From Spiribacter sp. 2438 (GTDB taxonomy: Bacteria > Pseudomonadota > Gammaproteobacteria > Nitrococcales > Nitrococcaceae): a DNA stretch of 64,000 nucleotides. Below, piece after piece: positions 1 to 64,000 of this stretch; position 1 is the stretch's first letter, and the number at the start of each line of letters is the position of its first letter. The notes beneath the pieces were generated by a model. It had not been told where the DNA came from, made no database searches, and was given only the letters and a program-made list of their open reading frames with translations. The stretch covers positions 1,612,001-1,676,000 of the forward strand of contig NZ_CP046046.1 of NCBI RefSeq assembly GCF_009676705.1, in the 5' to 3' direction. Position numbers and translations under genes: made by a program.

Positions 1-989
1 GCAATCGCATTGAGCCCATACAGAATCATGCCATCCGCCTGGGCGCCGGTTTCGCACTCATGGTGGTCATGGCCCAGATTCCCCCCTGGCGTCTTGCCCC
101 GGCCGCCCCCTGGCTCTATGTCGCTACCCTGGTGGCCCTGACCACGGTATTTCTCGTCGGTGAATTCGGTGGCGGTGCTCGCCGGTGGCTGGAAATCGGC
201 CCGGTGCGATTTCAGCCCTCGGAGGTGATGAAACTCGCCCTGCCGCTGATGATCGCCTGGCTGGTGGCCCGGGGCACGCTGCCCATCAAGCTGGGCAAGT
301 CCACGATTGGCCTGCTCATGATCGGTGTACCGGCGGCGATGATTTCGGTTCAGCCTGACCTGGGCACCGCGGTGGTGGTGGCCGCCACCGGCCTGATCAT
401 TCTGTTTCTGGCCGGAGCGAGTTGGCGCAGTATTCTGGCCCTCGCAGCCGCCATCAGCGCCGCCGCTCCCGCGCTCTGGATCTTCGGCATGCAGGGTTAT
501 CAGCGCCAGCGGGTGCTGACTTTTCTGGACCCGGAACGCGATCCACTCGGGGCGGGTTACAACATCATCCAGGCCAAGATTGCCATTGGTTCGGGGGGCA
601 TTTTCGGCAAGGGATGGACCAATGGCACCCAGGCCCATCTCGACTTCATCCCGGAACGACATACCGATTTCGTGTTTGCCGTCCTCGCCGAGGAGTTCGG
701 CCTGCTGGGCGTGATCATGGTGGTCGCGCTCTACGGGGCCATCATCGCTCGAGCGCTATGGATCACCTACGGCGCACAGGACACATTTTCCCGTCTGCTC
801 GCCGGCGGCTTGACCTTGACGTTTTTTTTGTACAGCTACGTCAACATGGGCATGGTGGTGGGTCTGCTGCCGGTGGTGGGGCTTCCCCTCCCCCTCATCA
901 GCTATGGCGGGTCGTCCATAGTGACGCTCATGGCCGGCTTCGGTATTCTCATGGCCATCCATTCCCACCGCCGGATGTGGTCCGCGTGA
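1..989 (+). CDS. rodA: Peptidoglycan glycosyltransferase RodA (5' partial)
   Basis: SEDS-family polytopic membrane glycosyltransferase that polymerises lipid II during cell elongation, working with PBP2. The frame is open from base 3 with no stop, so the true start is upstream; 328 residues are visible and about 40 are missing by comparison with the usual length of about 370. Family signatures seen are GGGARRWLEIGPVRFQPSE, the ERHTDF segment of the large periplasmic loop and LPLISYGGSS near the end. Hydrophobic helices run throughout. Its stop overlaps the mltB start (GTGA). A run of eight T at 822-829 lies inside the gene. mrdA (PBP2), its usual upstream neighbour, is presumably just outside the window. 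Confidence 0.97.
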   Translation, partial: NRIEPIQNHAIRLGAGFALMVVMAQIPPWRLAPAAPWLYVATLVALTTVFLVGEFGGGARRWLEIGPVRFQPSEVMKLALPLMIAWLVARGTLPIKLGKSTIGLLMIGVPAAMISVQPDLGTAVVVAATGLIILFLAGASWRSILALAAAISAAAPALWIFGMQGYQRQRVLTFLDPERDPLGAGYNIIQAKIAIGSGGIFGKGWTNGTQAHLDFIPERHTDFVFAVLAEEFGLLGVIMVVALYGAIIARALWITYGAQDTFSRLLAGGLTLTFFLYSYVNMGMVVGLLPVVGLPLPLISYGGSSIVTLMAGFGILMAIHSHRRMWSA

Positions 990-1987
990 AAAAGCTGCAC
1001 CCAACCCTGCTTCGCTGGCTGTTGCCATGCATGGCCCTGGCAATGGCAGGCTGCACTTCCTTTGCGGCTGAGGACCCCGGTGACACGGATGCGCTTCGAG
1101 CCTTCACTGAATCCATGGCCGAACGCCACGGCATGGATGCCGAGCAGCTGACCCGCTTGCTCGTTGATGACGCCCGCCACCAAAGCGACATCATCGATGC
1201 CATCACCCGGCCCGCCGAAGCGCTGCCCTGGTACCGATACCGGGCCATTTTCCTGACCGAAGCGCGGGTTAACGAGGGTGTGGCGTTCATGAATACCCAT
1301 GCCGAAATCCTCGAAGCGGTCCAGCAAGAGTATGGCGTTCCCCCCGCGATTGTGACGGCTATTATTGGTGTGGAGACTTTTTATGGCCGTTATCGGGGGC
1401 AGCACCGGGTCATTGATGCGCTGAGGACCCTGGGATTCGGCTACCCGCCTCGGGAGGCATTTTTCCGCCGAGAACTCGAGGCTTTCCTGCTGCTCGCCCA
1501 GGAAGAAGGGTTCGACCCGCGGGAACCCCGGGGATCCTACGCCGGGGCGATGGGCGTTCCGCAGTTCATCAGCAGTAGCTATCGGGCCTATGCGGTGGAC
1601 TTCGACGGCGATGGCCGGCGTGATCTCTTCAACAGCATGGCTGATGCCATCGGCAGTGTCGGTCACTACTTTGCCCAGCACCGCTGGCGGGCCGGCGAAC
1701 CGGTGGCCATCCCGGCACGCCCTGACAGGCCCGTGGACGAGGCCCTGCTATCCGCCGACCTGCGGCCCCGGCATACCGTCGCCGAGCTGCAGGCGGCCGG
1801 CGTGAATTTTGATCAACCCCTGGACCCCGGGGCCGGCGCCCGGCTGCTCGTGCTGGATGCCGACGGCGGCGATGAACACTGGGTGACCCTGCACAATTTC
1901 TACGTGATCACCCGGTACAACCACAGTCCACTTTATGCCATGGCGGTCTATCAGCTGGCGCAGGCGCTGGAGGCGTCGGACCCGTGA
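986..1987 (+). CDS. mltB: Membrane-bound lytic murein transglycosylase B
   Basis: Outer-membrane-anchored enzyme that cleaves the MurNAc-GlcNAc bond with formation of 1,6-anhydroMurNAc. The GTG at 986 is chosen because it gives a lipoprotein signal peptide with lipobox AMAGC (Cys23), and because it forms a GTGA overlap with the rodA stop. The same frame stays open upstream to 422, but that part is only a shadow of rodA. The product is 333 residues. The catalytic glutamate is predicted in the GVETFYGRYRG motif (about E130), and GAMGVPQFISSSY is the second family signature. It sits in a cell-wall cluster between rodA and rlpA. Confidence 0.96.
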   Translation: MKKLHPTLLRWLLPCMALAMAGCTSFAAEDPGDTDALRAFTESMAERHGMDAEQLTRLLVDDARHQSDIIDAITRPAEALPWYRYRAIFLTEARVNEGVAFMNTHAEILEAVQQEYGVPPAIVTAIIGVETFYGRYRGQHRVIDALRTLGFGYPPREAFFRRELEAFLLLAQEEGFDPREPRGSYAGAMGVPQFISSSYRAYAVDFDGDGRRDLFNSMADAIGSVGHYFAQHRWRAGEPVAIPARPDRPVDEALLSADLRPRHTVAELQAAGVNFDQPLDPGAGARLLVLDADGGDEHWVTLHNFYVITRYNHSPLYAMAVYQLAQALEASDP

Positions 1988-2805
1988 GCCTCGCCCGTCT
2001 GCTCGGTGTTGCCGCTGTGCTGGCCTTACTGGCGGGATGCAGCAGCCTGCCCCCGGCGCCCTCGGATGGCCCGGGCGGGGTCATCGAGGACCCGGCATCA
2101 ATCCCGGATGCCGTGCCCCGGGATGCCCCCCGAAGCCGTTATGGCAACCCGCCTTCCTACGAAGTGTTCGGGCAGACTTACCATGTCATGGATAGCGCCG
2201 ATGGCCATGTGGAACGCGGCATCGCTTCCTGGTACGGCAGCAAGTTCCACGGTCGGCGCACCTCCAGCGGTGAGACCTATGACATGTACGCCATGACGGC
2301 GGCACACAAGCACCTGCCATTGCCCACCTGGGTGGAAGTGCGCCATCTCGAGAACAACCGCCGCATTGTCGTCAAGGTGAACGACCGCGGCCCGTTTGTA
2401 GACAACCGCATCATCGACCTTTCGTATGCCGCCGCAGCCCGTTTGGGCATGATGGAGGCGGGCATAGCGCCCGTCGAGATCCGAACGGTCACCCCGGCCG
2501 ACATGGCACCCGAAGTCCGGGAAGCGGGCCTGGCGGGCCCCTCCGGCGAGGCCCGGTCTGCCGCGACGAATGTCCAGTACTGGCTGCAGCTGGCCGCTTT
2601 CGGTGAGTCGACCAACGCTCAACGTTTCGTCCAGCGGCTCAGTGCGGCGGGCATCGACTACCCCGCCCGGGTTGAGGCAGAGGATGACCGGCTGTATCGA
2701 GTCCGCCTGGGTCCGCTCCATAACCTTGAAGCGGTGGATGCGGCGACCGGTGCGCTCGAGGCTGCCCAATTTGATACCGGACATGTCATTATTTCCGAAC
2801 CCTGA
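1984..2805 (+). CDS. rlpA: Septal ring lytic transglycosylase RlpA (lipoprotein)
   Basis: Outer membrane lipoprotein of 273 residues. Lipobox LLAGC (Cys19) is followed by a low-complexity linker, then a double-psi beta-barrel domain at roughly 78-165 with ASWYG, SGE and VNDRGPF motifs, and a C-terminal SPOR domain at roughly 198-272. SPOR domains bind denuded glycan strands at the septum, and RlpA of Pseudomonas cleaves such strands; the same role is inferred here. The GTG start overlaps the mltB stop as GTGA, so translation is probably coupled. Confidence 0.95.
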   Translation: MSLARLLGVAAVLALLAGCSSLPPAPSDGPGGVIEDPASIPDAVPRDAPRSRYGNPPSYEVFGQTYHVMDSADGHVERGIASWYGSKFHGRRTSSGETYDMYAMTAAHKHLPLPTWVEVRHLENNRRIVVKVNDRGPFVDNRIIDLSYAAAARLGMMEAGIAPVEIRTVTPADMAPEVREAGLAGPSGEARSAATNVQYWLQLAAFGESTNAQRFVQRLSAAGIDYPARVEAEDDRLYRVRLGPLHNLEAVDAATGALEAAQFDTGHVIISEP

Positions 2806-2831
2806 CTCACAATCCGACGAGACCCATTAGC

Positions 2832-3977
2832 ATGCTGAGAGCCTTCGCCCTATCCGTCGCCATTCTTCTGGGCATGCCCTTCGGTGCAGCGGCTCAGACG
2901 CCACCCATGCCGATCCCGGACGCGCCCAGCGTTGGTGCATCCAATTACATCCTGATGGACTTCCATACCGGCGAGATACTCGCGGACAAGGCCAGCGACG
3001 AACCGCGGGATCCGGCAAGCCTTACCAAGATCATGACCGCGTTCGTGGTTTTCAGCGAAATCGAAGCCGGTCACATCAGCCTGGCCGACGAGGTGCTGGT
3101 GAGCGAGAGGGCCTGGCGGGCTCCCGGTTCGCGAATGTTCATCGAAGTGGACACTCGGGTCACGGTGGACGACCTGCTGCACGGCATGATCATTCAATCC
3201 GGCAATGACGCCAGCGTGGCTCTGGCCGAGCATGTGGCTGGCACCGAAGAAGCGTTTGCCGCCCTAATGAATCAATACGCCGCCGAGCTGGGCCTGCGGA
3301 ACACTCAGTACACCAACGCTGCTGGCCTCCCGCACGCGGACCACTACTCCAGCGCCGCCGACACGGCGAGATTGGTCCAGGCGCTCATCGACCGCTTCCC
3401 GTCATTCTATGGCTACTATTCCCAGCGATCCTTCACCTGGAATGACATTCAGCAGCCCAACCGCAATCGGATGCTCTGGCAGGACCCCAGCGTCGATGGG
3501 GTCAAAACCGGTTATACAAAAGCGGCGGGCTATTGCCTCGCCACCTCTGCCGAGCGTGACGGGATGCGGCTGATCTCGGTGATTCTCGGTGCGGACTCGC
3601 CCAACGCGCGCATCGATCAGACCACCGCGCTGCTGAATTATGGCTATCGGTTCTTTGAAACCCACCAGCTCTACGCAGCGGATGAGGCCATCGAGACAGC
3701 CCGTATCTGGCGGGGCGGGCAGGACACGGTCCCGCTGGGTCTGGCCCGCGACCTGAGGGTCACCGTGCCGGTTCGCGCATTCGATCGCCTCGAAGCCAAC
3801 CTGTCGGTGGCGAACCCCATGGAAGCTCCGCTGGAGGCCGGCACCCCCCTGGGTGAACTGACGGTCACGCTGGACGACGAGGTGATTGCCACCGAGGCCA
3901 TCATCGCCCTGGAAACCGTTGAAGAAGCGGGTTTCGTCGGCAGGCTCATCGATGGAATCCGACTGAGGATGCAGTGA
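2832..3977 (+). CDS. dacA: D-alanyl-D-alanine carboxypeptidase (PBP5/6 type)
   Basis: Periplasmic serine DD-carboxypeptidase that trims the terminal D-Ala of pentapeptide side chains. It has 381 residues with an N-terminal signal peptide ending near AAA-Q (about residue 21). The penicillin-binding triad is complete: S63-L-T-K66, S123-G-N125 and K225-T-G227. A C-terminal PBP5 domain and an amphipathic end ([12 protein letters not shown]) that would anchor it to the inner membrane follow. The 26-base gap to rlpA is the only junction in this run without a stop/start overlap. Its stop overlaps the next GTG start (GTGA). Confidence 0.97.
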   Translation: MLRAFALSVAILLGMPFGAAAQTPPMPIPDAPSVGASNYILMDFHTGEILADKASDEPRDPASLTKIMTAFVVFSEIEAGHISLADEVLVSERAWRAPGSRMFIEVDTRVTVDDLLHGMIIQSGNDASVALAEHVAGTEEAFAALMNQYAAELGLRNTQYTNAAGLPHADHYSSAADTARLVQALIDRFPSFYGYYSQRSFTWNDIQQPNRNRMLWQDPSVDGVKTGYTKAAGYCLATSAERDGMRLISVILGADSPNARIDQTTALLNYGYRFFETHQLYAADEAIETARIWRGGQDTVPLGLARDLRVTVPVRAFDRLEANLSVANPMEAPLEAGTPLGELTVTLDDEVIATEAIIALETVEEAGFVGRLIDGIRLRMQ

Positions 3978-4240
3978 ACGAGCAGCCACCGGGCCTGACC
4001 TTTCCCTGCGAGTTTCCCGTCAAAGCGATGGGGCCGGACGACGGTCAACTGCCGGGTGTGGTCTGGAACATCGTCACCCGCCACGCGCCGGAGACACCGG
4101 ACAGGGCGATTCGCACCAACAGCAGCCGTCGCGGGCGTTTTCTGTCGGTCACCATCACCATCACTGCCCATAGCCGTGAGCAGCTCGAAGCCATTTACGC
4201 CGAGCTCAACGCCCACAAGGGCGTTCTCGCCACGCTGTGA
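3974..4240 (+). CDS. ybeD: DUF493 family protein YbeD
   Basis: Small cytoplasmic protein of 88 residues of the YbeD/DUF493 family, typified here by [13 protein letters not shown] near the start and [18 protein letters not shown] near the end. The fold is ACT-like. Its biochemical function is not established, although the gene is conserved between dacA and lipB in gammaproteobacteria, as seen here. It starts with GTG inside the dacA stop and ends inside the lipB start (both GTGA), so it is very likely co-translated with both. Confidence 0.93.
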
Positions 4241-4854
4241 CCCCGGCGATTCGAATCCATGAGTGCGGCCAGGCCGACTATGAGGCGGTCTGGCAAGCCA
4301 TGCGCCGCTTCACCGACACCCGAACCACCGACACCGCCGACGAAATCTGGCGGGTGGAGCATCCGGCGGTGTTCACCCTCGGTCAGGCCGGTCGGGATGA
4401 ACATGTCATTAACCCCGGCGGCATTCCGCTGGTGCGTACCGATCGCGGTGGTCAGGTCACCTATCATGGGCCGGGGCAGGTCGTCCTTTACCCGCTGCTG
4501 GATCTGCGCCGATATGGCCTGGGTGTCCGGCAGCTGGTGACGCTGCTGGAGACTCTGGTGGTGGACTGGCTGGCGGAATTCGGAGTAGAGGCGAAGCCAC
4601 GGGCGGACGCCCCCGGTGTCTACGTCGGGGAGGCCAAGATTGCCGCGCTCGGGTTACGTATCCGGCGGGGCTGCAGCTATCACGGTCTGGCCGTGAATAT
4701 CGCCATGGATCTCGAGCCCTACCAACGCATCAACCCCTGCGGCCATGCCGGCATGCCGGTCATTGACCTTGCTGGCTTGGGAGTCGATTGCTCGCCGGAT
4801 CAGGCGGCCCGGCAACTCACCGAGGGGCTCGTTCAGCGTCTGCGCGGCGTCTGA
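4237..4854 (+). CDS. lipB: Lipoyl(octanoyl) transferase LipB
   Basis: Transfers octanoyl from octanoyl-ACP to the lipoyl domains of 2-oxoacid dehydrogenases and GcvH, the first step of endogenous lipoate synthesis. It has 205 residues. The signature [18 protein letters not shown] is present, and the predicted catalytic pair is K134 (in KIAALG) and C168 (in NPCG), positions that match the usual Lys/Cys dyad. The GTG start overlaps ybeD as GTGA. lipA, the usual next gene, is absent; instead the 3' end overlaps the convergent murU by 38 bases. Confidence 0.96.
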
Positions 4855-5509
4855 CCACCTCATCGACCTCCGCCAGGCGCTCCGGTGTTCCCACGTCAAA
4901 CCATTCGCCCCGGTGGTGGCTGCCGGCGAGCTCTCCCCGATCCGCCGCCGCCCGTAACAGAGGGCCCAGCGACGCGACCGCCTCGGAGCAGCCGTCAAAC
5001 AAGCCGGGGCTGAAGCTGGCGATACCGGCGTAGGTCAATCCCGGCTGCCCTCTCCGGTTGGCCACTCGGGAACCACGCAGAGAGAAATCCCCGTCCGGGT
5101 TGTGAGGGGGGTTGTCCACCAGCACCAGATGCCCCAGCCCCGGGGGGCGGCGTGGCAGGGAAGCGAGCTCGAAGTCCGTCCAGACGTCCCCGTTAATGAC
5201 CCAGAACGGCCCATGCCGCAACCAGGGAAGCGCGCGCACGATACCGCCCGCCGTCTCCAGCCCCTCGCCACCCTCATCCGAAATCACCACCCGCAACCCC
5301 CAGGCAGAACCATCCCCCAGATAGGACCGGAGCTGATCCCCCAGCCAGGCCACATTCACCACCACCGTGCCGCAGCCGGCCCGGGCCAGGCCCTCCAGGT
5401 GACGGGCAATCAACGGCTGTCCGGCCACTTCCAGGAGGGGCTTCGGGCAGCGGTCCGTCAGTGGCCGCATGCGTCTGCCGCGACCCGCCGCCAGAATCAT
5501 GGCATTCAT
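4817..5509 (-). CDS. murU: N-acetylmuramate alpha-1-phosphate uridylyltransferase MurU
   Basis: NDP-sugar nucleotidyltransferase of 230 residues with N-terminal [16 protein letters not shown], then [13 protein letters not shown] and the metal-binding INGDVW. On its own it could be a glucose-1-phosphate or mannose-1-phosphate transferase, but its 4-base overlap (ATGA) with the amgK kinase identifies the MurU branch. There it makes UDP-MurNAc from MurNAc-1-phosphate and so recycles cell wall sugar around the de novo MurA/MurB route. Convergent with lipB, overlapping it by 38 bases. Confidence 0.9.
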
Positions 5510-6492
5510 GACGACTCACCCGGTGCGGGCAGCGACCGAATCAGATCATGCAGGTCCGCCAGCGCTGCATGGGGCGAGAGCTCACGATCCAGATAGGCGA
5601 CGAAGCGGGATGCATCGGTGAGGTAGCGGGGTTTGTCATCACGATGGTGGAGGCGGGCGAACACCCCGAGCACCTTCAGATGACGCTGAGCGCCCATCCA
5701 GTCCAGTGCCATCGGCAGATCGTCGGGGATGGCAACCCCCGCGGTACGGGCCAGCGCCGCATAACGGCCGATCCAGTACCGTTCCTGGTCCGGCGAAAAC
5801 TCAAAAAACGCATCCCGCAGCAGGCTGACCAGGTCGTAGGTCACCGGCCCCAGCATCGCATCCTGAAAATCGATGACGCCGGGGTTGGGAGCCGAGACCA
5901 GCAGATTCCGGGCCATGAAATCACGATGCACCCAGGCCTGGGGCTGTCGGGTGGCCGCCTCCACCAGCCGCTGAGAGCCGGCGTGCCAGCGCGCCCACCA
6001 CTCGGCATTCAGCTCCAGCCCCAGGTGCCGCTGAACGTACCACTGCGGAAACAGATCCAGCTCCCGGCGCAGCCGTCGATGATCGTACCGGGGCAACGGG
6101 TCAGCCCGGGTGGCTGCCTGCCACCGCACCAGGGTACTCAACGCATCCTCCATCAGGGGGTCGACCTGTCCGTCCTGAAACGCCGCCAGATAGCTCTGCG
6201 ATCCCAGGTCCTCCAGCACCATGAAGCCCCGCTGCGGGTCGGCCATCTCCACCCGGGGAACATGCAGACCGGCGGCCGCCATCAAGTCCCTGACCTGCAA
6301 AAAGGCGCGACAGGCTTCAGTCTGATCCGGCGCGTCCATGACCACCCGGGAGCCGTCAGCCACCGGCAGGCGGAAGTAGCGACGGCTGCTGGCATCAGCC
6401 GCCAGTGGCAGCAGACCGGTCGAGTCAATGCTCGAGGCCTCCAGCCAGGCCTGCATGGCTGCCTGGCGATGGTCCACGGTCTGCTGTGTCAT
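5506..6492 (-). CDS. amgK: N-acetylmuramate/N-acetylglucosamine kinase AmgK
   Basis: Aminoglycoside-phosphotransferase-fold sugar kinase of 328 residues that phosphorylates MurNAc or GlcNAc at C1 for peptidoglycan recycling. Catalytic loop VHRDFMARNLLV and metal-binding VIDFQDAMLGPVTYDL are clear. I start at the ATG at 6492, with GGGAAG just upstream; a longer frame beginning at TTG 6513 lacks a ribosome site. It overlaps murU by ATGA and is divergent from lptD across about 73 bases, the arrangement known for amgK-murU in pseudomonads. Confidence 0.91.
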   Translation of the reverse strand: MTQQTVDHRQAAMQAWLEASSIDSTGLLPLAADASSRRYFRLPVADGSRVVMDAPDQTEACRAFLQVRDLMAAAGLHVPRVEMADPQRGFMVLEDLGSQSYLAAFQDGQVDPLMEDALSTLVRWQAATRADPLPRYDHRRLRRELDLFPQWYVQRHLGLELNAEWWARWHAGSQRLVEAATRQPQAWVHRDFMARNLLVSAPNPGVIDFQDAMLGPVTYDLVSLLRDAFFEFSPDQERYWIGRYAALARTAGVAIPDDLPMALDWMGAQRHLKVLGVFARLHHRDDKPRYLTDASRFVAYLDRELSPHAALADLHDLIRSLPAPGESS

Positions 6493-6565
6493 GGTCTTCC
6501 CGGTGCTCTCCAAGGCATTCTTAGGGTAACCTCTCGGGCGTCGTATTGCGCCGCCTGGTTACGGA

Positions 6566-8818
6566 GTGGTCATCATCACCCGACTTTCCCGCTTTGCCGT
6601 GTGCGCGGCTACGCTCGGCGTGCTGGCCACGGCTTACCCATTCCACGCTTCCGGTCAGGAGCGATGGGCGCTTTGTGCCGCGCCAATGCTGGAGCCCGTG
6701 CCCGGAGATCCCGCCGCCCGGGATGCGCCCGACACTCCGGTGCGCATCGAGGCCGACCGGGGTGAAATTGTCGGTGACCCCCCCATTTTTCAGTTCGATG
6801 GTCAGGCGACCCTGACCCGCGCTGACCAGACGGTTCGGGGCGACAGTCTGACTTATGACAGTGGAACCGGTGAGGCGGTGGCCCGGGGCGAGGCCAGCCT
6901 GCGGGAATCCGGCCTCCTCATCGAAGGACAGCGGGCCAACTACTGGCTCGATGAGGACCGGGGTCGCTTCCAGGGAGTGAGTGAATACCGGATCGTGGCC
7001 GGCCATCTGCAGGGGTCGGCCGAGACCATCATTCGTGAGGACGCCTTTCGCAGTCGTTACCGCAACGCCACCCTGAGCACCTGTCTGCCGGAGGCGGAGC
7101 TCTGGCAGCTCAGGGCCACCACGGTCACCCTGGACAATGAAACCCGGCAGGGCCGGGCCTGGAACGCCGTGCTGGCGGTGGGCAATGTGCCGGTGGCCTA
7201 CACGCCGTACATGCAATTTCCCATCGGCGATGAGCGACTGACCGGGTTCCTGGCTCCCACACTGACCCAGCGCAACAAACATGGCACCACCGTGGCGTTG
7301 CCCTGGTACTGGAACATCGCCCCCAACTACGACGCCACCATCACCCCCACCTCCTACTGGAAGCGGGGCGTGCTGACCGATGTCGAGTTCCGCTATCTCG
7401 AACCGGCGCTGGAAGGCGAGATCAACGTCAGTTATCTGCCCAGCGACGACGAGCGCAACGATGAGGATCGCTGGGCCATCAACCAGGAACACGCCTTCAG
7501 CGCGGGCCCCTCACTCAGCGCCGAGCTTCGCCAGCAACGCACCAGCGATCCGGATTTCAGCGACGACTTCGGGGACGATTTCAGTTATCGCTCGGCGCGC
7601 TTTCTGGAAAGTGATGCCCGGGTTGACTGGTCCCAGGGCGCGTTCCGCGCCTCGGTGGATGCCCAGTACTGGCAGCGGGTGGACACCAACGTGGGCGAAA
7701 GTTCACAACCCCTGGCCCGGGAGCCCCGGGTGCGGATGGCCTATGAGCCCCTCGACAGTGCCGGGCCCCTGGAGTGGGCCGTGAGCGCCGAGACCACCGA
7801 GTTCGCACACCCGGATCCTGATCGCACCCAGGGACGCCGCACCGACGTGCACCCGAGGGTCTCACTGCCGTGGCGAACACTCGGATATTTTGTGGAGCCC
7901 GCCGTGAGTTGGCGCTACACCGAATATGACTTGAGCGGCGATTTGCCCGGCGACACCGCCAGCCCGGACCGCAGCATGCCCATTTACAGCGTCGACGCCG
8001 GCGTGTTTCTCGAGAGGCCGGCAACGCTCTTCCCGGGGGTTTACCAGACGCTGGAACCACGACTGTTCTACCGGCGCGCCCCGAGTCGCGACCAGGAGGC
8101 GCTACCGCGGTTCGATACCGGCGCCCCTTCCCTGACATTCAGCTCCATGTTCCGGGAAAACGGCTTCAGCGGTCTGGATCGAATCGAGGATGGCGAGCGG
8201 GTGACGCTCGCGGTCACCAGCCGCTTTCTGGATTCCATTGACGGCACAGAGTACCTCCGGGTCTCCGGCGGTCAGGTCTTCTACACCCGGGACCGAACCG
8301 TTGCCCCCCGGGGTGAAACCGAGCGTAGCCGCTCGGATTACATCACCGAGCTGCGACTGTCCCTGCCCGCCGGCTTCAGTGCCCGGGTGGACTATCAGTG
8401 GGACCCGGAGCGAAGCGGCACCAGCAACCTGCTGACCGACCTGCGCTGGCGCGGCGACCGGGCCACCACCGTCAACCTCTCCCTCCGGCGCCGGGAGCAG
8501 GATGGCGAACGCACCCTGGACCAGGCCAGCGGCGCCATGACTGCGCCCATCGGCCGGGGATGGCGGGTGTTTGCCGGCATCACGCAGGACCTGGAGGAGT
8601 CACAGACTCGCGGGCGCTTCTATGGGGTTCAGCAGACGGGGTGCTGCCACGCCCTGCGCCTGGTCAGTAACGAGACCCTGGAGCGCAATCGGGACACCGA
8701 CCGGGCCGAGCTCGAGCGCGAAATCATGCTGGAGCTGGAGCTCAGGGGGCTGGGGGGCATCGGTGATAGAATTCGACAATTCGTCTCCGGCGAAATTGAC
8801 GGCTACAACTTACGGTAA
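6566..8818 (+). CDS. lptD: LPS-assembly protein LptD
   Basis: Outer membrane beta-barrel that inserts lipopolysaccharide into the outer leaflet together with LptE. It has 750 residues: signal peptide of about 30 residues, periplasmic OstA-like domain (about 55-200) and a C-terminal barrel rich in alternating aromatic strands. Four cysteines fit the family's disulfide plan: C37 just after the signal peptide, C173 in STCLPE, and the adjacent pair C693-C694 in TGCCHALR. The start is GTG; I found no better in-frame codon. surA, which folds LptD, follows after 7 bases. No convincing promoter in the 73-base upstream gap. Confidence 0.96.
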   Translation: MVIITRLSRFAVCAATLGVLATAYPFHASGQERWALCAAPMLEPVPGDPAARDAPDTPVRIEADRGEIVGDPPIFQFDGQATLTRADQTVRGDSLTYDSGTGEAVARGEASLRESGLLIEGQRANYWLDEDRGRFQGVSEYRIVAGHLQGSAETIIREDAFRSRYRNATLSTCLPEAELWQLRATTVTLDNETRQGRAWNAVLAVGNVPVAYTPYMQFPIGDERLTGFLAPTLTQRNKHGTTVALPWYWNIAPNYDATITPTSYWKRGVLTDVEFRYLEPALEGEINVSYLPSDDERNDEDRWAINQEHAFSAGPSLSAELRQQRTSDPDFSDDFGDDFSYRSARFLESDARVDWSQGAFRASVDAQYWQRVDTNVGESSQPLAREPRVRMAYEPLDSAGPLEWAVSAETTEFAHPDPDRTQGRRTDVHPRVSLPWRTLGYFVEPAVSWRYTEYDLSGDLPGDTASPDRSMPIYSVDAGVFLERPATLFPGVYQTLEPRLFYRRAPSRDQEALPRFDTGAPSLTFSSMFRENGFSGLDRIEDGERVTLAVTSRFLDSIDGTEYLRVSGGQVFYTRDRTVAPRGETERSRSDYITELRLSLPAGFSARVDYQWDPERSGTSNLLTDLRWRGDRATTVNLSLRRREQDGERTLDQASGAMTAPIGRGWRVFAGITQDLEESQTRGRFYGVQQTGCCHALRLVSNETLERNRDTDRAELEREIMLELELRGLGGIGDRIRQFVSGEIDGYNLR

Positions 8819-8825
8819 ATCGAGC

Positions 8826-10103
8826 ATGTTCAGAGCATTCCTTGCCGCCCTGATTTTTTTACTGACCCTTGGCACCGCCAAGGCCGACGAGGTCCTGCTG
8901 GACCGGATCGTCGCACTGGTTAACGAGGACGTGATCCTGGCCTCCGAGCTTCAGGCCGAGATGGATTCGGTGCGCATGGAAATGCGGCAGCGGGGCATGA
9001 GCATGCCGCCGGAGGAAGAACTGCAACGCCAGGTCCTGGAGCGGCTGGTGATGCAGACGCTGCAGATCAACGTGGCGGAGCGTCGCGGCATTCGGGTGGA
9101 TTCGGCGACACTGGACCGGGCCGTCCGCCAGATTGCCGACAACAACAATCTGAGTCTGGCAGGCCTGCGGGATGCCCTTGAGGAACAGGGGCTGGACATG
9201 GCCCAGTTCCGCGATCAGCTTCGCCGCGAAATCATCATCGACCGGCTGCACAGCTCGGAAATGCAGCGTCGGATCGAGATCACGAGCCAGGAGATCGAAC
9301 AATTCCTGGCCCGTAATCGGGGGCAGAGCCGCGAGTACCGCCTCTCCCAGATTCTGATCGGCATCCCCGAGGCCGCCTCGGCGCAGGCCATTGAGGCGGC
9401 CCGGGAGGAGGCCGAGTCCGTGATCCAACGCCTTGAGCAGGGGGAGTCCTTTGAGCAGCTCGCCACGGTGGTATCGGACGCCCGCAACGCGCTGGAGGGC
9501 GGCGAAATCGGCTGGCGGACCAGTTCGGCATTGCCTCCCGGTGCGGCGGATGCCATTCGGGCATTGAGTGTCGGTGAATACACCGCTCCCCTGCGCACGC
9601 CGGCGGGCTTCCAGATTTATCGTGTGGACGAGATTCGCGATCCGGACGCCCAACTGGTGGAGCAACTCCGCATCCGCCACATTCTCATCGAGCCCAACGA
9701 GGTGGTCAGCGACGAGGACGCCCGTCTGCGTCTCACTTCGCTGCGAAACCGATTGCGGGATGGCGCCGAGTTCGCTGCCCTGGCGCGCAGCAATTCCGAT
9801 GACGCCAGCAGCGCGTCCGGCGGCGGGCAATTGGGATGGGTAACCGTCAGCCAGCTGCCCGATTCTTTTCGGGACGCGGTGCAGGGCTTGCCCGAGGGGG
9901 CCATCAGCGAACCGTTCCGAACCGGAGCCGGCTGGCACATCGCCGAGGTCCAGGACCGCCGTGAACGCGATGTCAGCGAAGAGGTTGCCCGGGAGGAAGC
10001 CACCCGCGCCATTCGCTCCCAGAAGGCCGAGGAGGAAATCGAACTCTGGCTGAGGGAATTACGCGAAGAGGCCTATGTTGAGTCCCGTCTCGATCGCCTG
10101 TGA
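8826..10103 (+). CDS. surA: Periplasmic chaperone / peptidyl-prolyl isomerase SurA
   Basis: Chaperone for outer membrane proteins in transit through the periplasm. It has 425 residues: signal peptide ending at AKA-DE (about residue 21), N-terminal chaperone domain with DRIVALVNEDVILASEL, and two parvulin (PpiC) domains at roughly 175-275 and 285-385, each with the EYRLSQILI or RIRHILI entry strand and a GGEIGW/GGQLGW turn. The ATG at 8826 lies 8 bases after the lptD stop; a longer in-frame extension from 8571 only shadows lptD. Its client LptD is encoded next door. Confidence 0.97.
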   Translation: MFRAFLAALIFLLTLGTAKADEVLLDRIVALVNEDVILASELQAEMDSVRMEMRQRGMSMPPEEELQRQVLERLVMQTLQINVAERRGIRVDSATLDRAVRQIADNNNLSLAGLRDALEEQGLDMAQFRDQLRREIIIDRLHSSEMQRRIEITSQEIEQFLARNRGQSREYRLSQILIGIPEAASAQAIEAAREEAESVIQRLEQGESFEQLATVVSDARNALEGGEIGWRTSSALPPGAADAIRALSVGEYTAPLRTPAGFQIYRVDEIRDPDAQLVEQLRIRHILIEPNEVVSDEDARLRLTSLRNRLRDGAEFAALARSNSDDASSASGGGQLGWVTVSQLPDSFRDAVQGLPEGAISEPFRTGAGWHIAEVQDRRERDVSEEVAREEATRAIRSQKAEEEIELWLRELREEAYVESRLDRL

Positions 10104-11065
10104 TGACTGAGCGGCCCTGCATCGCCGTCACCCCCGGCGAACCGGCGGGTATCGGTCCGGAACTGGTGGCCGGCTTGGCCGGTGGTTTTCCCGAGGCCCG
10201 ATTGGTGGCGATCACGGATCCGGATCTGCTCCGGGCTGCCGGCGCCCAGGCAGTGCTCCACGAGCCGAACCATGTGCCAGTGCCCGGCACCCTGGAGGTT
10301 CTGCCGATTCCGGTCAGCGCGCCGGCGAGACCGGGCCAGCTTGATCCTGCCAATGCCGAGCATGTGCTGACAACCCTGCGCGCCGCGGTTTCCGGGTGCA
10401 TGGAGGGACGCTTTGATGCGATGGTCACCGGTCCGGTCCACAAGGGCGTCATCAATGAGTCCGGCCGTCCCTTCAGTGGTCATACGGAGTACCTGGCGGA
10501 ACTGACAGACACCCCAATGCCGGTGATGATGCTGGCGGCGGATACGCTTCGGGTGGCCCTCGCCACCACCCATCTGCCCCTGCGCGCGGTTCCGGATGCC
10601 CTGACCCGGGAACGTGTCGAAGCCGTCCTGCGGGTCCTGCATCAGGCGTTGCGAGCCCGCTATGGCATTTCGGCGCCTCGAATCCTGGTGGCCGGCCTCA
10701 ATCCCCACGCCGGCGAATCCGGCCATATGGGCCGAGAAGAGCTGGATGTGCTTGAGCCGTTGCTGGACGAGCTGAGGGCGGAGGGCATGGATCTCCTCGG
10801 CCCCCTGCCTGCCGATACACTCTTTACGCCGAACCATCTCGAACAGGCCGACGCCGTGCTGGCGATGTATCACGACCAGGGACTGCCGGTGCTCAAACAT
10901 GTGGGGTTCGGGCAGGCGGTCAACATCACCCTGGGGCTGCCCATCATCCGCACCTCGGTGGATCACGGCACCGCTCTGGATCTGGCTGGACGGGGCGCCG
11001 CGGATCCGGGCAGTTTCCGTGCCGCGGTGCGTGAGGCGCTTCGAATGATCCAACACGGCGGCTAG
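10103..11065 (+). CDS. pdxA: 4-hydroxythreonine-4-phosphate dehydrogenase PdxA
   Basis: NAD-dependent dehydrogenase/decarboxylase of the DXP-dependent pyridoxal phosphate pathway. The protein has 320 residues, with N-terminal AVTPGEPAGIGPEL, GPVHKG, FSGHTEYLAE and C-terminal VDHGTALDLAG motifs that carry the metal and substrate contacts. I use the ATG at 10103, which shares one base with the surA stop (TGATG); a GTG one codon earlier is also possible. Second-to-third position in the conserved surA-pdxA-rsmA-apaH order. Confidence 0.96.
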   Translation: MTERPCIAVTPGEPAGIGPELVAGLAGGFPEARLVAITDPDLLRAAGAQAVLHEPNHVPVPGTLEVLPIPVSAPARPGQLDPANAEHVLTTLRAAVSGCMEGRFDAMVTGPVHKGVINESGRPFSGHTEYLAELTDTPMPVMMLAADTLRVALATTHLPLRAVPDALTRERVEAVLRVLHQALRARYGISAPRILVAGLNPHAGESGHMGREELDVLEPLLDELRAEGMDLLGPLPADTLFTPNHLEQADAVLAMYHDQGLPVLKHVGFGQAVNITLGLPIIRTSVDHGTALDLAGRGAADPGSFRAAVREALRMIQHGG

Positions 11066-11068
11066 GCC

Positions 11069-11863
11069 ATGCATCGGGCGCGGAAACGCTTCGGCCAGAA
11101 TTTTCTGCATGACCGTCAGGTCATTGAGCAGATGATCTCAGTGATCCGCCCCGAACCGGGCCAGCGTTTTCTCGAAATCGGTCCGGGCCAGGGCGCCCTG
11201 ACCCGCCCCCTCCTCGACGCCGGGGTCAATCTCACCGCCATCGAAGTGGACCGGGATCTGGCGGCGCAGCTGCGGCGCTGGCCGGAAAACCGGACCGGCG
11301 CCCTGACCGTGGTGGAGGGGGACGCACTGGCCGATCCGGTTGCCAGGCTCTGCGGCGATGAAGTACCCGAACGGGTGGTCGGCAACCTGCCCTACAACCT
11401 TTCAACGCCGCTGCTGTTCCATCTCACCGAGTCACTGGCCCGGGTCGATGATCTGCACCTGCTATTGCAGCGGGAGGTGGTGGAGCGAATGGCCGCAGTG
11501 CCAGGCAGCCGCGTTTATGGCCGCCTTTCGGTGATGCTGCAATATCGCTGCCAGGTGGAACCCTTGTTCGACGTTCCGCCTGGCGCCTTCCGGCCGGCCC
11601 CTCAGGTGACCTCTCGCTTCGTCCGGCTGCTGCCCCACCGCAAGCCGCCAATGCCCCGTGTGGAGTCGGGATGCCTGGCCGAGGTGGTGGCCGCCGCCTT
11701 CGGCCAGCGGCGAAAGACCCTTCGTAACGCCCTGGGTGGGCTGCTGACCGCGGACGCCATCGCGAACGCCGGCGTTGATCCGGGGACCCGGGCGGAACAG
11801 GTGGATCTCAGCGGCTACGGCCGACTGGCCTCGCAACTCAAAGCCCGCCGACAGGCCCGCTAG
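11069..11863 (+). CDS. rsmA: 16S rRNA dimethyladenosine transferase RsmA (KsgA)
   Basis: SAM-dependent enzyme that dimethylates A1518 and A1519 at the 3' end of 16S rRNA late in 30S assembly. It has 264 residues, with KRFGQNFLHD, the SAM-binding FLEIGPGQGALTRPLL and the catalytic NLPYNLSTPLLF, plus a C-terminal helical domain containing FGQRRKTLRNAL. It starts 3 bases after the pdxA stop. apaG, which usually separates rsmA and apaH, is missing: only 8 bases lie between them. Confidence 0.97.
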   Translation: MHRARKRFGQNFLHDRQVIEQMISVIRPEPGQRFLEIGPGQGALTRPLLDAGVNLTAIEVDRDLAAQLRRWPENRTGALTVVEGDALADPVARLCGDEVPERVVGNLPYNLSTPLLFHLTESLARVDDLHLLLQREVVERMAAVPGSRVYGRLSVMLQYRCQVEPLFDVPPGAFRPAPQVTSRFVRLLPHRKPPMPRVESGCLAEVVAAAFGQRRKTLRNALGGLLTADAIANAGVDPGTRAEQVDLSGYGRLASQLKARRQAR

Positions 11864-11871
11864 GAAACGGC

Positions 11872-12711
11872 ATGGCTCACTATGCAATAGGTGACATTCA
11901 CGCCTGTCTGAGCTCCCTCAAGGCTCTGCTCGGCAAACTGGATTTTGACCCGGCACGGGACACCCTCTGGCTGACCGGTGACCTGGTGGGCCGCGGACCG
12001 GAGCCGGCGGAAACGCTGCGCTTTCTCAGCAGTCTGGGAGGCGCGGTTGAAGCGGTGCTGGGCAATCATGACATCCATTGTCTCGCCGTGGCCGCTGGCA
12101 CCGGCCGGCGGCAGCGAAGGGACGAGCTCGACTCGCTGCTGGAAGCCCCGGATCGGGAGTCCCTGCTCGAGTGGCTTCGCCATCGCCCCTTGATGACACG
12201 CCCGCCGGTGGGAGACTGGGTCCTGGTGCACGCGGGCGTGCCCCCGACCTGGTCGCTGTCGGATGCCTGGAAGGCGGCGGGTGAGCTGGAATCCCGGCTT
12301 CGGGGGCCTGACTGGCAGACGCTGCTGGCGAACTTGTACGGCAATCGGCCGGATCGCTGGACCCCCACGCTGACCGGGTGGGATCGCTGGCGCTATGTCA
12401 TTAATGGCTTCACCCGAATGCGCTACTGCGCGGCTGATGGTCAGCTGCTGTTCGATTACAAGGGCCCTCCGGAGGAGGCACCGCCTGACCACTGGCCCTG
12501 GTACGAGGCGCGGCGATTGAACGGCCTGATGGACGATAACACCCGAGTGATCGCCGGCCACTGGTCCCGCCTGGGGCGCCGGACCGGGCCGGGTTACGTC
12601 ATGCTGGACACTGGGTGCCTGTGGGGCGGGCAATTGACCGCGCTGCACCTGGACGAGCCCTCCCCTCGGTTTACCACCGTGGACTGTAGCGCCCGTCAGG
12701 TCCCCGGGTAA
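11872..12711 (+). CDS. apaH: Symmetrical bis(5'-nucleosyl)-tetraphosphatase ApaH
   Basis: Metallophosphoesterase that splits Ap4A into two ADP, and in enterobacteria also removes Np4 caps from RNA. It has 279 residues with the phosphoesterase signature GDIHAC, GDLVGRGP and GNHDIHCLA, then a late VIAGHWSRLG in place of the common GHW(A/S)ALxG. It ends the lptD-apaH run. Its last 16 bases overlap the convergent amidase gene, so there is no room for a separate terminator. Confidence 0.95.
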   Translation: MAHYAIGDIHACLSSLKALLGKLDFDPARDTLWLTGDLVGRGPEPAETLRFLSSLGGAVEAVLGNHDIHCLAVAAGTGRRQRRDELDSLLEAPDRESLLEWLRHRPLMTRPPVGDWVLVHAGVPPTWSLSDAWKAAGELESRLRGPDWQTLLANLYGNRPDRWTPTLTGWDRWRYVINGFTRMRYCAADGQLLFDYKGPPEEAPPDHWPWYEARRLNGLMDDNTRVIAGHWSRLGRRTGPGYVMLDTGCLWGGQLTALHLDEPSPRFTTVDCSARQVPG

Positions 12712-13535
12712 TCCGTTGTCTGGCGGTGCGTGAGCGCCGGAAAGCGCTGGCGTAGGGGCGCCAACTCCGACAGAGGCAGGGGCGCCACCGCTACGCCGGC
12801 GCCACCTCCCACCGGGCAACGGGCCAGCACCTCGCCCCAGGGGCTCACCACCATGCTCTCTCCATGGGTGGATCGGTTGTTGACATGTGTGCCGCCCTGA
12901 TTCGGTGCCACCATGAAGCACAGGTTCTCAATGGCCCGGGACCGAACCAGGATGGCCCAGTGGGCGGCACCGGTGGCCGCCGTAAACGCCGAGGGAGCCA
13001 ACAGTATCTCGGCACCCGCCGCCACCAGTTCGCGGTAATGCTCCGGGAAGCGCAGGTCATAGCAAATGGAAAGTCCCAGTCGACCCACCGGCGTATCCAC
13101 GGTCACCGGGCGATCGCCGGCGGCAAAGGTGGACGACTCCCGATAACCCTCGCCGCCGGTGAGAGTGACATCGAACAGGTGGCGCTTGTCGTAACGGGCG
13201 AGGCGTTGGCCGTCCGGCCCGTAGACCAGACAGGCCGACCGGACCCGCCCCGCCTCCGGGCCGTTCAGGGGGAGGCTGCCCCCCACCAGGGTGATGCCAT
13301 GCCGCTCGGCCGCCCTGGCAAGAAAGGTCTGCATCGGCCCATCCGAATCCGCCTCGGCCACCCCGAGCACATCCGTCTGGTGCCGCCCCATGAAGGCGAA
13401 GTTCTCCGGCAGCACCACCAGCTCGGCACCCCGATCTGCCGCCCGCCGAATGCCCTCTGCCGCCGCCGACAGATTCGCATCCACCTGATCACCGGAAACC
13501 ATCTGTACGGCGGCGGCTTTGGCTGGCTCAGTCAT
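12696..13535 (-). CDS. Carbon-nitrogen hydrolase (Nit1-like, probable deaminated glutathione amidase)
   Basis: Cytoplasmic nitrilase-superfamily amidase of 279 residues. The Glu-Lys-Cys triad is visible: LPENFAF, YDKRHLFD and SICYDLRFPEHYREL. The close spacing and KRHLFDV are typical of Nit1-type enzymes, which hydrolyse deaminated glutathione as metabolite repair; the substrate is inferred from the family. I start at the ATG at 13535 because GGAG lies 9 bases upstream; an ATG five codons earlier lacks a ribosome site. It overlaps the yhdP stop by 8 bases. In relatives tldD often follows; here it is not present. Confidence 0.87.
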   Translation of the reverse strand: MTEPAKAAAVQMVSGDQVDANLSAAAEGIRRAADRGAELVVLPENFAFMGRHQTDVLGVAEADSDGPMQTFLARAAERHGITLVGGSLPLNGPEAGRVRSACLVYGPDGQRLARYDKRHLFDVTLTGGEGYRESSTFAAGDRPVTVDTPVGRLGLSICYDLRFPEHYRELVAAGAEILLAPSAFTAATGAAHWAILVRSRAIENLCFMVAPNQGGTHVNNRSTHGESMVVSPWGEVLARCPVGGGAGVAVAPLPLSELAPLRQRFPALTHRQTTDYPGT

Positions 13536-16500
13536 CACGGTTTGCTCCATTGCGGCGGACGCCGGTGCCGATCAGTTCGAACCGGGGGTCGGCCCACGGC
13601 CCCTGAATGCGGTAACGCACCTCACTGGCTCGATCAATTTCCGGCTCCAGCAAATCCCGGGTCAAAAACAGCATGATGGCGGCGACGGGACCGCCGGCCA
13701 CGCCACCCAGAAAACCCACCGTCGAGCCAACCCGTGGCGTCACGGTAACGGTTTGATCGTAGGTCTCCGTCGCGAGGTCGGTGGTCCCGACCAGGGCCAT
13801 ATTGAGGGACGGCCCCTTCAATGCCAGATCCTCCGTGAACAGCCGACCCTGATTACCGACCCAGGCGCCCCGCAGCGAGTCGAACCGCAGTCCGGCCCCC
13901 ACCACGTCCGAAAAATCCAGGGCCAGACGGCGGGGCAGAACCGACAGGCTGAAGAGGCCGAGAGCTCGCCCCGCCCCGGGCTCCACTGCCGGCAGCGAGC
14001 CATTGCGCAGATTGACACTGAGACGCCCTTCAAGCGTGGATCGATCCGGCTGCAACAACGCGCCCTGCCAGCTCAGTTCGCCACCGAAATACCCCTGGCC
14101 ACTGCGCATGGCGTCGTCGAGCCCGATGCCCGTCAGCAGCGATCCGGCATCATCCGCGTGAACATCAAAGCGCAGCAGGTAGCGATCGGTGCCCGGCGCT
14201 ACCTGCTGGAGGGCGGCTTCCACCTCGCCAACCTCCCCCGCCAGTGCCAGGCGGGCCCTGCGCAGCTGCTCACCGCCACCCTCAACCCGAAACTCCAGAG
14301 CCCCCATGGGCTGCCCCGCCAGCACCAGAGCCCGGGCACTGACGTCCAGGCTGTTGCCTCGAGCCAATAACGATGCGCGATCCTGCTCCGCCGTAGTGCG
14401 CTGTCCGCGCTCGGCGCGGACGCTGGCGTCCAGGCGCTCCAGGTCCACCGCCAGATGGCGATTGTCGGGCTGCCACTGGAGCTCACCCACCGCTGACCCG
14501 CTCACCGACAAAGGCTCCGACAACCCGGATGGACTGCCCTCGAGATGAATCGCTCCCAGGCGCCATCGCCCCACATCAAGCCCCTCCGCCCGCAGATCGA
14601 CCCGCTGCAAAGGCGGCAGGCCGGCAAGCGCATCAGGGGTCAAGCCGTTGCCCGCGGGCCCGTCAAAGTCCGCAATATCCAGCACCGGCAACGCACCGGT
14701 CAGCGTTATTCCCGGCTGGTCGGGTAGTGGCGGAGAGTCCGCACCCCAATGCACCGCGATCCGGCGAGCATTGGTCGACGATGCCTGCTCCCGAAGCCGC
14801 AGCCGGTCCCCATAACGAATGGCCCGTTCCACTTGCCCGTCAGCGGTTCTCTCCCAGGCAAACTGCAGATCGACCCTTTCCTCCGCCGACTTGGACAGCC
14901 CCAACGGTGCTTCGATGCCGACTCCGGACAGGTCCGTTCGCAATGTCAGCGCACCGGGAACCGGTTGACCACGGTCCAATCCGGCAAATCCCGGCTGCTC
15001 CCAGCGAAGGCGCCAGCGGCTCTCGCCATGGGCATAGGGACTCAGCAGGGCCATGCCCGGCCAGTCATCCAATCCCCGCACCGAGGTGGCATCAATCCGT
15101 ATCCCGGCGGATGCACCCTCTCCCCGGGTTCTCGCCTGAGCAATCAGGTCCCGGCCCTGCAAACGGGCCCGCAGCCCGTCCCAGCGCACCCCGTCGCGGT
15201 TAAAGCGGATCTCGCCATGAATCTCGGAAAGGGTGCCCGCCGGCTGTCGCGAAGCGACCTCCGCACCGGCCAGTGACAGTATTCCATCAACATCCGGCTC
15301 GCGACCGTCCAGTGGCAGTTTCAGCGACAGATTCAGTTGCCCCTCACCCCGGGTGGAAAGCGTCAACAGCGGCCCGGCCGGATCCGCCAGCGGTGATCGG
15401 AGCAGCGTATCCACCATGGCGGTCAACGGGCCGTTCATTCGGCCATTCACCTCAACCACCGCCGCCTGCAGGTCATCGACGGAGGCGCTTGCCGAATCAA
15501 CCCGCACGCCATTGATCACACCGGATTCCGCCTCGACCCCCATGGAGCGGTTGCGAAATCGCAGCGTCCCCACCAGATGCTCCAGACTGGGCCAATCCGG
15601 CCAGAAGGCCAGCTCGACGTCCTCGACCCGAGCCTTCAGGTCGAAAACCCCGGGTTTCTCATCGAAAGGAAAGGCATCCAGCGGCCCGGCGAGGCGGCCC
15701 GAGACAGCCGCGACCCGCCCGCCGACAATGGCCTCATCCAGCCACTGCACCGCCGCGGGGGGCATCACCGACTCCGGCAGGTGAGCCAGCACCCGATCGG
15801 CGTCCAGACCACCAAGGCTTGCCTGCAGGTCCACAAACGGGGACTGCCCCGCCGCCGCCCACAGACCACCGGAGAGACGGAAAGGGGCGCCACCCACAAC
15901 ACCCTGCGTGTCAGTCAACGAGCCGCGCCATTCCCCGTTCCCTGCTTGCCACCAGGCCAGCCCACCGCTCAGGGCCGTCACCGATACCCCCTCACGCAGG
16001 AACCCGTCGCCCACCTGAGCCGCTCCCGCCTGTAGCGTCAGTTGCCCACCCCGCGGGCCGAGTTCGACGCTCAGCTGCTCGCCGCTGGCCGTTAAACCCT
16101 GACCGCGGAGGAGCAGCTCCGCGTCCCGCACGTCACCGCGAGCCCGCCAGTGGCTCGGGGACTCCCAGACGACAGCCAGATCCTGCACATGCCCCGCAAC
16201 CGCAAAATCACCCCGCTGGAGCTCCGGCGCCAGCGGGGCGAGCCAGGCGAGGGGCAGCGCCTCGACTTTCAGCCGCCATGGGCTGCCGGCTGCCTGCCCC
16301 AACGCCAGGTCACCCACCGACTGGGGCCGGGCCTCGCGGTCCAGCAGTTGGCGGGGATGCAGGCCGCCCTGCCAGCCCTCCGGCGTCCGGTGCCACTGCC
16401 CCACCGCATCCATCTGATCCAGCGATCCGTCCAACAGGTTGAGCCCCTCGCCCTGCAGATGCATTTGCCAGCGGGGCAGTCCCGACTCCGGGAAATCCAG

Positions 16501-17322
16501 CCACAGACGGGCATTGAGCCGGGCATCGGGGTCGGGTCGCAGCGCCGCCGGCCCAGGCAGTCGCGGCAGAGCGTGGCCATGAATCCCGCTGAGATCGATA
16601 AAGCCCCGCGTGGCCGCCGGGTCACCGGCCGGCACCCGAAGCCGCCCCCGCATGCGCTGCTCACCCGCTCGGGCGTCCACCGCGAAGCGCCACTCTCCCG
16701 CCGGTGTCTGACGCCAGCGCAGGGCCACCGGGTCGAAGCTCATCTGCACCCCCAGCGGATCGTCCTGAGCCAGCAGACGCGAGTCGCGAATCAGCAGGTG
16801 ATCCACGGGCAGATCCCGGAGTACGTCGATAAACCGCTCCAGGGAGACGCCGCGCTGCTGGACTGGCAACGGCAGCAGGCCGGCGAGCCGCCAGGTCTGA
16901 TCGGCCTGCCGCCGGGCGGCGACCTCCAGGCCGGAGGCCTCCAGGGAATGCAGTTGAAAGCGTCGCTGCTGGAGGGATGCCCATGGCGAGATCACCAGCG
17001 ACAGGGACTGCAGGCGTAACGGCTGACCCTGATCTTCGTCATCGACGTGACGGATCACCACATCAGACAACACCAGACTGGGTCGCCATCCCGCCAGTCT
17101 GGCATCCAGTTCGCCGATGGAGAGGTCGGCCCCCAGGTGCCCACTGGCCACCGCCTCCACGCGCTCTACCAGCGCCGGGGCGAAAGCGAATGCCAGACGG
17201 ATGCCGGTTAGTGCCACCGCCATGGCCACGACGCAGGCCGCCACCCCGTAAACGAGGACCGCTTTCAGGCGCTCGCCCCGTTGCGGCCAGATCCAGCGTT
17301 GCAGAGTCTGGCGAAGGCTCAT
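13528..17322 (-). CDS. yhdP: AsmA-like protein YhdP (phospholipid transport)
   Basis: Very large (1264 residues) inner-membrane-anchored periplasmic protein. One N-terminal transmembrane helix at about 22-48 follows a basic stretch, and the rest is long beta-rich AsmA/DUF3971-type sequence ending with an AsmA_2-like region (FLGGVAGGPVAAIMLFLTRDLLEPEID). In E. coli YhdP, with TamB and YdbH, supports phospholipid movement to the outer membrane; the same role is inferred. It lies directly downstream of rng (2 bases), the conserved arrangement. Confidence 0.92.
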   Translation of the reverse strand: MSLRQTLQRWIWPQRGERLKAVLVYGVAACVVAMAVALTGIRLAFAFAPALVERVEAVASGHLGADLSIGELDARLAGWRPSLVLSDVVIRHVDDEDQGQPLRLQSLSLVISPWASLQQRRFQLHSLEASGLEVAARRQADQTWRLAGLLPLPVQQRGVSLERFIDVLRDLPVDHLLIRDSRLLAQDDPLGVQMSFDPVALRWRQTPAGEWRFAVDARAGEQRMRGRLRVPAGDPAATRGFIDLSGIHGHALPRLPGPAALRPDPDARLNARLWLDFPESGLPRWQMHLQGEGLNLLDGSLDQMDAVGQWHRTPEGWQGGLHPRQLLDREARPQSVGDLALGQAAGSPWRLKVEALPLAWLAPLAPELQRGDFAVAGHVQDLAVVWESPSHWRARGDVRDAELLLRGQGLTASGEQLSVELGPRGGQLTLQAGAAQVGDGFLREGVSVTALSGGLAWWQAGNGEWRGSLTDTQGVVGGAPFRLSGGLWAAAGQSPFVDLQASLGGLDADRVLAHLPESVMPPAAVQWLDEAIVGGRVAAVSGRLAGPLDAFPFDEKPGVFDLKARVEDVELAFWPDWPSLEHLVGTLRFRNRSMGVEAESGVINGVRVDSASASVDDLQAAVVEVNGRMNGPLTAMVDTLLRSPLADPAGPLLTLSTRGEGQLNLSLKLPLDGREPDVDGILSLAGAEVASRQPAGTLSEIHGEIRFNRDGVRWDGLRARLQGRDLIAQARTRGEGASAGIRIDATSVRGLDDWPGMALLSPYAHGESRWRLRWEQPGFAGLDRGQPVPGALTLRTDLSGVGIEAPLGLSKSAEERVDLQFAWERTADGQVERAIRYGDRLRLREQASSTNARRIAVHWGADSPPLPDQPGITLTGALPVLDIADFDGPAGNGLTPDALAGLPPLQRVDLRAEGLDVGRWRLGAIHLEGSPSGLSEPLSVSGSAVGELQWQPDNRHLAVDLERLDASVRAERGQRTTAEQDRASLLARGNSLDVSARALVLAGQPMGALEFRVEGGGEQLRRARLALAGEVGEVEAALQQVAPGTDRYLLRFDVHADDAGSLLTGIGLDDAMRSGQGYFGGELSWQGALLQPDRSTLEGRLSVNLRNGSLPAVEPGAGRALGLFSLSVLPRRLALDFSDVVGAGLRFDSLRGAWVGNQGRLFTEDLALKGPSLNMALVGTTDLATETYDQTVTVTPRVGSTVGFLGGVAGGPVAAIMLFLTRDLLEPEIDRASEVRYRIQGPWADPRFELIGTGVRRNGANRDD

Positions 17323-17324
17323 GT

Positions 17325-18803
17325 CTACATCAGCACCACATCGAACTGCTCGATGTTATAGAGCGGTTCAGCCTGGAACTGGATCGGTCGGCCCACGAAC
17401 GTCTCGAGTTCGGCAAAGCTGTCGCTTTCCTCGTCGATGGCCCGGTCCACCACCTCCTGGGCGGCCAGCACCAGCAGCTGCGTGACTTCGAACTGACGGG
17501 AGGCGCGAATGATCTCGCGGGCAATCTCGTGCACCACGGTCTCGGCGCTTTTCAGATAACCCCGGCCACCGCAGGTGGGGCATTCCCGGCACAGCACATG
17601 CTGCAACGACTCCCGGGTGCGCTTGCGGGTGATTTCCACCAGCCCGAGTGCGGAGATGCCACTGATTTGGGTGCGGGCATGATCCCGGGCCAGCCCCTTC
17701 TCCAGTGCCCGCAGCACCTGGCGATGATGGTCCGGATCTTCCATGTCGATAAAGTCCACAATGATCATGCCGCCCAGATTGCGCAGGCGCAGCTGCCGGA
17801 CGATGGACTGAGCCGCCTCCAGATTGGTTTTGAACAGGGTTTCTTCCAGCGTCCGATGCCCGACATAACCCCCGGTGTTCACGTCAATGGTGGTCATGGC
17901 TTCGGTCTGATCAATGATCAGATAACCCCCGGATTTCAGGGCCACCCGGCGCTGCAGAGCGCGCTGGATTTCATCCTCGGTGCCGTAGAGGTCGAAAATC
18001 GGCCGCTCGCCGGGGTAATGCTCCAGGCGCGGCAGCAGCTCCGGGAGGAACGCCTCACAGAACGTGCGCATGCGCTCGTGCCCCTCCCGGGAATCCACCC
18101 GGATGCGCTCCACATCATCGCTGGCCAGATCGCGGAGGATACGCAGCATCAGCGGCAGGTCGTCATGCAGTCGGGTCGCGGGCTGGGCCTCCTCCCCGCG
18201 TCGACGGATAGCCGCCCACAACTTCTGCAGAAATTCCCAGTCCCGGGCCAGAGCGCCGGCGTCGACACCCTCGGCCGCGGTTCGCAGGATGCACCCGTGG
18301 GGGCAGTCCGGCCCCATTAACGTCTCAACCATCCCGTGAAGCCGGGAGCGCTCCTCCGGGGCTTCGATCCGGGCTGACAAACCGATCCCCGGCGCATTCA
18401 CCAGCAGCACCATGTAGCGGGATGGAATCGACAGGCGGGTGGTCAGACGCGCGCCCTTGCTGCCGATGGGATCCTTGAGCACCTGCACCAGCAGACTTTG
18501 CTGCTCACGCACCAGCTGCTGGATCGGCGGTGTCTCCGGCGGTGTCTCCGGCACCGTGCCGGCAACATCCGCCTGACCGACGGTCAAGTCGGAAGCATGA
18601 AGAAAAGCGGTGCGATCCAGACCCACCTCGATAAAGGCTGCCTGCATGCCAGGGAGCACCCGGGCGACCTCGCCAAGATAAATGTTGCCCACCAGGCCCC
18701 GGCGCCGGGAACGTTCGATGTGAATTTCCTGGAGGCTGCCGTTATCGAGGACCGCTGCCCGGGTCTCGCGCGGCGTGAGGTTGACCAGGATTTCCTGGCT
18801 CAC
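17325..18803 (-). CDS. rng: Ribonuclease G
   Basis: Endoribonuclease of the RNase E/G family that matures the 5' end of 16S rRNA and turns over some mRNAs. The length is 492 residues, close to the usual 489. An N-terminal S1 domain carries GNIYLGEVARVLPGMQAAF. The catalytic metal aspartates are in TTIDVNTGG and IIVDFIDMED, and the zinc-link is CPTCGGRG. It lacks the long C-terminal scaffold of RNase E. It overlaps maf by 4 bases (ATGA) and is followed by yhdP. Confidence 0.96.
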   Translation of the reverse strand: MSQEILVNLTPRETRAAVLDNGSLQEIHIERSRRRGLVGNIYLGEVARVLPGMQAAFIEVGLDRTAFLHASDLTVGQADVAGTVPETPPETPPIQQLVREQQSLLVQVLKDPIGSKGARLTTRLSIPSRYMVLLVNAPGIGLSARIEAPEERSRLHGMVETLMGPDCPHGCILRTAAEGVDAGALARDWEFLQKLWAAIRRRGEEAQPATRLHDDLPLMLRILRDLASDDVERIRVDSREGHERMRTFCEAFLPELLPRLEHYPGERPIFDLYGTEDEIQRALQRRVALKSGGYLIIDQTEAMTTIDVNTGGYVGHRTLEETLFKTNLEAAQSIVRQLRLRNLGGMIIVDFIDMEDPDHHRQVLRALEKGLARDHARTQISGISALGLVEITRKRTRESLQHVLCRECPTCGGRGYLKSAETVVHEIAREIIRASRQFEVTQLLVLAAQEVVDRAIDEESDSFAELETFVGRPIQFQAEPLYNIEQFDVVLM

Positions 18804-19414
18804 TGCTCCGCCGACCAGCCAACCTGGTAGTCAATGCCGAAGTCAGTCAGCAAGTCGTGGGTTTCGAACATCGGCAGGCCCATGACGCCAGTGTAGCTGC
18901 CTTCAAGCTGCTCGATGAATACCCCGCCACGACCCTGAATGCCATAGCCACCGGCCTTGTCCACCGGCTCGCCGCTGCGCCAGTAGGCGTCGACCTCGCC
19001 AGGCAGGAGTGGACGCAGGGTAACCGTGCTCAGCGACAGGCGCGTGGCCTCGTAGCTGTCGTCCACCAGTGCCACGCCGGTCAGCACACGGTGACTGCGC
19101 CCGGCGAGCCGCTGCAGCATGGCCGCCGCCTCGGCCTGACTGCCCGGTTTGCCAAGGACCTCGTCTTCCAGCACCACGGCGGTGTCGGCGCCCAGCACCG
19201 GCCGATCGGAGCCGGAAGGTCGTGACGCCAGTCCGGCGCGCGCCTTTTCCAGCGCCAGCCGCACCACGAAGACCTCCGGGGTTTCCTCCTCATTCACCGC
19301 CTCGTCAACGCCCTGGTGGAGGGTTTCAAAGCGCACACCCATGCGCTGGAGAATCTCGTGCCGCCGGGGAGACGTCGAGGCGAGATAGAGATCGGGATGT
19401 TCAGGGTCCGGCAT
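18800..19414 (-). CDS. maf: Maf family nucleoside triphosphate pyrophosphatase (YhdE type)
   Basis: House-cleaning pyrophosphatase of 204 residues that hydrolyses dTTP, UTP and modified pyrimidine triphosphates. Signatures are YLASTSPRRHEIL at the N-terminus, the catalytic GADTAVVLEDEVLGKP and VDKAGGYGIQGRGG. The start ATG is preceded by a full AGGAGG at a spacing of 5, the strongest ribosome site I saw in this cluster. It overlaps rng by 4 bases. Position between rlmH and rng matches the maf-rng pair of other proteobacteria. Confidence 0.95.
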   Translation of the reverse strand: MPDPEHPDLYLASTSPRRHEILQRMGVRFETLHQGVDEAVNEEETPEVFVVRLALEKARAGLASRPSGSDRPVLGADTAVVLEDEVLGKPGSQAEAAAMLQRLAGRSHRVLTGVALVDDSYEATRLSLSTVTLRPLLPGEVDAYWRSGEPVDKAGGYGIQGRGGVFIEQLEGSYTGVMGLPMFETHDLLTDFGIDYQVGWSAEQ

Positions 19415-19441
19415 CGTAGCCTCCTTGCATGGACGGGCCGT

Positions 19442-19909
19442 TCAGGCCCGGTGATAGGGATGCCCGGAAAGCAGCGTCCAGGCGCGGTAAAGCTGCTCGG
19501 CCACCACCACCCGGACCAGCATGTGCGGCAGGGTCAGCGCCGATAGCGACCAGCGGCGCTCGGCCGCCCGCTTGACCGCGGGATCCAACCCGTCCGCGCC
19601 CCCAATCAGGAACGCCAGATCCTGGCCCTGCTGCATGGCATCGTCCAGATAGTCTGCCAGATCCCGGGTCGACCATTGCTGCCCCCGTTCATCCAGGGCC
19701 ACCAGACGGGCCCCGCCGGCCGCTGACTGCAGGGCTTGCCACTCCTGGGCACGGGCGCGGTCCAGGTCGCCACCCCGCCGTGCCGCCCCCGGGTTGACCG
19801 CGTGCAGCCCCAGAGGAAGGTGTCGAGGCATGCGCCCGGCGAACTCGTCGAATCCGGTCTGGACCCAGGCCGGTGGTCGGCGGCCCACCGCCACCACATC
19901 AAGCCGCAC
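19442..19909 (-). CDS. rlmH: 23S rRNA pseudouridine-1915 N3-methyltransferase RlmH
   Basis: SPOUT-class methyltransferase of 155 residues that modifies pseudouridine 1915 in helix 69 on assembled 70S ribosomes. It has the glycine-rich SAM knot motif FLIGGADGL and the C-terminal PHMLVRVVVAEQLYRA that closes the active site. It follows rsfS after 3 bases. Usually mrdA and rodA come next; here maf and rng do, so the ancestral cluster has been split. Confidence 0.96.
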   Translation of the reverse strand: MRLDVVAVGRRPPAWVQTGFDEFAGRMPRHLPLGLHAVNPGAARRGGDLDRARAQEWQALQSAAGGARLVALDERGQQWSTRDLADYLDDAMQQGQDLAFLIGGADGLDPAVKRAAERRWSLSALTLPHMLVRVVVAEQLYRAWTLLSGHPYHRA

Positions 19910-19912
19910 CCG

Positions 19913-20299
19913 TCACTCTCCGGGCTCGGTTTCGGAGGGAACGTCAGGATCGGATTCGCCCTCTTCCACCGCCCAGATCCGCTCCAGGCGGTAAAAATCT
20001 CTGACATCTTCCAGCATGACGTGGGTAACCACGTCACCGAGATCCACCAGAACCCATTCGCTGCCCTCAAGGCCCTCCACCCCCAACGGACGCTGGTCCC
20101 GGTCACGGGCAGCCTCAATCACCGACTCGGCGATGGAGCGAACATGACGCCTTGAGTTGCCGGAAGCGAACAGCATGTAGTCGGTGATGGCGGTCTTGCC
20201 CCGCACATCAATCAGTCGCGGGTTAACGGCCTTCATGTCCTCCAGCGCCGTTTCCACGCAGTGACGGAGATCCTCGGATGACTGAATGGTTTTAGTCAT
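19913..20299 (-). CDS. rsfS: Ribosome silencing factor RsfS
   Basis: Binds L14 on free 50S subunits and blocks joining to 30S under nutrient limitation. The product is 128 residues from the ATG at 20299 (MTKTIQSSEDL); the frame extends upstream to 20479, but that part is not conserved and overlaps nadD. Family motif DYMLFASGNSRRHV is present. A GGGAGG lies 13 bases upstream of the start. A 32-base gap separates it from nadD. Confidence 0.95.
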   Translation of the reverse strand: MTKTIQSSEDLRHCVETALEDMKAVNPRLIDVRGKTAITDYMLFASGNSRRHVRSIAESVIEAARDRDQRPLGVEGLEGSEWVLVDLGDVVTHVMLEDVRDFYRLERIWAVEEGESDPDVPSETEPGE

Positions 20300-20331
20300 G
20301 ATGCGTCTGCATCCTCCCGGGCATGTCGCCC

Positions 20332-20997
20332 TTACTGCTGGGGATAACCGTAGCCCCGGCACCTTGATAGCGCGGTCCAGACCCGGTCCGGTACCAACCC
20401 GCGGACTGAATACCCCTGGGCCAGGGACCGGCGCAACGCCGTCGCGGAAATCTCCAGCTGTGAAACCGGCTGGAACCAAACACGGCCCGCCGGCGACCGG
20501 CGAAGTTCAGCCGGGTTCACGGCCCGTCGGGCCGTCAGCCAGCCGGCCAGCGTGTCCGACCACCCACCGCCGGCATCGCCGCCCCGGGTGGTCACCACCA
20601 GATGCGCCAGGCCGGTCAGCTCCCGCCAGCGATGCCACTGCGTCAGGCCGCGGAATGCGTCGCTGCCCATGATGAAACAGAGGGGCCGACGGGGACCCAG
20701 GTCACGCCTGAGCGATGCCAGCGTGTCCGCCGTGTAGGACGCACCGGCCCGGCGCAGTTCCCGGTCATCAACCACCAGACCCGGCACGTCTTCCACGGCC
20801 AGTCGCAATAGCCGACAGCGCAATGCCGCATCGGCGCGAGGCTGGGATCGGTGGGGCGGGACGCTCACCGGCACCATCCTGACCTCGGAGAGCCCGAGGG
20901 CCTGCAATAACTCGACGGCAGGACGGATATGGCCCCAATGGACCGGGTCGAAGGTTCCACCCAGCACCGCCACCGGCGAACCGCCGGTGTCCGTCAT
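20332..20997 (-). CDS. nadD: Nicotinate-nucleotide adenylyltransferase NadD
   Basis: Makes deamido-NAD from nicotinate mononucleotide and ATP. It has 221 residues: the nucleotidyltransferase signature [11 protein letters not shown] at the N-terminus and [10 protein letters not shown] near the C-terminus, the ISxTxxR adenine-binding motif. The start overlaps the proA stop by 4 bases (ATGA). Order holA-proA-nadD-rsfS-rlmH is a standard gammaproteobacterial block. Confidence 0.96.
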
Positions 20998-22277
20998 TCG
21001 CGAATGTGCCCTTCGCCGAGCACGATGTATTTCTGGGTGGTGAGACCCTCAAGGCCCACCGGACCGCGCACATGAAGCCGGTCGGTACTGATTCCGATCT
21101 CGGCGCCGAGGCCATACTCGAACCCGTCCGCAAACCGGGTGGAGGCATTCACCATCACCGAGCTGGAGTCCACCTCGCGCAGAAAACGCTCGGCGCTGGG
21201 CTGATGGCTGGTCACGATGGCCTCGGTGTGACCGGAGGAGTGCCGGGCGATATGGGCCATGGCCTCATCCAGGCCATCGACCACCCGCACGGACAGAATG
21301 GGGGCGAGATACTCGGTGTCCCAGTCGGCGTCAACGGCGGGCGTCATGGACGGCACCAGGCGCCGGCTCTGCTCGCAGCCCCGGACCTCGACCCCCAGTT
21401 CGTCGAAGCGGGCCTGCAGGCGCGGCAACAGCTCCGCGGCCACCCGCGTGTCCACCAGCAGTGTCTCGAGGGTGTTGCAGGTGCCGTAACGCTGGGACTT
21501 GGCATTCACCACCACCCGTTCGGCCATATCCAGATCCGCGGCGCCGTCCACGAAGCAATGGCAAATGCCGTCCAGGTGCTTGATCATGGGAACGGTGGCC
21601 TCACGCATAATGCGCTCGATCAGCCCCTTGCCGCCCCGGGGCACCAGCACGTCCACAAGATCGGACAGGGTGATCAGTGCACCCACGGCGGCCCGATCCG
21701 TGGTCTCCACCACCTGAACCGCCGTGCGGGGCAGCCCGACACTCTCGAGGCCCGTGGCAATGCAGGCCGCAATGGCCTGATTGGAGTGCTGCGCCTCGGA
21801 TCCGCCCCGGAGAATGCAGGCATTGCCGGATTTCAGGCACAGTGCGGCCGCGTCGGCGGTCACATTGGGACGCGACTCGTAAATAATTCCGACCACGCCG
21901 AGGGGGACCCGCATGCGGCCGACGCGGATGCCCGACGGCATGGGGTTGAGGTTCTCGATGGCGCCCACCGGATCCGGCAGGGCCGCCACCTGCTCCAGGC
22001 CTGTCGCCATCGCCTCGATCCGCGACCCATCCAGGGCCAGTCGATCCAGCAGCGCCTCGTCAAGACCGTTTTCGCGGCCTGCGGCCAGATCGCGGGCATT
22101 GGCTTCCTGCAGTTGCGGAGCCGCCTGACGAATCGCTTCCGCCATGGCTTTCAGAGCCGCGCTGCGAATCCCGCTGTCGCTGGCCGCCAGCACCGATGCC
22201 GCGTCCCTGGCCTGACGCCCCAGGGCACGAACATATTCAGCGATATCATCTCCGGCGGCGGCTTCCCTTACCTGCAT
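20994..22277 (-). CDS. proA: Gamma-glutamyl phosphate reductase ProA
   Basis: NADPH-dependent reductase of the second step of proline synthesis, turning glutamyl-5-phosphate into the semialdehyde. 427 residues from the ATG at 22277, which has GGAG at a spacing of 9; an extension to 22355 is not conserved and overlaps holA. The catalytic cysteine is in the [15 protein letters not shown] motif. proB is not in the window. Proline is a compatible solute in halophiles, but nothing in the sequence shows osmotic control. Confidence 0.96.
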
Positions 22278-22297
22278 CTCAATGCTCTCCAGTCCTG

Positions 22298-23317
22298 TTA
22301 GTGAGGCGCGGAAATCCGCGCCATGTCGGTCGCCAATTCTATCAGTTCGTCCCACGGACGCCGTCGCTCCGCGCCCTTGAGCACCCGATCCACGGCGGCG
22401 GCCCGCGCCAGCAACGCTGGCCAGGCGTCATCCGGCGCAAAATGGGCCAGACGCTGCAGTCGACTCTGCCGGTTTTTCCAGACCCGATGCCGCCGCAGCA
22501 CCGCCTGACTGTCGGCGCCACCGCCACCAGCAGCCTGGAGCTCCGCCAGTACCCGCAGATCACGGCTGAGCCCCCAGAGCACGAGAACCGGTTCCTCTCC
22601 CTCGGCCCGCAGTCGTCGAAGCACCCGCATCGTGCGGGACACGTCGCCTTCCAGAACCGCATCCGGGAGATCAAACACCGCAAAGCGTGCCCCGTCCGCG
22701 ACGGCCTCCCGCACCCGGTCCGCACCCAACGGCTGATCGCCGCCGAGCAGCCGCAGTTTGTCGATCTCCTGGGCGACCGCCAGCAGGTTGCCCTCGTTAC
22801 GCTCCGCCAGCACCGACACTGCATCGGCATCCAGGGCAAGCCCCCGCGACCGGGCGCGGCGGCTGATCCAGGTGCTGAGCTCCTGACGCTTCACCGGCCA
22901 TGCATAACTCATGACGCCAGCCTGGGCCATCGCGCCGGCCCAGGCACTTTTCCGTTGTGCCGGCTCCAGCTTGCCGCAGATCAACACCAGCACCACGTCC
23001 GTCGGTGGTGCCGCCGCATAGTCCTTCAATGCCGCCGCGCCCTCCTTGCCGGGGCGTCCCCCTGGCAGGCGCACTTCCACCAGACGGCGCTGACTGAACA
23101 GCGACAGGCTCCGAGCAACGTCCTGTAGGCGCTTCCAGTCGAACTGACCATCGGCATGCAGCACTTCCCGTTCGTCAAAGCCCTGTTCCCTGACCTGTTG
23201 GCGCAGGTCATCCAGGGCTTCTTCCACCAGTAGCGGCTCCTCCCCGGCCAGCAGGTACACCGGATCCGGGCCCTTCGCCACACGGCTGGACAGCTGATCG
23301 ATGCGCACCTCGGGCAT
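22298..23317 (-). CDS. holA: DNA polymerase III delta subunit HolA
   Basis: Clamp-loader subunit that opens the beta clamp. It has 339 residues, with the family's N-terminal [19 protein letters not shown] and the three-domain layout of clamp loader subunits, lacking a working Walker A as expected for delta. A segment [19 protein letters not shown] corresponds to the beta-interacting element. Located between lptE and proA, 20 bases before proA. Confidence 0.94.
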
Positions 23318-23323
23318 GACGGC

Positions 23324-23839
23324 TCAGAGGCTCCGGGCCACTCGGCTCAACATCAGACGGATGGCATCATCCCGAAGATCCGCTGCCAGCGCGTCTTCCT
23401 CGGCCTCGCTGGCCTGCAGGTTGTCCGGATCCACCGGGTAAGCGCCCCGGGTGGTCACCGTCTGCAGGGGACCAGCGGTGGCTTCCGGTGGCGCTTCGCC
23501 GCCGGGGCGAACCCGGAATCGAAGCCGGTAGGTGACCTCGCGCTCGGTGGCAAACCCGCGGTCATCGGTGGCGACGGTTCGGCGGCTTCGGCTGGCGTCA
23601 GCGACTTCCACCACCAGCCGCGCCTGGGCGGCATCCGACACAACGCGAGCCCCCAGATTCGCGAGCTCGCTGCTGACCCGTTCCCCCAAACGACTGCCCG
23701 TGTCTCCGGTCACCTGCACCGGCACGTCGGCCAGGCCGCCACCAACGGTGCCTCGAAGCTGCCAACCACAGCCCGCCAACAGCACCACCAGCAGGCAGGC
23801 AACCAGTCGTTGCAGCGCCACCGGGCCGACCCGTGTCAC
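23324..23839 (-). CDS. lptE: LPS-assembly lipoprotein LptE
   Basis: Outer membrane lipoprotein that plugs the LptD barrel and helps in LPS insertion. It has 171 residues with signal peptide and lipobox LLAGC (Cys24), followed immediately by GWQLRG, the family hallmark. The mature part is rich in Asp/Glu. Its start overlaps the leuS stop by 4 bases (ATGA). The partner lptD is at 6566-8818, on the other strand. Confidence 0.94.
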   Translation of the reverse strand: MTRVGPVALQRLVACLLVVLLAGCGWQLRGTVGGGLADVPVQVTGDTGSRLGERVSSELANLGARVVSDAAQARLVVEVADASRSRRTVATDDRGFATEREVTYRLRFRVRPGGEAPPEATAGPLQTVTTRGAYPVDPDNLQASEAEEDALAADLRDDAIRLMLSRVARSL

Positions 23840-26427
23840 TTGGCCACCACATTCACCAGGCGGCCGGGCACGACGATGACCCGCTGCACGGCCCCGTCAC
23901 CCAGGAACCGCTGGACGTTTTCGTCCTCCAGCGCCGCTTCGCGGATGACCGCTTCCGCCGCGTCCGCCGCCACCCGAATACGGCTGCGCAGCTTGCCGTT
24001 GACCTGCACCACCAGATCCAGGGTTTCCCGGGCCAGCGCCGACTCATCAACCACCGGCCAGGGCTGGTCAACCGCCGCGCCGGCCTGCCCCAATGCCTGC
24101 CAGAGGGAGTGACTCAGGTGCGGCGTGATGGGCTGAAGGAGCAGCACGATTGCCTCCAGCGCCTCCTGACGCAGGCCGCGGGCGGCGTCGCCCTCGGTGT
24201 CATAGCGCCCCAGGGCGTTACACAGCTCCATGACCGCGGCAATGGCGGTGTTGAAGGTATACCGTCGACCCAGGTCATCGGTGACCTTGGCAATGGTTTC
24301 GTGCAGCTTGCGTCGCAGCTCGGCACCTGCCTCGTCCAGGGAGTCGCTGCGACCGGCCGGCACCGGCCCTGCCTGGACGTGATCCAGCACCAGGCCATAC
24401 AGACGCCGCAGAAACCGCGACGCACCCTCGACGCCGCTGTCCTGCCATTCCAGCGCCTGATCCGGCGGCGCGGCAAACATGGTAAACAGCCGCACGGTGT
24501 CGGCGCCGAAGCGCTCAACCAGGGTCTCGGGATCCTCACCATTGTTCTTGGACTTGGACATGGTCGTCCAGCCGGTGCACACCAGTTCGACGCCATCGGC
24601 GCGGCGGGTCGCCCGAAGAATACGACCCTTGGCATCCCGCTGGATATCCACCTCGGACGGCGCCACCCAGACCCGGCCCTCGGTGTCACTGTCGAAGTAA
24701 AACGCCTCCGCGAGCACCATCCCCTGACAGAGCAGGTTGGTCGCCGGCTCGTCGCTGCTGACCAGCCCCTGATCCCGCATCAATTTGTGCCAGAAGCGGA
24801 AATACAGCAGGTGCATGACGGCATGCTCAATGCCGCCGATGTACTGATCCACCGGCAGCCAGTGATTGGCCCGCGGGTCGAGGATGTCGTCGGCGTCCGG
24901 AGAGCAGTAGCGGGCGTAGTACCAGGACGACTCGACAAACGTGTCGAAGGTGTCGGTCTCACGCTCCGCCTCGCCCCCACAGGTCGGGCAGGTCACCCGG
25001 CGCCAGTCCGGATCCGTTTTCAGCGGGGACTTGACGCCAGTGAAGCTGACTGACTCCGGCAGGGTGACGGGCAGGTCCGCTTCCGGCACCGGCACGGCCC
25101 CACAATCGGGACAATGAATCACCGGGATCGGACAGCCCCAGTATCGCTGCCGGGATACCCCCCAGTCCCGCAACCGGTAATTGGTGCGGCGTTCGCCGAT
25201 TCCCCGGGCCTCGAGATGGTCGGCGATGGCATTGAAGGCCGTGGTGAAATCCAGGCCGCTGAATTCGCCGGCATCCACCGTGACCAGATTGTCCTTGGCC
25301 GCCCAGGGCTCTGCCTGCACATCAATGGCGGTGCCGTCCGCCGGCCCCACGGCCTGACGAATGGGCAGTCCATACCGGGTGGCGAATTCGTGGTCACGGG
25401 CGTCGTGAGCCGGCACCGCCATGATGGCGCCGGTGCCGTATCCCATCAGCACGAAGTTGGCGACCCACACGGGAATGCGTTCTCCGGACAGGGGGTTAAT
25501 GGCCTCCACCCCCAGGGGCATGCCCTTCTTCTCGAGCTTTTCCAGCGCCTCTTCGGTCACCGCGCCACGACGGATCTCGTCCAGAAAAGCGGCCACGTCC
25601 GGGTCCCGCTCGCCGGCCGCCACGGCCAGCGGATGGTCCGCGGCCACGGCCATGTAGGTCGCACCGTAGAGCGTATCCGGGCGGGTGGTGTAAACCCGCA
25701 GTGGCTCGCCGCCCTCGGCCAGGGCAAAGTCCAGCTCGACGCCCTCGGAGCGACCAATCCAGTTGCGCTGCATGGTCTTGACCGCCTCGGGCCAGCCGGG
25801 CAGATCGTCCAGACCGTCCAGGAGTTCATCGGCATAGGCGGTAATGCGAACGAACCACTGGGGAATCTCCCGGCGCTCCACCAGCGCCCCGGATCGCCAG
25901 CCGCGGCCGTCCACCACCTGCTCGTTGGCCAGCACGGTCTGGTCCACCGGATCCCAGTTCACCACCGCCTTGGCCCGGTAAACCAGGCCCTCCCGGAGCA
26001 GGCGGGTAAACATGAGCTGCTCCCAGCGATAGTAGTCAGGCGAGCAGGTGGTGACTTCACGATCCCAGTCATAGCCATACCCCATGCGCTGAAGCTGTCG
26101 GCGCATGTGAGCGATGTTTTCGTAGGTCCACTTGGCCGGCGGCACGCCTCGCTTGATGGCCGCATTCTCGGCGGGCAGGCCGAACGCATCCCAGCCCATG
26201 GGCTGCAGGACATTACGCCCCTGCATGCGCTGAAAGCGACTGATTACGTCCCCGATGGTGTAATTGCGTACGTGCCCCATGTGCAGCCGCCCGCTCGGGT
26301 ACGGCAGCATGGACAGGCAGTAATAAGTGGGCTGGTGAGGATCTTCGGTGACCCGGAAGGTGCCTTGGGCATCCCACCAGGATTGCGCGGCCTGCTCGAT
26401 GTCAGTGGGGTTGTAGTGTGCTTCCAT
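23836..26427 (-). CDS. leuS: Leucyl-tRNA synthetase LeuS
   Basis: Class I synthetase of 863 residues (typical is about 860). HMGH in SGRLHMGHVRNYT is the HIGH box. An editing domain (CP1) and zinc-type CPDCG/CPTCG elements follow, then the second signature TMSKSKNNG at 622-630. The first residue of the usual KMSKS is threonine (T622); the second lysine (K625) is kept. The start at ATG 26427 matches the family N-terminus (NPTDIEQAAQSWWD); the frame runs on to 26811 but that is a shadow of the neighbouring ybeL. Confidence 0.97.
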   Translation of the reverse strand: MEAHYNPTDIEQAAQSWWDAQGTFRVTEDPHQPTYYCLSMLPYPSGRLHMGHVRNYTIGDVISRFQRMQGRNVLQPMGWDAFGLPAENAAIKRGVPPAKWTYENIAHMRRQLQRMGYGYDWDREVTTCSPDYYRWEQLMFTRLLREGLVYRAKAVVNWDPVDQTVLANEQVVDGRGWRSGALVERREIPQWFVRITAYADELLDGLDDLPGWPEAVKTMQRNWIGRSEGVELDFALAEGGEPLRVYTTRPDTLYGATYMAVAADHPLAVAAGERDPDVAAFLDEIRRGAVTEEALEKLEKKGMPLGVEAINPLSGERIPVWVANFVLMGYGTGAIMAVPAHDARDHEFATRYGLPIRQAVGPADGTAIDVQAEPWAAKDNLVTVDAGEFSGLDFTTAFNAIADHLEARGIGERRTNYRLRDWGVSRQRYWGCPIPVIHCPDCGAVPVPEADLPVTLPESVSFTGVKSPLKTDPDWRRVTCPTCGGEAERETDTFDTFVESSWYYARYCSPDADDILDPRANHWLPVDQYIGGIEHAVMHLLYFRFWHKLMRDQGLVSSDEPATNLLCQGMVLAEAFYFDSDTEGRVWVAPSEVDIQRDAKGRILRATRRADGVELVCTGWTTMSKSKNNGEDPETLVERFGADTVRLFTMFAAPPDQALEWQDSGVEGASRFLRRLYGLVLDHVQAGPVPAGRSDSLDEAGAELRRKLHETIAKVTDDLGRRYTFNTAIAAVMELCNALGRYDTEGDAARGLRQEALEAIVLLLQPITPHLSHSLWQALGQAGAAVDQPWPVVDESALARETLDLVVQVNGKLRSRIRVAADAAEAVIREAALEDENVQRFLGDGAVQRVIVVPGRLVNVVAK

Positions 26428-26474
26428 GGCGCCAGAGGATACCCCGGCGCCCTGTCCAATTGCACCCGGACCGG

Positions 26475-27002
26475 TCAGTCCGTGGATGGCCTGACCGTCC
26501 GCTCGAAGCGGCTGCCATGGCAGCGGGGGCACGGCGGAATGTGTCCCGCCCGACCGAAGTGCAGGCGCTCGCCACACTCCCGACACTCCAGTACCCCCGG
26601 CCCGGTAATCTCGCCGGTGTGATACCGGGAGGCAGCGGTGAGCTCGCGGTTGAATGCCTGCCATTCCAGTCGGGTCTGATCCGCCACCGAGGAAAACCGA
26701 TCCCAGATCCAGTTTTCCACCAGCTGCAGATCCATGTACAGCCAGTCGCTGTAGGTCCCGCGGGCCTTTTCGACGTAGGCGGCGGCGTCCTCCAGGTCCC
26801 TCTGCAGCCACTGAGCCACGCGGTCCGCCTCGTCGCGGGTCAATTCGCCAAGCTCGACGCTGGTTTCTCGGGCCGTGTCCAGGGCCTCCCTGACACTGTT
26901 TCCCACCCGTTCGCCGGTGCTCTCGAGGCGGTCACGCAGCCGCTCGACCATGCGCTCGTAGCCATGGACCTCGCGTTGCCGCTTTTCTTCGTTATCGCTC
27001 AT
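26475..27002 (-). CDS. ybeL: Zinc ribbon-containing protein, YbeL (DUF1451) family
   Basis: Cytoplasmic protein of 175 residues. The first about 100 residues are highly charged and helical, probably coiled coil; the C-terminal about 40 hold a zinc ribbon with CRECG and CPRCHG knuckles. The family is conserved next to leuS in gammaproteobacteria but has no proven function. It lies between lnt (52-base gap, with a hairpin) and leuS (47-base gap). Confidence 0.88.
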   Translation of the reverse strand: MSDNEEKRQREVHGYERMVERLRDRLESTGERVGNSVREALDTARETSVELGELTRDEADRVAQWLQRDLEDAAAYVEKARGTYSDWLYMDLQLVENWIWDRFSSVADQTRLEWQAFNRELTAASRYHTGEITGPGVLECRECGERLHFGRAGHIPPCPRCHGSRFERTVRPSTD

Positions 27003-27030
27003 TGGTTGGCCCTCCGGCGTCGTATCTGTG

Positions 27031-27054
27031 CCCGGTCAGTGTAACGCTGACGGG
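27031..27054 (-). promoter_or_regulatory. Hairpin directly after the lnt stop codon
   Basis: CCCGGTCAG (27031-27039) pairs with CTGACGGG (27047-27054) with one bulged base. The stem begins at the base after the lnt stop on the minus strand. There is no U tract; it may limit 3' decay or attenuate transcription into ybeL and leuS. Confidence 0.35.
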
Positions 27055-28551
27055 CTAGACCTCGCGAAACAGTTGATACCGCCGCCGGGCAAACAGCCCC
27101 ATGCCCAGCACCACCAACCCGGACACCCCGGCCATGGGCCAGTCCCGCCATCGCAGGTAGGGCGTCAGGCCCGTATGAGGCTGCACCTCACCCTCGAGGA
27201 TCACCTGCTGGAACAGCGGGCCGCTGAGGGTGACCCGCCCTTGAGGATCAATCAGTGCCGAGACGCCGGTGTTGGTGGCCCGAACCAGCGGGCGGGCGGT
27301 TTCCAGCGCCCGCATTCGAGCCATCTCCAGATGCTGCCAGGGTGCGGTGGTGTCGCCAAACCAGGCGTCATTGCTGACGTTCAGCAAAATGGTCGCCTCG
27401 GGCAGCGAGTCCGCCACCAGCCGGCCAAAGGTGATTTCGTAGCAAATGCTCACACCAATGGCATGACCCGCAGCGTTCAGCGGTTCGGCGGAGACACCGG
27501 CACTGAAGTCGCCAAGGGGCGTGCCGACAAAATTCAGCAACCCCCCGGCCAGATCACGAAAGGGCACATACTCGCCAAAGGGCACCAGGTGGCGCTTGTA
27601 GTAGAACTGAGTCGTGTCGCCGGGAACGGCCACCGCATTGAATAATCCGTTGCCCACCGGATCCGCCGCGGGCGTTCCCAGCACCAGATCACTGCCCTCT
27701 GCGCGGGCGTCGGCGGCCAGGTCCTCCAGCCAGGGGCGGGCCTGGTGGTACACGGCCGGCACCGCCGTCTCCGGCCAGACGATCAGATCAGCGCCAAAGA
27801 CATCCCGGGTGAGCGCCTCATACTCTGCCAGGATGGCGCCGCTTTCCGCCGGATCCCATTTTCGGGACTGGGGGATACTGCCCTGGATCATGGCAACGGT
27901 GAGCGGGTCGGCGGTGGGCTCGCTCCAGGGGCGATCCAGGCCGATCGCACCGCCCCCCAGCACCACCGCCATGCCCGTCGGCGCCAGCACCCGCAACGAG
28001 AGAGGGCGCCGCCCCCACCAGGCCAGCGCGCCGGCCAGCAACGCCACGGCCGCGCTCAGCCCGTACACCCCGAGGACCGGCGCGTAGGCCGCCAGCGGCG
28101 TATCCACTTGGGTGTAGCCCAGGCTGAGCCAGGTGGCACCGGTGAACAACCAGCTCCGCACCCACTCCACCAGGACCCAGGCGGCCGGGAATACCACCAG
28201 CAACGCCATCGCCCGGTAGTGACGGCCGGCCCACCAGCCCAGCAGCAGCGCGAGCATGGGAATCAGGGCAAACAGCGCCACCAACACGCCGATGGCGATC
28301 CCCGCTGCCAGTGGGCCGCCGCCATAGTTGGCGATGCTGTGATGAATCCAGTAAACGCCGAACCCGGCAAACCCCAGGCCAAACAGATAGCCCAGGAGCA
28401 GGACCCGCCCGGGACTCACTCGGGGTGGGGCCAGTAACGAAAAAATCAGTGCCAGCCCCACCACCGGCGCCCAGGCCTGGCTGAACGGCGCGAATCCCAG
28501 CGGCATGAGCAAACCGGCAAGCAGAGCCAGGGGTGGCCGTAGCAGCGTCAT
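27055..28551 (-). CDS. lnt: Apolipoprotein N-acyltransferase Lnt
   Basis: Inner membrane enzyme that adds the third acyl chain to lipoproteins, needed for Lol export. It has 498 residues: an N-terminal block of transmembrane helices (about 1-210), a periplasmic nitrilase domain with the Glu-Lys-Cys triad in IVWPETAVPA, YYKRHLVPFGEYVPFR and SICYEITFG, and a final helix. It overlaps corC by 4 bases (ATGA). Likely substrates encoded nearby include MltB, RlpA and LptE. Confidence 0.96.
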   Translation of the reverse strand: MTLLRPPLALLAGLLMPLGFAPFSQAWAPVVGLALIFSLLAPPRVSPGRVLLLGYLFGLGFAGFGVYWIHHSIANYGGGPLAAGIAIGVLVALFALIPMLALLLGWWAGRHYRAMALLVVFPAAWVLVEWVRSWLFTGATWLSLGYTQVDTPLAAYAPVLGVYGLSAAVALLAGALAWWGRRPLSLRVLAPTGMAVVLGGGAIGLDRPWSEPTADPLTVAMIQGSIPQSRKWDPAESGAILAEYEALTRDVFGADLIVWPETAVPAVYHQARPWLEDLAADARAEGSDLVLGTPAADPVGNGLFNAVAVPGDTTQFYYKRHLVPFGEYVPFRDLAGGLLNFVGTPLGDFSAGVSAEPLNAAGHAIGVSICYEITFGRLVADSLPEATILLNVSNDAWFGDTTAPWQHLEMARMRALETARPLVRATNTGVSALIDPQGRVTLSGPLFQQVILEGEVQPHTGLTPYLRWRDWPMAGVSGLVVLGMGLFARRRYQLFREV

Positions 28552-29432
28552 GAGCGCCGCTCTTCCCGCTCGGTCACGGGCGCCGCCTGTGGGGCGACCA
28601 TCAGCAGATGCAGCCGGCGGCTGTCCGCCCGCAACACCTCAAAGCGCAGGCCCTGTACGGAGACGGTTTCGCCACGCCGGGGCATATGGCCGGCATAGTT
28701 GGCGATGAGGCCACCGATGGTGTCGAACTCTTCTTCATCCAGCGCCGTGCCAAAGTGCTCATTGAACAGGTCGATGGGGGTGAGCGCCTTCACCACGGTC
28801 CGGCCATCATCGCTGCGACTCAGGATCCAGGTGTCCTCGTCCAGATCGTGCTCGTCGTCGATTTCGCCGACGATCTGCTCGATCACATCCTCGATGGTGA
28901 CAATGCCCGCCAGTCCGCCATATTCATCCACCACCACCGCCAGGTGGCTGCGGGATTCCTGAAACAGCTTGAGCAGCGCATCCAGGCGTTTACTTTCGGG
29001 GATGAAAAGCGCCGGGCGCAGCAACTCCCGCAACCGGAATTCCCGCTGCTGCTCGGGATTGAGGTAGGGCAAAAGATCCTTGGCGATCAGAATGCCAATG
29101 ACATCATCCCGATTGTCGCCGGTGACCGGAAAGCGGGAATGACCACTCTCGACGATGGTGGGGAGCAGGTCCCAGACGGATTCCGAGCGGGGCAGGACCG
29201 ACACCTGGGACCGGGGGATCATGATGTCCCGGGTCTGCAGATCCGCCACATGCAGGACGCCCTCGCACATGGACAGCGCATCCGCATCCATGACGTTCCG
29301 CTGATGCGCGCCCCGCAGGGCCTGCACCAACTCATCCCGATCCCTGGGCTCCTGGCCCCCTAATGCCTGACCGATCCGCCCCAGCCAGGTTCGCTGGCCG
29401 GGGCGACGACTCCCGGACTGATCCAATCCCAT
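28548..29432 (-). CDS. corC: CBS domain protein CorC/YbeX
   Basis: Cytoplasmic HlyC/CorC family protein of 294 residues: paired CBS domains at roughly 70-190 ([46 protein letters not shown]) and a C-terminal CorC/HlyC domain ([16 protein letters not shown]). It has been linked to magnesium/cobalt efflux and, for YbeX, to ribosome metabolism. The ybeY-corC-lnt order is conserved. A 97-base upstream gap contains two hairpins. Confidence 0.94.
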
Positions 29433-29456
29433 TCCGCTCTTTTGTGCCTCAGTTAA

Positions 29457-29470
29457 CGACCTGACGGTCG
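29457..29470 (-). promoter_or_regulatory. Small hairpin upstream of corC
   Basis: CGACC and GGTCG pair around a 4-base loop, 25 bases upstream of the corC start and 3 bases from the larger hairpin. The corC ribosome site (GAGCGGA) lies between it and the ATG. Confidence 0.4.
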
Positions 29471-29473
29471 ATG

Positions 29474-29504
29474 GGTTAGCGCGCTGTGCCCCAGCGCCCT
29501 AACC
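29474..29504 (-). promoter_or_regulatory. 13-base-pair hairpin in the ybeY-corC gap
   Basis: The arms at 29474-29486 and 29492-29504 pair at 12 of 13 positions around a 5-base loop. It lies in the 97-base gap between ybeY and corC. No U tract follows on the minus strand, so it does not look like a standard terminator. It may be a processing or stability element, or an extragenic palindrome. Confidence 0.5.
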
Positions 29505-29529
29505 GATCCAAACCGCCGATCCGAGGCTC

Positions 29530-29967
29530 TCAGTCATAGGGATCCGAAAAACCCAGCCCGGCCAGAACACGCCGCTCCTGTTCCTCCATCAGACCGGCTT
29601 CCACGCTAGTCTCATGATCGTGCCCAAGCAAGTGCAATACCCCATGCACGGTCAGATGGGCCCAATGGGCGGTCACGTCCTTATTCTGTTCCCCGGCCTC
29701 GCGAATGACCACCGGTGCGCAGATCACCAGGTCTCCCAGCAGGGGCAAATCAACCCCCGGGGGCAGATCAGCGGGGAAGGAAAGCACATTGGTGGGCTTG
29801 TCCCGGCCACGATACCGACGGTTGAGTCGGCGCCCCTCGTCCTCGTCCACCACGCGAATGCCCAGTTCGGCATGGCGCCCCTGCAGGGCCGCGGTGGCCC
29901 AGCGATGAAAATCCTGTGGGTCGGGCACGGCGGCCCTGCTAAGACACTCAAAGTCGATGTCAGCCAT
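29530..29967 (-). CDS. ybeY: rRNA maturation endoribonuclease YbeY
   Basis: Single-strand-specific metalloendonuclease (145 residues) for 16S rRNA 3' processing and late ribosome quality control. The zinc site is the C-terminal [12 protein letters not shown] motif with three histidines, and the [15 protein letters not shown] region is the conserved substrate loop. It follows phoH after 12 bases, the widely conserved phoH-ybeY pair. Confidence 0.96.
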
Positions 29968-29979
29968 GGGGGTGCGGTG

Positions 29980-30966
29980 TCAGCGGCTTGCTGCTCCGTC
30001 CTCGCGCTGGTCATAAGCGCGAACGATCCGCTGGACCAGGTCATGACGGACCACGTCATGGGCATTGAAGAAGGTGAAACTGACGCCGTCGATGTCGTGC
30101 AGCACGTCCACCGCATCCCTCAGCCCAGAGGTCTTGCCGGCGGGCAGGTCGATCTGGGTGACATCCCCGGTCACCACCGCGGTTGAGCCAAATCCCAGGC
30201 GGGTCAGGAACATTTTCATTTGCTCGACAGTGGTGTTCTGCGCTTCATCCAGAATGATGAAGGCACCATTCAGCGTCCGGCCTCGCATGTAGGCCAGCGG
30301 AGCCACCTCGATGACGTTACGCTCGATGAGCTTGTTCACCCGCTCGAAGCCGAGCATTTCGAACAGCGCGTCATAAAGGGGCCGCAGATAGGGATCCACC
30401 TTCTGGGCCAGGTCGCCGGGCAGAAACCCCAGCCGCTCTCCGGCTTCCACCGCAGGGCGAACCAGCACCAGGCGCTGGACCCGCTCCTGCTGCAGCGCCT
30501 CCACCGCGCTGGCCACCGCCAGATAGGTCTTGCCAGTCCCTGCCGGGCCCACGCCGAAATTCAGGTCGCAGCCTCGAATCGCTGTCAGATAATTACGCTG
30601 GCTAGGACCCCGCCCGCGGATCATGCCCTTGCGCGTGTGAATCACCACTTCCCCGGAAGTATCAGAGGAGCGGGCGCCCTCGGTGTCAACTTCGGCTTCG
30701 GTGCTGCGCAACTGCAAGTGCACATTTTCGGCGCCGATGGTTTCCCGGGCAGTGCTTTCGTAGAGAGCGCGAATGACCTCGCCCGCCATACTGGCCGAGT
30801 CGTCCTCGCCGATGACCCGGAAGCGGTGCCCGCGATTTTCGATCTCGACACCCAGCTGACGCTCGACCTGCCGGAGGTTTTCATCAAACTGGCCACACAG
30901 GTTGGCCAGACGGTCGTTATCCGGGGGCGAGAGGGTGAAGTCGATGGCTTCGGGACGCGCGCTCAA
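29980..30966 (-). CDS. ybeZ: PhoH family ATPase (YbeZ)
   Basis: Cytoplasmic P-loop ATPase of 328 residues, an RNA-associated partner of YbeY. The Walker A is GPAGTGKT at 140-147 and the Walker B region is [11 protein letters not shown]; an N-terminal KH-like portion precedes. The family resembles the helicase half of superfamily 1 proteins. The start overlaps the miaB stop by 4 bases. Confidence 0.95.
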
Positions 30967-32342
30967 CCCGCCACACCAATGTCATCGACCTGAAGGTCCG
31001 GCTCCCGCGCGAGGTCGATACCGACCATTTCGCCACGCAGGGAATGCGCCAGCGCCTCGGTGATGCGAACGTTCACGAAGCGGCCGATCAACCGCCGATT
31101 GCCCGGGAAATTCACCACCCGGTTGTTTTCGGTGCGCCCCTTGATCTCGGCGGCGTCCTTTTTGGATACGCCATCCACCAGCACCGACTCCACGCGCCCC
31201 ACCATGGCTTCACTGATGGCGGCCGCGTTGGCATCCAGGGTCTTCTGCAACCGCTGCAGGCGCGCTTTCTTGTCCTCCAGGGATGCCGCGTCCGGCAGCT
31301 GCGCAGCAGGGGTACCCGGTCGCTTCGAGTAAATAAAACTGAAGGACTGGTCGAAACCCACCTGCTCCACCAGATCCATGGTGGCTTCGAAGTCCTTGCG
31401 CATTTCGCCGGGGAAACCAATGATGAAATCCGACGACAGGGTGAGATCCGGGCGCGCCTCCCGCAGCCGGTTCACCAGGTCGAGGAAATACTCACGGGTG
31501 TGGTTGCGCTTCATGAGCGTGAGGATGTTGTCCGAGCCGCTCTGCACCGGCAGGTGCAGGTGCCCCACCAGTTCGGGGACCTCGGCGTAGGCGTCCACCA
31601 GGGACTGATTGAAATCCAGCGGATGAGAGGTGGTGAAGCGTATCCGCTCGATGCCATCGATGGCCGCAATGTAGTGGATAAGCAGCCCCAGATCCGCCCG
31701 CTCTCCCTCATCGGTGGGGCCGTCGTAACCATTGACGTTCTGGCCCAGCAGCGTGACTTCCCGCACCCCCTGCTCTGCCAGCTCCGCGCACTCGGCCAGC
31801 ACATCCTCAAACGGCCGACTGATTTCTTCGCCCCGGGTGTAGGGCACCACGCAGAAGCTGCAGTACTTGCTGCAGCCTTCCATGATGGAGACGAAGGCCG
31901 TGGGGCCCTCTGCTCGTGGCTCGGGCAGGCGGTCGAATTTCTCGATCTCCGGGAAGCTGATGTCCACCACCGCGCGACCGCTGTCGCGGGCCTGTTTCAC
32001 CATGTCCGGCAAGCGGTGCAGTGTCTGCGGCCCGAACACCATGTCCACAAAGGGAGCGCGCTCGACGATGGCGGCGCCTTCCTGACTGGCCACGCAACCG
32101 CCCACACCGATCAGCGTCCCCGGCCGGGCGGCCTTGAGTTCGCGCCAGCGGCCCAGCTCGGAGAACACCTTCTCCTGGGCCTTTTCGCGGATGGAGCAGG
32201 TGTTGAGCAGGATAACGTCGGCTTCTTCCGGCGTTTTGACCCGCTGATAGTCACCCTCGGCGGCAAGCACATCCACCATCTTGATGGAGTCGTACTCATT
32301 CATCTGGCAGCCGTGGGTTCGAACGTAAACCTTCTGTGTCAT
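30963..32342 (-). CDS. miaB: tRNA-2-methylthio-N6-dimethylallyladenosine synthase MiaB
   Basis: Radical-SAM methylthiotransferase that converts i6A37 to ms2i6A37 in tRNAs reading UNN codons. 459 residues from the ATG at 32342; the frame extends 12 codons further without support. The auxiliary cluster cysteines are C12, C49 and C83, and the radical SAM CxxxCxxC is C157, C161 and C164 in [11 protein letters not shown]-terminal TRAM domain follows. It heads the miaB-phoH-ybeY-corC-lnt block, 54 bases after manC. Confidence 0.96.
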
Positions 32343-32396
32343 GGCTTGCAGAATACTAGGGCCGTACCCGCCGAACAATCGGCACCCGCCACTCGC

Positions 32397-33836
32397 TCAG
32401 CGGCCGTAGCGGTCCTCGAGACGGGTGATGTCATCCTCACCCAGATAGCTGCCGGACTGAACCTCTACCAGCTCCAGCGGGATATGCCCCGGATTCTCCA
32501 GGCGATGAATCTCGCCCAGCGGAATGTAAGTGGACTGATCCTCACCCAGCAGGAATACGTCTTCGCCCCGGGTAACCCGGGCGGTGCCCCGAACCACCAC
32601 CCAATGTTCGGCCCGATGATGATGCATCTGAAGAGAGAGCTGACAGCCGGGTTTGACCACAATGCGCTTGACCTGGAACCGCTCGGCGCGGATCAGCCCC
32701 TCGTAACTCCCCCAGGGACGATGCACCTGCCGGTGCTCCACCGCCTCGTTACGCCGGTCATCCTGGAGCCGCTGCACGATGGCCTTGACGTCCTGAACCC
32801 GGTCACGGGGCGCCACCAGCACCGAATCCGCGGTCTCCACCACCACGCAGTCCTCCAGCCCGATGGCCGCCACCAGGCGGCTCTCGGCACGCAGGTAGCT
32901 GCCATGGCTGTCCTCCGCGACCACGTCGCCCAGTAACACGTTGCCGTCGGCATCCGGCGTGCCGGCCCCCATGAGGGTTTCCCAGGAGCCCAGGTCGGTC
33001 CAGCCGGCATCCAGCGGCACCACGGCGGCATTGCGGGTGGCTTCCATGACCGCAAAATCGATGGAGTCACTGGGGCATTGCCGAAAGCCCTCATCGGCCA
33101 GGCGGACAAAATCCAGATCCTGCCCGGCGCCGTCCAGGGCGGCCCGGGCACCCTCCAGGATCGCCGGCGCGTGGACCTCGAGTTCTTCCAGAAACTGCGC
33201 CGCCCGCATGACAAACATGCCAGCGTTCCAATAGAAACCGCCGTGTTCCAGGAATGCCTCGGCGCGCTCCGCCTCCGGTTTCTCGACGAACCGTGCCACT
33301 CGGTAAACCGGGCCCCCCTCACCAAGGGCTGTCCCCGCTTCGATGTAGCCGTAGCCGGTTTCCGGCCGGTCGGGCACCACCCCGAAAGTCACCAGCCAGC
33401 CCGCCTGCGCTGCCTGGACCGCTGTTTCCAGTGCCGCCCGGAGCCGCGCGGGCGCATCGACCAGGTGGTCCGCCGGGAACACCGCCAGTACCGCCTCCGG
33501 CTCGTCCCGGACCGCCTGCAGCGCCGCCACAGCCACAGCGGGGGCGGTGTTGCGTCCCACCGGTTCCAGCAGGATCCGCGCCGGACCCAACGGGTTGTCT
33601 CGGAGCTGTTCGGCCACCAGAAAACGATGATCCTGATTGCAGACCACCAGGGGGGCGGCGAGCCGGATGTCGCCGGCGAGCCGGTCCAGGGTCTGCTGCA
33701 CCAGGGTTCGCCCGGTGGCCGCAACGTCCAGAAACTGCTTGGGGTAAGCCTCCCGGGACAGGGGCCAGAGCCGCGACCCCACGCCGCCGGAGAGGATCAC
33801 GGGAATGACCGGTGGGTGTTCCGTCGACCGGCTCAT
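32397..33836 (-). CDS. manC: Mannose-1-phosphate guanylyltransferase / mannose-6-phosphate isomerase
   Basis: Bifunctional type II enzyme that interconverts fructose-6-P and mannose-6-P and makes GDP-mannose. 479 residues: an N-terminal nucleotidyltransferase with [25 protein letters not shown] and VEKP motifs, and a C-terminal cupin isomerase ([26 protein letters not shown]). With ugd it supplies sugar nucleotides for polysaccharide or LPS, although no glycosyltransferase is nearby. It overlaps ugd by 4 bases. Confidence 0.95.
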
Positions 33837-35188
33837 GCTCCGTCGCCCTGCTGGACCGGCGCCACCGACGGACGGCCGATGGCGTAATAATGAAAGCCGA
33901 GCCCGGCCAGGTATTCCGGATCGAAGAGATTTCGGCCATCAAAGATCACCGGTTCCGACAGCCGGTCGGCGATACCCCGGAAGTCGGGGCTGCGAAAGAG
34001 GTTCCACTCGGTCATGATCACCAGCGCATCGGCGTTCTCCAGAGCCGCCTCCGGACTGTCGCACAGCACCAGGTCGTCGCGGTCGCCATAGATCCCGCGG
34101 GTTTCTTCCATCGCCTTGGGATCGAAGGCCTGGACCACCGCTCCGGCTTCCCAGAGCGATTCCATCAGCCGCCGGCTGGCGGCCTCCCGCATGTCGTCGG
34201 TATTGGGCTTGAAAGCCAGCCCCCAGATCGCAAACCGCCGGCCACTGATCCGGCCCTGGAAGTGCTCGCGAATGCGCTGAAACACATAATGTTTCTGGCG
34301 GTCGTTGACCTCTTCCACCGCCTGCAGCAGTTGCGGGACGTAATCCACGTCATGGGCGGTCCGGGCCAGGGCCTGCACGTCCTTGGGGAAGCAGGAGCCG
34401 CCATAGCCGGCGCCCGGGTAAATGAAGTGATAACCGATCCGGGGGTCCGATCCGATACCGATTCGGACTCGCTCGATGTCCGCGCCGACGCGATCGGCGA
34501 TATTGGCCAGTTCGTTCATGAAACTGATCTTGGTGGCCAGCATGGCGTTGGCGGCATATTTGGTGAGCTCCGCCGAGCGCACATCCATGCTGATCAGTCG
34601 ATCGCGATTGCGGTTGAAGGGCGCATAAAGGGCATGCAGCTGCTCCAGGGCGTGTTCATCGTCGCTGCCGACAATGACCCGCTCGGGCTTCATGAAATCT
34701 TCCACCGCGGCGCCTTCCTTCAGGAACTCCGGATTGGACACCACGGCATAGTCGAAGGCTACGCCCCGCTCGGCGAGAACCCGGTCAACGGTCTCACGCA
34801 CCCGGTCCGCCGTGCCCACCGGCACCGTGGATTTGTCGATAATGACCCGGTAGCCATCCATGTGCTCGGCGATGGTGGCGGCCACGGTGACCACATGACG
34901 CAGATCCGCCGAACCGTCCTCGTCCGGCGGCGTGCCCACTGCAATGAACTGAAACTCCCCGTGCCGGACCCCCAGAGCGGCATCGTCGGTGAACCGCAGC
35001 CGCCCCGCCTCGCGATTGCGCTTGACCATGGTCTCGAGGCCCGGTTCGTAAATGGGGATTTCGCCCCGGTTGAGGCGCTGGATCTTGCCGTCATCGACAT
35101 CGACGCAGACCACGTCGTTGCCCACTTCCGCAAAACACGCGCCGGTAACCAGCCCGACGTAACCGGTGCCGAAAATGGTGACCCGCAT
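33833..35188 (-). CDS. ugd: UDP-glucose 6-dehydrogenase
   Basis: Oxidises UDP-glucose to UDP-glucuronate with two NAD. 451 residues: Rossmann motif [17 protein letters not shown] at the N-terminus, [10 protein letters not shown], and the catalytic cysteine C266 in [11 protein letters not shown]. The sequence fits Ugd rather than GDP-mannose dehydrogenase, but because manC is adjacent I keep AlgD-type activity as an unlikely alternative. Product feeds exopolysaccharide or sugar modification. Confidence 0.91.
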
Positions 35189-35206
35189 TGTCCCTCCCTG
35201 GTGCCG

Positions 35207-35920
35207 TCAGTCGGCGGTAATGGCCGCTTCCAGTGCGACTTTCATCATGTCCTGAAAGCTGTTCTGGCGCTCATCGGCGCTGGTGGATGCCCCGGTGATG
35301 ACGTGATCGCTGACCGTGAGGATGCTCACGGCCCGCTTGCCGGCCTCCGCGGCAGCCCCGTAAAGCCCCGCAGCCTCCATCTCCACCGCCAGAATGCCGT
35401 GGGCTTTCATTTTCTCAAAGAAATCCGGCCGGGGGTTGTAGAAAAGCTCCGACGAGAAAACATTGCCGACCCGATGGGGCAGATTGGCGCTCCGCGCGGC
35501 ACCCACGGTGGCTTCCAGCAGACCATAGTCAGCGATGGCGGCGAAGTCACAACCGCCGAAACGGGTGCGGTTGACGCTGGAGTCCGTGGACGCCCCCATG
35601 GCGATAATCACGTCCCGCACTTCCACATCCGGCAGCACCCCGCCGCAGGTGCCAACCCGAATGATCTTCTCAACCCGGTATTCGTTGAATAGCTCAAAGG
35701 CGTAAATGGACATGGACGGAATACCCATGCCCGAGCCCATCACGGACACCGGTTGCCCCCGATAATGCCCGGTATAGCCCAGCATGTTCCGGGTGGCGGT
35801 GACCTCGCGGGCGTCCTCCAGATACTGCTCCGCGATGACTCTGGCCCGCAGCGGGTCGCCCGGCATGAGGACGGTCTCGGCAAAATCACCGGGTTCGGCG
35901 CTAATGTGCGGCGTGGCCAT
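35207..35920 (-). CDS. deoD: Purine-nucleoside phosphorylase DeoD
   Basis: Hexameric phosphorylase of 237 residues that splits purine nucleosides into base and ribose-1-phosphate for salvage. Signatures are VLMPGDPLRA, VGTCGG, VEMEAAGLY and SDHVITG, whose aspartate activates the base. An AAGGAG ribosome site precedes the ATG. It is the first gene of the long minus-strand run and is divergent from the HAD phosphatase gene across a 138-base gap. Confidence 0.95.
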   Translation of the reverse strand: MATPHISAEPGDFAETVLMPGDPLRARVIAEQYLEDAREVTATRNMLGYTGHYRGQPVSVMGSGMGIPSMSIYAFELFNEYRVEKIIRVGTCGGVLPDVEVRDVIIAMGASTDSSVNRTRFGGCDFAAIADYGLLEATVGAARSANLPHRVGNVFSSELFYNPRPDFFEKMKAHGILAVEMEAAGLYGAAAEAGKRAVSILTVSDHVITGASTSADERQNSFQDMMKVALEAAITAD

Positions 35921-36032
35921 GGATACTCTCCTTGTCCCGAGAAAACAGTGAATCAGCCGCGAACTTTACTGCCCGGGCCCCGCCATGACCAGCCGCGGAA
36001 CACGTGCAACCGCCGACCGGGCCATGCAGAAT

Positions 36033-36049
36033 GCGGTTTCATTAACCGC
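36033..36049 (+). promoter_or_regulatory. Inverted repeat upstream of the HAD-ligase unit
   Basis: GCGGTT and AACCGC are separated by 5 bases (TCATT), ending 9 bases before the ATG at 36059 and touching its GGAG ribosome site. It could be an operator or an RNA hairpin that gates translation. The remaining 138-base gap shared with deoD holds several GC-rich palindromes (CCGCGG) but no confident promoter. Confidence 0.4.
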
Positions 36050-36058
36050 GGAGCGGCC

Positions 36059-36658
36059 ATGAACGCCAACAATGCCCTTGCCCTGTTCGATCTGGACGGG
36101 ACGCTGACCCGGCGGGACACCCTCAGCGACCTGCTGGTGCGGCAGTTCGGCCTCATGCGCTGCATCGCGGCCGGGATTCGGCTGTCCCCTGCCCTGCTGG
36201 GGGTGCTGGTGGGCGCCGTTCACCGGGACGTGGCCAAGGTTCAGGTCCTGACCCACTTTTTCGGGGGCATGCCCGAGACGGAGTTCGAGGCCATGGGCCG
36301 CCATTACGCCCTCAACCACCTGGAAAAACTGCTCCGTCCCCAGGCCAGGGAACGACTGGACTGGCATCGTGCCGAAGGCCATCGAGTCATTGTCATTTCC
36401 GCCTCGGCGGTGGACTGGATCCGGCCATGGACCGATGCGCAGGGTATTGAAGTGCTGGCGACGGAGATGGAGCGGCGCGACGGAATGATCACCGGGCAAC
36501 TGGAAGGACCGAACTGTCGGTGCGAAGAAAAGATCAGACGGTTGAGAATACGGCTCGATCCGGATGACTATCATCCGGTCTATGCCTACGGCGATACGGA
36601 AGGAGACACTGCCATGCTGGCCATTGCCGACTATCCGGTCTATCGAGGGCTGCGCTGA
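36059..36658 (+). CDS. HAD-superfamily subfamily IB phosphatase (PSPase-like)
   Basis: Cytoplasmic HAD phosphatase of 199 residues. Motif I is FDLDGTLT with nucleophile D11 and acid D13, motif II is VISASA, motif III the lysine of EEKIRRL and motif IV YGDTEGD. The helical cap resembles phosphoserine-phosphatase-like HAD-IB proteins; some relatives act on lysophosphatidic or other phospholipid phosphates, but the substrate here is unknown. ATG 36059 has GGAG 5 bases upstream. The next gene starts one base after this stop, so the two are almost certainly one transcriptional unit with a joint lipid-related role. Confidence 0.86.
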   Translation: MNANNALALFDLDGTLTRRDTLSDLLVRQFGLMRCIAAGIRLSPALLGVLVGAVHRDVAKVQVLTHFFGGMPETEFEAMGRHYALNHLEKLLRPQARERLDWHRAEGHRVIVISASAVDWIRPWTDAQGIEVLATEMERRDGMITGQLEGPNCRCEEKIRRLRIRLDPDDYHPVYAYGDTEGDTAMLAIADYPVYRGLR

Positions 36659-36659
36659 C

Positions 36660-39296
36660 ATGGATGCCAGGAGTATTCCCGCACTCATTCGGGCCGGGGG
36701 AGAAACGACAGAGCGCCCCGCGCTGGTGGCTTACACGCCGGATGGGCCGCGCGAGGTCAGTCATGAGCAGCTGCAGGCCGGTATAGAGCGGCGCGCGAAG
36801 GCATTGTTGGCCGAGGGACTGGAGCCCGGTGGCCGGGTGATGATTTTCGCCGCCAACAGTCCCGAGTGGGTGGAAACCGCCCTGGCCACCCTGACCGCCG
36901 GCGGCACCGTGGTGCCGGTGGACGCCCAGATGGGCGAGAGGGATCTGGCCCACGTGATCAGCGATGCCGGTCCCTGGCGTATCTTCACCAGCGACGACCT
37001 GCGGCGCCGCTTGCCGAATGCCGTGGCCACCGAAAGAATTCATATCCTGAAACCGGACGAAACCTCCGAGGCATCCCCCGCCAGCGAGGATGCGCCGGAT
37101 CCGGAGTCGAGGGCCCCGACGCCCGATACCATCGCCGCCATCTTCTACACCTCCGGCACCACCGGCCCCCCCAAGGGCGTACCGCTCACCCACGCCAACA
37201 TCACCACCAACGTCAGCGCTCTGCTGGACGAGGGCATTGCCCACAACGGGGATCGGGTGCTGGTCCCTCTGCCCCTGCATCACGTTTACCCGTTCAGCAT
37301 TGGTCTGATCACGACCCTTAGCATTGGCGCCACCATGGTGCTGCCCCAATCCCTGGTCGGGCCACGCATCGCCGAAGCATTGCGGGACAGCGAGGCCACG
37401 ATTCTTCTGGGGGTGCCACGGCTTTACTCAGCACTCTGGAGCCGCCTGGAAGCCCGCCTCACCGCCGGCCGCCGGTGGCGGCAGAAAATCCTCAACGGCG
37501 TGATGGGCGCCTGCACGTTTCTACAGCGGCGTCTTGGGGTGAATGCCGGGCGAGTCATTTTCCGACCGGTCATGAAACGCCTGGCGCCGTCACTGCGCCT
37601 GGCCGTCAGCGGCGGTGCGGCGCTGGATGCCCAACTGGGCGAGCGGCTGCAGGCGCTTGGCTGGACGGTGGCCACCGGTTACGGACTGACCGAGACCTCG
37701 CCGATACTGACCATCAACGCCCCCCGGGACGCCCGCCTCGATACCGCCGGCCGACCGCTGCCCGGGGTTGAGGTCAGCATTTCCAATGGCGAAGTGGTGG
37801 CCCGGGGGCCCAATGTCTTCGACGGTTACCTGAACGAAGCCGAGCCCCGCCACGAAGTCATTGACGAACAGGGCTGGTATCACACGGGCGACTCCGGGGA
37901 ATTCGACGAAGACGGCTATTTGCGTCTTTCCGGGCGGATTTCCTCCACCATTGTGCTGCCCGGTGGCGAAAACATTGACCCGGAGCGCATCGAAGGCGCT
38001 CTCAGTGAACAGCCGGCCGTGCGCGAAGCAGGCGTCCTGGAGGTGGATGGCCGGCTGGCGGCGGTGCTGGTGCCTGAGCCCGGTGATGCCGAGGAAACTG
38101 AGGAAGCCCGGGACGAGCGCCTGGATGAGGCCGTCGGGGAGGCGATGAGCCACCTCCCCGGGCACCATGCCATCGGCGATGTCCAGGTCAGCCCGGACCC
38201 GTTGCCGCGAACCCGACTTGGCAAACTGCGGCGCCACCGCCTGGAGGAGCTTTATGAGCAGCTGCAGTCCGGTGAAAAAGTCGCCGAGCAGGCGCCCATG
38301 GACCCGGAAGACATGGCGCCGGAGGACCAGTCATTGCTGGCGGATCCGGTGGCCGCGGCCACCTGGGATTTCCTCGCGGAGCGATTTGCCAACGAAAGAC
38401 TGACTCCGGACAGCCGACTGCACCGGGACCTGGGACTGGACTCCCTCAGCTGGGTGGACCTGGGGATGGCGCTCCGGGAGCGCGCCGGCATCGAGCTGGG
38501 AGATGACGCCATCGGTCGTGTTGAGACCGTCCGCGATCTGTTGCAGGAAGCCATTCAGGCGGATCAACCGGACGGTGAAGCCGACGCCGGCGGATCCCTG
38601 ATCGATGCCCTGCAGGCGCCTGAGTCTCTGCTGGACGATGAGGACCGCCGGCTGCTGGCGCCGCGGGGCCCGGTCCGCCATGCGACCGCCCGCCTGGCAC
38701 TGGGGATCTGCAACCTGCTCAACCGCTTCGTGGTCCGCGTGGAAGTGGAAGGCGAATGGCCAGCTACGGGCTCCTACCTGATCACCGCCCGCCACATCAG
38801 CGCCTACGACCCCATTGCCCTGATCGGGTCCATGAGCCGTGATCGCATCGACCCGCTGTTCTGGGCCGGCTGGACTGGAATGATGTTTTCCTCACCGCCG
38901 CGGCGCTGGTTCAGCCACACGGCCAGAGTGCTGCCCATTGACGCCGGCGCCGCGCCCCGGCGCAGCCTTGCGCTGGCCGCAGCCTGCCTGGATCGAGGCC
39001 ATCCGTTGATCTGGTTTCCGGAAGGTCAGCGGGGCAGCGGGGAGGGGCTGGAACCTCTGCGGCCCGGGATCGGGCTGCTGCTGGAGGCCCATCCGGTGCC
39101 GGTGGTGCCGGTCTGGATCGAAGGCACCGATGAGGTGTTGCCCATCGGGCGGTTCATCCCCCGCCGTGGCCGGGTGCGGGTGCGCATCGGCGAACCGCTG
39201 TCATCGGAGTCATATGGAACGGATCGCCGCCGCATCCTCGATCAGGTCGAGACCGAAATGCGGCGGCTGGGCGAAGAGGAGAAGGACGAGTCCTGA
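36660..39296 (+). CDS. Trimodular acyl-activating ligase / acyl carrier / 1-acyl-glycerophosphate acyltransferase
   Basis: Cytoplasmic or membrane-peripheral multidomain protein of 878 residues. Domain 1 (about 1-535) is an AMP-binding acyl ligase with FYTSGTTGPPKG (about 161-172), YGLTETSP and the C-terminal catalytic lysine in PRTRLGKLRR. Domain 2 (about 565-640) is an acyl carrier domain with phosphopantetheine serine S595 in DLGLDSLSW. Domain 3 (about 675-870) is a PlsC-type acyltransferase with H712-x4-D717 and FPEGQRGSG. The inferred scheme is activation of a fatty acid, loading on the built-in carrier and transfer to a glycerophospholipid acceptor. E. coli Aas has ligase and acyltransferase in the opposite order and no carrier. 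Not assigned to a named gene. Ends 7 bases before convergent ssb. Confidence 0.88.
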   Translation: MDARSIPALIRAGGETTERPALVAYTPDGPREVSHEQLQAGIERRAKALLAEGLEPGGRVMIFAANSPEWVETALATLTAGGTVVPVDAQMGERDLAHVISDAGPWRIFTSDDLRRRLPNAVATERIHILKPDETSEASPASEDAPDPESRAPTPDTIAAIFYTSGTTGPPKGVPLTHANITTNVSALLDEGIAHNGDRVLVPLPLHHVYPFSIGLITTLSIGATMVLPQSLVGPRIAEALRDSEATILLGVPRLYSALWSRLEARLTAGRRWRQKILNGVMGACTFLQRRLGVNAGRVIFRPVMKRLAPSLRLAVSGGAALDAQLGERLQALGWTVATGYGLTETSPILTINAPRDARLDTAGRPLPGVEVSISNGEVVARGPNVFDGYLNEAEPRHEVIDEQGWYHTGDSGEFDEDGYLRLSGRISSTIVLPGGENIDPERIEGALSEQPAVREAGVLEVDGRLAAVLVPEPGDAEETEEARDERLDEAVGEAMSHLPGHHAIGDVQVSPDPLPRTRLGKLRRHRLEELYEQLQSGEKVAEQAPMDPEDMAPEDQSLLADPVAAATWDFLAERFANERLTPDSRLHRDLGLDSLSWVDLGMALRERAGIELGDDAIGRVETVRDLLQEAIQADQPDGEADAGGSLIDALQAPESLLDDEDRRLLAPRGPVRHATARLALGICNLLNRFVVRVEVEGEWPATGSYLITARHISAYDPIALIGSMSRDRIDPLFWAGWTGMMFSSPPRRWFSHTARVLPIDAGAAPRRSLALAAACLDRGHPLIWFPEGQRGSGEGLEPLRPGIGLLLEAHPVPVVPVWIEGTDEVLPIGRFIPRRGRVRVRIGEPLSSESYGTDRRRILDQVETEMRRLGEEEKDES

Positions 39297-39303
39297 GCGG
39301 ACC

Positions 39304-39759
39304 TCAGAACGGGATGTCGTCGTCGAAATCATCCGCTGGCGCGGTCTCGCCGGATGACTCTGACGCCGCCGGCGGTTGCTCGCGTCGAGCGCTGCCGCCA
39401 CGATCACCGCCACCCATGCCGCCAGGGCCGTCCAGCATCTGCATGTCATTCACCACCACCTCGGTGGTGAAGCGATCCTGGCCATCTTGGCCTTGCCATT
39501 TGCGGGTCTGGAGGCGTCCCTCGACGTACACCTTGGAGCCTTTTTTCAGATACTCGCCGGCAATTTCCGCCAGCCGGCTGAAAAACACCAGCCGATGCCA
39601 TTCGGTGCGCTCCTGCTGCTCACCGGTCTGGCGATCTTTCCACTGATCGGTGGTCGCCAGCCGCGCGTTGGTCACCGCACTGCCGGACGCGGCATAGCGC
39701 ACTTCGGGATCCGCGCCGAGATTGCCCACCAGAATGACTTTGTTTACGCCCCTTGCCAT
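39304..39759 (-). CDS. ssb: Single-stranded DNA-binding protein
   Basis: Essential tetrameric SSB of 151 residues: OB-fold from residue 1 to about 110 ([28 protein letters not shown]), a Gly/Ser/Pro-rich linker and the DDDIPF tail that docks repair proteins. The ATG at 39759 is used, with GGAGG upstream; the frame extends to 39852 without support. In pseudomonads the order is uvrA-MFS-ssb; here sat/cysC sits between the MFS gene and ssb. Confidence 0.97.
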
Positions 39760-39863
39760 GGAAGCCTCCGTTGTCAGGTTGCCTGGCAGCCAATCACTGC
39801 CTTCGATGTGGTGATCACTGTACCCCTTCTGTCCCGACAGCAGAAACGTCACCCGACCAGAGG

Positions 39864-41588
39864 TCAGTCAAGGGCGATGAAACCCCGGCTTTCCAGCTTG
39901 AGCAGCACCTGCTGGGCGGCCTCTTCCGGCGTACAGTCCGTGGTGTCAATGGTGAGTCCCGGGGCCTCCGGCACCTCGTAGGGGTCATCAATGCCGGTAA
40001 ACCCGCTGATCTGCCCCGCCCGGGCCTTGGCGTAAAGCCCTTTGCGATCCCGGCGCTCGCACTCCTCCAGGGGCGTCGCCACGTGGATCTCGATAAAGCC
40101 GCCATTGGCGCTCTCCACCATATCCCGAACCTGGCGACGGGTACGGCGATAGGGCGCGATGGGCGCACAAATGGCCACACCGCCATTGCGAGTGATCTCG
40201 GCGGCGACAAAACCAATGCGCTGGATGTTCAGATCCCGGTGCTCCCGGGAGAAGCCCAGCTCGCTGGACAGGTGCTTACGCACCAGATCGCCGTCCAGCA
40301 GGGTCACCGGCCGCCCACCCCGCTCCAGCAGTTTGACCATGACAGCATTGGCGATGGTGGATTTGCCGGATCCCGACAAACCGGTGAAGAACAGCGTAAC
40401 CCCCTGCCGGGCTCGAGGCGGGAAGGTATTGCGCAACTCGGCGACCACTTCGGGATACCCGAACCAGTCGGGAATCTCCAGGCCTTCACGCATGCGCCGC
40501 CGGAACTCCGTCCCGGAGATGTTCATCACGGTTTCCCGGGTCTCATCCACTTCGTCGATGGGGGCGTATTCGGCGCGCTCCTCCACATAGACCATCATCC
40601 GGAACGGCACCATGCGGATGCCGATTTCATCGCCGTAACGCTCCACCAGCTCCTGCGCCTCGTAGGGGCCGTAAATGTCTTCACCATCACTGCCCTTGCC
40701 GGGGCCCGCATGATCTCGGCCGACGATGAAGTGCGTGCAGCCGTAATTGCGGCGGATGATGGCATGCCACAGGGCCTCCCGGGGGCCGCCCATCCGCATG
40801 GCGAGGGGCAGCAGCGACAGGGCCGTGGTCTGTTCCGGGTATTTCTTGAGCACATGCTCGTAACAGCGCACCCGGGAGTAGTGATCCACATCGCCCGGCT
40901 TGGTCATGCCGACCACCGGATGGATCAACAGATTGGCCTCGGCCTGCCGAGCGGCCAGAAAAGTCAGCTCCACGTGGGCCCGATGCATGGGATTGCGGGT
41001 CTGAAACGCCACCACCCGCCGCCAGCCACTGCGCTGGAATCGCTCACGCAGTTCCGCCGGGGTCATTCGCAGATGGGGAAAGTCATAGTGAGCGGGGAGA
41101 TCCAGCACCTCAATCGGCCCGCCCAGGTAGACCGGATGACTCTGCTCCTTGAGATAGGCCACACCGGGATGCGCCGGGTCGTCAGTGCCAAAAACCGCCC
41201 GCGCCTCGGCGTCGAAATCCGGGCGCCAATGATCGGTCACGTGCAGGATCGCCAGCACCACGCCCTCCGGGTCGCGAAGGGCGACGTGGTCACCCACGGC
41301 AATCCCCTCGGCAAAGCGCTCGGAAACATCCAGCGTCACCGGCATGGGCCAGAGAGTGCCATCTTCAAGGCGCATGTCAGCCAGCACTCGCTGGTAGTCA
41401 GCCTGGCCAAGAAACCCGTCCAGGGGAGAGAACCCCCCCACCGCCAGCAGCTCGAGATCACAAAGCTGGCGCGCCGTCAGGTCCCAACTGGGATATTCCA
41501 CGGCGGCCTGGCGGGCGGCCTGAGCCGCCTCCGCGGCCAGTCGCAGATCTTTCAACGCCCCGCCGTGGGGTGGAATCAGCTGAGTCAT
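39864..41588 (-). CDS. Bifunctional ATP sulfurylase / APS kinase (Sat-CysC)
   Basis: Fused sulfate activation enzyme of 574 residues. The N-terminal part (about 1-385) is homo-oligomeric ATP sulfurylase with [10 protein letters not shown] and GRDHAGPG. The C-terminal part (about 395-574) is APS kinase with P-loop GLSGSGKST and [16 protein letters not shown]. Together they turn sulfate into PAPS for assimilation. Most gammaproteobacteria use unrelated CysDN for the first step, so this type is notable. The start overlaps the MFS stop by ATGA. No cysH, cysI or sulfate permease nearby. Confidence 0.95.
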
Positions 41589-42787
41589 GAAGCCTCCATG
41601 GACACCGATTGGTCATCCGTTGATACCGGCGCCCTTAATCCAAGCGCCACCAATAGCCAGAGCGCCGCTGCCGCGGCGCAGAAAAGGAAAACACCCTGAA
41701 CCCCGAACCCCCCATACACCAGGCCGCCCAAGGTCCCCCCCAGAAATGCTCCGAGAAACTGGGCCGTGGAATAAACTCCCAGCGCCGTGCCCCGAAAGCC
41801 TTCCGGTGAGAAGCGGGTCAACAGCGACGGCAGGCTCGCCTCCAGCGTGTTGAAGCCGACAAAGAACAGCCAGAGCGCGCCCAGGACGATGATCAGTGAA
41901 TCGGTGAAGCCGGCCATCAACAGCTGCGCACCAATCAACAGCGCCGCCACCCCCGCCAGCAGCCGGTGCAGGATCCGGCGACGCTCGCCGACCGCCAGAA
42001 TCACCGCCATGCCGGCCACCGAGAGCACCAGCACCGGCACATAAACCATCCAGTGATCCGTCCGAAGCACTCCCAGACGCGATTCAAGCACCACGGGCAG
42101 AACCACGAAGCTGGCGGTGAGCACCAGGTGCAACAACAGCACCCCCAGATCCAGCCGCAGCAGATCCGGGTGACGAAGCACCACCGGCAACCCTCCGGCC
42201 CGGGCGTTCACCTCCGGCCGGAAGGTCGCTTCGCCGCCGGCGGGAACCAGGAGGAAAAGCAGCGCCATGGCCACCAGCGCGAACACGGCGGTGGCCCAGA
42301 ACACGCCAGCCAGACCCGTGCCCGCCGCAATGGCCGGTCCCAGCACCAGCGCCACCATGAAGGCCGCACCCACGCTAATGCCGATCAATGCCATGGCCTT
42401 GGTGCGCTGGGTGTCCCGGGTGAGGTCCGCCGCCAGCGCCATCACCGCCGCGGCGATCGCGCCGCCGCCTTGCAGGATGCGACCGAGAATCACGCCGTAA
42501 ATGGTGTCCGCCTGAGCCGCTACCACACTGCCGAGGGCAAAGATCAACAGACCGGCCACGATCACGGGCCGCCGACCCAGGCGATCGGAGAGCATGCCGA
42601 AGGGAATCTGCAACAGCGCCTGGGTCAAACCATAGGCGCCAATGGCGAGGCCGATCAGAGCCGGAGTGGCCCCGGTCAATTCATCCCCGTAGAGGGCGAA
42701 CACCGGCAGGATCAGGAACAGACCCAGCATGCGCAGGCCGAAGATCACCGCCAGCCCCGCCGTGGCGCGCCGCTCGGTGGTGTTCAT
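41585..42787 (-). CDS. MFS transporter (YajR/ uvrA-neighbour type)
   Basis: Major facilitator of 400 residues with about 12 transmembrane helices and motif [12 protein letters not shown] between helices 2 and 3. The C-terminal YAM domain of E. coli YajR is absent. The substrate is unknown. A gene of this kind is regularly divergent from uvrA in gammaproteobacteria. I start at the ATG at 42787; a GTG at 42820 is possible but would put the upstream dyad in the coding region. It is coupled to sat/cysC through an ATGA overlap, so a role in sulfur metabolism is conceivable but unproven. Confidence 0.85.
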
Positions 42788-42809
42788 TGGCCCGGCACCG
42801 GATCCTTTG

Positions 42810-42825
42810 CTGGCGTGCACGGCAG
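42810..42825. promoter_or_regulatory. Dyad operator candidate between uvrA and the MFS gene
   Basis: CTGGCGTGCACGGCAG is palindromic at 14 of 16 positions, with a perfect 8-base core CGTGCACG. It lies in the 85-base divergent gap. Its ends fit the LexA frame CTG-N10-CAG, and uvrA is SOS-controlled in E. coli, but the GC-rich core is unlike the AT-rich E. coli box. LexA binding is therefore only a possibility. Confidence 0.45.
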
Positions 42826-42856
42826 TTCCTGTGGGTCAGTGGTTGCGCAAGGGCGG

Positions 42857-42862
42857 TATACT
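42857..42862 (+). promoter_or_regulatory. -10 box candidate of uvrA
   Basis: TATACT matches 5 of 6 consensus bases and ends 10 bases before the uvrA ATG. The implied transcription start is within a few bases of the start codon, and no Shine-Dalgarno sequence is present. No good -35 lies 16-18 bases upstream; the 42834 region reads GGTCAG. Confidence 0.4.
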
Positions 42863-42872
42863 AGCAAATCGT

Positions 42873-45710
42873 ATGAACGCCATAGTCATTGCGGGCGCGC
42901 GCACCCACAACCTGCGCGATCTTCACCTCTCCCTGCCCCGCGGCCGCCTGATCGTCATCACCGGTCCCTCCGGCTCGGGGAAGTCGTCGCTCGCCTTCGA
43001 CACCCTCTACGCCGAGGGGCAGCGCCGCTATGTCGAATCCCTGTCCGCCTACGCCCGTCAGTTCCTGTCCATGATGGACAAGCCGGACGTGGACCGCATT
43101 GAAGGATTGTCACCGGCGATTGCCATTGAGCAGCGCGCCACTTCGCACAACCCGCGGTCCACCGTCGGCACCGTCACGGAAATACATGACTACCTGCGGC
43201 TGCTGTTTGCCCGCGCGGGAACCCCCCATTGCCCGGATCACGGCCACACACTGAACGCCCAGAGCATCAGCGAAATGGTGGACCATATCCTTGCCCTTCC
43301 GGAGGGTGAGCGGGTCATGCTGCTGGCGCCCCTGGTCCGGGGCCGTCGCGGCGAGCATCGCGACGTGATCGCCGATCTTCGCCGGCAGGGCTTCGTGCGG
43401 GTCCGGGTGGACGGACAGGTGATGGAGCTTGATGAGGTCCCGGCGCTGGACTCCCAGCGAGCTCACGATATTGACGCCGTGGTGGACCGCTTTCGAATCC
43501 GGCCGGATCTGGCCACGCGCCTGGCGGACTCCCTGGAAACCTGCCTCTCCCTCGGCAACGACATCGCCCGACTGAGCTTCATGGATGAGCCTGACCGCGA
43601 GGACCGGGTCTTCTCGGCCCGCTATGCCTGTCCCGAATGCGGTTTCTCGCTGAGCGAACTGGAGCCCCGTGGCTTTTCCTTCAATAACCCGCGGGGAGCC
43701 TGCCCCACTTGCGATGGCCTGGGCGTGGAGCAGTTCATCGATCCCGCCCGGGTGGTGGTTCAGCCCAGTCTCTCGCTGGCCGCGGGCGCGGTGCGCGGCT
43801 GGGATCGGCGCAATGCCTATTATGGTCAGATCATCCAGGATCTGGCCCGTCATTATCAGTTCGACGTGGAGACACCCTGGCAGGACCTCCCTGAGTCCAT
43901 TCGTGAGGTCGTCCTCTACGGCAGCGGTGACGAGGCGATTGCATTCCGCTATGCCGGAGCCCGGCAGGGCACTGCAGAGGCGCGACATCACCCCTTCGAG
44001 GGAGTGATCAACAACATGAGCCGGCGTTATCGGGAGACGGATTCGGCGGCGGTACGTGATGAGCTGGCCCGCTTCCTGACCCGCCGCACCTGCCCCGACT
44101 GCCAGGGGAGCCGCCTGAACGCCGCCGCCCGGCATGTGGAAGTGGCCGGATGGAACCTGCCGGCCATCAACCGCCTGTCAATTGGCGAGGCGGCGGAAGT
44201 CCTGACCGCCCTGCCGCTGGAGGGCGCCCGTGCCACCATCGCCGAGGGCATCGTCCACGAAATCGGTCAGCGGCTGACATTTCTGGTGAATGTGGGCCTC
44301 GATTACCTGTCTCTTGAGCGCAGCGCCGATACCCTGTCCGGGGGCGAAGCCCAGCGCATCCGGCTGGCCAGCCAGATTGGTGCCGGGCTGGTGGGCGTCA
44401 TGTATGTGCTCGACGAGCCGTCCATCGGGCTCCATCAGCGGGATAATGAGCGATTGCTGTCGACGCTGCGGCATTTGCGCGATCTGGACAATACCGTGAT
44501 CGTGGTCGAACACGACGAGGAGGCCATGCGGGCCGCCGACCACCTGGTGGACATGGGGCCCGGCGCCGGCGTCGAGGGCGGTGCCGTCATCGCCAGTGGC
44601 ACGGCCGAGGCGGTGATGGCCAACCCGGCGTCGGTGACCGGCGACTATCTGGCGGGCCGACGATCCATCCCGGTCCCCGAAAACCGCCAGCCGGCCATTG
44701 AGGGACGCGGCATTCGGATTCGTGGCGCGCGGGGGCACAACCTGCAGACGGTGGATGTGAATTTCCCGGCGGGTCTGATGATCGGTGTCACCGGCGTTTC
44801 GGGTTCAGGCAAATCAACGCTGGTAAATGCCACACTCTATCCCGCAGCGGCTTCGGCGCTGAACGGCGCCGATCTGACCCCGGAGGACTGCGAGGCCGTG
44901 GAAGGCCTCGAGCATTTCGACAAAGTGGTGGAAATCGACCAAAGCCCTATTGGCCGGACGCCGCGATCCAACCCGGCCACCTATACCGGCGTTTTTACGC
45001 CCATTCGGGAGTTGTTTGCCGGCACACCGGAAGCCCGATCACGGGGCTATGGTCCCGGGCGGTTCAGCTTCAATGTTCGCGGGGGACGCTGTGAGGCCTG
45101 CCAGGGCGAAGGCGTCCTGCGGGTCGAGATGCACTTTCTCCCGGATGTCTACGTGCCCTGCGACGTCTGTGAAGGCGCCCGCTACAACCGCGAGACGCTA
45201 CAGATCCGCTACCGTGGCTACACCATCGCCGATGTGCTCGGCATGAGTGTCAGCCAGGCCCGTGAGGTGTTCGCCAGTATCCCGCCGCTTGCCCGCAAGC
45301 TGCAGACCCTGGAGGACGTGGGGCTGGGTTATGTGCGGCTGGGGCAGAACGCCGTGACCCTGTCCGGTGGTGAGGCCCAGCGGGTGAAGCTGGCCCGGGA
45401 GCTGTCCCGGCGCAGCACCGGACGAACACTCTACATTCTGGACGAGCCCACCACTGGCCTGCATTTCCAGGACATCGCCCGACTGTTGGAGGTGCTCCAC
45501 CGCCTGCGTGACGAGGGCAATACCCTGGTGGTCATCGAGCACAACCTGGACGTGATCAAGACCTGCGACTGGCTGATCGACATGGGACCGGAGGGTGGAG
45601 CCGGTGGCGGCGAAGTCGTGGCCACCGGCACGCCGGAAGCCGTTGCAGCGGACCCGGGCTCTCACACGGGTCGCTACCTCAAGCCGCTGCTGGAGAAAAA
45701 TCCGCCCTGA
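42873..45710 (+). CDS. uvrA: Excinuclease ABC subunit A (UvrA)
   Basis: DNA damage sensor of nucleotide excision repair, a double ABC ATPase of 945 residues. The first Walker A is [12 protein letters not shown] and the second [10 protein letters not shown]; the ABC signatures are LSGGEAQRI and LSGGEAQRV. Zinc modules are [21 protein letters not shown] and [18 protein letters not shown]. The ATG at 42873 matches the family N-terminus; it has no clear ribosome site and a -10-like box ends only 10 bases before it. The stop abuts that of convergent mdh. Confidence 0.97.
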
Positions 45711-45717
45711 TCAGGGC
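45704..45717. repeat. 14-base palindrome spanning the uvrA and mdh stop codons
   Basis: GCCCTGATCAGGGC is a perfect palindrome. Its centre TGATCA holds the uvrA stop (45708-45710) and, on the other strand, the mdh stop (45711-45713). There are no bases between the two genes and no U tract on either side. Confidence 0.6.
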
Positions 45718-46691
45718 AGCAAGTGGGCGACCGCGTCCCGCTCTTCGACAAGCTCCTGCTCCGTAGCACTCATGCGCTCGCGGGAGAAGTCATCGATGTC
45801 CAGGCCCTGGACGATCTCGTACCGGCCTTCAGCGCAACGCACCGGGAAGGAGTAGATAATCCCCTCGGTGATGCCATAGCTGCCGTCTGACGGAATAGCC
45901 ATGCTCACCCAGTCGTCAGCCGGCGTTCCCAGCGTCCAGTCCCGCATGTGGTCAATGGCGGCACTGGCGGCAGACGCTGCACTGGACTGCCCACGGGCCT
46001 TGATGATGGCCGCGCCCCGCTGCTGAACCGTCGGGATAAAGCTTTCTTCGAGCCACCCCTGGTCCACCAGACTGGAAGCCGCCTGACCGCCGACACTGGC
46101 GTGGCTGATATCCGGATACTGAGTGGCCGAGTGATTGCCCCATACTGTGAGCTGGCGGATATCGGTGACGTGGCTGCTGGTACGGTTGGCTAGCTGCGCC
46201 AGCGCCCGATTGTGATCCAGGCGGGTCATCGCGGTGAAGCAGCGGGGATCGAGATCCGGCGCATTACGCTGGGCAATGAGTGCGTTGGTATTGGCCGGGT
46301 TGCCAACCGCCAGCACCCGAACATCGCGACTGGCCACGTTGTTCATGGCTTTGCCCTGAACCGAGAAAATCGCCGCATTGGCCTCGAGAAGGTCCTTGCG
46401 CTCCATGCCTGGTCCGCGCGGCTTGGCGCCGACCAGCAGGATGTAGTCGGCATCCCGAAATGCCTCTTCCGCCTGGTCGGTGGCGGCCATGCCCGCCACC
46501 AGCGGGAAAGCACAGTCGTCCAGCTCCATCATCACGCCCTGGACGGCGTCCATGGCCGGGGGAACTTCGAGCAGCTGCAGAATGACGGGCTGATCCGGTC
46601 CGAGCATGTCCCCCGAAGCAATCCGGAACAACAGGCTATAACCGATCTGACCGGCCGCTCCCGTGACGGCCACGCGTACTGGTGCTTTCAT
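45711..46691 (-). CDS. mdh: Malate dehydrogenase (type 2)
   Basis: NAD-dependent malate/oxaloacetate oxidoreductase of 326 residues. It has the N-terminal [16 protein letters not shown] fold, the mobile loop [14 protein letters not shown] with the substrate arginines, NPANTNA, and the catalytic histidine of [11 protein letters not shown]. This is the long, cytosolic-like class, not the short lactate-dehydrogenase-like one. It starts 21 bases after rplQ with AAAGGGG before the ATG, so it may be expressed with the alpha operon. Its stop codon touches that of uvrA. Confidence 0.95.
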
Positions 46692-46712
46692 GCAGTCCCC
46701 CCTTTACTGGGT

Positions 46713-47129
46713 TCAGGAAGCCTGTGCGACCTCTTCGGTCTCTGGCTCTTCTTCTTCGGTCTCTTCAACCACCGGCCGGTCCACCAGTTCGACAAAGGCC
46801 ATGGGGGCATTGTCGCCGGCGCGGAAACCCGCCTTCAGGACTCGCAGATAACCCCCGGGGCGCGCCTGATAGCGAGGACCCAGCTCCTCAAAGAGCTTGG
46901 TGACCACCGCCTTGTCCCTAAGTCGGGCAAAGGCGAGGCGTCGATTGGCCACGGTGTCCTTGCCAGCCAGCGTGATCAGAGGCTCCGCCACACGCCGCAG
47001 CTCCTTGGCCTTGGGCAGTGTGGTTCGAATGGCCTCGTGCTCGAACAGCGACGCCGCCATGTTGCGAAACATGGCCTGGCGATGGGAGCTGTTGCGATTG
47101 AGTTTTCTACCCGATTTGCGATGACGCAT
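46713..47129 (-). CDS. rplQ: 50S ribosomal protein L17
   Basis: L17 binds 23S rRNA near the exit tunnel. It has 138 residues, about 11 more than in E. coli (127); the extra sequence is an acidic C-terminal tail at about 121-138 ([13 protein letters not shown]). The rest is standard ([19 protein letters not shown]). Last ribosomal gene of the alpha operon, 12 bases after rpoA, with mdh 21 bases downstream and no terminator between. Confidence 0.97.
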
Positions 47130-47141
47130 TGATCCGTTCCC

Positions 47142-48140
47142 CTAACCGGTCGCCAGACCACGGTCCTCGAGGCTGGCCGGCGGCCAGTTCTCGAGGCGCA
47201 TGCCCAGCTGAAGCCCGTTCTGTGCCAGGACTTCCTTGATTTCATTGAGCGATTTCTTGCCGAGGTTGGGCGTCTTGAGAAGCTCCACCTCGGTCTGCTG
47301 AACCAGGTCACCCACGTAGTGGATGTTCTCGGCCTTCAGGCAGTTGGCCGAGCGCACGGTCAGCTCCAGATCATCGATGGGCCGCATCAGCACCGGATCC
47401 ACCTCAGGCTCACGCCGGGTGGGCTCCAGTTCGCCCTCGCCGCCTTCGAGATCCACGAACACCGACAGCTGGTCGCGAAGCACGCCGGCGGCGAGACGGA
47501 TGGCCTCCTCGGGCTCGATCACGCCGCTGGTCTCGATGTCCATAACGAGCTTGTCGAGGTCGGTGCGCTGTTCAACACGGGCGCTCTCGACGTTGTAGGC
47601 CACCCGACGCACCGGGCTGTAGGTGGCGTCCAGCGCCAGACGCCCAATGGTGCGCTCCTCTTCAGGATTACGGGCGTTGGCCGGCTCGTAACCACGGCCG
47701 CTGGACACCGTGATGGACATGCTGATCTCACCCGCCTTGGTGAGATTGCAAATCACCAGTTCCGGGTTCTTGACTTCGATGTTCTGCTCGGCGGCGATGT
47801 CTCCCGCGGTCACCACGCCCGGCCCCTTCTTGTGGAGCCGGAGGGTGGCCTCGTCGCGACCCACCAGGCGCACGGCCAGATTCTTGAGGTTCAGCAGCAC
47901 GTCGACAACGTCTTCCTGAACGCCCTCGATGGCGGTGTACTCGTGAAGCACGCCGTCAATTTCGACCTCGGTGACCGCAAAGCCGGGCATGGACGACAGC
48001 AGAACCCGCCGCAGCGCGTTGCCAAGGGTGTGGCCGAAGCCCCGCTCCAGCGGCTCGAGGGTGATGTGAGCGCGGCGGTCGTTGACGGCTTTAACGTCAA
48101 CCACTCGCGGCTTGAGGAAATTTTTCAACTGGCCCTGCAT
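47142..48140 (-). CDS. rpoA: DNA-directed RNA polymerase subunit alpha
   Basis: 332 residues (329 in E. coli). The N-terminal dimerisation domain has [20 protein letters not shown]; an acidic linker follows; the C-terminal domain with [19 protein letters not shown] contacts UP elements and activators. ATG 48140 is preceded by GGGAG at 8 bases; upstream in-frame codons are not conserved. In the standard place between rpsD and rplQ. Confidence 0.98.
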
Positions 48141-48179
48141 GAAACAGACTCCCGTTTCGCAGGACGGCAAAGCGCCGTC

Positions 48180-48800
48180 CTACTTGGAATAAAGCTCGAC
48201 AATCAGCGATTCGTTGATCTCGGCGGGAAGATCGGCGCGATCCGGAACCCGCTTGAGCGTTCCCTGGAATTGCTTGCTGTCCACCTCGACCCACTCCGGA
48301 AGCCCGCTCTGCTGAGCCATTTCCATGGCCGCCTGAATGCGAAGCTGCTTCTGGGCCTTCTCGCGGATGGTGATGGTGTCGCCGGCCTTCACCTCGGCGG
48401 AGGCCACATTGGTCACTCGGCCGTTGTGAAGCACTGCACGGTGGGCCACCAGCTGACGGGCTTCCGCTCGGGTGGAAGCAAATCCCATCCGGTAGACCAG
48501 ATTATCCAGTCGGCATTCCAGGCGCTGGAGCAGATTTTCGCCGGTATTGCCCTTGCGACGGTCCGCTTCCTTGTAATAGCGGCGGAACTGACGCTCGAGC
48601 ACGCCGAACATGCGGCGCACTTTCTGTTTCTCGCGCAGCTGCAAGCCGTAGTCCGAGATCCGGCCCCGGCGCTGGCCATGCTGTCCCGGCGGCGAGTCCA
48701 GCTTGCACTTGCTGTCCAGCGGGCGGACGCCGCTCTTCAGATAAAGGTCGGTGCCTTCGCGGCGGGCCAGCTTGCAGGTCGGTCCGATGTAACGTGCCAT
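48180..48800 (-). CDS. rpsD: 30S ribosomal protein S4
   Basis: S4 binds the 5' domain of 16S rRNA and starts 30S assembly. In E. coli it also represses the alpha operon by binding its leader. It has 206 residues, including the S4 RNA-binding domain [22 protein letters not shown]. Start chosen at ATG 48800 ([15 protein letters not shown]); the frame runs on to 48851 without support. 16 bases separate it from rpsK. Confidence 0.97.
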
Positions 48801-48816
48801 AAGTCCTGTTCCTCGA

Positions 48817-49206
48817 TCAGACGCGACGCTTCTTGGGCGGACGACAACCATTGTGTGGAATGGGCGTCACGTCCTCGATGTTGGTAATGCGGTAGCCCAC
48901 GTTGTTGAGGGCGCGTACGGCAGACTCCCGACCCGGGCCGGGTCCTTTCACCCGCACCTCGAGGTTCTTGAGCCCGTAGTCCTTGGCGGACTCGCCCGCA
49001 CGCTCAGACGCCACCTGGGCGGCGAAGGGCGTGCTCTTGCGTGAACCTCGAAATCCACTGCCGCCGGCACTGGCCCAGGCGAGGGCGTTGCCCTGGCGGT
49101 CGGTGATGGTGATCACCGTGTTGTTGAAGGTCGCGTTGACGTGCGCGATCCCGTCGACAACCGTGCGCTTGACGCGCTTGCGGGTGCGGGTGGTTGGCTT
49201 GGCCAT
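48817..49206 (-). CDS. rpsK: 30S ribosomal protein S11
   Basis: S11 of the 30S platform, near the mRNA exit and the Shine-Dalgarno helix. It has 129 residues, as in E. coli, with the typical [18 protein letters not shown] and the basic CRPPKKRRV end. Between rpsM (22-base gap) and rpsD in the alpha operon. Confidence 0.97.
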
Positions 49207-49228
49207 TAAATGCTGTCCTGCTCGTTCG

Positions 49229-49585
49229 TTAACGGGTTACGGCACGACGCGGACCCTTGCGGGTACGGGCATTCGTGCGAGTCTTCTGGCCGCGGACGGT
49301 CATCCCACGCCGATGGCGGATGCCACGGTAGCAACCCATGTCCATGAGCCGCTTGATGTCCATGGCCACCTGCCGGCGCAGATCGCCTTCGACGGCGTAT
49401 TCGTTGATGGCAGCGCGCACGCGCTCGAGCTCATCATCCGTGAGTTCATTCACTTTGCGATTTTCAGCGACGTTGGCGGACTTGCAGATGTCCGCGGCTC
49501 GCTTCCGGCCGACGCCGTAAATGGACGTCAGCGCGATCACTGTGTGCTTGTTGGCGGGAATATTGACGCCAGCAATACGGGCCAT
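49229..49585 (-). CDS. rpsM: 30S ribosomal protein S13
   Basis: S13 of the 30S head, contacting P-site tRNA and the intersubunit bridges to L5. It has 118 residues, with N-terminal [13 protein letters not shown] and the basic C-terminal tail [15 protein letters not shown]. First gene of the alpha operon; a good promoter candidate lies 43-72 bases upstream of its start. In E. coli S4 represses translation at this leader. Confidence 0.97.
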
Positions 49586-49627
49586 GAGCCGTTACTCCGA
49601 GTTATTCGTTTCTCGCGAAAACCCGCT

Positions 49628-49657
49628 AGTGTAGCGAGTTTGACGCTTTTCATTCAA
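49628..49657 (-). promoter_or_regulatory. Candidate sigma-70 promoter of the alpha operon
   Basis: On the minus strand, TTGAAT (49657-49652) and TACACT (49633-49628) are separated by 18 bases, each matching 4 of 6 consensus bases. Transcription would start near 49621, about 36 bases before rpsM, in the gap after rpmJ. The -10 overlaps a small inverted repeat CGCTA-CAC-TAGCG. E. coli has its alpha promoter in the equivalent gap. Confidence 0.5.
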
Positions 49658-49677
49658 GCCAGGGGAATTCAATCTGC

Positions 49678-49794
49678 TCAGCCCTGGCGCTGTTTGTGCC
49701 GCGCATCCGTGGTGCAGATGACCCGCACGATCCCGCCGCGCTTGATCACCTTACAGTTGCGGCAAATTTTCTTTACCGAGGCACGTACCTTCAT
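49678..49794 (-). CDS. rpmJ: 50S ribosomal protein L36
   Basis: Small 38-residue zinc-ribbon ribosomal protein, read directly from the sequence: [20 protein letters not shown] at the start and a C-terminal half carrying [10 protein letters not shown]. The metal ligands are C11, C14, C27 and H33, so this is the zinc-containing (C+) form. It sits between secY and rpsM as in E. coli, flanked by 91-base and 92-base gaps that hold hairpins and promoter-like sequence. No other L36 copy is in the window. Confidence 0.95.
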
Positions 49795-49819
49795 CGTCCG
49801 TCTCCGACAAAACCGTTAT

Positions 49820-49873
49820 CGCCCGCAAAAAGGGCGCGAATCATAGCAGAGGCCCGTCCGTCTTGCACGGGCC
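49820..49873 (-). promoter_or_regulatory. Hairpins and -10-like box in the secY-rpmJ gap
   Basis: The 91-base gap between secY and rpmJ holds a 7-base-pair GC stem (GGCCCGT at 49851-49857 with ACGGGCC at 49867-49873) and, nearer rpmJ, a 5-base-pair stem (CGCCC 49820-49824 with GGGCG 49832-49836). Between them, on the minus strand, TATGAT (49845-49840) matches 5 of 6 bases of a -10 box, but no good -35 is found. Neither stem is followed by a U run, so this is more likely a regulatory or processing region than a terminator. Confidence 0.4.
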
Positions 49874-49885
49874 CCGTTTGTCCCG

Positions 49886-51229
49886 CTAGCGAAGCAGTCC
49901 CCCGCCCGGCCGGCCGTGCGCCTGCAGGTTGGCCTTCTTCATCAGCGGCTCGTACTGGTGGGACACCAGATGGGCCTGTAGCTGCGACATGAAATCCATC
50001 ACCACGATGACAATGATCAACAGTGAAGTGCCGCCAAAGTAGAAAGGCACGTTCCAGTAGAGAATCAGGAACTCCGGCAGCAGACACACCGCGGTGATGT
50101 AACCGGCGCCCACCAGGGTGAGGCGCGTCATGACCTTGTCGATGTACCTCGAGGTCTGCTCACCGGGCCGAACGCCGGGAATGAATGCGCCTGACTTCTT
50201 GAGGTTGTCGGACGTATCCCGGGAGTTGAACACCAGTGCAGTGTAGAAAAAGCAGAAGAAAATAATCGCCGCGGCATAGAAGGCGATATAAAGCGGCTGG
50301 CCGGGACTGAGACTCTGCCCGAGCTGCTGCATCCACGCCAGACCTTCGATCTCGCCAAACCACTGCCCGATGGTGGCAGGGAAGAGAATAATGCTGGACG
50401 CGAAAATGGCCGGAATCACGCCCGCCATGTTGATCTTCAGCGGCAGATGGCTGGTCTGCCCCGCGTACATCTTCCGACCCTGCTGCCGCCGGGCATAATT
50501 CACGGTGATCCGCCGCTGGCCCCGCTCCATGAAGACGATGAAGCCGATCACACTGAGCGCCAGTGCCAGCAGGATGATAACGGTGGCAATGCCCAGCTCA
50601 CCGGTGCGGGTGAGTTCGAGGGTACCCCCCAGGGCCGATGGCAGCCCGGCCACGATGCCGGCGAAGATGATCAGCGAGATGCCGTTGCCAATCCCCCGCT
50701 CAGTGATCTGCTCGCCGAGCCACATCAGGAACATGGTGCCGGTCACCAGGGTGGCGGTCCCGATGAACACGAACTGCGGCCCCGGCGCGAACACCACGCC
50801 CTGGTTCTGCAGGGCGATGGTGATGCCGATGCCCTGGAACAGAGCGAGCCCAAGGGTGCCGTAGCGCGTGTACTTGGTGATCTGCCGCCGTCCCTGCTCG
50901 CCTTCCTTGCGGAGCTGCTGCAGCGAGGGAATCACGGCGGTCATCAACTGCATGATGATCGCCGCCGAAATGTAGGGCATGACGCCGAGAGCGAAGATTG
51001 ACAGCCGCCCGAGGGCACCCCCGGAAAACATGTTGAACATGTCCAGAATGGTGCCCGACTGGGCGTCGAACATTTGCGCCAGAGCCACCTGGTCAATACC
51101 CGGAATGGTGATATGCGCACCAAGCCGGTAAATCACCAGGGCCATGATCACGAAGAAGAGTCGCTGACGGACTTCGGTCAGCCGACCCATGCCCCCGAGC
51201 GCACCCATATTGGCGGACGGCGTGGCCAC
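49886..51229 (-). CDS. secY: Protein translocase subunit SecY
   Basis: Central channel of the Sec translocon in the inner membrane, with ten transmembrane helices in 447 residues. Signatures are [13 protein letters not shown], the plug region and the late [22 protein letters not shown]. The GTG at 51229 directly follows the rplO stop (TAAGTG) and gives the usual N-terminus; ATG codons at 51208 and 51190 are less likely. Confidence 0.97.
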
Positions 51230-51664
51230 TTAGCCCTCGACCTTTCCGCCGGCCTTCTCGATGGCCGCGCGAGCGCCTGCGGTGGCGCGCACACCCTGAA
51301 TCGTTACCGCCCGGTGGACCTCACCAGAAGCGATCACCTTGACCGAGCGGGCATTGCGGGCAACCAATCCGGCCGCCTGCAGGGACTCGAGACTCACCAC
51401 GTCACCATCAACACGATGAAGCTCGGAAAGCCGGACTTCCGCCACGTACTGGCCCTTGCGGGAGCGAAAGCCCACCTTGGGAACGCGCCGCTGAAGCGGC
51501 ATCTGGCCGCCTTCAAAGCCCACCTTGTGAAAGCCGCCGCTGCGGGATTTCTGACCTTTATGACCGCGCTTGGCGGTCTTGCCGTGGCCAGAGCCGGCAC
51601 CGCGGCCAACCCGGTCAGCCACCGGACGCGAGCCCTCGGCGGGACGCAGTGTATTCAGTCGCAT
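51230..51664 (-). CDS. rplO: 50S ribosomal protein L15
   Basis: L15 is a late-assembling 23S rRNA-binding protein with a long basic Gly-rich N-terminus. It has 144 residues, with [20 protein letters not shown] and [14 protein letters not shown]. Its stop codon touches the secY start, and it begins 2 bases after rpmD, so translation through rpmD-rplO-secY is probably coupled. Confidence 0.97.
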
Positions 51665-51666
51665 GA

Positions 51667-51855
51667 TCAGAGCTCCTCGACTGCGAGCATGTAGGAGACC
51701 TTGTTGATCATCCCGCGGTTCTCCGGCGTGTCATCGACAACCACCGTGTGGTGCATCCGCCGGATGCCCAACCCCGCTACGCAGGCCTTGTGGGAGGCAA
51801 TCCGCCCCGACAGGCTGCGCACGAGAGTGACAGAAACTTGTTTCTTCTTAGCCAT
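51667..51855 (-). CDS. rpmD: 50S ribosomal protein L30
   Basis: Small 23S rRNA-binding protein of 62 residues, with [18 protein letters not shown] and [15 protein letters not shown]. This is the standard bacterial short form. It lies between rpsE (2-base gap) and rplO (2-base gap) in the spc operon. Confidence 0.96.
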
Positions 51856-51857
51856 GA

Positions 51858-52358
51858 TCAGCCCTGAATCTCTTCAACGGTCTTGCCACGTTTGGCAGCC
51901 ACCTTCTCCGGCGAGTTGTAAGCCGCCAGCGCGTTAATGGTGGCACGCACCACGTTGACCGGGTTGCGTGAACCAATGGCCTTGGCCAGCACATCCTGCA
52001 CACCGACCACTTCGAAAACGGCACGCATGGCGCCGCCTGCGATGATGCCCGTACCCGCCGAGGCGGGCTGCATGAACACCTTGCTGGAACCGTGGTAGGC
52101 GGTAATCGGATACTGCAGCGTGGGGCCGTTGAGGCTGACCTTCTGCATGTTGCCGCGGGCACGCTCCATGGCTTTCTGGATGGCAAGCGGCACTTCACGG
52201 GCCTTGCCATAACCAAAACCCACGGACCCCTCTCCGTCACCAACCACGGTCAGGGCCGTGAAGCCGAACTGGCGGCCGCCTTTGACCACCTTGGCTACAC
52301 GATTAATGGTGATGAGCTTCTCCCGAAGACCCTCACCGCTGACATCGCTGCTCGCCAT
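51858..52358 (-). CDS. rpsE: 30S ribosomal protein S5
   Basis: S5 lies at the mRNA entry channel and the decoding site. It has 166 residues: the S5 RNA-binding domain with [20 protein letters not shown] and the fold with [27 protein letters not shown]. Spectinomycin-resistance positions lie in the KVVKGG loop, which looks wild type. 17 bases separate it from rplR. Confidence 0.97.
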
Positions 52359-52375
52359 ACCCTATATGCCTCTAT

Positions 52376-52729
52376 TCAGAATTTGAGTCCGGCTTCGCGG
52401 GCTGCGTCGGCAATTGCCTGCACCCGCCCGTGATATTTGAAGCCCGAACGGTCGAAGGCCACCTCGGTGATCCCCGCCGCGACAGCCCGCTCGGCAATCG
52501 CCCGGCCGACGGCCTTGGCCGCCTCGACATTGCCGCCGTTGCCAAGCCCGCCACGGACATCTTTCTCCAGCGTCGATGCTGACGCCAGCGTCCGGTCGGC
52601 CGTGGCGGAGATGATCTGCGCGTAGGTGTGCCGCGGCGTGCGATGAATGGTCAAACGCACCGTGCCGAGCTCCTGCATTTTTGCCCGGGCCTTGCGTGCC
52701 CGACGCTGTCTTGCTGACTTCTTGTCCAT
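52376..52729 (-). CDS. rplR: 50S ribosomal protein L18
   Basis: L18 binds 5S rRNA with L5 and L25. 117 residues from the ATG at 52729 ([17 protein letters not shown]), which matches the family start and length; a GTG two codons earlier overlaps the rplF stop by one base and is less likely. [11 protein letters not shown] and [12 protein letters not shown] are the conserved blocks. Confidence 0.96.
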
Positions 52730-52734
52730 CGCCA

Positions 52735-53271
52735 CTACTTCTTCTTGGCTTCTTTCATGATGACCCGCTCGTCGGCGTAACGGACGCCCTTGCCCTTATA
52801 GGGCTCCGGCGGCCGGTAGGCGCGAATCTTGGCCGCCACCTCACCAACCAGCTGCTTGTCGATACCCTTGATCACGATCTCGGTGTTCGACGGCGTCTCG
52901 ACTGAGATGCCTTCGGGCACCGGATGCTCCACGGGGTGGGAGAATCCCAGGGTCAGGTTCACCTTCTGCCCCTGGGCCTGGGCACGATAGCCCACACCCA
53001 CCAGCTGCAGCCGGCGCTCGAACCCCTGACTCACGCCGTGAACCATATTGTTCACCAGCGCCCGGGTCGTCCCCGCCAGCGCCACTGCCTCCTGCCGCTC
53101 CTTGTTGGCGGCAAAAGTGAGGGTGGCCTCGTCCTGCTCGACGTCCACCCAGTCATGGATGGTGTGCTGCAGTTCACCCTTGGCGCCCTTGACGGTGATA
53201 CGCCGGGCTTCCTCGAATTTGACTTCGACACCCTGGGGAATCGCTACCGGATTGTTCGCTACTCTGGACAT
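52735..53271 (-). CDS. rplF: 50S ribosomal protein L6
   Basis: L6 lies by the sarcin-ricin loop and the factor-binding site. It has 178 residues, made of two similar domains. The C-terminal block is [20 protein letters not shown], and the [23 protein letters not shown] block joins the two halves. It is separated from rpsH by 18 bases. Confidence 0.97.
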
Positions 53272-53289
53272 GACGCCTCGGTCCCGTCT

Positions 53290-53685
53290 TTAGAACACAA
53301 CGCAGAGCACTTCGCCGCCATGACCCGCGTCCCGCGCGGCCCGGTCGGTCATCACACCCTGCGAAGTGGAAATAATGGCTGTACCCAATCCACCACGGAC
53401 CCGCGGCAGCGTTCGTTTACCTTCGAAGCGGCGCAGACCCGGGCGGCTCACCCGCTGAATCTCCTCGATGACCGGACGGCCCTCGTGGTACTTCAGCGAC
53501 ACCACCAGCGAAGGCTTTTTCTCGTCGCCTTCCACCCGGTAGTCCTGGACGTAGCCCTCGTCCTTCAGCACCCGGGCGATGGCTACCTTCTGCTTCGAGG
53601 AGGGCATTGAGACCTCCGGCTTCTCGGCGGACTGCCCGTTGCGTATACGGGTCAGCATATCCGCGATGGGATCGGTCATGCTCAT
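53290..53685 (-). CDS. rpsH: 30S ribosomal protein S8
   Basis: S8 binds 16S helix 21 and, in E. coli, represses the spc operon by binding at the rplE start. It has 131 residues, beginning [17 protein letters not shown] and ending in a strand after [17 protein letters not shown]. An AGGTGA ribosome site precedes the ATG. It lies between rpsN and rplF. Confidence 0.97.
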
Positions 53686-53731
53686 GTTCGCGTCACCTGG
53701 TTCCTTGCCTGATTGCTCCGGTCCATACCGC

Positions 53732-54037
53732 TCACCAGCTGGACAGCTTCAGGCCGGGGATCTCGCCGCGCATGGCGGCCTTGCGGAGCATGTTCCGGGC
53801 CAGGCCGAACTTGCGGTAGTAACCGCGGGGCCGACCCGAGACATTGCACCGATTGCGCCCACGCACGGGGCTGGCGTTCCGGGGCAGATTCTGTAACTGC
53901 TCCTGAGCCGCCGCCCGCTCCTCCTCCGAGGAACCGGGGCTGCGGATGATTTCCTTGAGCTCGGCACGCTTTGCGGCGTACTTGACCCGCAGCCGCTCCC
54001 GCTTGAGCTCACGCTGGACCATGGAAACCTTTGCCAT
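53732..54037 (-). CDS. rpsN: 30S ribosomal protein S14
   Basis: S14 of the 30S head. At 101 residues it is the long, zinc-free form (no CxxC knuckles), with N-terminal [19 protein letters not shown] and C-terminal [18 protein letters not shown]. It follows rplE after 12 bases and precedes rpsH. Confidence 0.97.
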
Positions 54038-54049
54038 TTCCTGCCCTCT

Positions 54050-54589
54050 TTACTTGCGGAACGGGAAACCGAAACCCTCAAGGAGGGCCTGAGCTTCCGC
54101 GTCCGTCTCTGCCGTGGTGCCGATTGCAATGTCCATTCCGCGAATGGCGTCGATCTTGTCGAACTCCAGTTCGGGAAACACCAGTTGCTCACGGACACCG
54201 AGATTGTAGTTGCCGCGGCCGTCGAACGACCGGGGCGAAAAGCCCCGAAAGTCACGGATCCGGGGCGCTGCGATGTTGACCAGACGGTCAAGAAATTCGT
54301 ACATGCGGGACCGACGCAGCGTGACCTTAACGCCGATGGGCCACTCCTCACGGATCTTGAATCCGGCCACGGCCTTGCGGGTATAGGTCACGATCGGCTT
54401 CTGGCCGGCCAGCGCCGCCATGTCGCCACTCGCATGATCGATCACTTTTTTATCCCGCACTGCTTCGCCGAGACCCATGTTGATCACGATCTTTTCAAGC
54501 CGCGGCACCTGCATGGGATTCGAATACTCGAAGCGCTCCTGCAGGGCCGAGACGATTTCGCTTTTATATTGTTCGCGCAATCTGGCCAT
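54050..54589 (-). CDS. rplE: 50S ribosomal protein L5
   Basis: L5 binds 5S rRNA and bridges to S13. 179 residues from the ATG at 54589, which has an AAGG overlapping the rplX stop; a GTG one codon upstream is too close to that site. Conserved blocks are [19 protein letters not shown] and [17 protein letters not shown]. Confidence 0.97.
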
Positions 54590-54598
54590 CACGGCACC

Positions 54599-54916
54599 TT
54601 AATCAATCAGATTATTGTCAGACTTGAAAAAGCGCTCTTTCGTGCCATCGTCCGCCACACGGATACCGACGCGGTCGGGTTCACCCGTGTTGGGATTGTA
54701 GATGGCCACGTTGGAGCGATGGATCGGCATCTCTTTCTCGATGATGCCGCCGGCGTCGTTCGCCTGGGGATTCGCCCGCTTGTGCTTTTTCACCATGTTC
54801 GCGTTCTCGACCACCACGCGATCCCGTTCGGGAATCACCCGGGTAATGCGCCCGCGGCGGCCCTTGTCCTTGCCGGCGATGATCATGACTTCATCGCCCT
54901 GCTTAATCTTGCGCAT
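54599..54916 (-). CDS. rplX: 50S ribosomal protein L24
   Basis: L24 is an assembly initiator of the 50S subunit, with a KOW motif. It has 105 residues: [20 protein letters not shown] is the KOW, and [18 protein letters not shown] follows. It sits 2 bases downstream of rplN. Confidence 0.96.
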
Positions 54917-54918
54917 GT

Positions 54919-55287
54919 CTAGAGCACCTCCGGAGCCAGCGAGATGATGCGCATGAACCGCTCGTCCCGCAGCTCGCGGGTAACCGGTCCGAACACGCGG
55001 GTGCCAATGGGCTGCAGGTTGTTATTCAGCAGCACCGCCGCGTTGCCATCGAAACGGATCAGGGACCCGTCCGGGCGACGGACGCCGCGCTTGGTGCGCA
55101 CCACCACCGCGTTGTACACCTCGCCTTTCTTGACGCGGCCCCGAGGGATCGCGTCCTTCACACTAACCTTGATTATGTCGCCGATGCCGGCGTAGCGGCG
55201 CTTGGACCCGCCCAGTACCTTGATGCACTGGACCTCCCGCGCTCCGCTGTTGTCCGCCGCGCCAAGCAGCGTCTGCATCTGAATCAT
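54919..55287 (-). CDS. rplN: 50S ribosomal protein L14
   Basis: L14 lies on the subunit interface and is the binding site of RsfS, whose gene is also in this window. It has 122 residues, with [20 protein letters not shown] and [19 protein letters not shown]. In E. coli it is the first gene of the spc operon. A 30-base gap to rpsQ is too short for a clear promoter. Confidence 0.97.
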
Positions 55288-55317
55288 GGCGATTGACTCT
55301 CTTGTATTCCGTTGGGC

Positions 55318-55581
55318 CTACTGAGCAGCGCGCTCAAGAATTTCCACCAGCCGCCAGGACTTCTGCCGGGAAATGGGGCGGCACTCTTCGACGGCGACCC
55401 AGTCGCCCTTCTGGCAAGCGTTGTCAGCGTCATGGGCGTGGACCTTGGTGGTCCGACGGATGTACTTGCCGTACAGCGGATGCCGGACCAGTCGCTCCAC
55501 CGCCACGGTGATGGTCTTGTCCATCGCCGTGCTGGTGACCCGGCCGTTCACCGTCCGCTTGACGCTATTGTTCTCGCTCAT
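55318..55581 (-). CDS. rpsQ: 30S ribosomal protein S17
   Basis: Primary 16S rRNA-binding protein with an OB fold. It has 87 residues: [20 protein letters not shown], then [18 protein letters not shown], and ends in [15 protein letters not shown]. It overlaps rpmC by 4 bases (ATGA). Confidence 0.97.
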
Positions 55582-55781
55582 GACGTCTCGCCTGTCTTGG
55601 TCTTCTCATTGATCACGGTCTTGATACGGGCAATATCCCGCCGGACCCGCTTCACCTCGTCGGGCCGCGCCAGCTGGCCGGTGGCCTGCTGCATGCGCAG
55701 ATTGAACTGCGCCTTGCGCTGCTCGAGGAGCTCGGCTTCCAGTTCCGTCAGCTGTTTGTCGCGAAGCTCACTTGCCTTCAT
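55578..55781 (-). CDS. rpmC: 50S ribosomal protein L29
   Basis: Two-helix protein at the tunnel exit, beside L23. 67 residues from the ATG at 55781 ([19 protein letters not shown]), which shares one base with the rplP stop (TGATG); a GTG just before would give a GTGA overlap instead. The C-terminus [14 protein letters not shown] is typical. Confidence 0.96.
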
Positions 55782-56194
55782 CACATCGTCGTCCGCTCAA
55801 CGAAGCGTGTCTGCACCGGCAGCTTGGCCGCGGCACGCCGGAACGCCTCACGCGCCACTTCCTCGGAGACACCTTCAATTTCATAAATGACCCGTCCGGG
55901 CTGCACCTTCGCGGCCCAGTGGTCGACGTTGCCCTTGCCCTTGCCCTGCCGCACTTCCAACGGCTTGGAAGTAATCGGGGTATCCGGGAAAATCCGGATC
56001 CAGATCTTTCCGCTACGCTTGACGTGGCGGTTGATGGCCCGACGGCCGGCTTCGATCTGACGCGCGGTGACCGGCCCCCGGGTGGTGGACTTGAGCCCGA
56101 ACTCACCGAAGTTGACCTTGTCGCCCCGCGTCGCCAGGCCGTTGTTACGGCCTTTCTGCTGTTTCCGGAATTTCGTGCGCTTTGGCTGCAGCAT
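55781..56194 (-). CDS. rplP: 50S ribosomal protein L16
   Basis: L16 positions A-site tRNA near the peptidyl transferase centre. It has 137 residues, with N-terminal [18 protein letters not shown] and the [16 protein letters not shown] loop whose arginine is hydroxylated in some bacteria. It overlaps rpmC by one base and follows rpsC after 21 bases. Confidence 0.97.
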
Positions 56195-56215
56195 CTCTGT
56201 CTCCTTCGGATCCGG

Positions 56216-56878
56216 TTAGCCCGCGGCGCGCTGGTTCGGCGCCTGATCGGTGTCCAGGATCTCGCCCTTGAACACCCAGACCTTGACGCCGATCACACCA
56301 TAGGTAGTGCGCGCTTCGGCGAAACCGTAGTCGATGTCCGCGCGCAGGGTGTGCAGCGGCACACGGCCTTCGCGGTACCACTCGCTGCGGGCGATCTCGG
56401 CGCCGTTCAACCGACCGCCAACCTGGATCTTGATGCCCTGAGCGCCCAGACGCATGGCGTTGCCCACCGCACGCTTCATGGCCCGACGGAACATGATCCG
56501 CCGCTCCAGCTGCTGCGCCACACTCTCGGCCACCAGCTGGGCGTCCAGCTCAGGCTTGCGGATTTCCTCGATGTTCACGTGCACCGGAATGCCCATGCGC
56601 TGAGTCAACTCGCGACGCAGCCGATCGATGTCCTCGCCCTTTTTGCCGATCACGATGCCCGGCCGCGCGGTGTGGATGGTGATCAGCGCGTTCTTGGCCG
56701 GGCGCTCGATGCGGATCCGGCTGATGGAAGCGTGGGAAAGACGCTTCTTAATGAATTCCCGAATCCGGTAATCCATGTGCAACTGCTCACCGTAGCGATT
56801 GCTATCGGCGTACCACATGGAGCGCCATTCCTCGGTGATACCGAGTCGGAAACCTGTGGGATGAACCTTATGACCCAT
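56216..56878 (-). CDS. rpsC: 30S ribosomal protein S3
   Basis: S3 lies at the mRNA entry and acts with S4 and S5 in mRNA unwinding. It has 220 residues: N-terminal [13 protein letters not shown], a KH domain with [18 protein letters not shown] and the C-terminal domain with [18 protein letters not shown]. 10 bases separate it from rplV. Confidence 0.97.
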
Positions 56879-56888
56879 GCCTAAACCC

Positions 56889-57221
56889 CTAGTCCTCGGC
56901 GACCGCCACAGTGATGTGACTGGTCCGCTTCAGGATGCGATTGGCCCGGCCTTTCGCCCGGGGCTGAATTCGCTTGTACATCGGCCCCTCGTCCACCTGG
57001 ATGCGGGCCACACGCAGCTCGTCAATGTCCGCGCCATTGTTGTGCTCGGCGTTTGCGATCGCCGAATCCACCACCTTGCGCACAATGCCCGCCGCCTTGC
57101 GGGGGCTGAACTCCAGAATTTCCAGCGCCCGCGACACCGGCAGACCACGAATCTGGTCCGCTACCAGCCGCACTTTCTGCGGCGAGATGATCGCGTAACG
57201 AAGCCTGGCCGCCGTTTCCAT
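56889..57221 (-). CDS. rplV: 50S ribosomal protein L22
   Basis: L22 lines the nascent-chain tunnel with a long beta hairpin. It has 110 residues, with [20 protein letters not shown] and a hairpin around [17 protein letters not shown], the region where macrolide-resistance changes occur; nothing unusual seen. It starts 3 bases after the rpsS stop. Confidence 0.97.
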
Positions 57222-57224
57222 GAC

Positions 57225-57500
57225 CTACCTCTTCGCCTTCTTGTCGGCCAGATGCCCTTTGAACGTCCGCGTTGGCGCGAACTCACCGAGCTTGTGACCG
57301 ACCATGTTCTCGTTGACGAGCACCGGCACATGCTGGCGCCCGTTATGGACCGCGATGGTGAGACCCACCATCTCCGGCACCACCATGGAACGCCGCGACC
57401 AGGTCTTGATCGGACGCTTGCTGTTGGCCTCAGCCGCCTGCTCAACTTTCTTCAGCAGGTGACTGTCAATAAACGGCCCTTTACGAATCGAGCGTGGCAC
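57225..57500 (-). CDS. rpsS: 30S ribosomal protein S19
   Basis: S19 of the 30S head, paired with S13. It has 91 residues: [19 protein letters not shown], then [16 protein letters not shown] and [20 protein letters not shown]. It follows rplB after 20 bases and precedes rplV. Confidence 0.97.
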
Positions 57501-57520
57501 TTTTCATCCACCCCTGTTCA

Positions 57521-58345
57521 TTAGCGTTTGCGACGGCGCACGATCAGCTTGTCCGTGCGCTTGTTGCTGCGAGTCTTGTGACCCTTGGTGGGAACACCCC
57601 AGGGCGTCACCGGATGCCGACCACCGGAGGTTCGGCCTTCACCACCACCATGGGGATGGTCCACCGGGTTCATCACCACACCGCGAACGGTGGGGCGACG
57701 ACCAGCCCAGCGGCTGGCGCCCGCCTTGCCCAGTGAGCGCAGAGCATGCTCCGAATTGCTGACCTCGCCGATGGTGGCGCGGCAGTCGCTCAAGACCTTG
57801 CGCATCTCGCCGGAGCGCAGGCGCAGCGTGGCGTAGGCCCCCTCGCGGGCGACCAGCTGTACGCTGGCGCCTGCGGAACGCGCCATCTGCGCACCCTTGC
57901 CGGGCCGCATCTCGATGCAGTGCACCTGGCTGCCCAGCGGGATGTTGCGAAGTGGCATGGCATTGCCCGGCTTGATCGGCGCGCCCACCCCGGAGTGGAC
58001 CGGCTGCCCGGCTTTCAGGCCCTTGGGAGCGATGATGTACCGGCGCTCGCCATCCTGATAGAGCACCAGGGCGATGTGCGCGCTGCGGTTGGGATCATAT
58101 TCAAGGCGCTCCACCACACCGGGAACGCCATCCTTGTTGCGCTTGAAATCAATGATTCGGTAACGGCGCTTGTGCCCGCCGCCAATGTGCCGTGTCGTGA
58201 TCCGGCCGTGATTGTTCCGACCGCCACTCTTCGAGAGCTTGCGGACCAGCGGAGCGTGCGGCTCGCCTTTGTGCAGACCGTCCTTGACGGGCTGAGCAAC
58301 AAACCGCCGCCCTGGCGAAGTGGGTTTTGCTTTACGCAGTGCCAT
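57521..58345 (-). CDS. rplB: 50S ribosomal protein L2
   Basis: L2 supports the peptidyl transferase centre and the intersubunit bridges. It has 274 residues, with [20 protein letters not shown] and the C-terminal [18 protein letters not shown], whose histidine is near the active site. It lies between rplW (18-base gap) and rpsS. Confidence 0.97.
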
Positions 58346-58363
58346 GATAGATGTCCTGTTCGC

Positions 58364-58663
58364 TTACTCGACGCCGCCGATGAAGTCGAGCTCTTCGCCC
58401 GCTTCCAGCGCCACGTATGCTTTTTTCCAGTCCGGTCGCCGGCCCTGAAGTCGGCCAAAACTTTTGCGCTTGCCGTTGACGTTCACGACGCGGACGTCAC
58501 GAACCTTGACTTCGAACAGCTGCTCGACGGCGGCCTTGATCTCTTTCTTGGTGGCGTCGCGCGCTACCGTGAACACCACCTGGTTCGCCTCATCGGCAAT
58601 GATGGTGCTCTTCTCGGAGATGTGAGGCCCACGCAGGACCTGATATACCCGCTCCTGATTCAT
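58364..58663 (-). CDS. rplW: 50S ribosomal protein L23
   Basis: L23 is the docking site for trigger factor and SRP at the tunnel exit. 99 residues from the ATG at 58663 ([19 protein letters not shown]). This start has GAGGAG at 8 bases, forms an ATGA overlap with the rplD stop and matches the family length; another ATG three codons upstream is less likely. Confidence 0.96.
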
Positions 58664-59268
58664 GCCAGCCACTCCTCGACTCGGCGCAGGGCATCCACGG
58701 TCATGACCACGTGCTCATGAGTGAGCAGGGTCACCGGGTCCAGCCCTTCGGTGTCACGGACTTCCACCCGCGGCAAGTTGCGCACTGCCAGGTAGAGGGT
58801 CTCGCTGATTTCGGTGCTGATGATCAGCACATCCTCGCTGCCCACGGTCTTTTGCACGGTGTCCAGCGCCACTTTTGTGCGCGGCTCGGTGACATCGAAA
58901 CCGTCCACGATGTGCAGGCGCTCCTGACGGAGCAGTTCCGACAGAATGGAGCGAATCGCGCCGCGGTACATTTTGCGGTTGACCTTGACCGAGTGGTCCC
59001 GGGGCTTCGCGGCAAACGCGCGACCGCCGCTGCGCCACAGCGGGCTCCGGATGGAACCGGCCCGTGCCCGCCCGGTGCCTTTCTGACGCCAGGGCTTGGA
59101 ACCGCCGCCACGCACTTCGGAGCGGGTCTTCTGTGCCTTGGTGCCGGCACGCCCGCCGGCCAGATAGGAAACCACCACCTGGTGAACCAACGGCTCGCGG
59201 AACTCGGCACCAAAGGTGGTCTCGGAGACCTCCAGCTTTTTCTTGCCGCCGTGCAGCTCGACTTCCAT
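58660..59268 (-). CDS. rplD: 50S ribosomal protein L4
   Basis: L4 reaches into the exit tunnel. In E. coli it also represses its own S10 operon by binding the leader and stimulating an intrinsic terminator with NusA. It has 202 residues, including the tunnel-loop region [20 protein letters not shown]. The ATG shares a base with the rplC stop (TAATG). The structured rplC leader upstream is a candidate target for this protein. Confidence 0.97.
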
Positions 59269-59927
59269 TAGTTACCTCCTGCCGCAGCGGTCTGCTTGAT
59301 GGCCGGCCGGATCACGACATCGCCGCCGCGATGCCCGGGGACGGCGCCACGGACCAGCAGCAAGTTGCGCTCGGCGTCCACCCGAACGATCTCAAGGTTC
59401 TGGGTGGTCACCCGCTCGTTACCCATCTGTCCGGCCATTTTCTTGCCGGGCAGGACTCGACCGGGGTCCTGCGCCTGGCCGATGGAGCCGGGGACGCGGT
59501 GAGCCTTGGAGTTGCCGTGGCTGTTGTCCTGGGTGCGGAAGTTGTGTCGCTTGACGGTACCCGCGAAGCCCTTGCCCTTGGAGGTGCCGGTAACGTCCAC
59601 GACGGCACCCGCCTCAAACTGCTCCACGGTCAACTCGGAACCCGGGGAATGATCGCCATCCCCATCGCCCCGCAGCCGAAACTCCCAAAGACCGCGGCCC
59701 ATCTGCACACCGGCCTTGGCGGCGTGTCCAGCGGCGGCCCGGTTAACCCGGGACGGCCGGCGCTCGCCCACCGTCACCTGAATGGCGCGGTAGCCATCCG
59801 GGTCATCCTGCTTAATCTGTGTAACGCGGTTCGGCTCGGCTTCAATCACCGTCACCGGCACGGAGGAACCATCCTCCATGAAAACCCGCGTCATGCCGCA
59901 TTTGCGGCCGACGATTCCAATTGCCAT
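59268..59927 (-). CDS. rplC: 50S ribosomal protein L3
   Basis: L3 starts 50S assembly and approaches the peptidyl transferase centre. It has 219 residues, with [20 protein letters not shown] and [13 protein letters not shown], whose first glutamine is the PrmB methylation site in E. coli. A short Asp-rich loop ([13 protein letters not shown], about 85-97) differs from the E. coli sequence. AAGGGG precedes the ATG. A 189-base leader with a terminator lies between it and rpsJ. Confidence 0.97.
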
Positions 59928-59972
59928 CGTCGATATCCCCTTCTATCGGGCAGAGGGCGCAGCAAACGAAGC

Positions 59973-59993
59973 CATCGACGTAAGCCGTCGATG
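59973..59993 (-). promoter_or_regulatory. Hairpin in the rplC 5' leader
   Basis: A perfect 8-base-pair inverted repeat, CATCGACG and CGTCGATG, with a 5-base loop. It lies about 45 bases upstream of the rplC start, outside the ribosome site. Confidence 0.55.
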
Positions 59994-60010
59994 ACATCGC
60001 ACAGCGCCAG

Positions 60011-60030
60011 GAACCCGAATTGTTCGGTTC
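60011..60030 (-). promoter_or_regulatory. Hairpin immediately after the attenuator U tract
   Basis: On the minus strand GAACCGAA-CAA-TTCGGGTTC forms an 8-base-pair stem with a single bulged base. It starts at the base after the U6 of the terminator, so it could influence terminator release or be an alternative fold in read-through transcripts. Confidence 0.5.
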
Positions 60031-60055
60031 AAAAAAGGTCGTCCCGAAGGTCGAC
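60031..60055 (-). terminator. Intrinsic terminator / attenuator upstream of rplC
   Basis: On the minus strand the sequence reads GTCGACC-TTCG-GGACGAC, then C and six T. Six of the seven stem pairs are canonical (one A-A mismatch) and the C(UUCG)G tetraloop is exceptionally stable. The U6 run starts one base after the stem. It lies 61 bases after the rpsJ stop and about 100 bases before the rplC start, so full termination would shut off the S10, spc and alpha genes from the str promoter. Confidence 0.75.
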
Positions 60056-60084
60056 TGACTGAGGCCCGCCCCAGCTGTCCGGTT

Positions 60085-60098
60085 CGGCACCGGTGCCG
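60085..60098. repeat. 14-base perfect palindrome CGGCACCGGTGCCG
   Basis: A perfect inverted repeat without spacer, 18 bases after the rpsJ stop on the minus strand. As RNA it can form a short GC-rich hairpin or compete with neighbouring GAACCGG sequence; as DNA it could be an operator. It is the first structural element of the rplC leader. Confidence 0.6.
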
Positions 60099-60116
60099 GG
60101 GTAGTTCCCCGAAAAC

Positions 60117-60434
60117 TCAGGAGAGCTTGATCTGAACGTCAACGCCGGCTGCGAGGTCGAGCTTCATCAGCGCATCGACCGTCTTGTCAGTCGGGTCAAC
60201 GATATCCATCAACCGCTTGTGAGTCCGAATTTCGTACTGATCCCGCGCGTCCTTGTTGACGTGCGGTGAGATCAGGATCGTATACCTTTCCTTCTTGGTC
60301 GGCAAGGGCACCGGGCCCCGAACCTGGGCCCCGGTGCGCTTTGCCGTCTCAACGATTTCCCGCGCAGACTGATCGATCAAGCGATGGTCGAACGCCTTAA
60401 GACGGATGCGAATCTTCTGATTTGCGACTGCCAT
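60117..60434 (-). CDS. rpsJ: 30S ribosomal protein S10 (NusE)
   Basis: S10 of the 30S head; as NusE it also forms antitermination complexes with NusB and couples to NusG. It has 105 residues, with [20 protein letters not shown] and [19 protein letters not shown]. It starts only 6 bases after the tuf stop, so it is transcribed and probably translated with tuf. A 189-base structured gap then separates it from rplC, unlike the E. coli layout where the leader precedes rpsJ. Confidence 0.98.
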
Positions 60435-60440
60435 TCCGGA

Positions 60441-61631
<1,191 letters not shown>

Positions 61632-61686
61632 GACTCACCTCTTATCCGTCAAATACCTGAATTCACAATCGGCCAACCCCGGAGGA

Positions 61687-63780
61687 TCAGCCGGCCTTTT
61701 TGATCACTTCATCGGCGATGCTGCTCGGCGCCTCTGCATAGCCGTCGAACTCCATGGAGTACGCGGCGCGGCCCTGGGTGGCCGAGCGAAGGTCGGTAGC
61801 ATACCCGAACATTTCCTTGAGTGGCACTTCGGCGCGGATGATCTTGCCCGCCGGGCCGTCTTCCATGCCCTGGACCGTGCCGCGACGACGATTAACGTCA
61901 CCCATCACGTCACCCATGAAGTCCTCGGGGGTGACGATTTCGACCTTCATCATCGGCTCGAGCAGTACCGGGTTGGCTTTCATGAAACCATCCTTGAACG
62001 CCATGGAGCCGGCAATCTTGAAGGCCATCTCGGAGGAATCGACATCGTGGTAGGAGCCGTCGAACAGCTCGACCGCGAGATCAACCACCGGGAAGCCGGC
62101 GAGAACGCCGTTTTCCATCTGCTCCTGGATGCCCTTGTCCACCGACGGGATGTACTCCCGGGGGACGACACCACCAACAATCTTGTTAGTGAACTCGTAG
62201 CCCTCGCCGCGCTCCCGCGGACGCATCCGGATCCAGACATGACCATACTGACCCCGACCACCGGACTGACGGACAAACTTGCCCTCGACCTCAATGGCAT
62301 CGCGGATCGCTTCGCGGTAAGCCACCTGCGGCTGACCGACATTGGCCTCCACCTTGAACTCCCGCTTGAGCCGGTCGACGATAATTTCGAGATGGAGCTC
62401 GCCCATGCCGGAGATGATGGTCTGCCCGGACTCTTCATCGGTGCGGACCTGGAAGGACGGATCCTCCTGGGCCAGCTTCTGCAGCGCGATGCCCATTTTC
62501 TCCTGGTCGCCCTTGGTCTTGGGCTCAACGGCCACGGAGATCACGGGATCCGGGAACTCCATGCGCTCGAGGGTCACCTTGCTGTCGTTGGCGCAGAGGG
62601 TGTCACCGGTGGTGACATCCTTGAGGCCGATGGCCGCGGCAATGTCGCCCGCGCGGACCTCGTCGATCTCCTTGCGCTCTTTGGAGTGCATCTGAACGAT
62701 TCGACCCAGGCGCTCCTTCTTGCCCTTGACCGGGTTGTAGACCGAGTCACCGGATTTGACCACACCGGAATACACCCGGAAAAAGGTCAGGGTGCCGACA
62801 TAAGGGTCCGTGGCAATCTTGAATGCCAGCGCGGCGAACGGCTCGTCATCATCGGGGCCGCGGCTGGCGGCGCTGCCGTCCTCGAGCTCGCCTTCAATGG
62901 CCGGCACATCGAGGGGCGATGGCATGTATTCCACCACCGCGTCCAGCATGGCCTGTACGCCCTTGTTCTTGAACGCCGACCCGCACAGAACCGGCACCAC
63001 TTCGTTGGCGATGGTCTGAACCCGCAGGCCGTGATTGATCTCTTCGACGGTGAGCTCCTCACCGCCGATGTACTTGTCCATGAGCTCTTCGTTGGCTTCG
63101 GCGGCGGCTTCAACCAGCGCTTCGCGGAAGCTGGCCGCGTCCGAGGCCAGCTCGGCGGGGATGTCCACTTCCTCGTAGGTGGCGCCGCGATCGTCTTCAT
63201 TCCAGTAAATGGCTTTCTGACGGATCAGATCCACCACGCCAGCGAAGTTGTCTTCGGCGCCGATGGGCAGCTGCGCCGGGATGGCGTTGCAGCCAAGGCG
63301 CTCCTTGACCATTTCGATGCACCGGAAGAAGTCGGCGCCCATCTTGTCCATCTTGTTGACGAACACCATGCGCGGCACGCCATAGCGGTCCGCCTGGCGC
63401 CAGACGGTTTCGGTCTGGGGCTCAACGCCGGCGTTGGCATCCAGCACGCAGACGGCACCGTCAAGGACCCGCAGCGACCGCTCCACCTCGATGGTGAAGT
63501 CAACGTGGCCGGGGGTGTCGATGATGTTGATGCGGGTTTCGGGATACTGCTGATCCATTCCCCGCCAGAACGTGGTGGTCGCGGCCGAGGTGATCGTAAT
63601 GCCACGCTCCTGCTCCTGCTCCATCCAGTCCATGACGGCTGCGCCCTCGTGGACTTCGCCCATCTTGTGGGAGATACCGGTGTAAAACAGGATTCGCTCG
63701 GTGACCGTAGTCTTACCGGCATCAATGTGGGCCATGATGCCGATATTGCGATAGCGCTCGATCGGTGTCTTGCGTGCCAA
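61687..63780 (-). CDS. fusA: Elongation factor G
   Basis: Translocase GTPase, 697 residues, beginning [21 protein letters not shown] after the start codon, with [20 protein letters not shown] and NKMDKMGAD motifs. No ATG or GTG is possible at the homologous start. The first codon is TTG at 63780, with AGAGG 9 bases upstream and the rpsG stop 19 bases before it. The frame stays open further upstream, but only as a shadow of rpsG. The use of TTG for such an abundant protein is unusual. Confidence 0.96.
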
Positions 63781-63799
63781 AACGATATACCTCTGACTC

Positions 63800-64000
63800 T
63801 TACCAGCGGAAATGCGAGAAGGCCTTGTTGGCCTCCGCCATCCGGTGCGTGTCCTCGCGCTTCTTGACCGCGCTACCGCGACTCTCGGCCGCTTCCAGCA
63901 ACTCGTTGCCAAGGCGATGACCCATGGTGGCCTCGCTGCGCTTGCGGGAAGCCTCGATCACCCAGCGCATGGCCAGGGTGTTGCGACGCTGCGGGCGAAC
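63800..64000 (-). CDS. rpsG: 30S ribosomal protein S7 (5' partial)
   Basis: The last 66 residues of S7, running off the window end: [20 protein letters not shown] near the cut, then [21 protein letters not shown] at the C-terminus up to TAA. S7 nucleates the 30S head and contacts E-site tRNA; in E. coli it represses the str operon. About 90 N-terminal residues, and rpsL before it, lie outside the window. Confidence 0.97.

Follow-up and report, generated by a model that had tools for sequence, protein, structure and literature searches.

Genes and Spacing at the Locus

The window, a stretch of 64,000 nucleotides from Spiribacter sp. 2438, lies within a single 1.90-Mb contig. On its minus strand it carries, in order, fusA, tuf, rpsJ, rplC, rplD, rplW, rplB, rpsS, rplV, rpsC, rplP, rpsQ and the spc genes as far as rpsE (Table 1). 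The S10-spc genes form a large ribosomal block that limits growth, and their product S10 doubles as the transcription factor NusE. A sequence-only reading of this DNA had placed tuf 6 nt from rpsJ and rpsJ 189 nt from rplC, and measurement of the three minus-strand genes gave the same distances. The rpsJ–rplC spacer is the largest untranslated gap of the cluster, in which other neighbours lie at most 55 nt apart; the 199 nt between rplP and rpsQ are occupied by the small gene rpmC and are hence not untranslated. Draft assemblies often break inside tuf, just 5′ of rpsJ (e.g., G002:C1, G013:C4 and G098:C12), probably owing to tuf duplication, and scans for whole operons would miss the rpsJ–rplC region in them.

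Table 1. Features at the rpsJ–rplC junction, in window coordinates.
Feature	Position	Strand	Evidence or remark
tuf	61631–60441	−	upstream neighbour of rpsJ
rpsJ (S10/NusE)	60117–60434	−	ORF and PF00338 match; last gene before the spacer RNA
rpsJ–rplC spacer, 189 nt, strongly folded RNA	59928–60116	−	shuffle test of fold
P1, two stems and an invariant asymmetric internal loop	60061–60110	−	20/20 family loci; covariation; one copy per genome
P2, UUCG hairpin	60038–60055	−	covaries in the genus; weak in this species
U6 run	60031–60036	−	this species only, in alignment of 11 congeners
Single-strand candidate ACAAUUCGG	60015–60023	−	columns fully or almost invariant across 11 congeners
P4, strong local hairpin	59971–59995	−	z = −5.7
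AAGGGG, Shine-Dalgarno-like, of rplC	59937–59942	−	sequence
rplC (L3), first gene 3′ of the spacer	59268–59927	−	rplD and rplW then overlap in tandem

The spacer as a whole is predicted to fold at −87.3 kcal/mol (z = −4.4), and none of 200 shuffles was equally stable. Within it, the sequence-only reading had picked out a UUCG hairpin followed by U6, two further hairpins and a 14-base palindrome. All of these are present, but they differ in what they withstand. The C(UUCG)G hairpin, followed by C and the U6 run, is short (4+2 bp), contains an A·A mismatch and has a stability of −6.8 kcal/mol (z = −1.2), against −13 to −15.6 kcal/mol in two relatives. The hairpin at 60030–60011 is at shuffle level (z = −0.45), whereas its neighbour P4 is strong. 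The palindrome CGGCACCGGTGCCG (60098–60085) is broken in congeners. In the alignment of 11 congeners, the U6 site reads CUUUUUU in the window only and elsewhere, for example, GUCAUUUGAA, GCCAUGUGAA, GCCAUUUGAA or CAUCAAUCCGAA; the run was not found in any of the ten other congeners, the closest one included.

These results bear on the proposal that the control device is an intrinsic terminator or attenuator, regulated by L4, at the UUCG hairpin. Both hairpin and U6 are there in the window, and the E. coli S10 leader, in which L4 stimulates termination (literature cited in PMC7186457), provides a precedent. However, a U-run confined to one species, next to a hairpin that is weaker here than in relatives and that a terminator scan did not pick up, makes this explanation improbable.

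A Covarying RNA Directly after rpsJ

The structure that is conserved, P1, was not among the features first picked out. It starts about 6 nt 3′ of the rpsJ stop codon and reads GGGGAACUA-CCCCGGC...GCUGGGG-CGGGCCUC in the window. At every locus of the Spiribacter family, which includes Spiribacter (with Spiribacter salilacus), Nitrococcus mobilis and Arhodomonas aquaeolei, the rpsJ stop codon is followed by GGGAACUAC, then a stem-loop and then GCGGGCC. These two flanks of the internal loop are both invariant, and 18 columns are invariant in the alignment of 20 distinct sequences (locus L060 duplicates L013, from the genome known as Spiribacter salilacus). P1 is built from a basal stem GGGG/CCYC, an internal loop (AA/G, CU/GG, A/C), a 7-bp stem and an apical 6-bp hairpin.

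On the consensus structure of P1, 91.5% of the cells are paired, a value that is biased upwards because folds of single sequences contributed to the derivation of that structure. When the partner strand is slid by one column, pairing falls to 55–59% (maximum 58.6%). Compensatory changes on both sides occur in 12 of the 19 pairs, amounting to 33 cells versus 11.1 in shuffles. None of 500 shuffles attained any of the observed covariation measures, a test in which the kinship of the sequences alone can beat shuffles. Double changes at many independent pairs are a stronger argument than the percentage paired, and these compensatory changes show that there has been selection on RNA pairing. Both the covariation and the invariance span six genera. 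Thus, alignment of the gap in relatives, the check that had been put forward for the stems, did uncover a covarying RNA, but neither U6 nor the palindrome is kept in the relatives.

The other parts of the spacer are less uniform. P2 covaries among 11 species of the genus, with double changes in six of its eight pairs. The single-strand candidate ACAAUUCGG reads ACAAUUUGG in one congener, where one base is changed, and is otherwise invariant. The P4 stretch is unalignable between species and its sequence varies freely; stable folds occupy its position in most, not all, members of the family. A candidate closing stem, P0, would join GUUUC after the stop codon to GAAAC before AAUUCGG. It is paired in 96% of cells, with no pair changed on both sides and one pair broken in the window. 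A pseudoknot-like P3 (GCGCCA/UGGCGC) was rejected, being paired in only 59% and absent from the window.

Across the family loci, the rplC Shine-Dalgarno sequence is not covered by any conserved helix. Sequestration by P1 was considered and set aside: its CCUC can pair with GAGG in some species, inconsistently. At the rplC start itself, in the window (59905–59932) and in relatives, CGACG 5′ of the AUG pairs with codons 5–7 (AUCGUCG). In the Spiribacter family the start codon thereby lies in a hairpin with the loop GGCAAUCGGA, the coding half of which is common across the class.

Distribution and Novelty of P1

When 84,980 species genomes were scanned for the pattern, 17 stretches matched, 13 of them in the Spiribacter family and every one of these before rplC. 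The other four, in Planctomycetota, Cellulosimicrobium, Verrucomicrobium and Marmoricola, have no rplC 3′ of them, and by our own estimate their number is about what chance would give. In viruses, the sole pattern match came without rplC; no further P1 copies were found in the same genome or in viruses. A covariance model of P1 (R1) matched 20 of 23 family genomes, including all 17 of good quality, with a single copy in each that invariably sits between rpsJ and rplC; the three genomes without a match are incomplete assemblies, and rplC was not found in them either. The model matched none of 31 other genomes of the same order and, with the strict filters of the larger search, gave no match beyond the family in 369 genomes of the class. 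Run unfiltered on rpsJ–rplC gaps of other families, for the most part within that order, it again found nothing.

The window had no match in Rfam 15 at the gathering threshold, and a permissive search of the family loci returned none of relevance. Neither Rfam 15 nor the open-licence literature yielded a description of P1, and none was found in the main texts of two broad surveys of leader and RNA candidates (PMC2965389 and PMC2864571) or in Eckert and Weinberg (2020). By these searches, P1 is a previously uncatalogued candidate RNA, specific to one gammaproteobacterial family.

It could still be asked whether the spacer merely contains chance hairpins without function, given that the genome is GC-rich and that two of the features first proposed are no better than shuffles. 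This is barely credible, as it is contradicted by the covariation of P1 and P2, by invariance over six genera, by the fixed position and by the lack of copies elsewhere in the genomes.

The Same Gap in Other Gammaproteobacteria

To our knowledge, the known feedback leader of the S10-spc genes precedes rpsJ in the species examined so far. We compared the rpsJ–rplC gap at 79 loci that sample the class, one per family. In 13 of them (L091, L099, L105, L112, L120, L121, L122, L124, L127, L131, L132, L141 and L154), the gap contains a hairpin with the loop UCAAUCG(A/U)AA, about 25–50 nt 5′ of rplC and just before its ribosome-binding site. In E. coli (L090), an identical loop caps HE, the attenuator hairpin of the S10 leader, which is found before rpsJ. 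The stem of these HE-like hairpins covaries, with double changes in six of seven pairs. A model of HE (R2), built from the 13 loci themselves, finds all 13 at E ≤ 8e-6 and nothing more at E < 0.1 in 65 kb. At most of the 13 loci, tuf lies at most 12 nt from rpsJ. The position and loop of these hairpins suggest that they represent a relocated, L4-type control point. Pseudomonas aeruginosa reportedly lacks the required features of an S10 leader before rpsJ (Allen and colleagues, J. Bacteriol. 1999), and the HE-like hairpins that other families carry downstream of rpsJ may have a bearing on this absence.

Sigma-70-like promoters were also seen in the gap of several families, with HE in L105, L132 and L141 and without it in L103 and L126 (e.g., TTGTCA-18-TATAAT in L132). 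Such sequences suggest that the S10 operon has its own promoter 3′ of rpsJ in these five lineages. The sites lie 5′ of terminator-like hairpins. They also raise the question of whether the gap in Spiribacter sp. 2438 serves the S10 genes as a promoter instead of carrying an RNA element, a local promoter having been one of the options of the sequence-only reading. For this species the idea is highly improbable: no sigma-70-like site was found on either strand in a scan of 52000–64000, the best match in the gap (TCGGGA-17-AACAAT) is poor and not common to relatives, and the compensatory changes reflect selection on RNA pairing.

HE itself was not found by R2 in the gap of the Spiribacter family, where only weak matches (10–13 bits) occurred, over the rplC start codon. 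We rejected this start hairpin, CGACGAUGGCAAUCGGAAUCGUCG, as an HE-like element: its loop belongs to coding sequence that is widespread in the class, and the same loop also occurs at loci with a separate HE hairpin. Any control in the gap of the Spiribacter family would thus use a different RNA. A third type occurs in families of the same order without P1, namely a compact hairpin, GAGCCC...GGGCUC, which lies with the UUUGUCUC that follows it immediately 5′ of the rplC ribosome-binding site (L016, L018, L022, L024, L030, L034, L036, L043 and L044, and in looser form L017 and L029).

The broader claim that the control point of the S10 operon lies after rpsJ rather than before it fared better than the devices first assigned to it. 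As HE-like hairpins and sigma-70-like promoters occupy the same gap elsewhere, and as the gap RNA covaries here, the claim is plausible; the terminator and the local promoter proposed for this species are not supported.

A Putative Ribosomal Protein Leader

The explanation that we favour, with moderate confidence, is that P1 and P2 form a family-specific ribosomal protein leader that would control rplC and the genes after it autogenously. This is the most likely reading because of the position of the RNA and the precedent of the S10 operon (PMC7186457). The invariant loop flanks and the 18 invariant columns are typical of protein-binding RNA, and the combination of an invariant asymmetric internal loop with compensating stems points to protein recognition. 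The fixed context before rplC, the size of the untranslated gap and the presence of unrelated structured elements in the same gap elsewhere are also consistent with a leader. Against it stand the missing rRNA likeness (see below) and the lack of a conserved helix over the Shine-Dalgarno sequence; moreover, an RNase site would be conserved likewise.

That last point leads to the alternative that P1 and P2 are an mRNA processing or stability element, at which a cut by RNase III or RNase E separates tuf-rpsJ from the rplC mRNA, the two parts then differing in stability. Such a role would suit a long GC-rich stem that follows a stop codon directly, inside a lengthy polycistronic mRNA and where the str genes give way to the S10 genes. 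However, the stem pieces of P1 are only 6–7 bp long, with interruptions, and the internal-loop sequence is conserved while the stems vary by compensation, which is more in line with recognition by a protein than with a generic duplex for RNase III. We therefore regard processing as unlikely.

If P1 and P2 are a leader, we infer that the ligand is most likely L4, by precedent of the E. coli S10 operon, and otherwise L3, the first product. In sequence plus structure, P1 showed no likeness above chance to the 16S and 23S rRNAs of E. coli, which served as the reference after an rRNA search of the own genome gave no sequence. This comparison lends no support to any particular ligand. Binding by a ribosomal protein is nevertheless compatible with this result, since such leaders often lack visible rRNA mimicry (PMC2864571).

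In the mechanism that we envisage, the operon protein (L4 or L3), when in excess over rRNA, would bind the invariant internal loop of P1, and binding would lower the expression of rplC and its coupled genes. Being translated with tuf, further upstream, rpsJ would escape this repression. Because P1 begins so close to the end of rpsJ, its base would be covered by a ribosome that terminates there, and translation of rpsJ could in this way be coupled to the leader's state.

A further step is tentative, though possible: the feedback site of the S10 operon may have been rebuilt after rpsJ with an unrelated fold, read by L4 in a new mode or by L3. We know of no leader shown for L3. If true, the control point would have been both moved and reinvented, and S10/NusE could be regulated apart from the remaining operon. 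Together with the HE-like hairpins elsewhere, this would mean that S10/NusE has repeatedly been left outside the feedback loop of its namesake operon. P1 and the HE-like hairpins are short, testable RNAs with which to ask how one ribosomal protein recognises unrelated leaders.

Comparison with Known Systems

A close parallel is the L4-responsive E. coli S10 leader with its HD and HE hairpins. Like P1, it is a structured untranslated RNA guarding the S10 operon, with feedback by an operon protein that is plausible for P1 as well; in E. coli, L4 acts on the operon at the level of both transcription and translation (PMC7186457). However, the E. coli leader lies before rpsJ, where the tuf–rpsJ gap of the window leaves 6 nt, and P1 lies before rplC. 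The HE loop of E. coli (UCAAUCGUAAU, or UCAAUCG(U/A)AAU) has no motif in common with P1. Its U-run terminator has no conserved counterpart here, and no counterpart of its promoter was found at the gap in the window. A likeness of GGGGAACUAC to GGGGAGCUAC of the E. coli leader was taken as coincidence, as the pairing context differs. The HE-like hairpins of the 13 loci share with P1 the gap, a covarying stem and a place before the rplC ribosome-binding site. Unlike P1, they are simple hairpins with a conserved loop, UCAAUCGAAA, and they are absent from the Spiribacter family.

Among catalogued leaders, those of Eckert and Weinberg (2020, PMC7247131) are likewise conserved RNAs before ribosomal protein genes, with ligands assigned by position. 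A term search of Table 1 of that paper found no gammaproteobacterial rplC leader; the archaeal L4 leader described there precedes rplC in Archaeoglobi and resembles P1 in this position. The rpsL leaders of Naville and Gautheret (2010, PMC2965389) are similarly variable between lineages and belong to the neighbouring str operon. Unlike P1, they precede rpsL and act as attenuators, and the main text of that paper contains no rplC or rpsJ case. What ribosomal protein leaders have in common, a conserved and covarying RNA that lies 5′ of a ribosomal protein gene in the same sense, is also what P1 and P2 present upstream of rplC.
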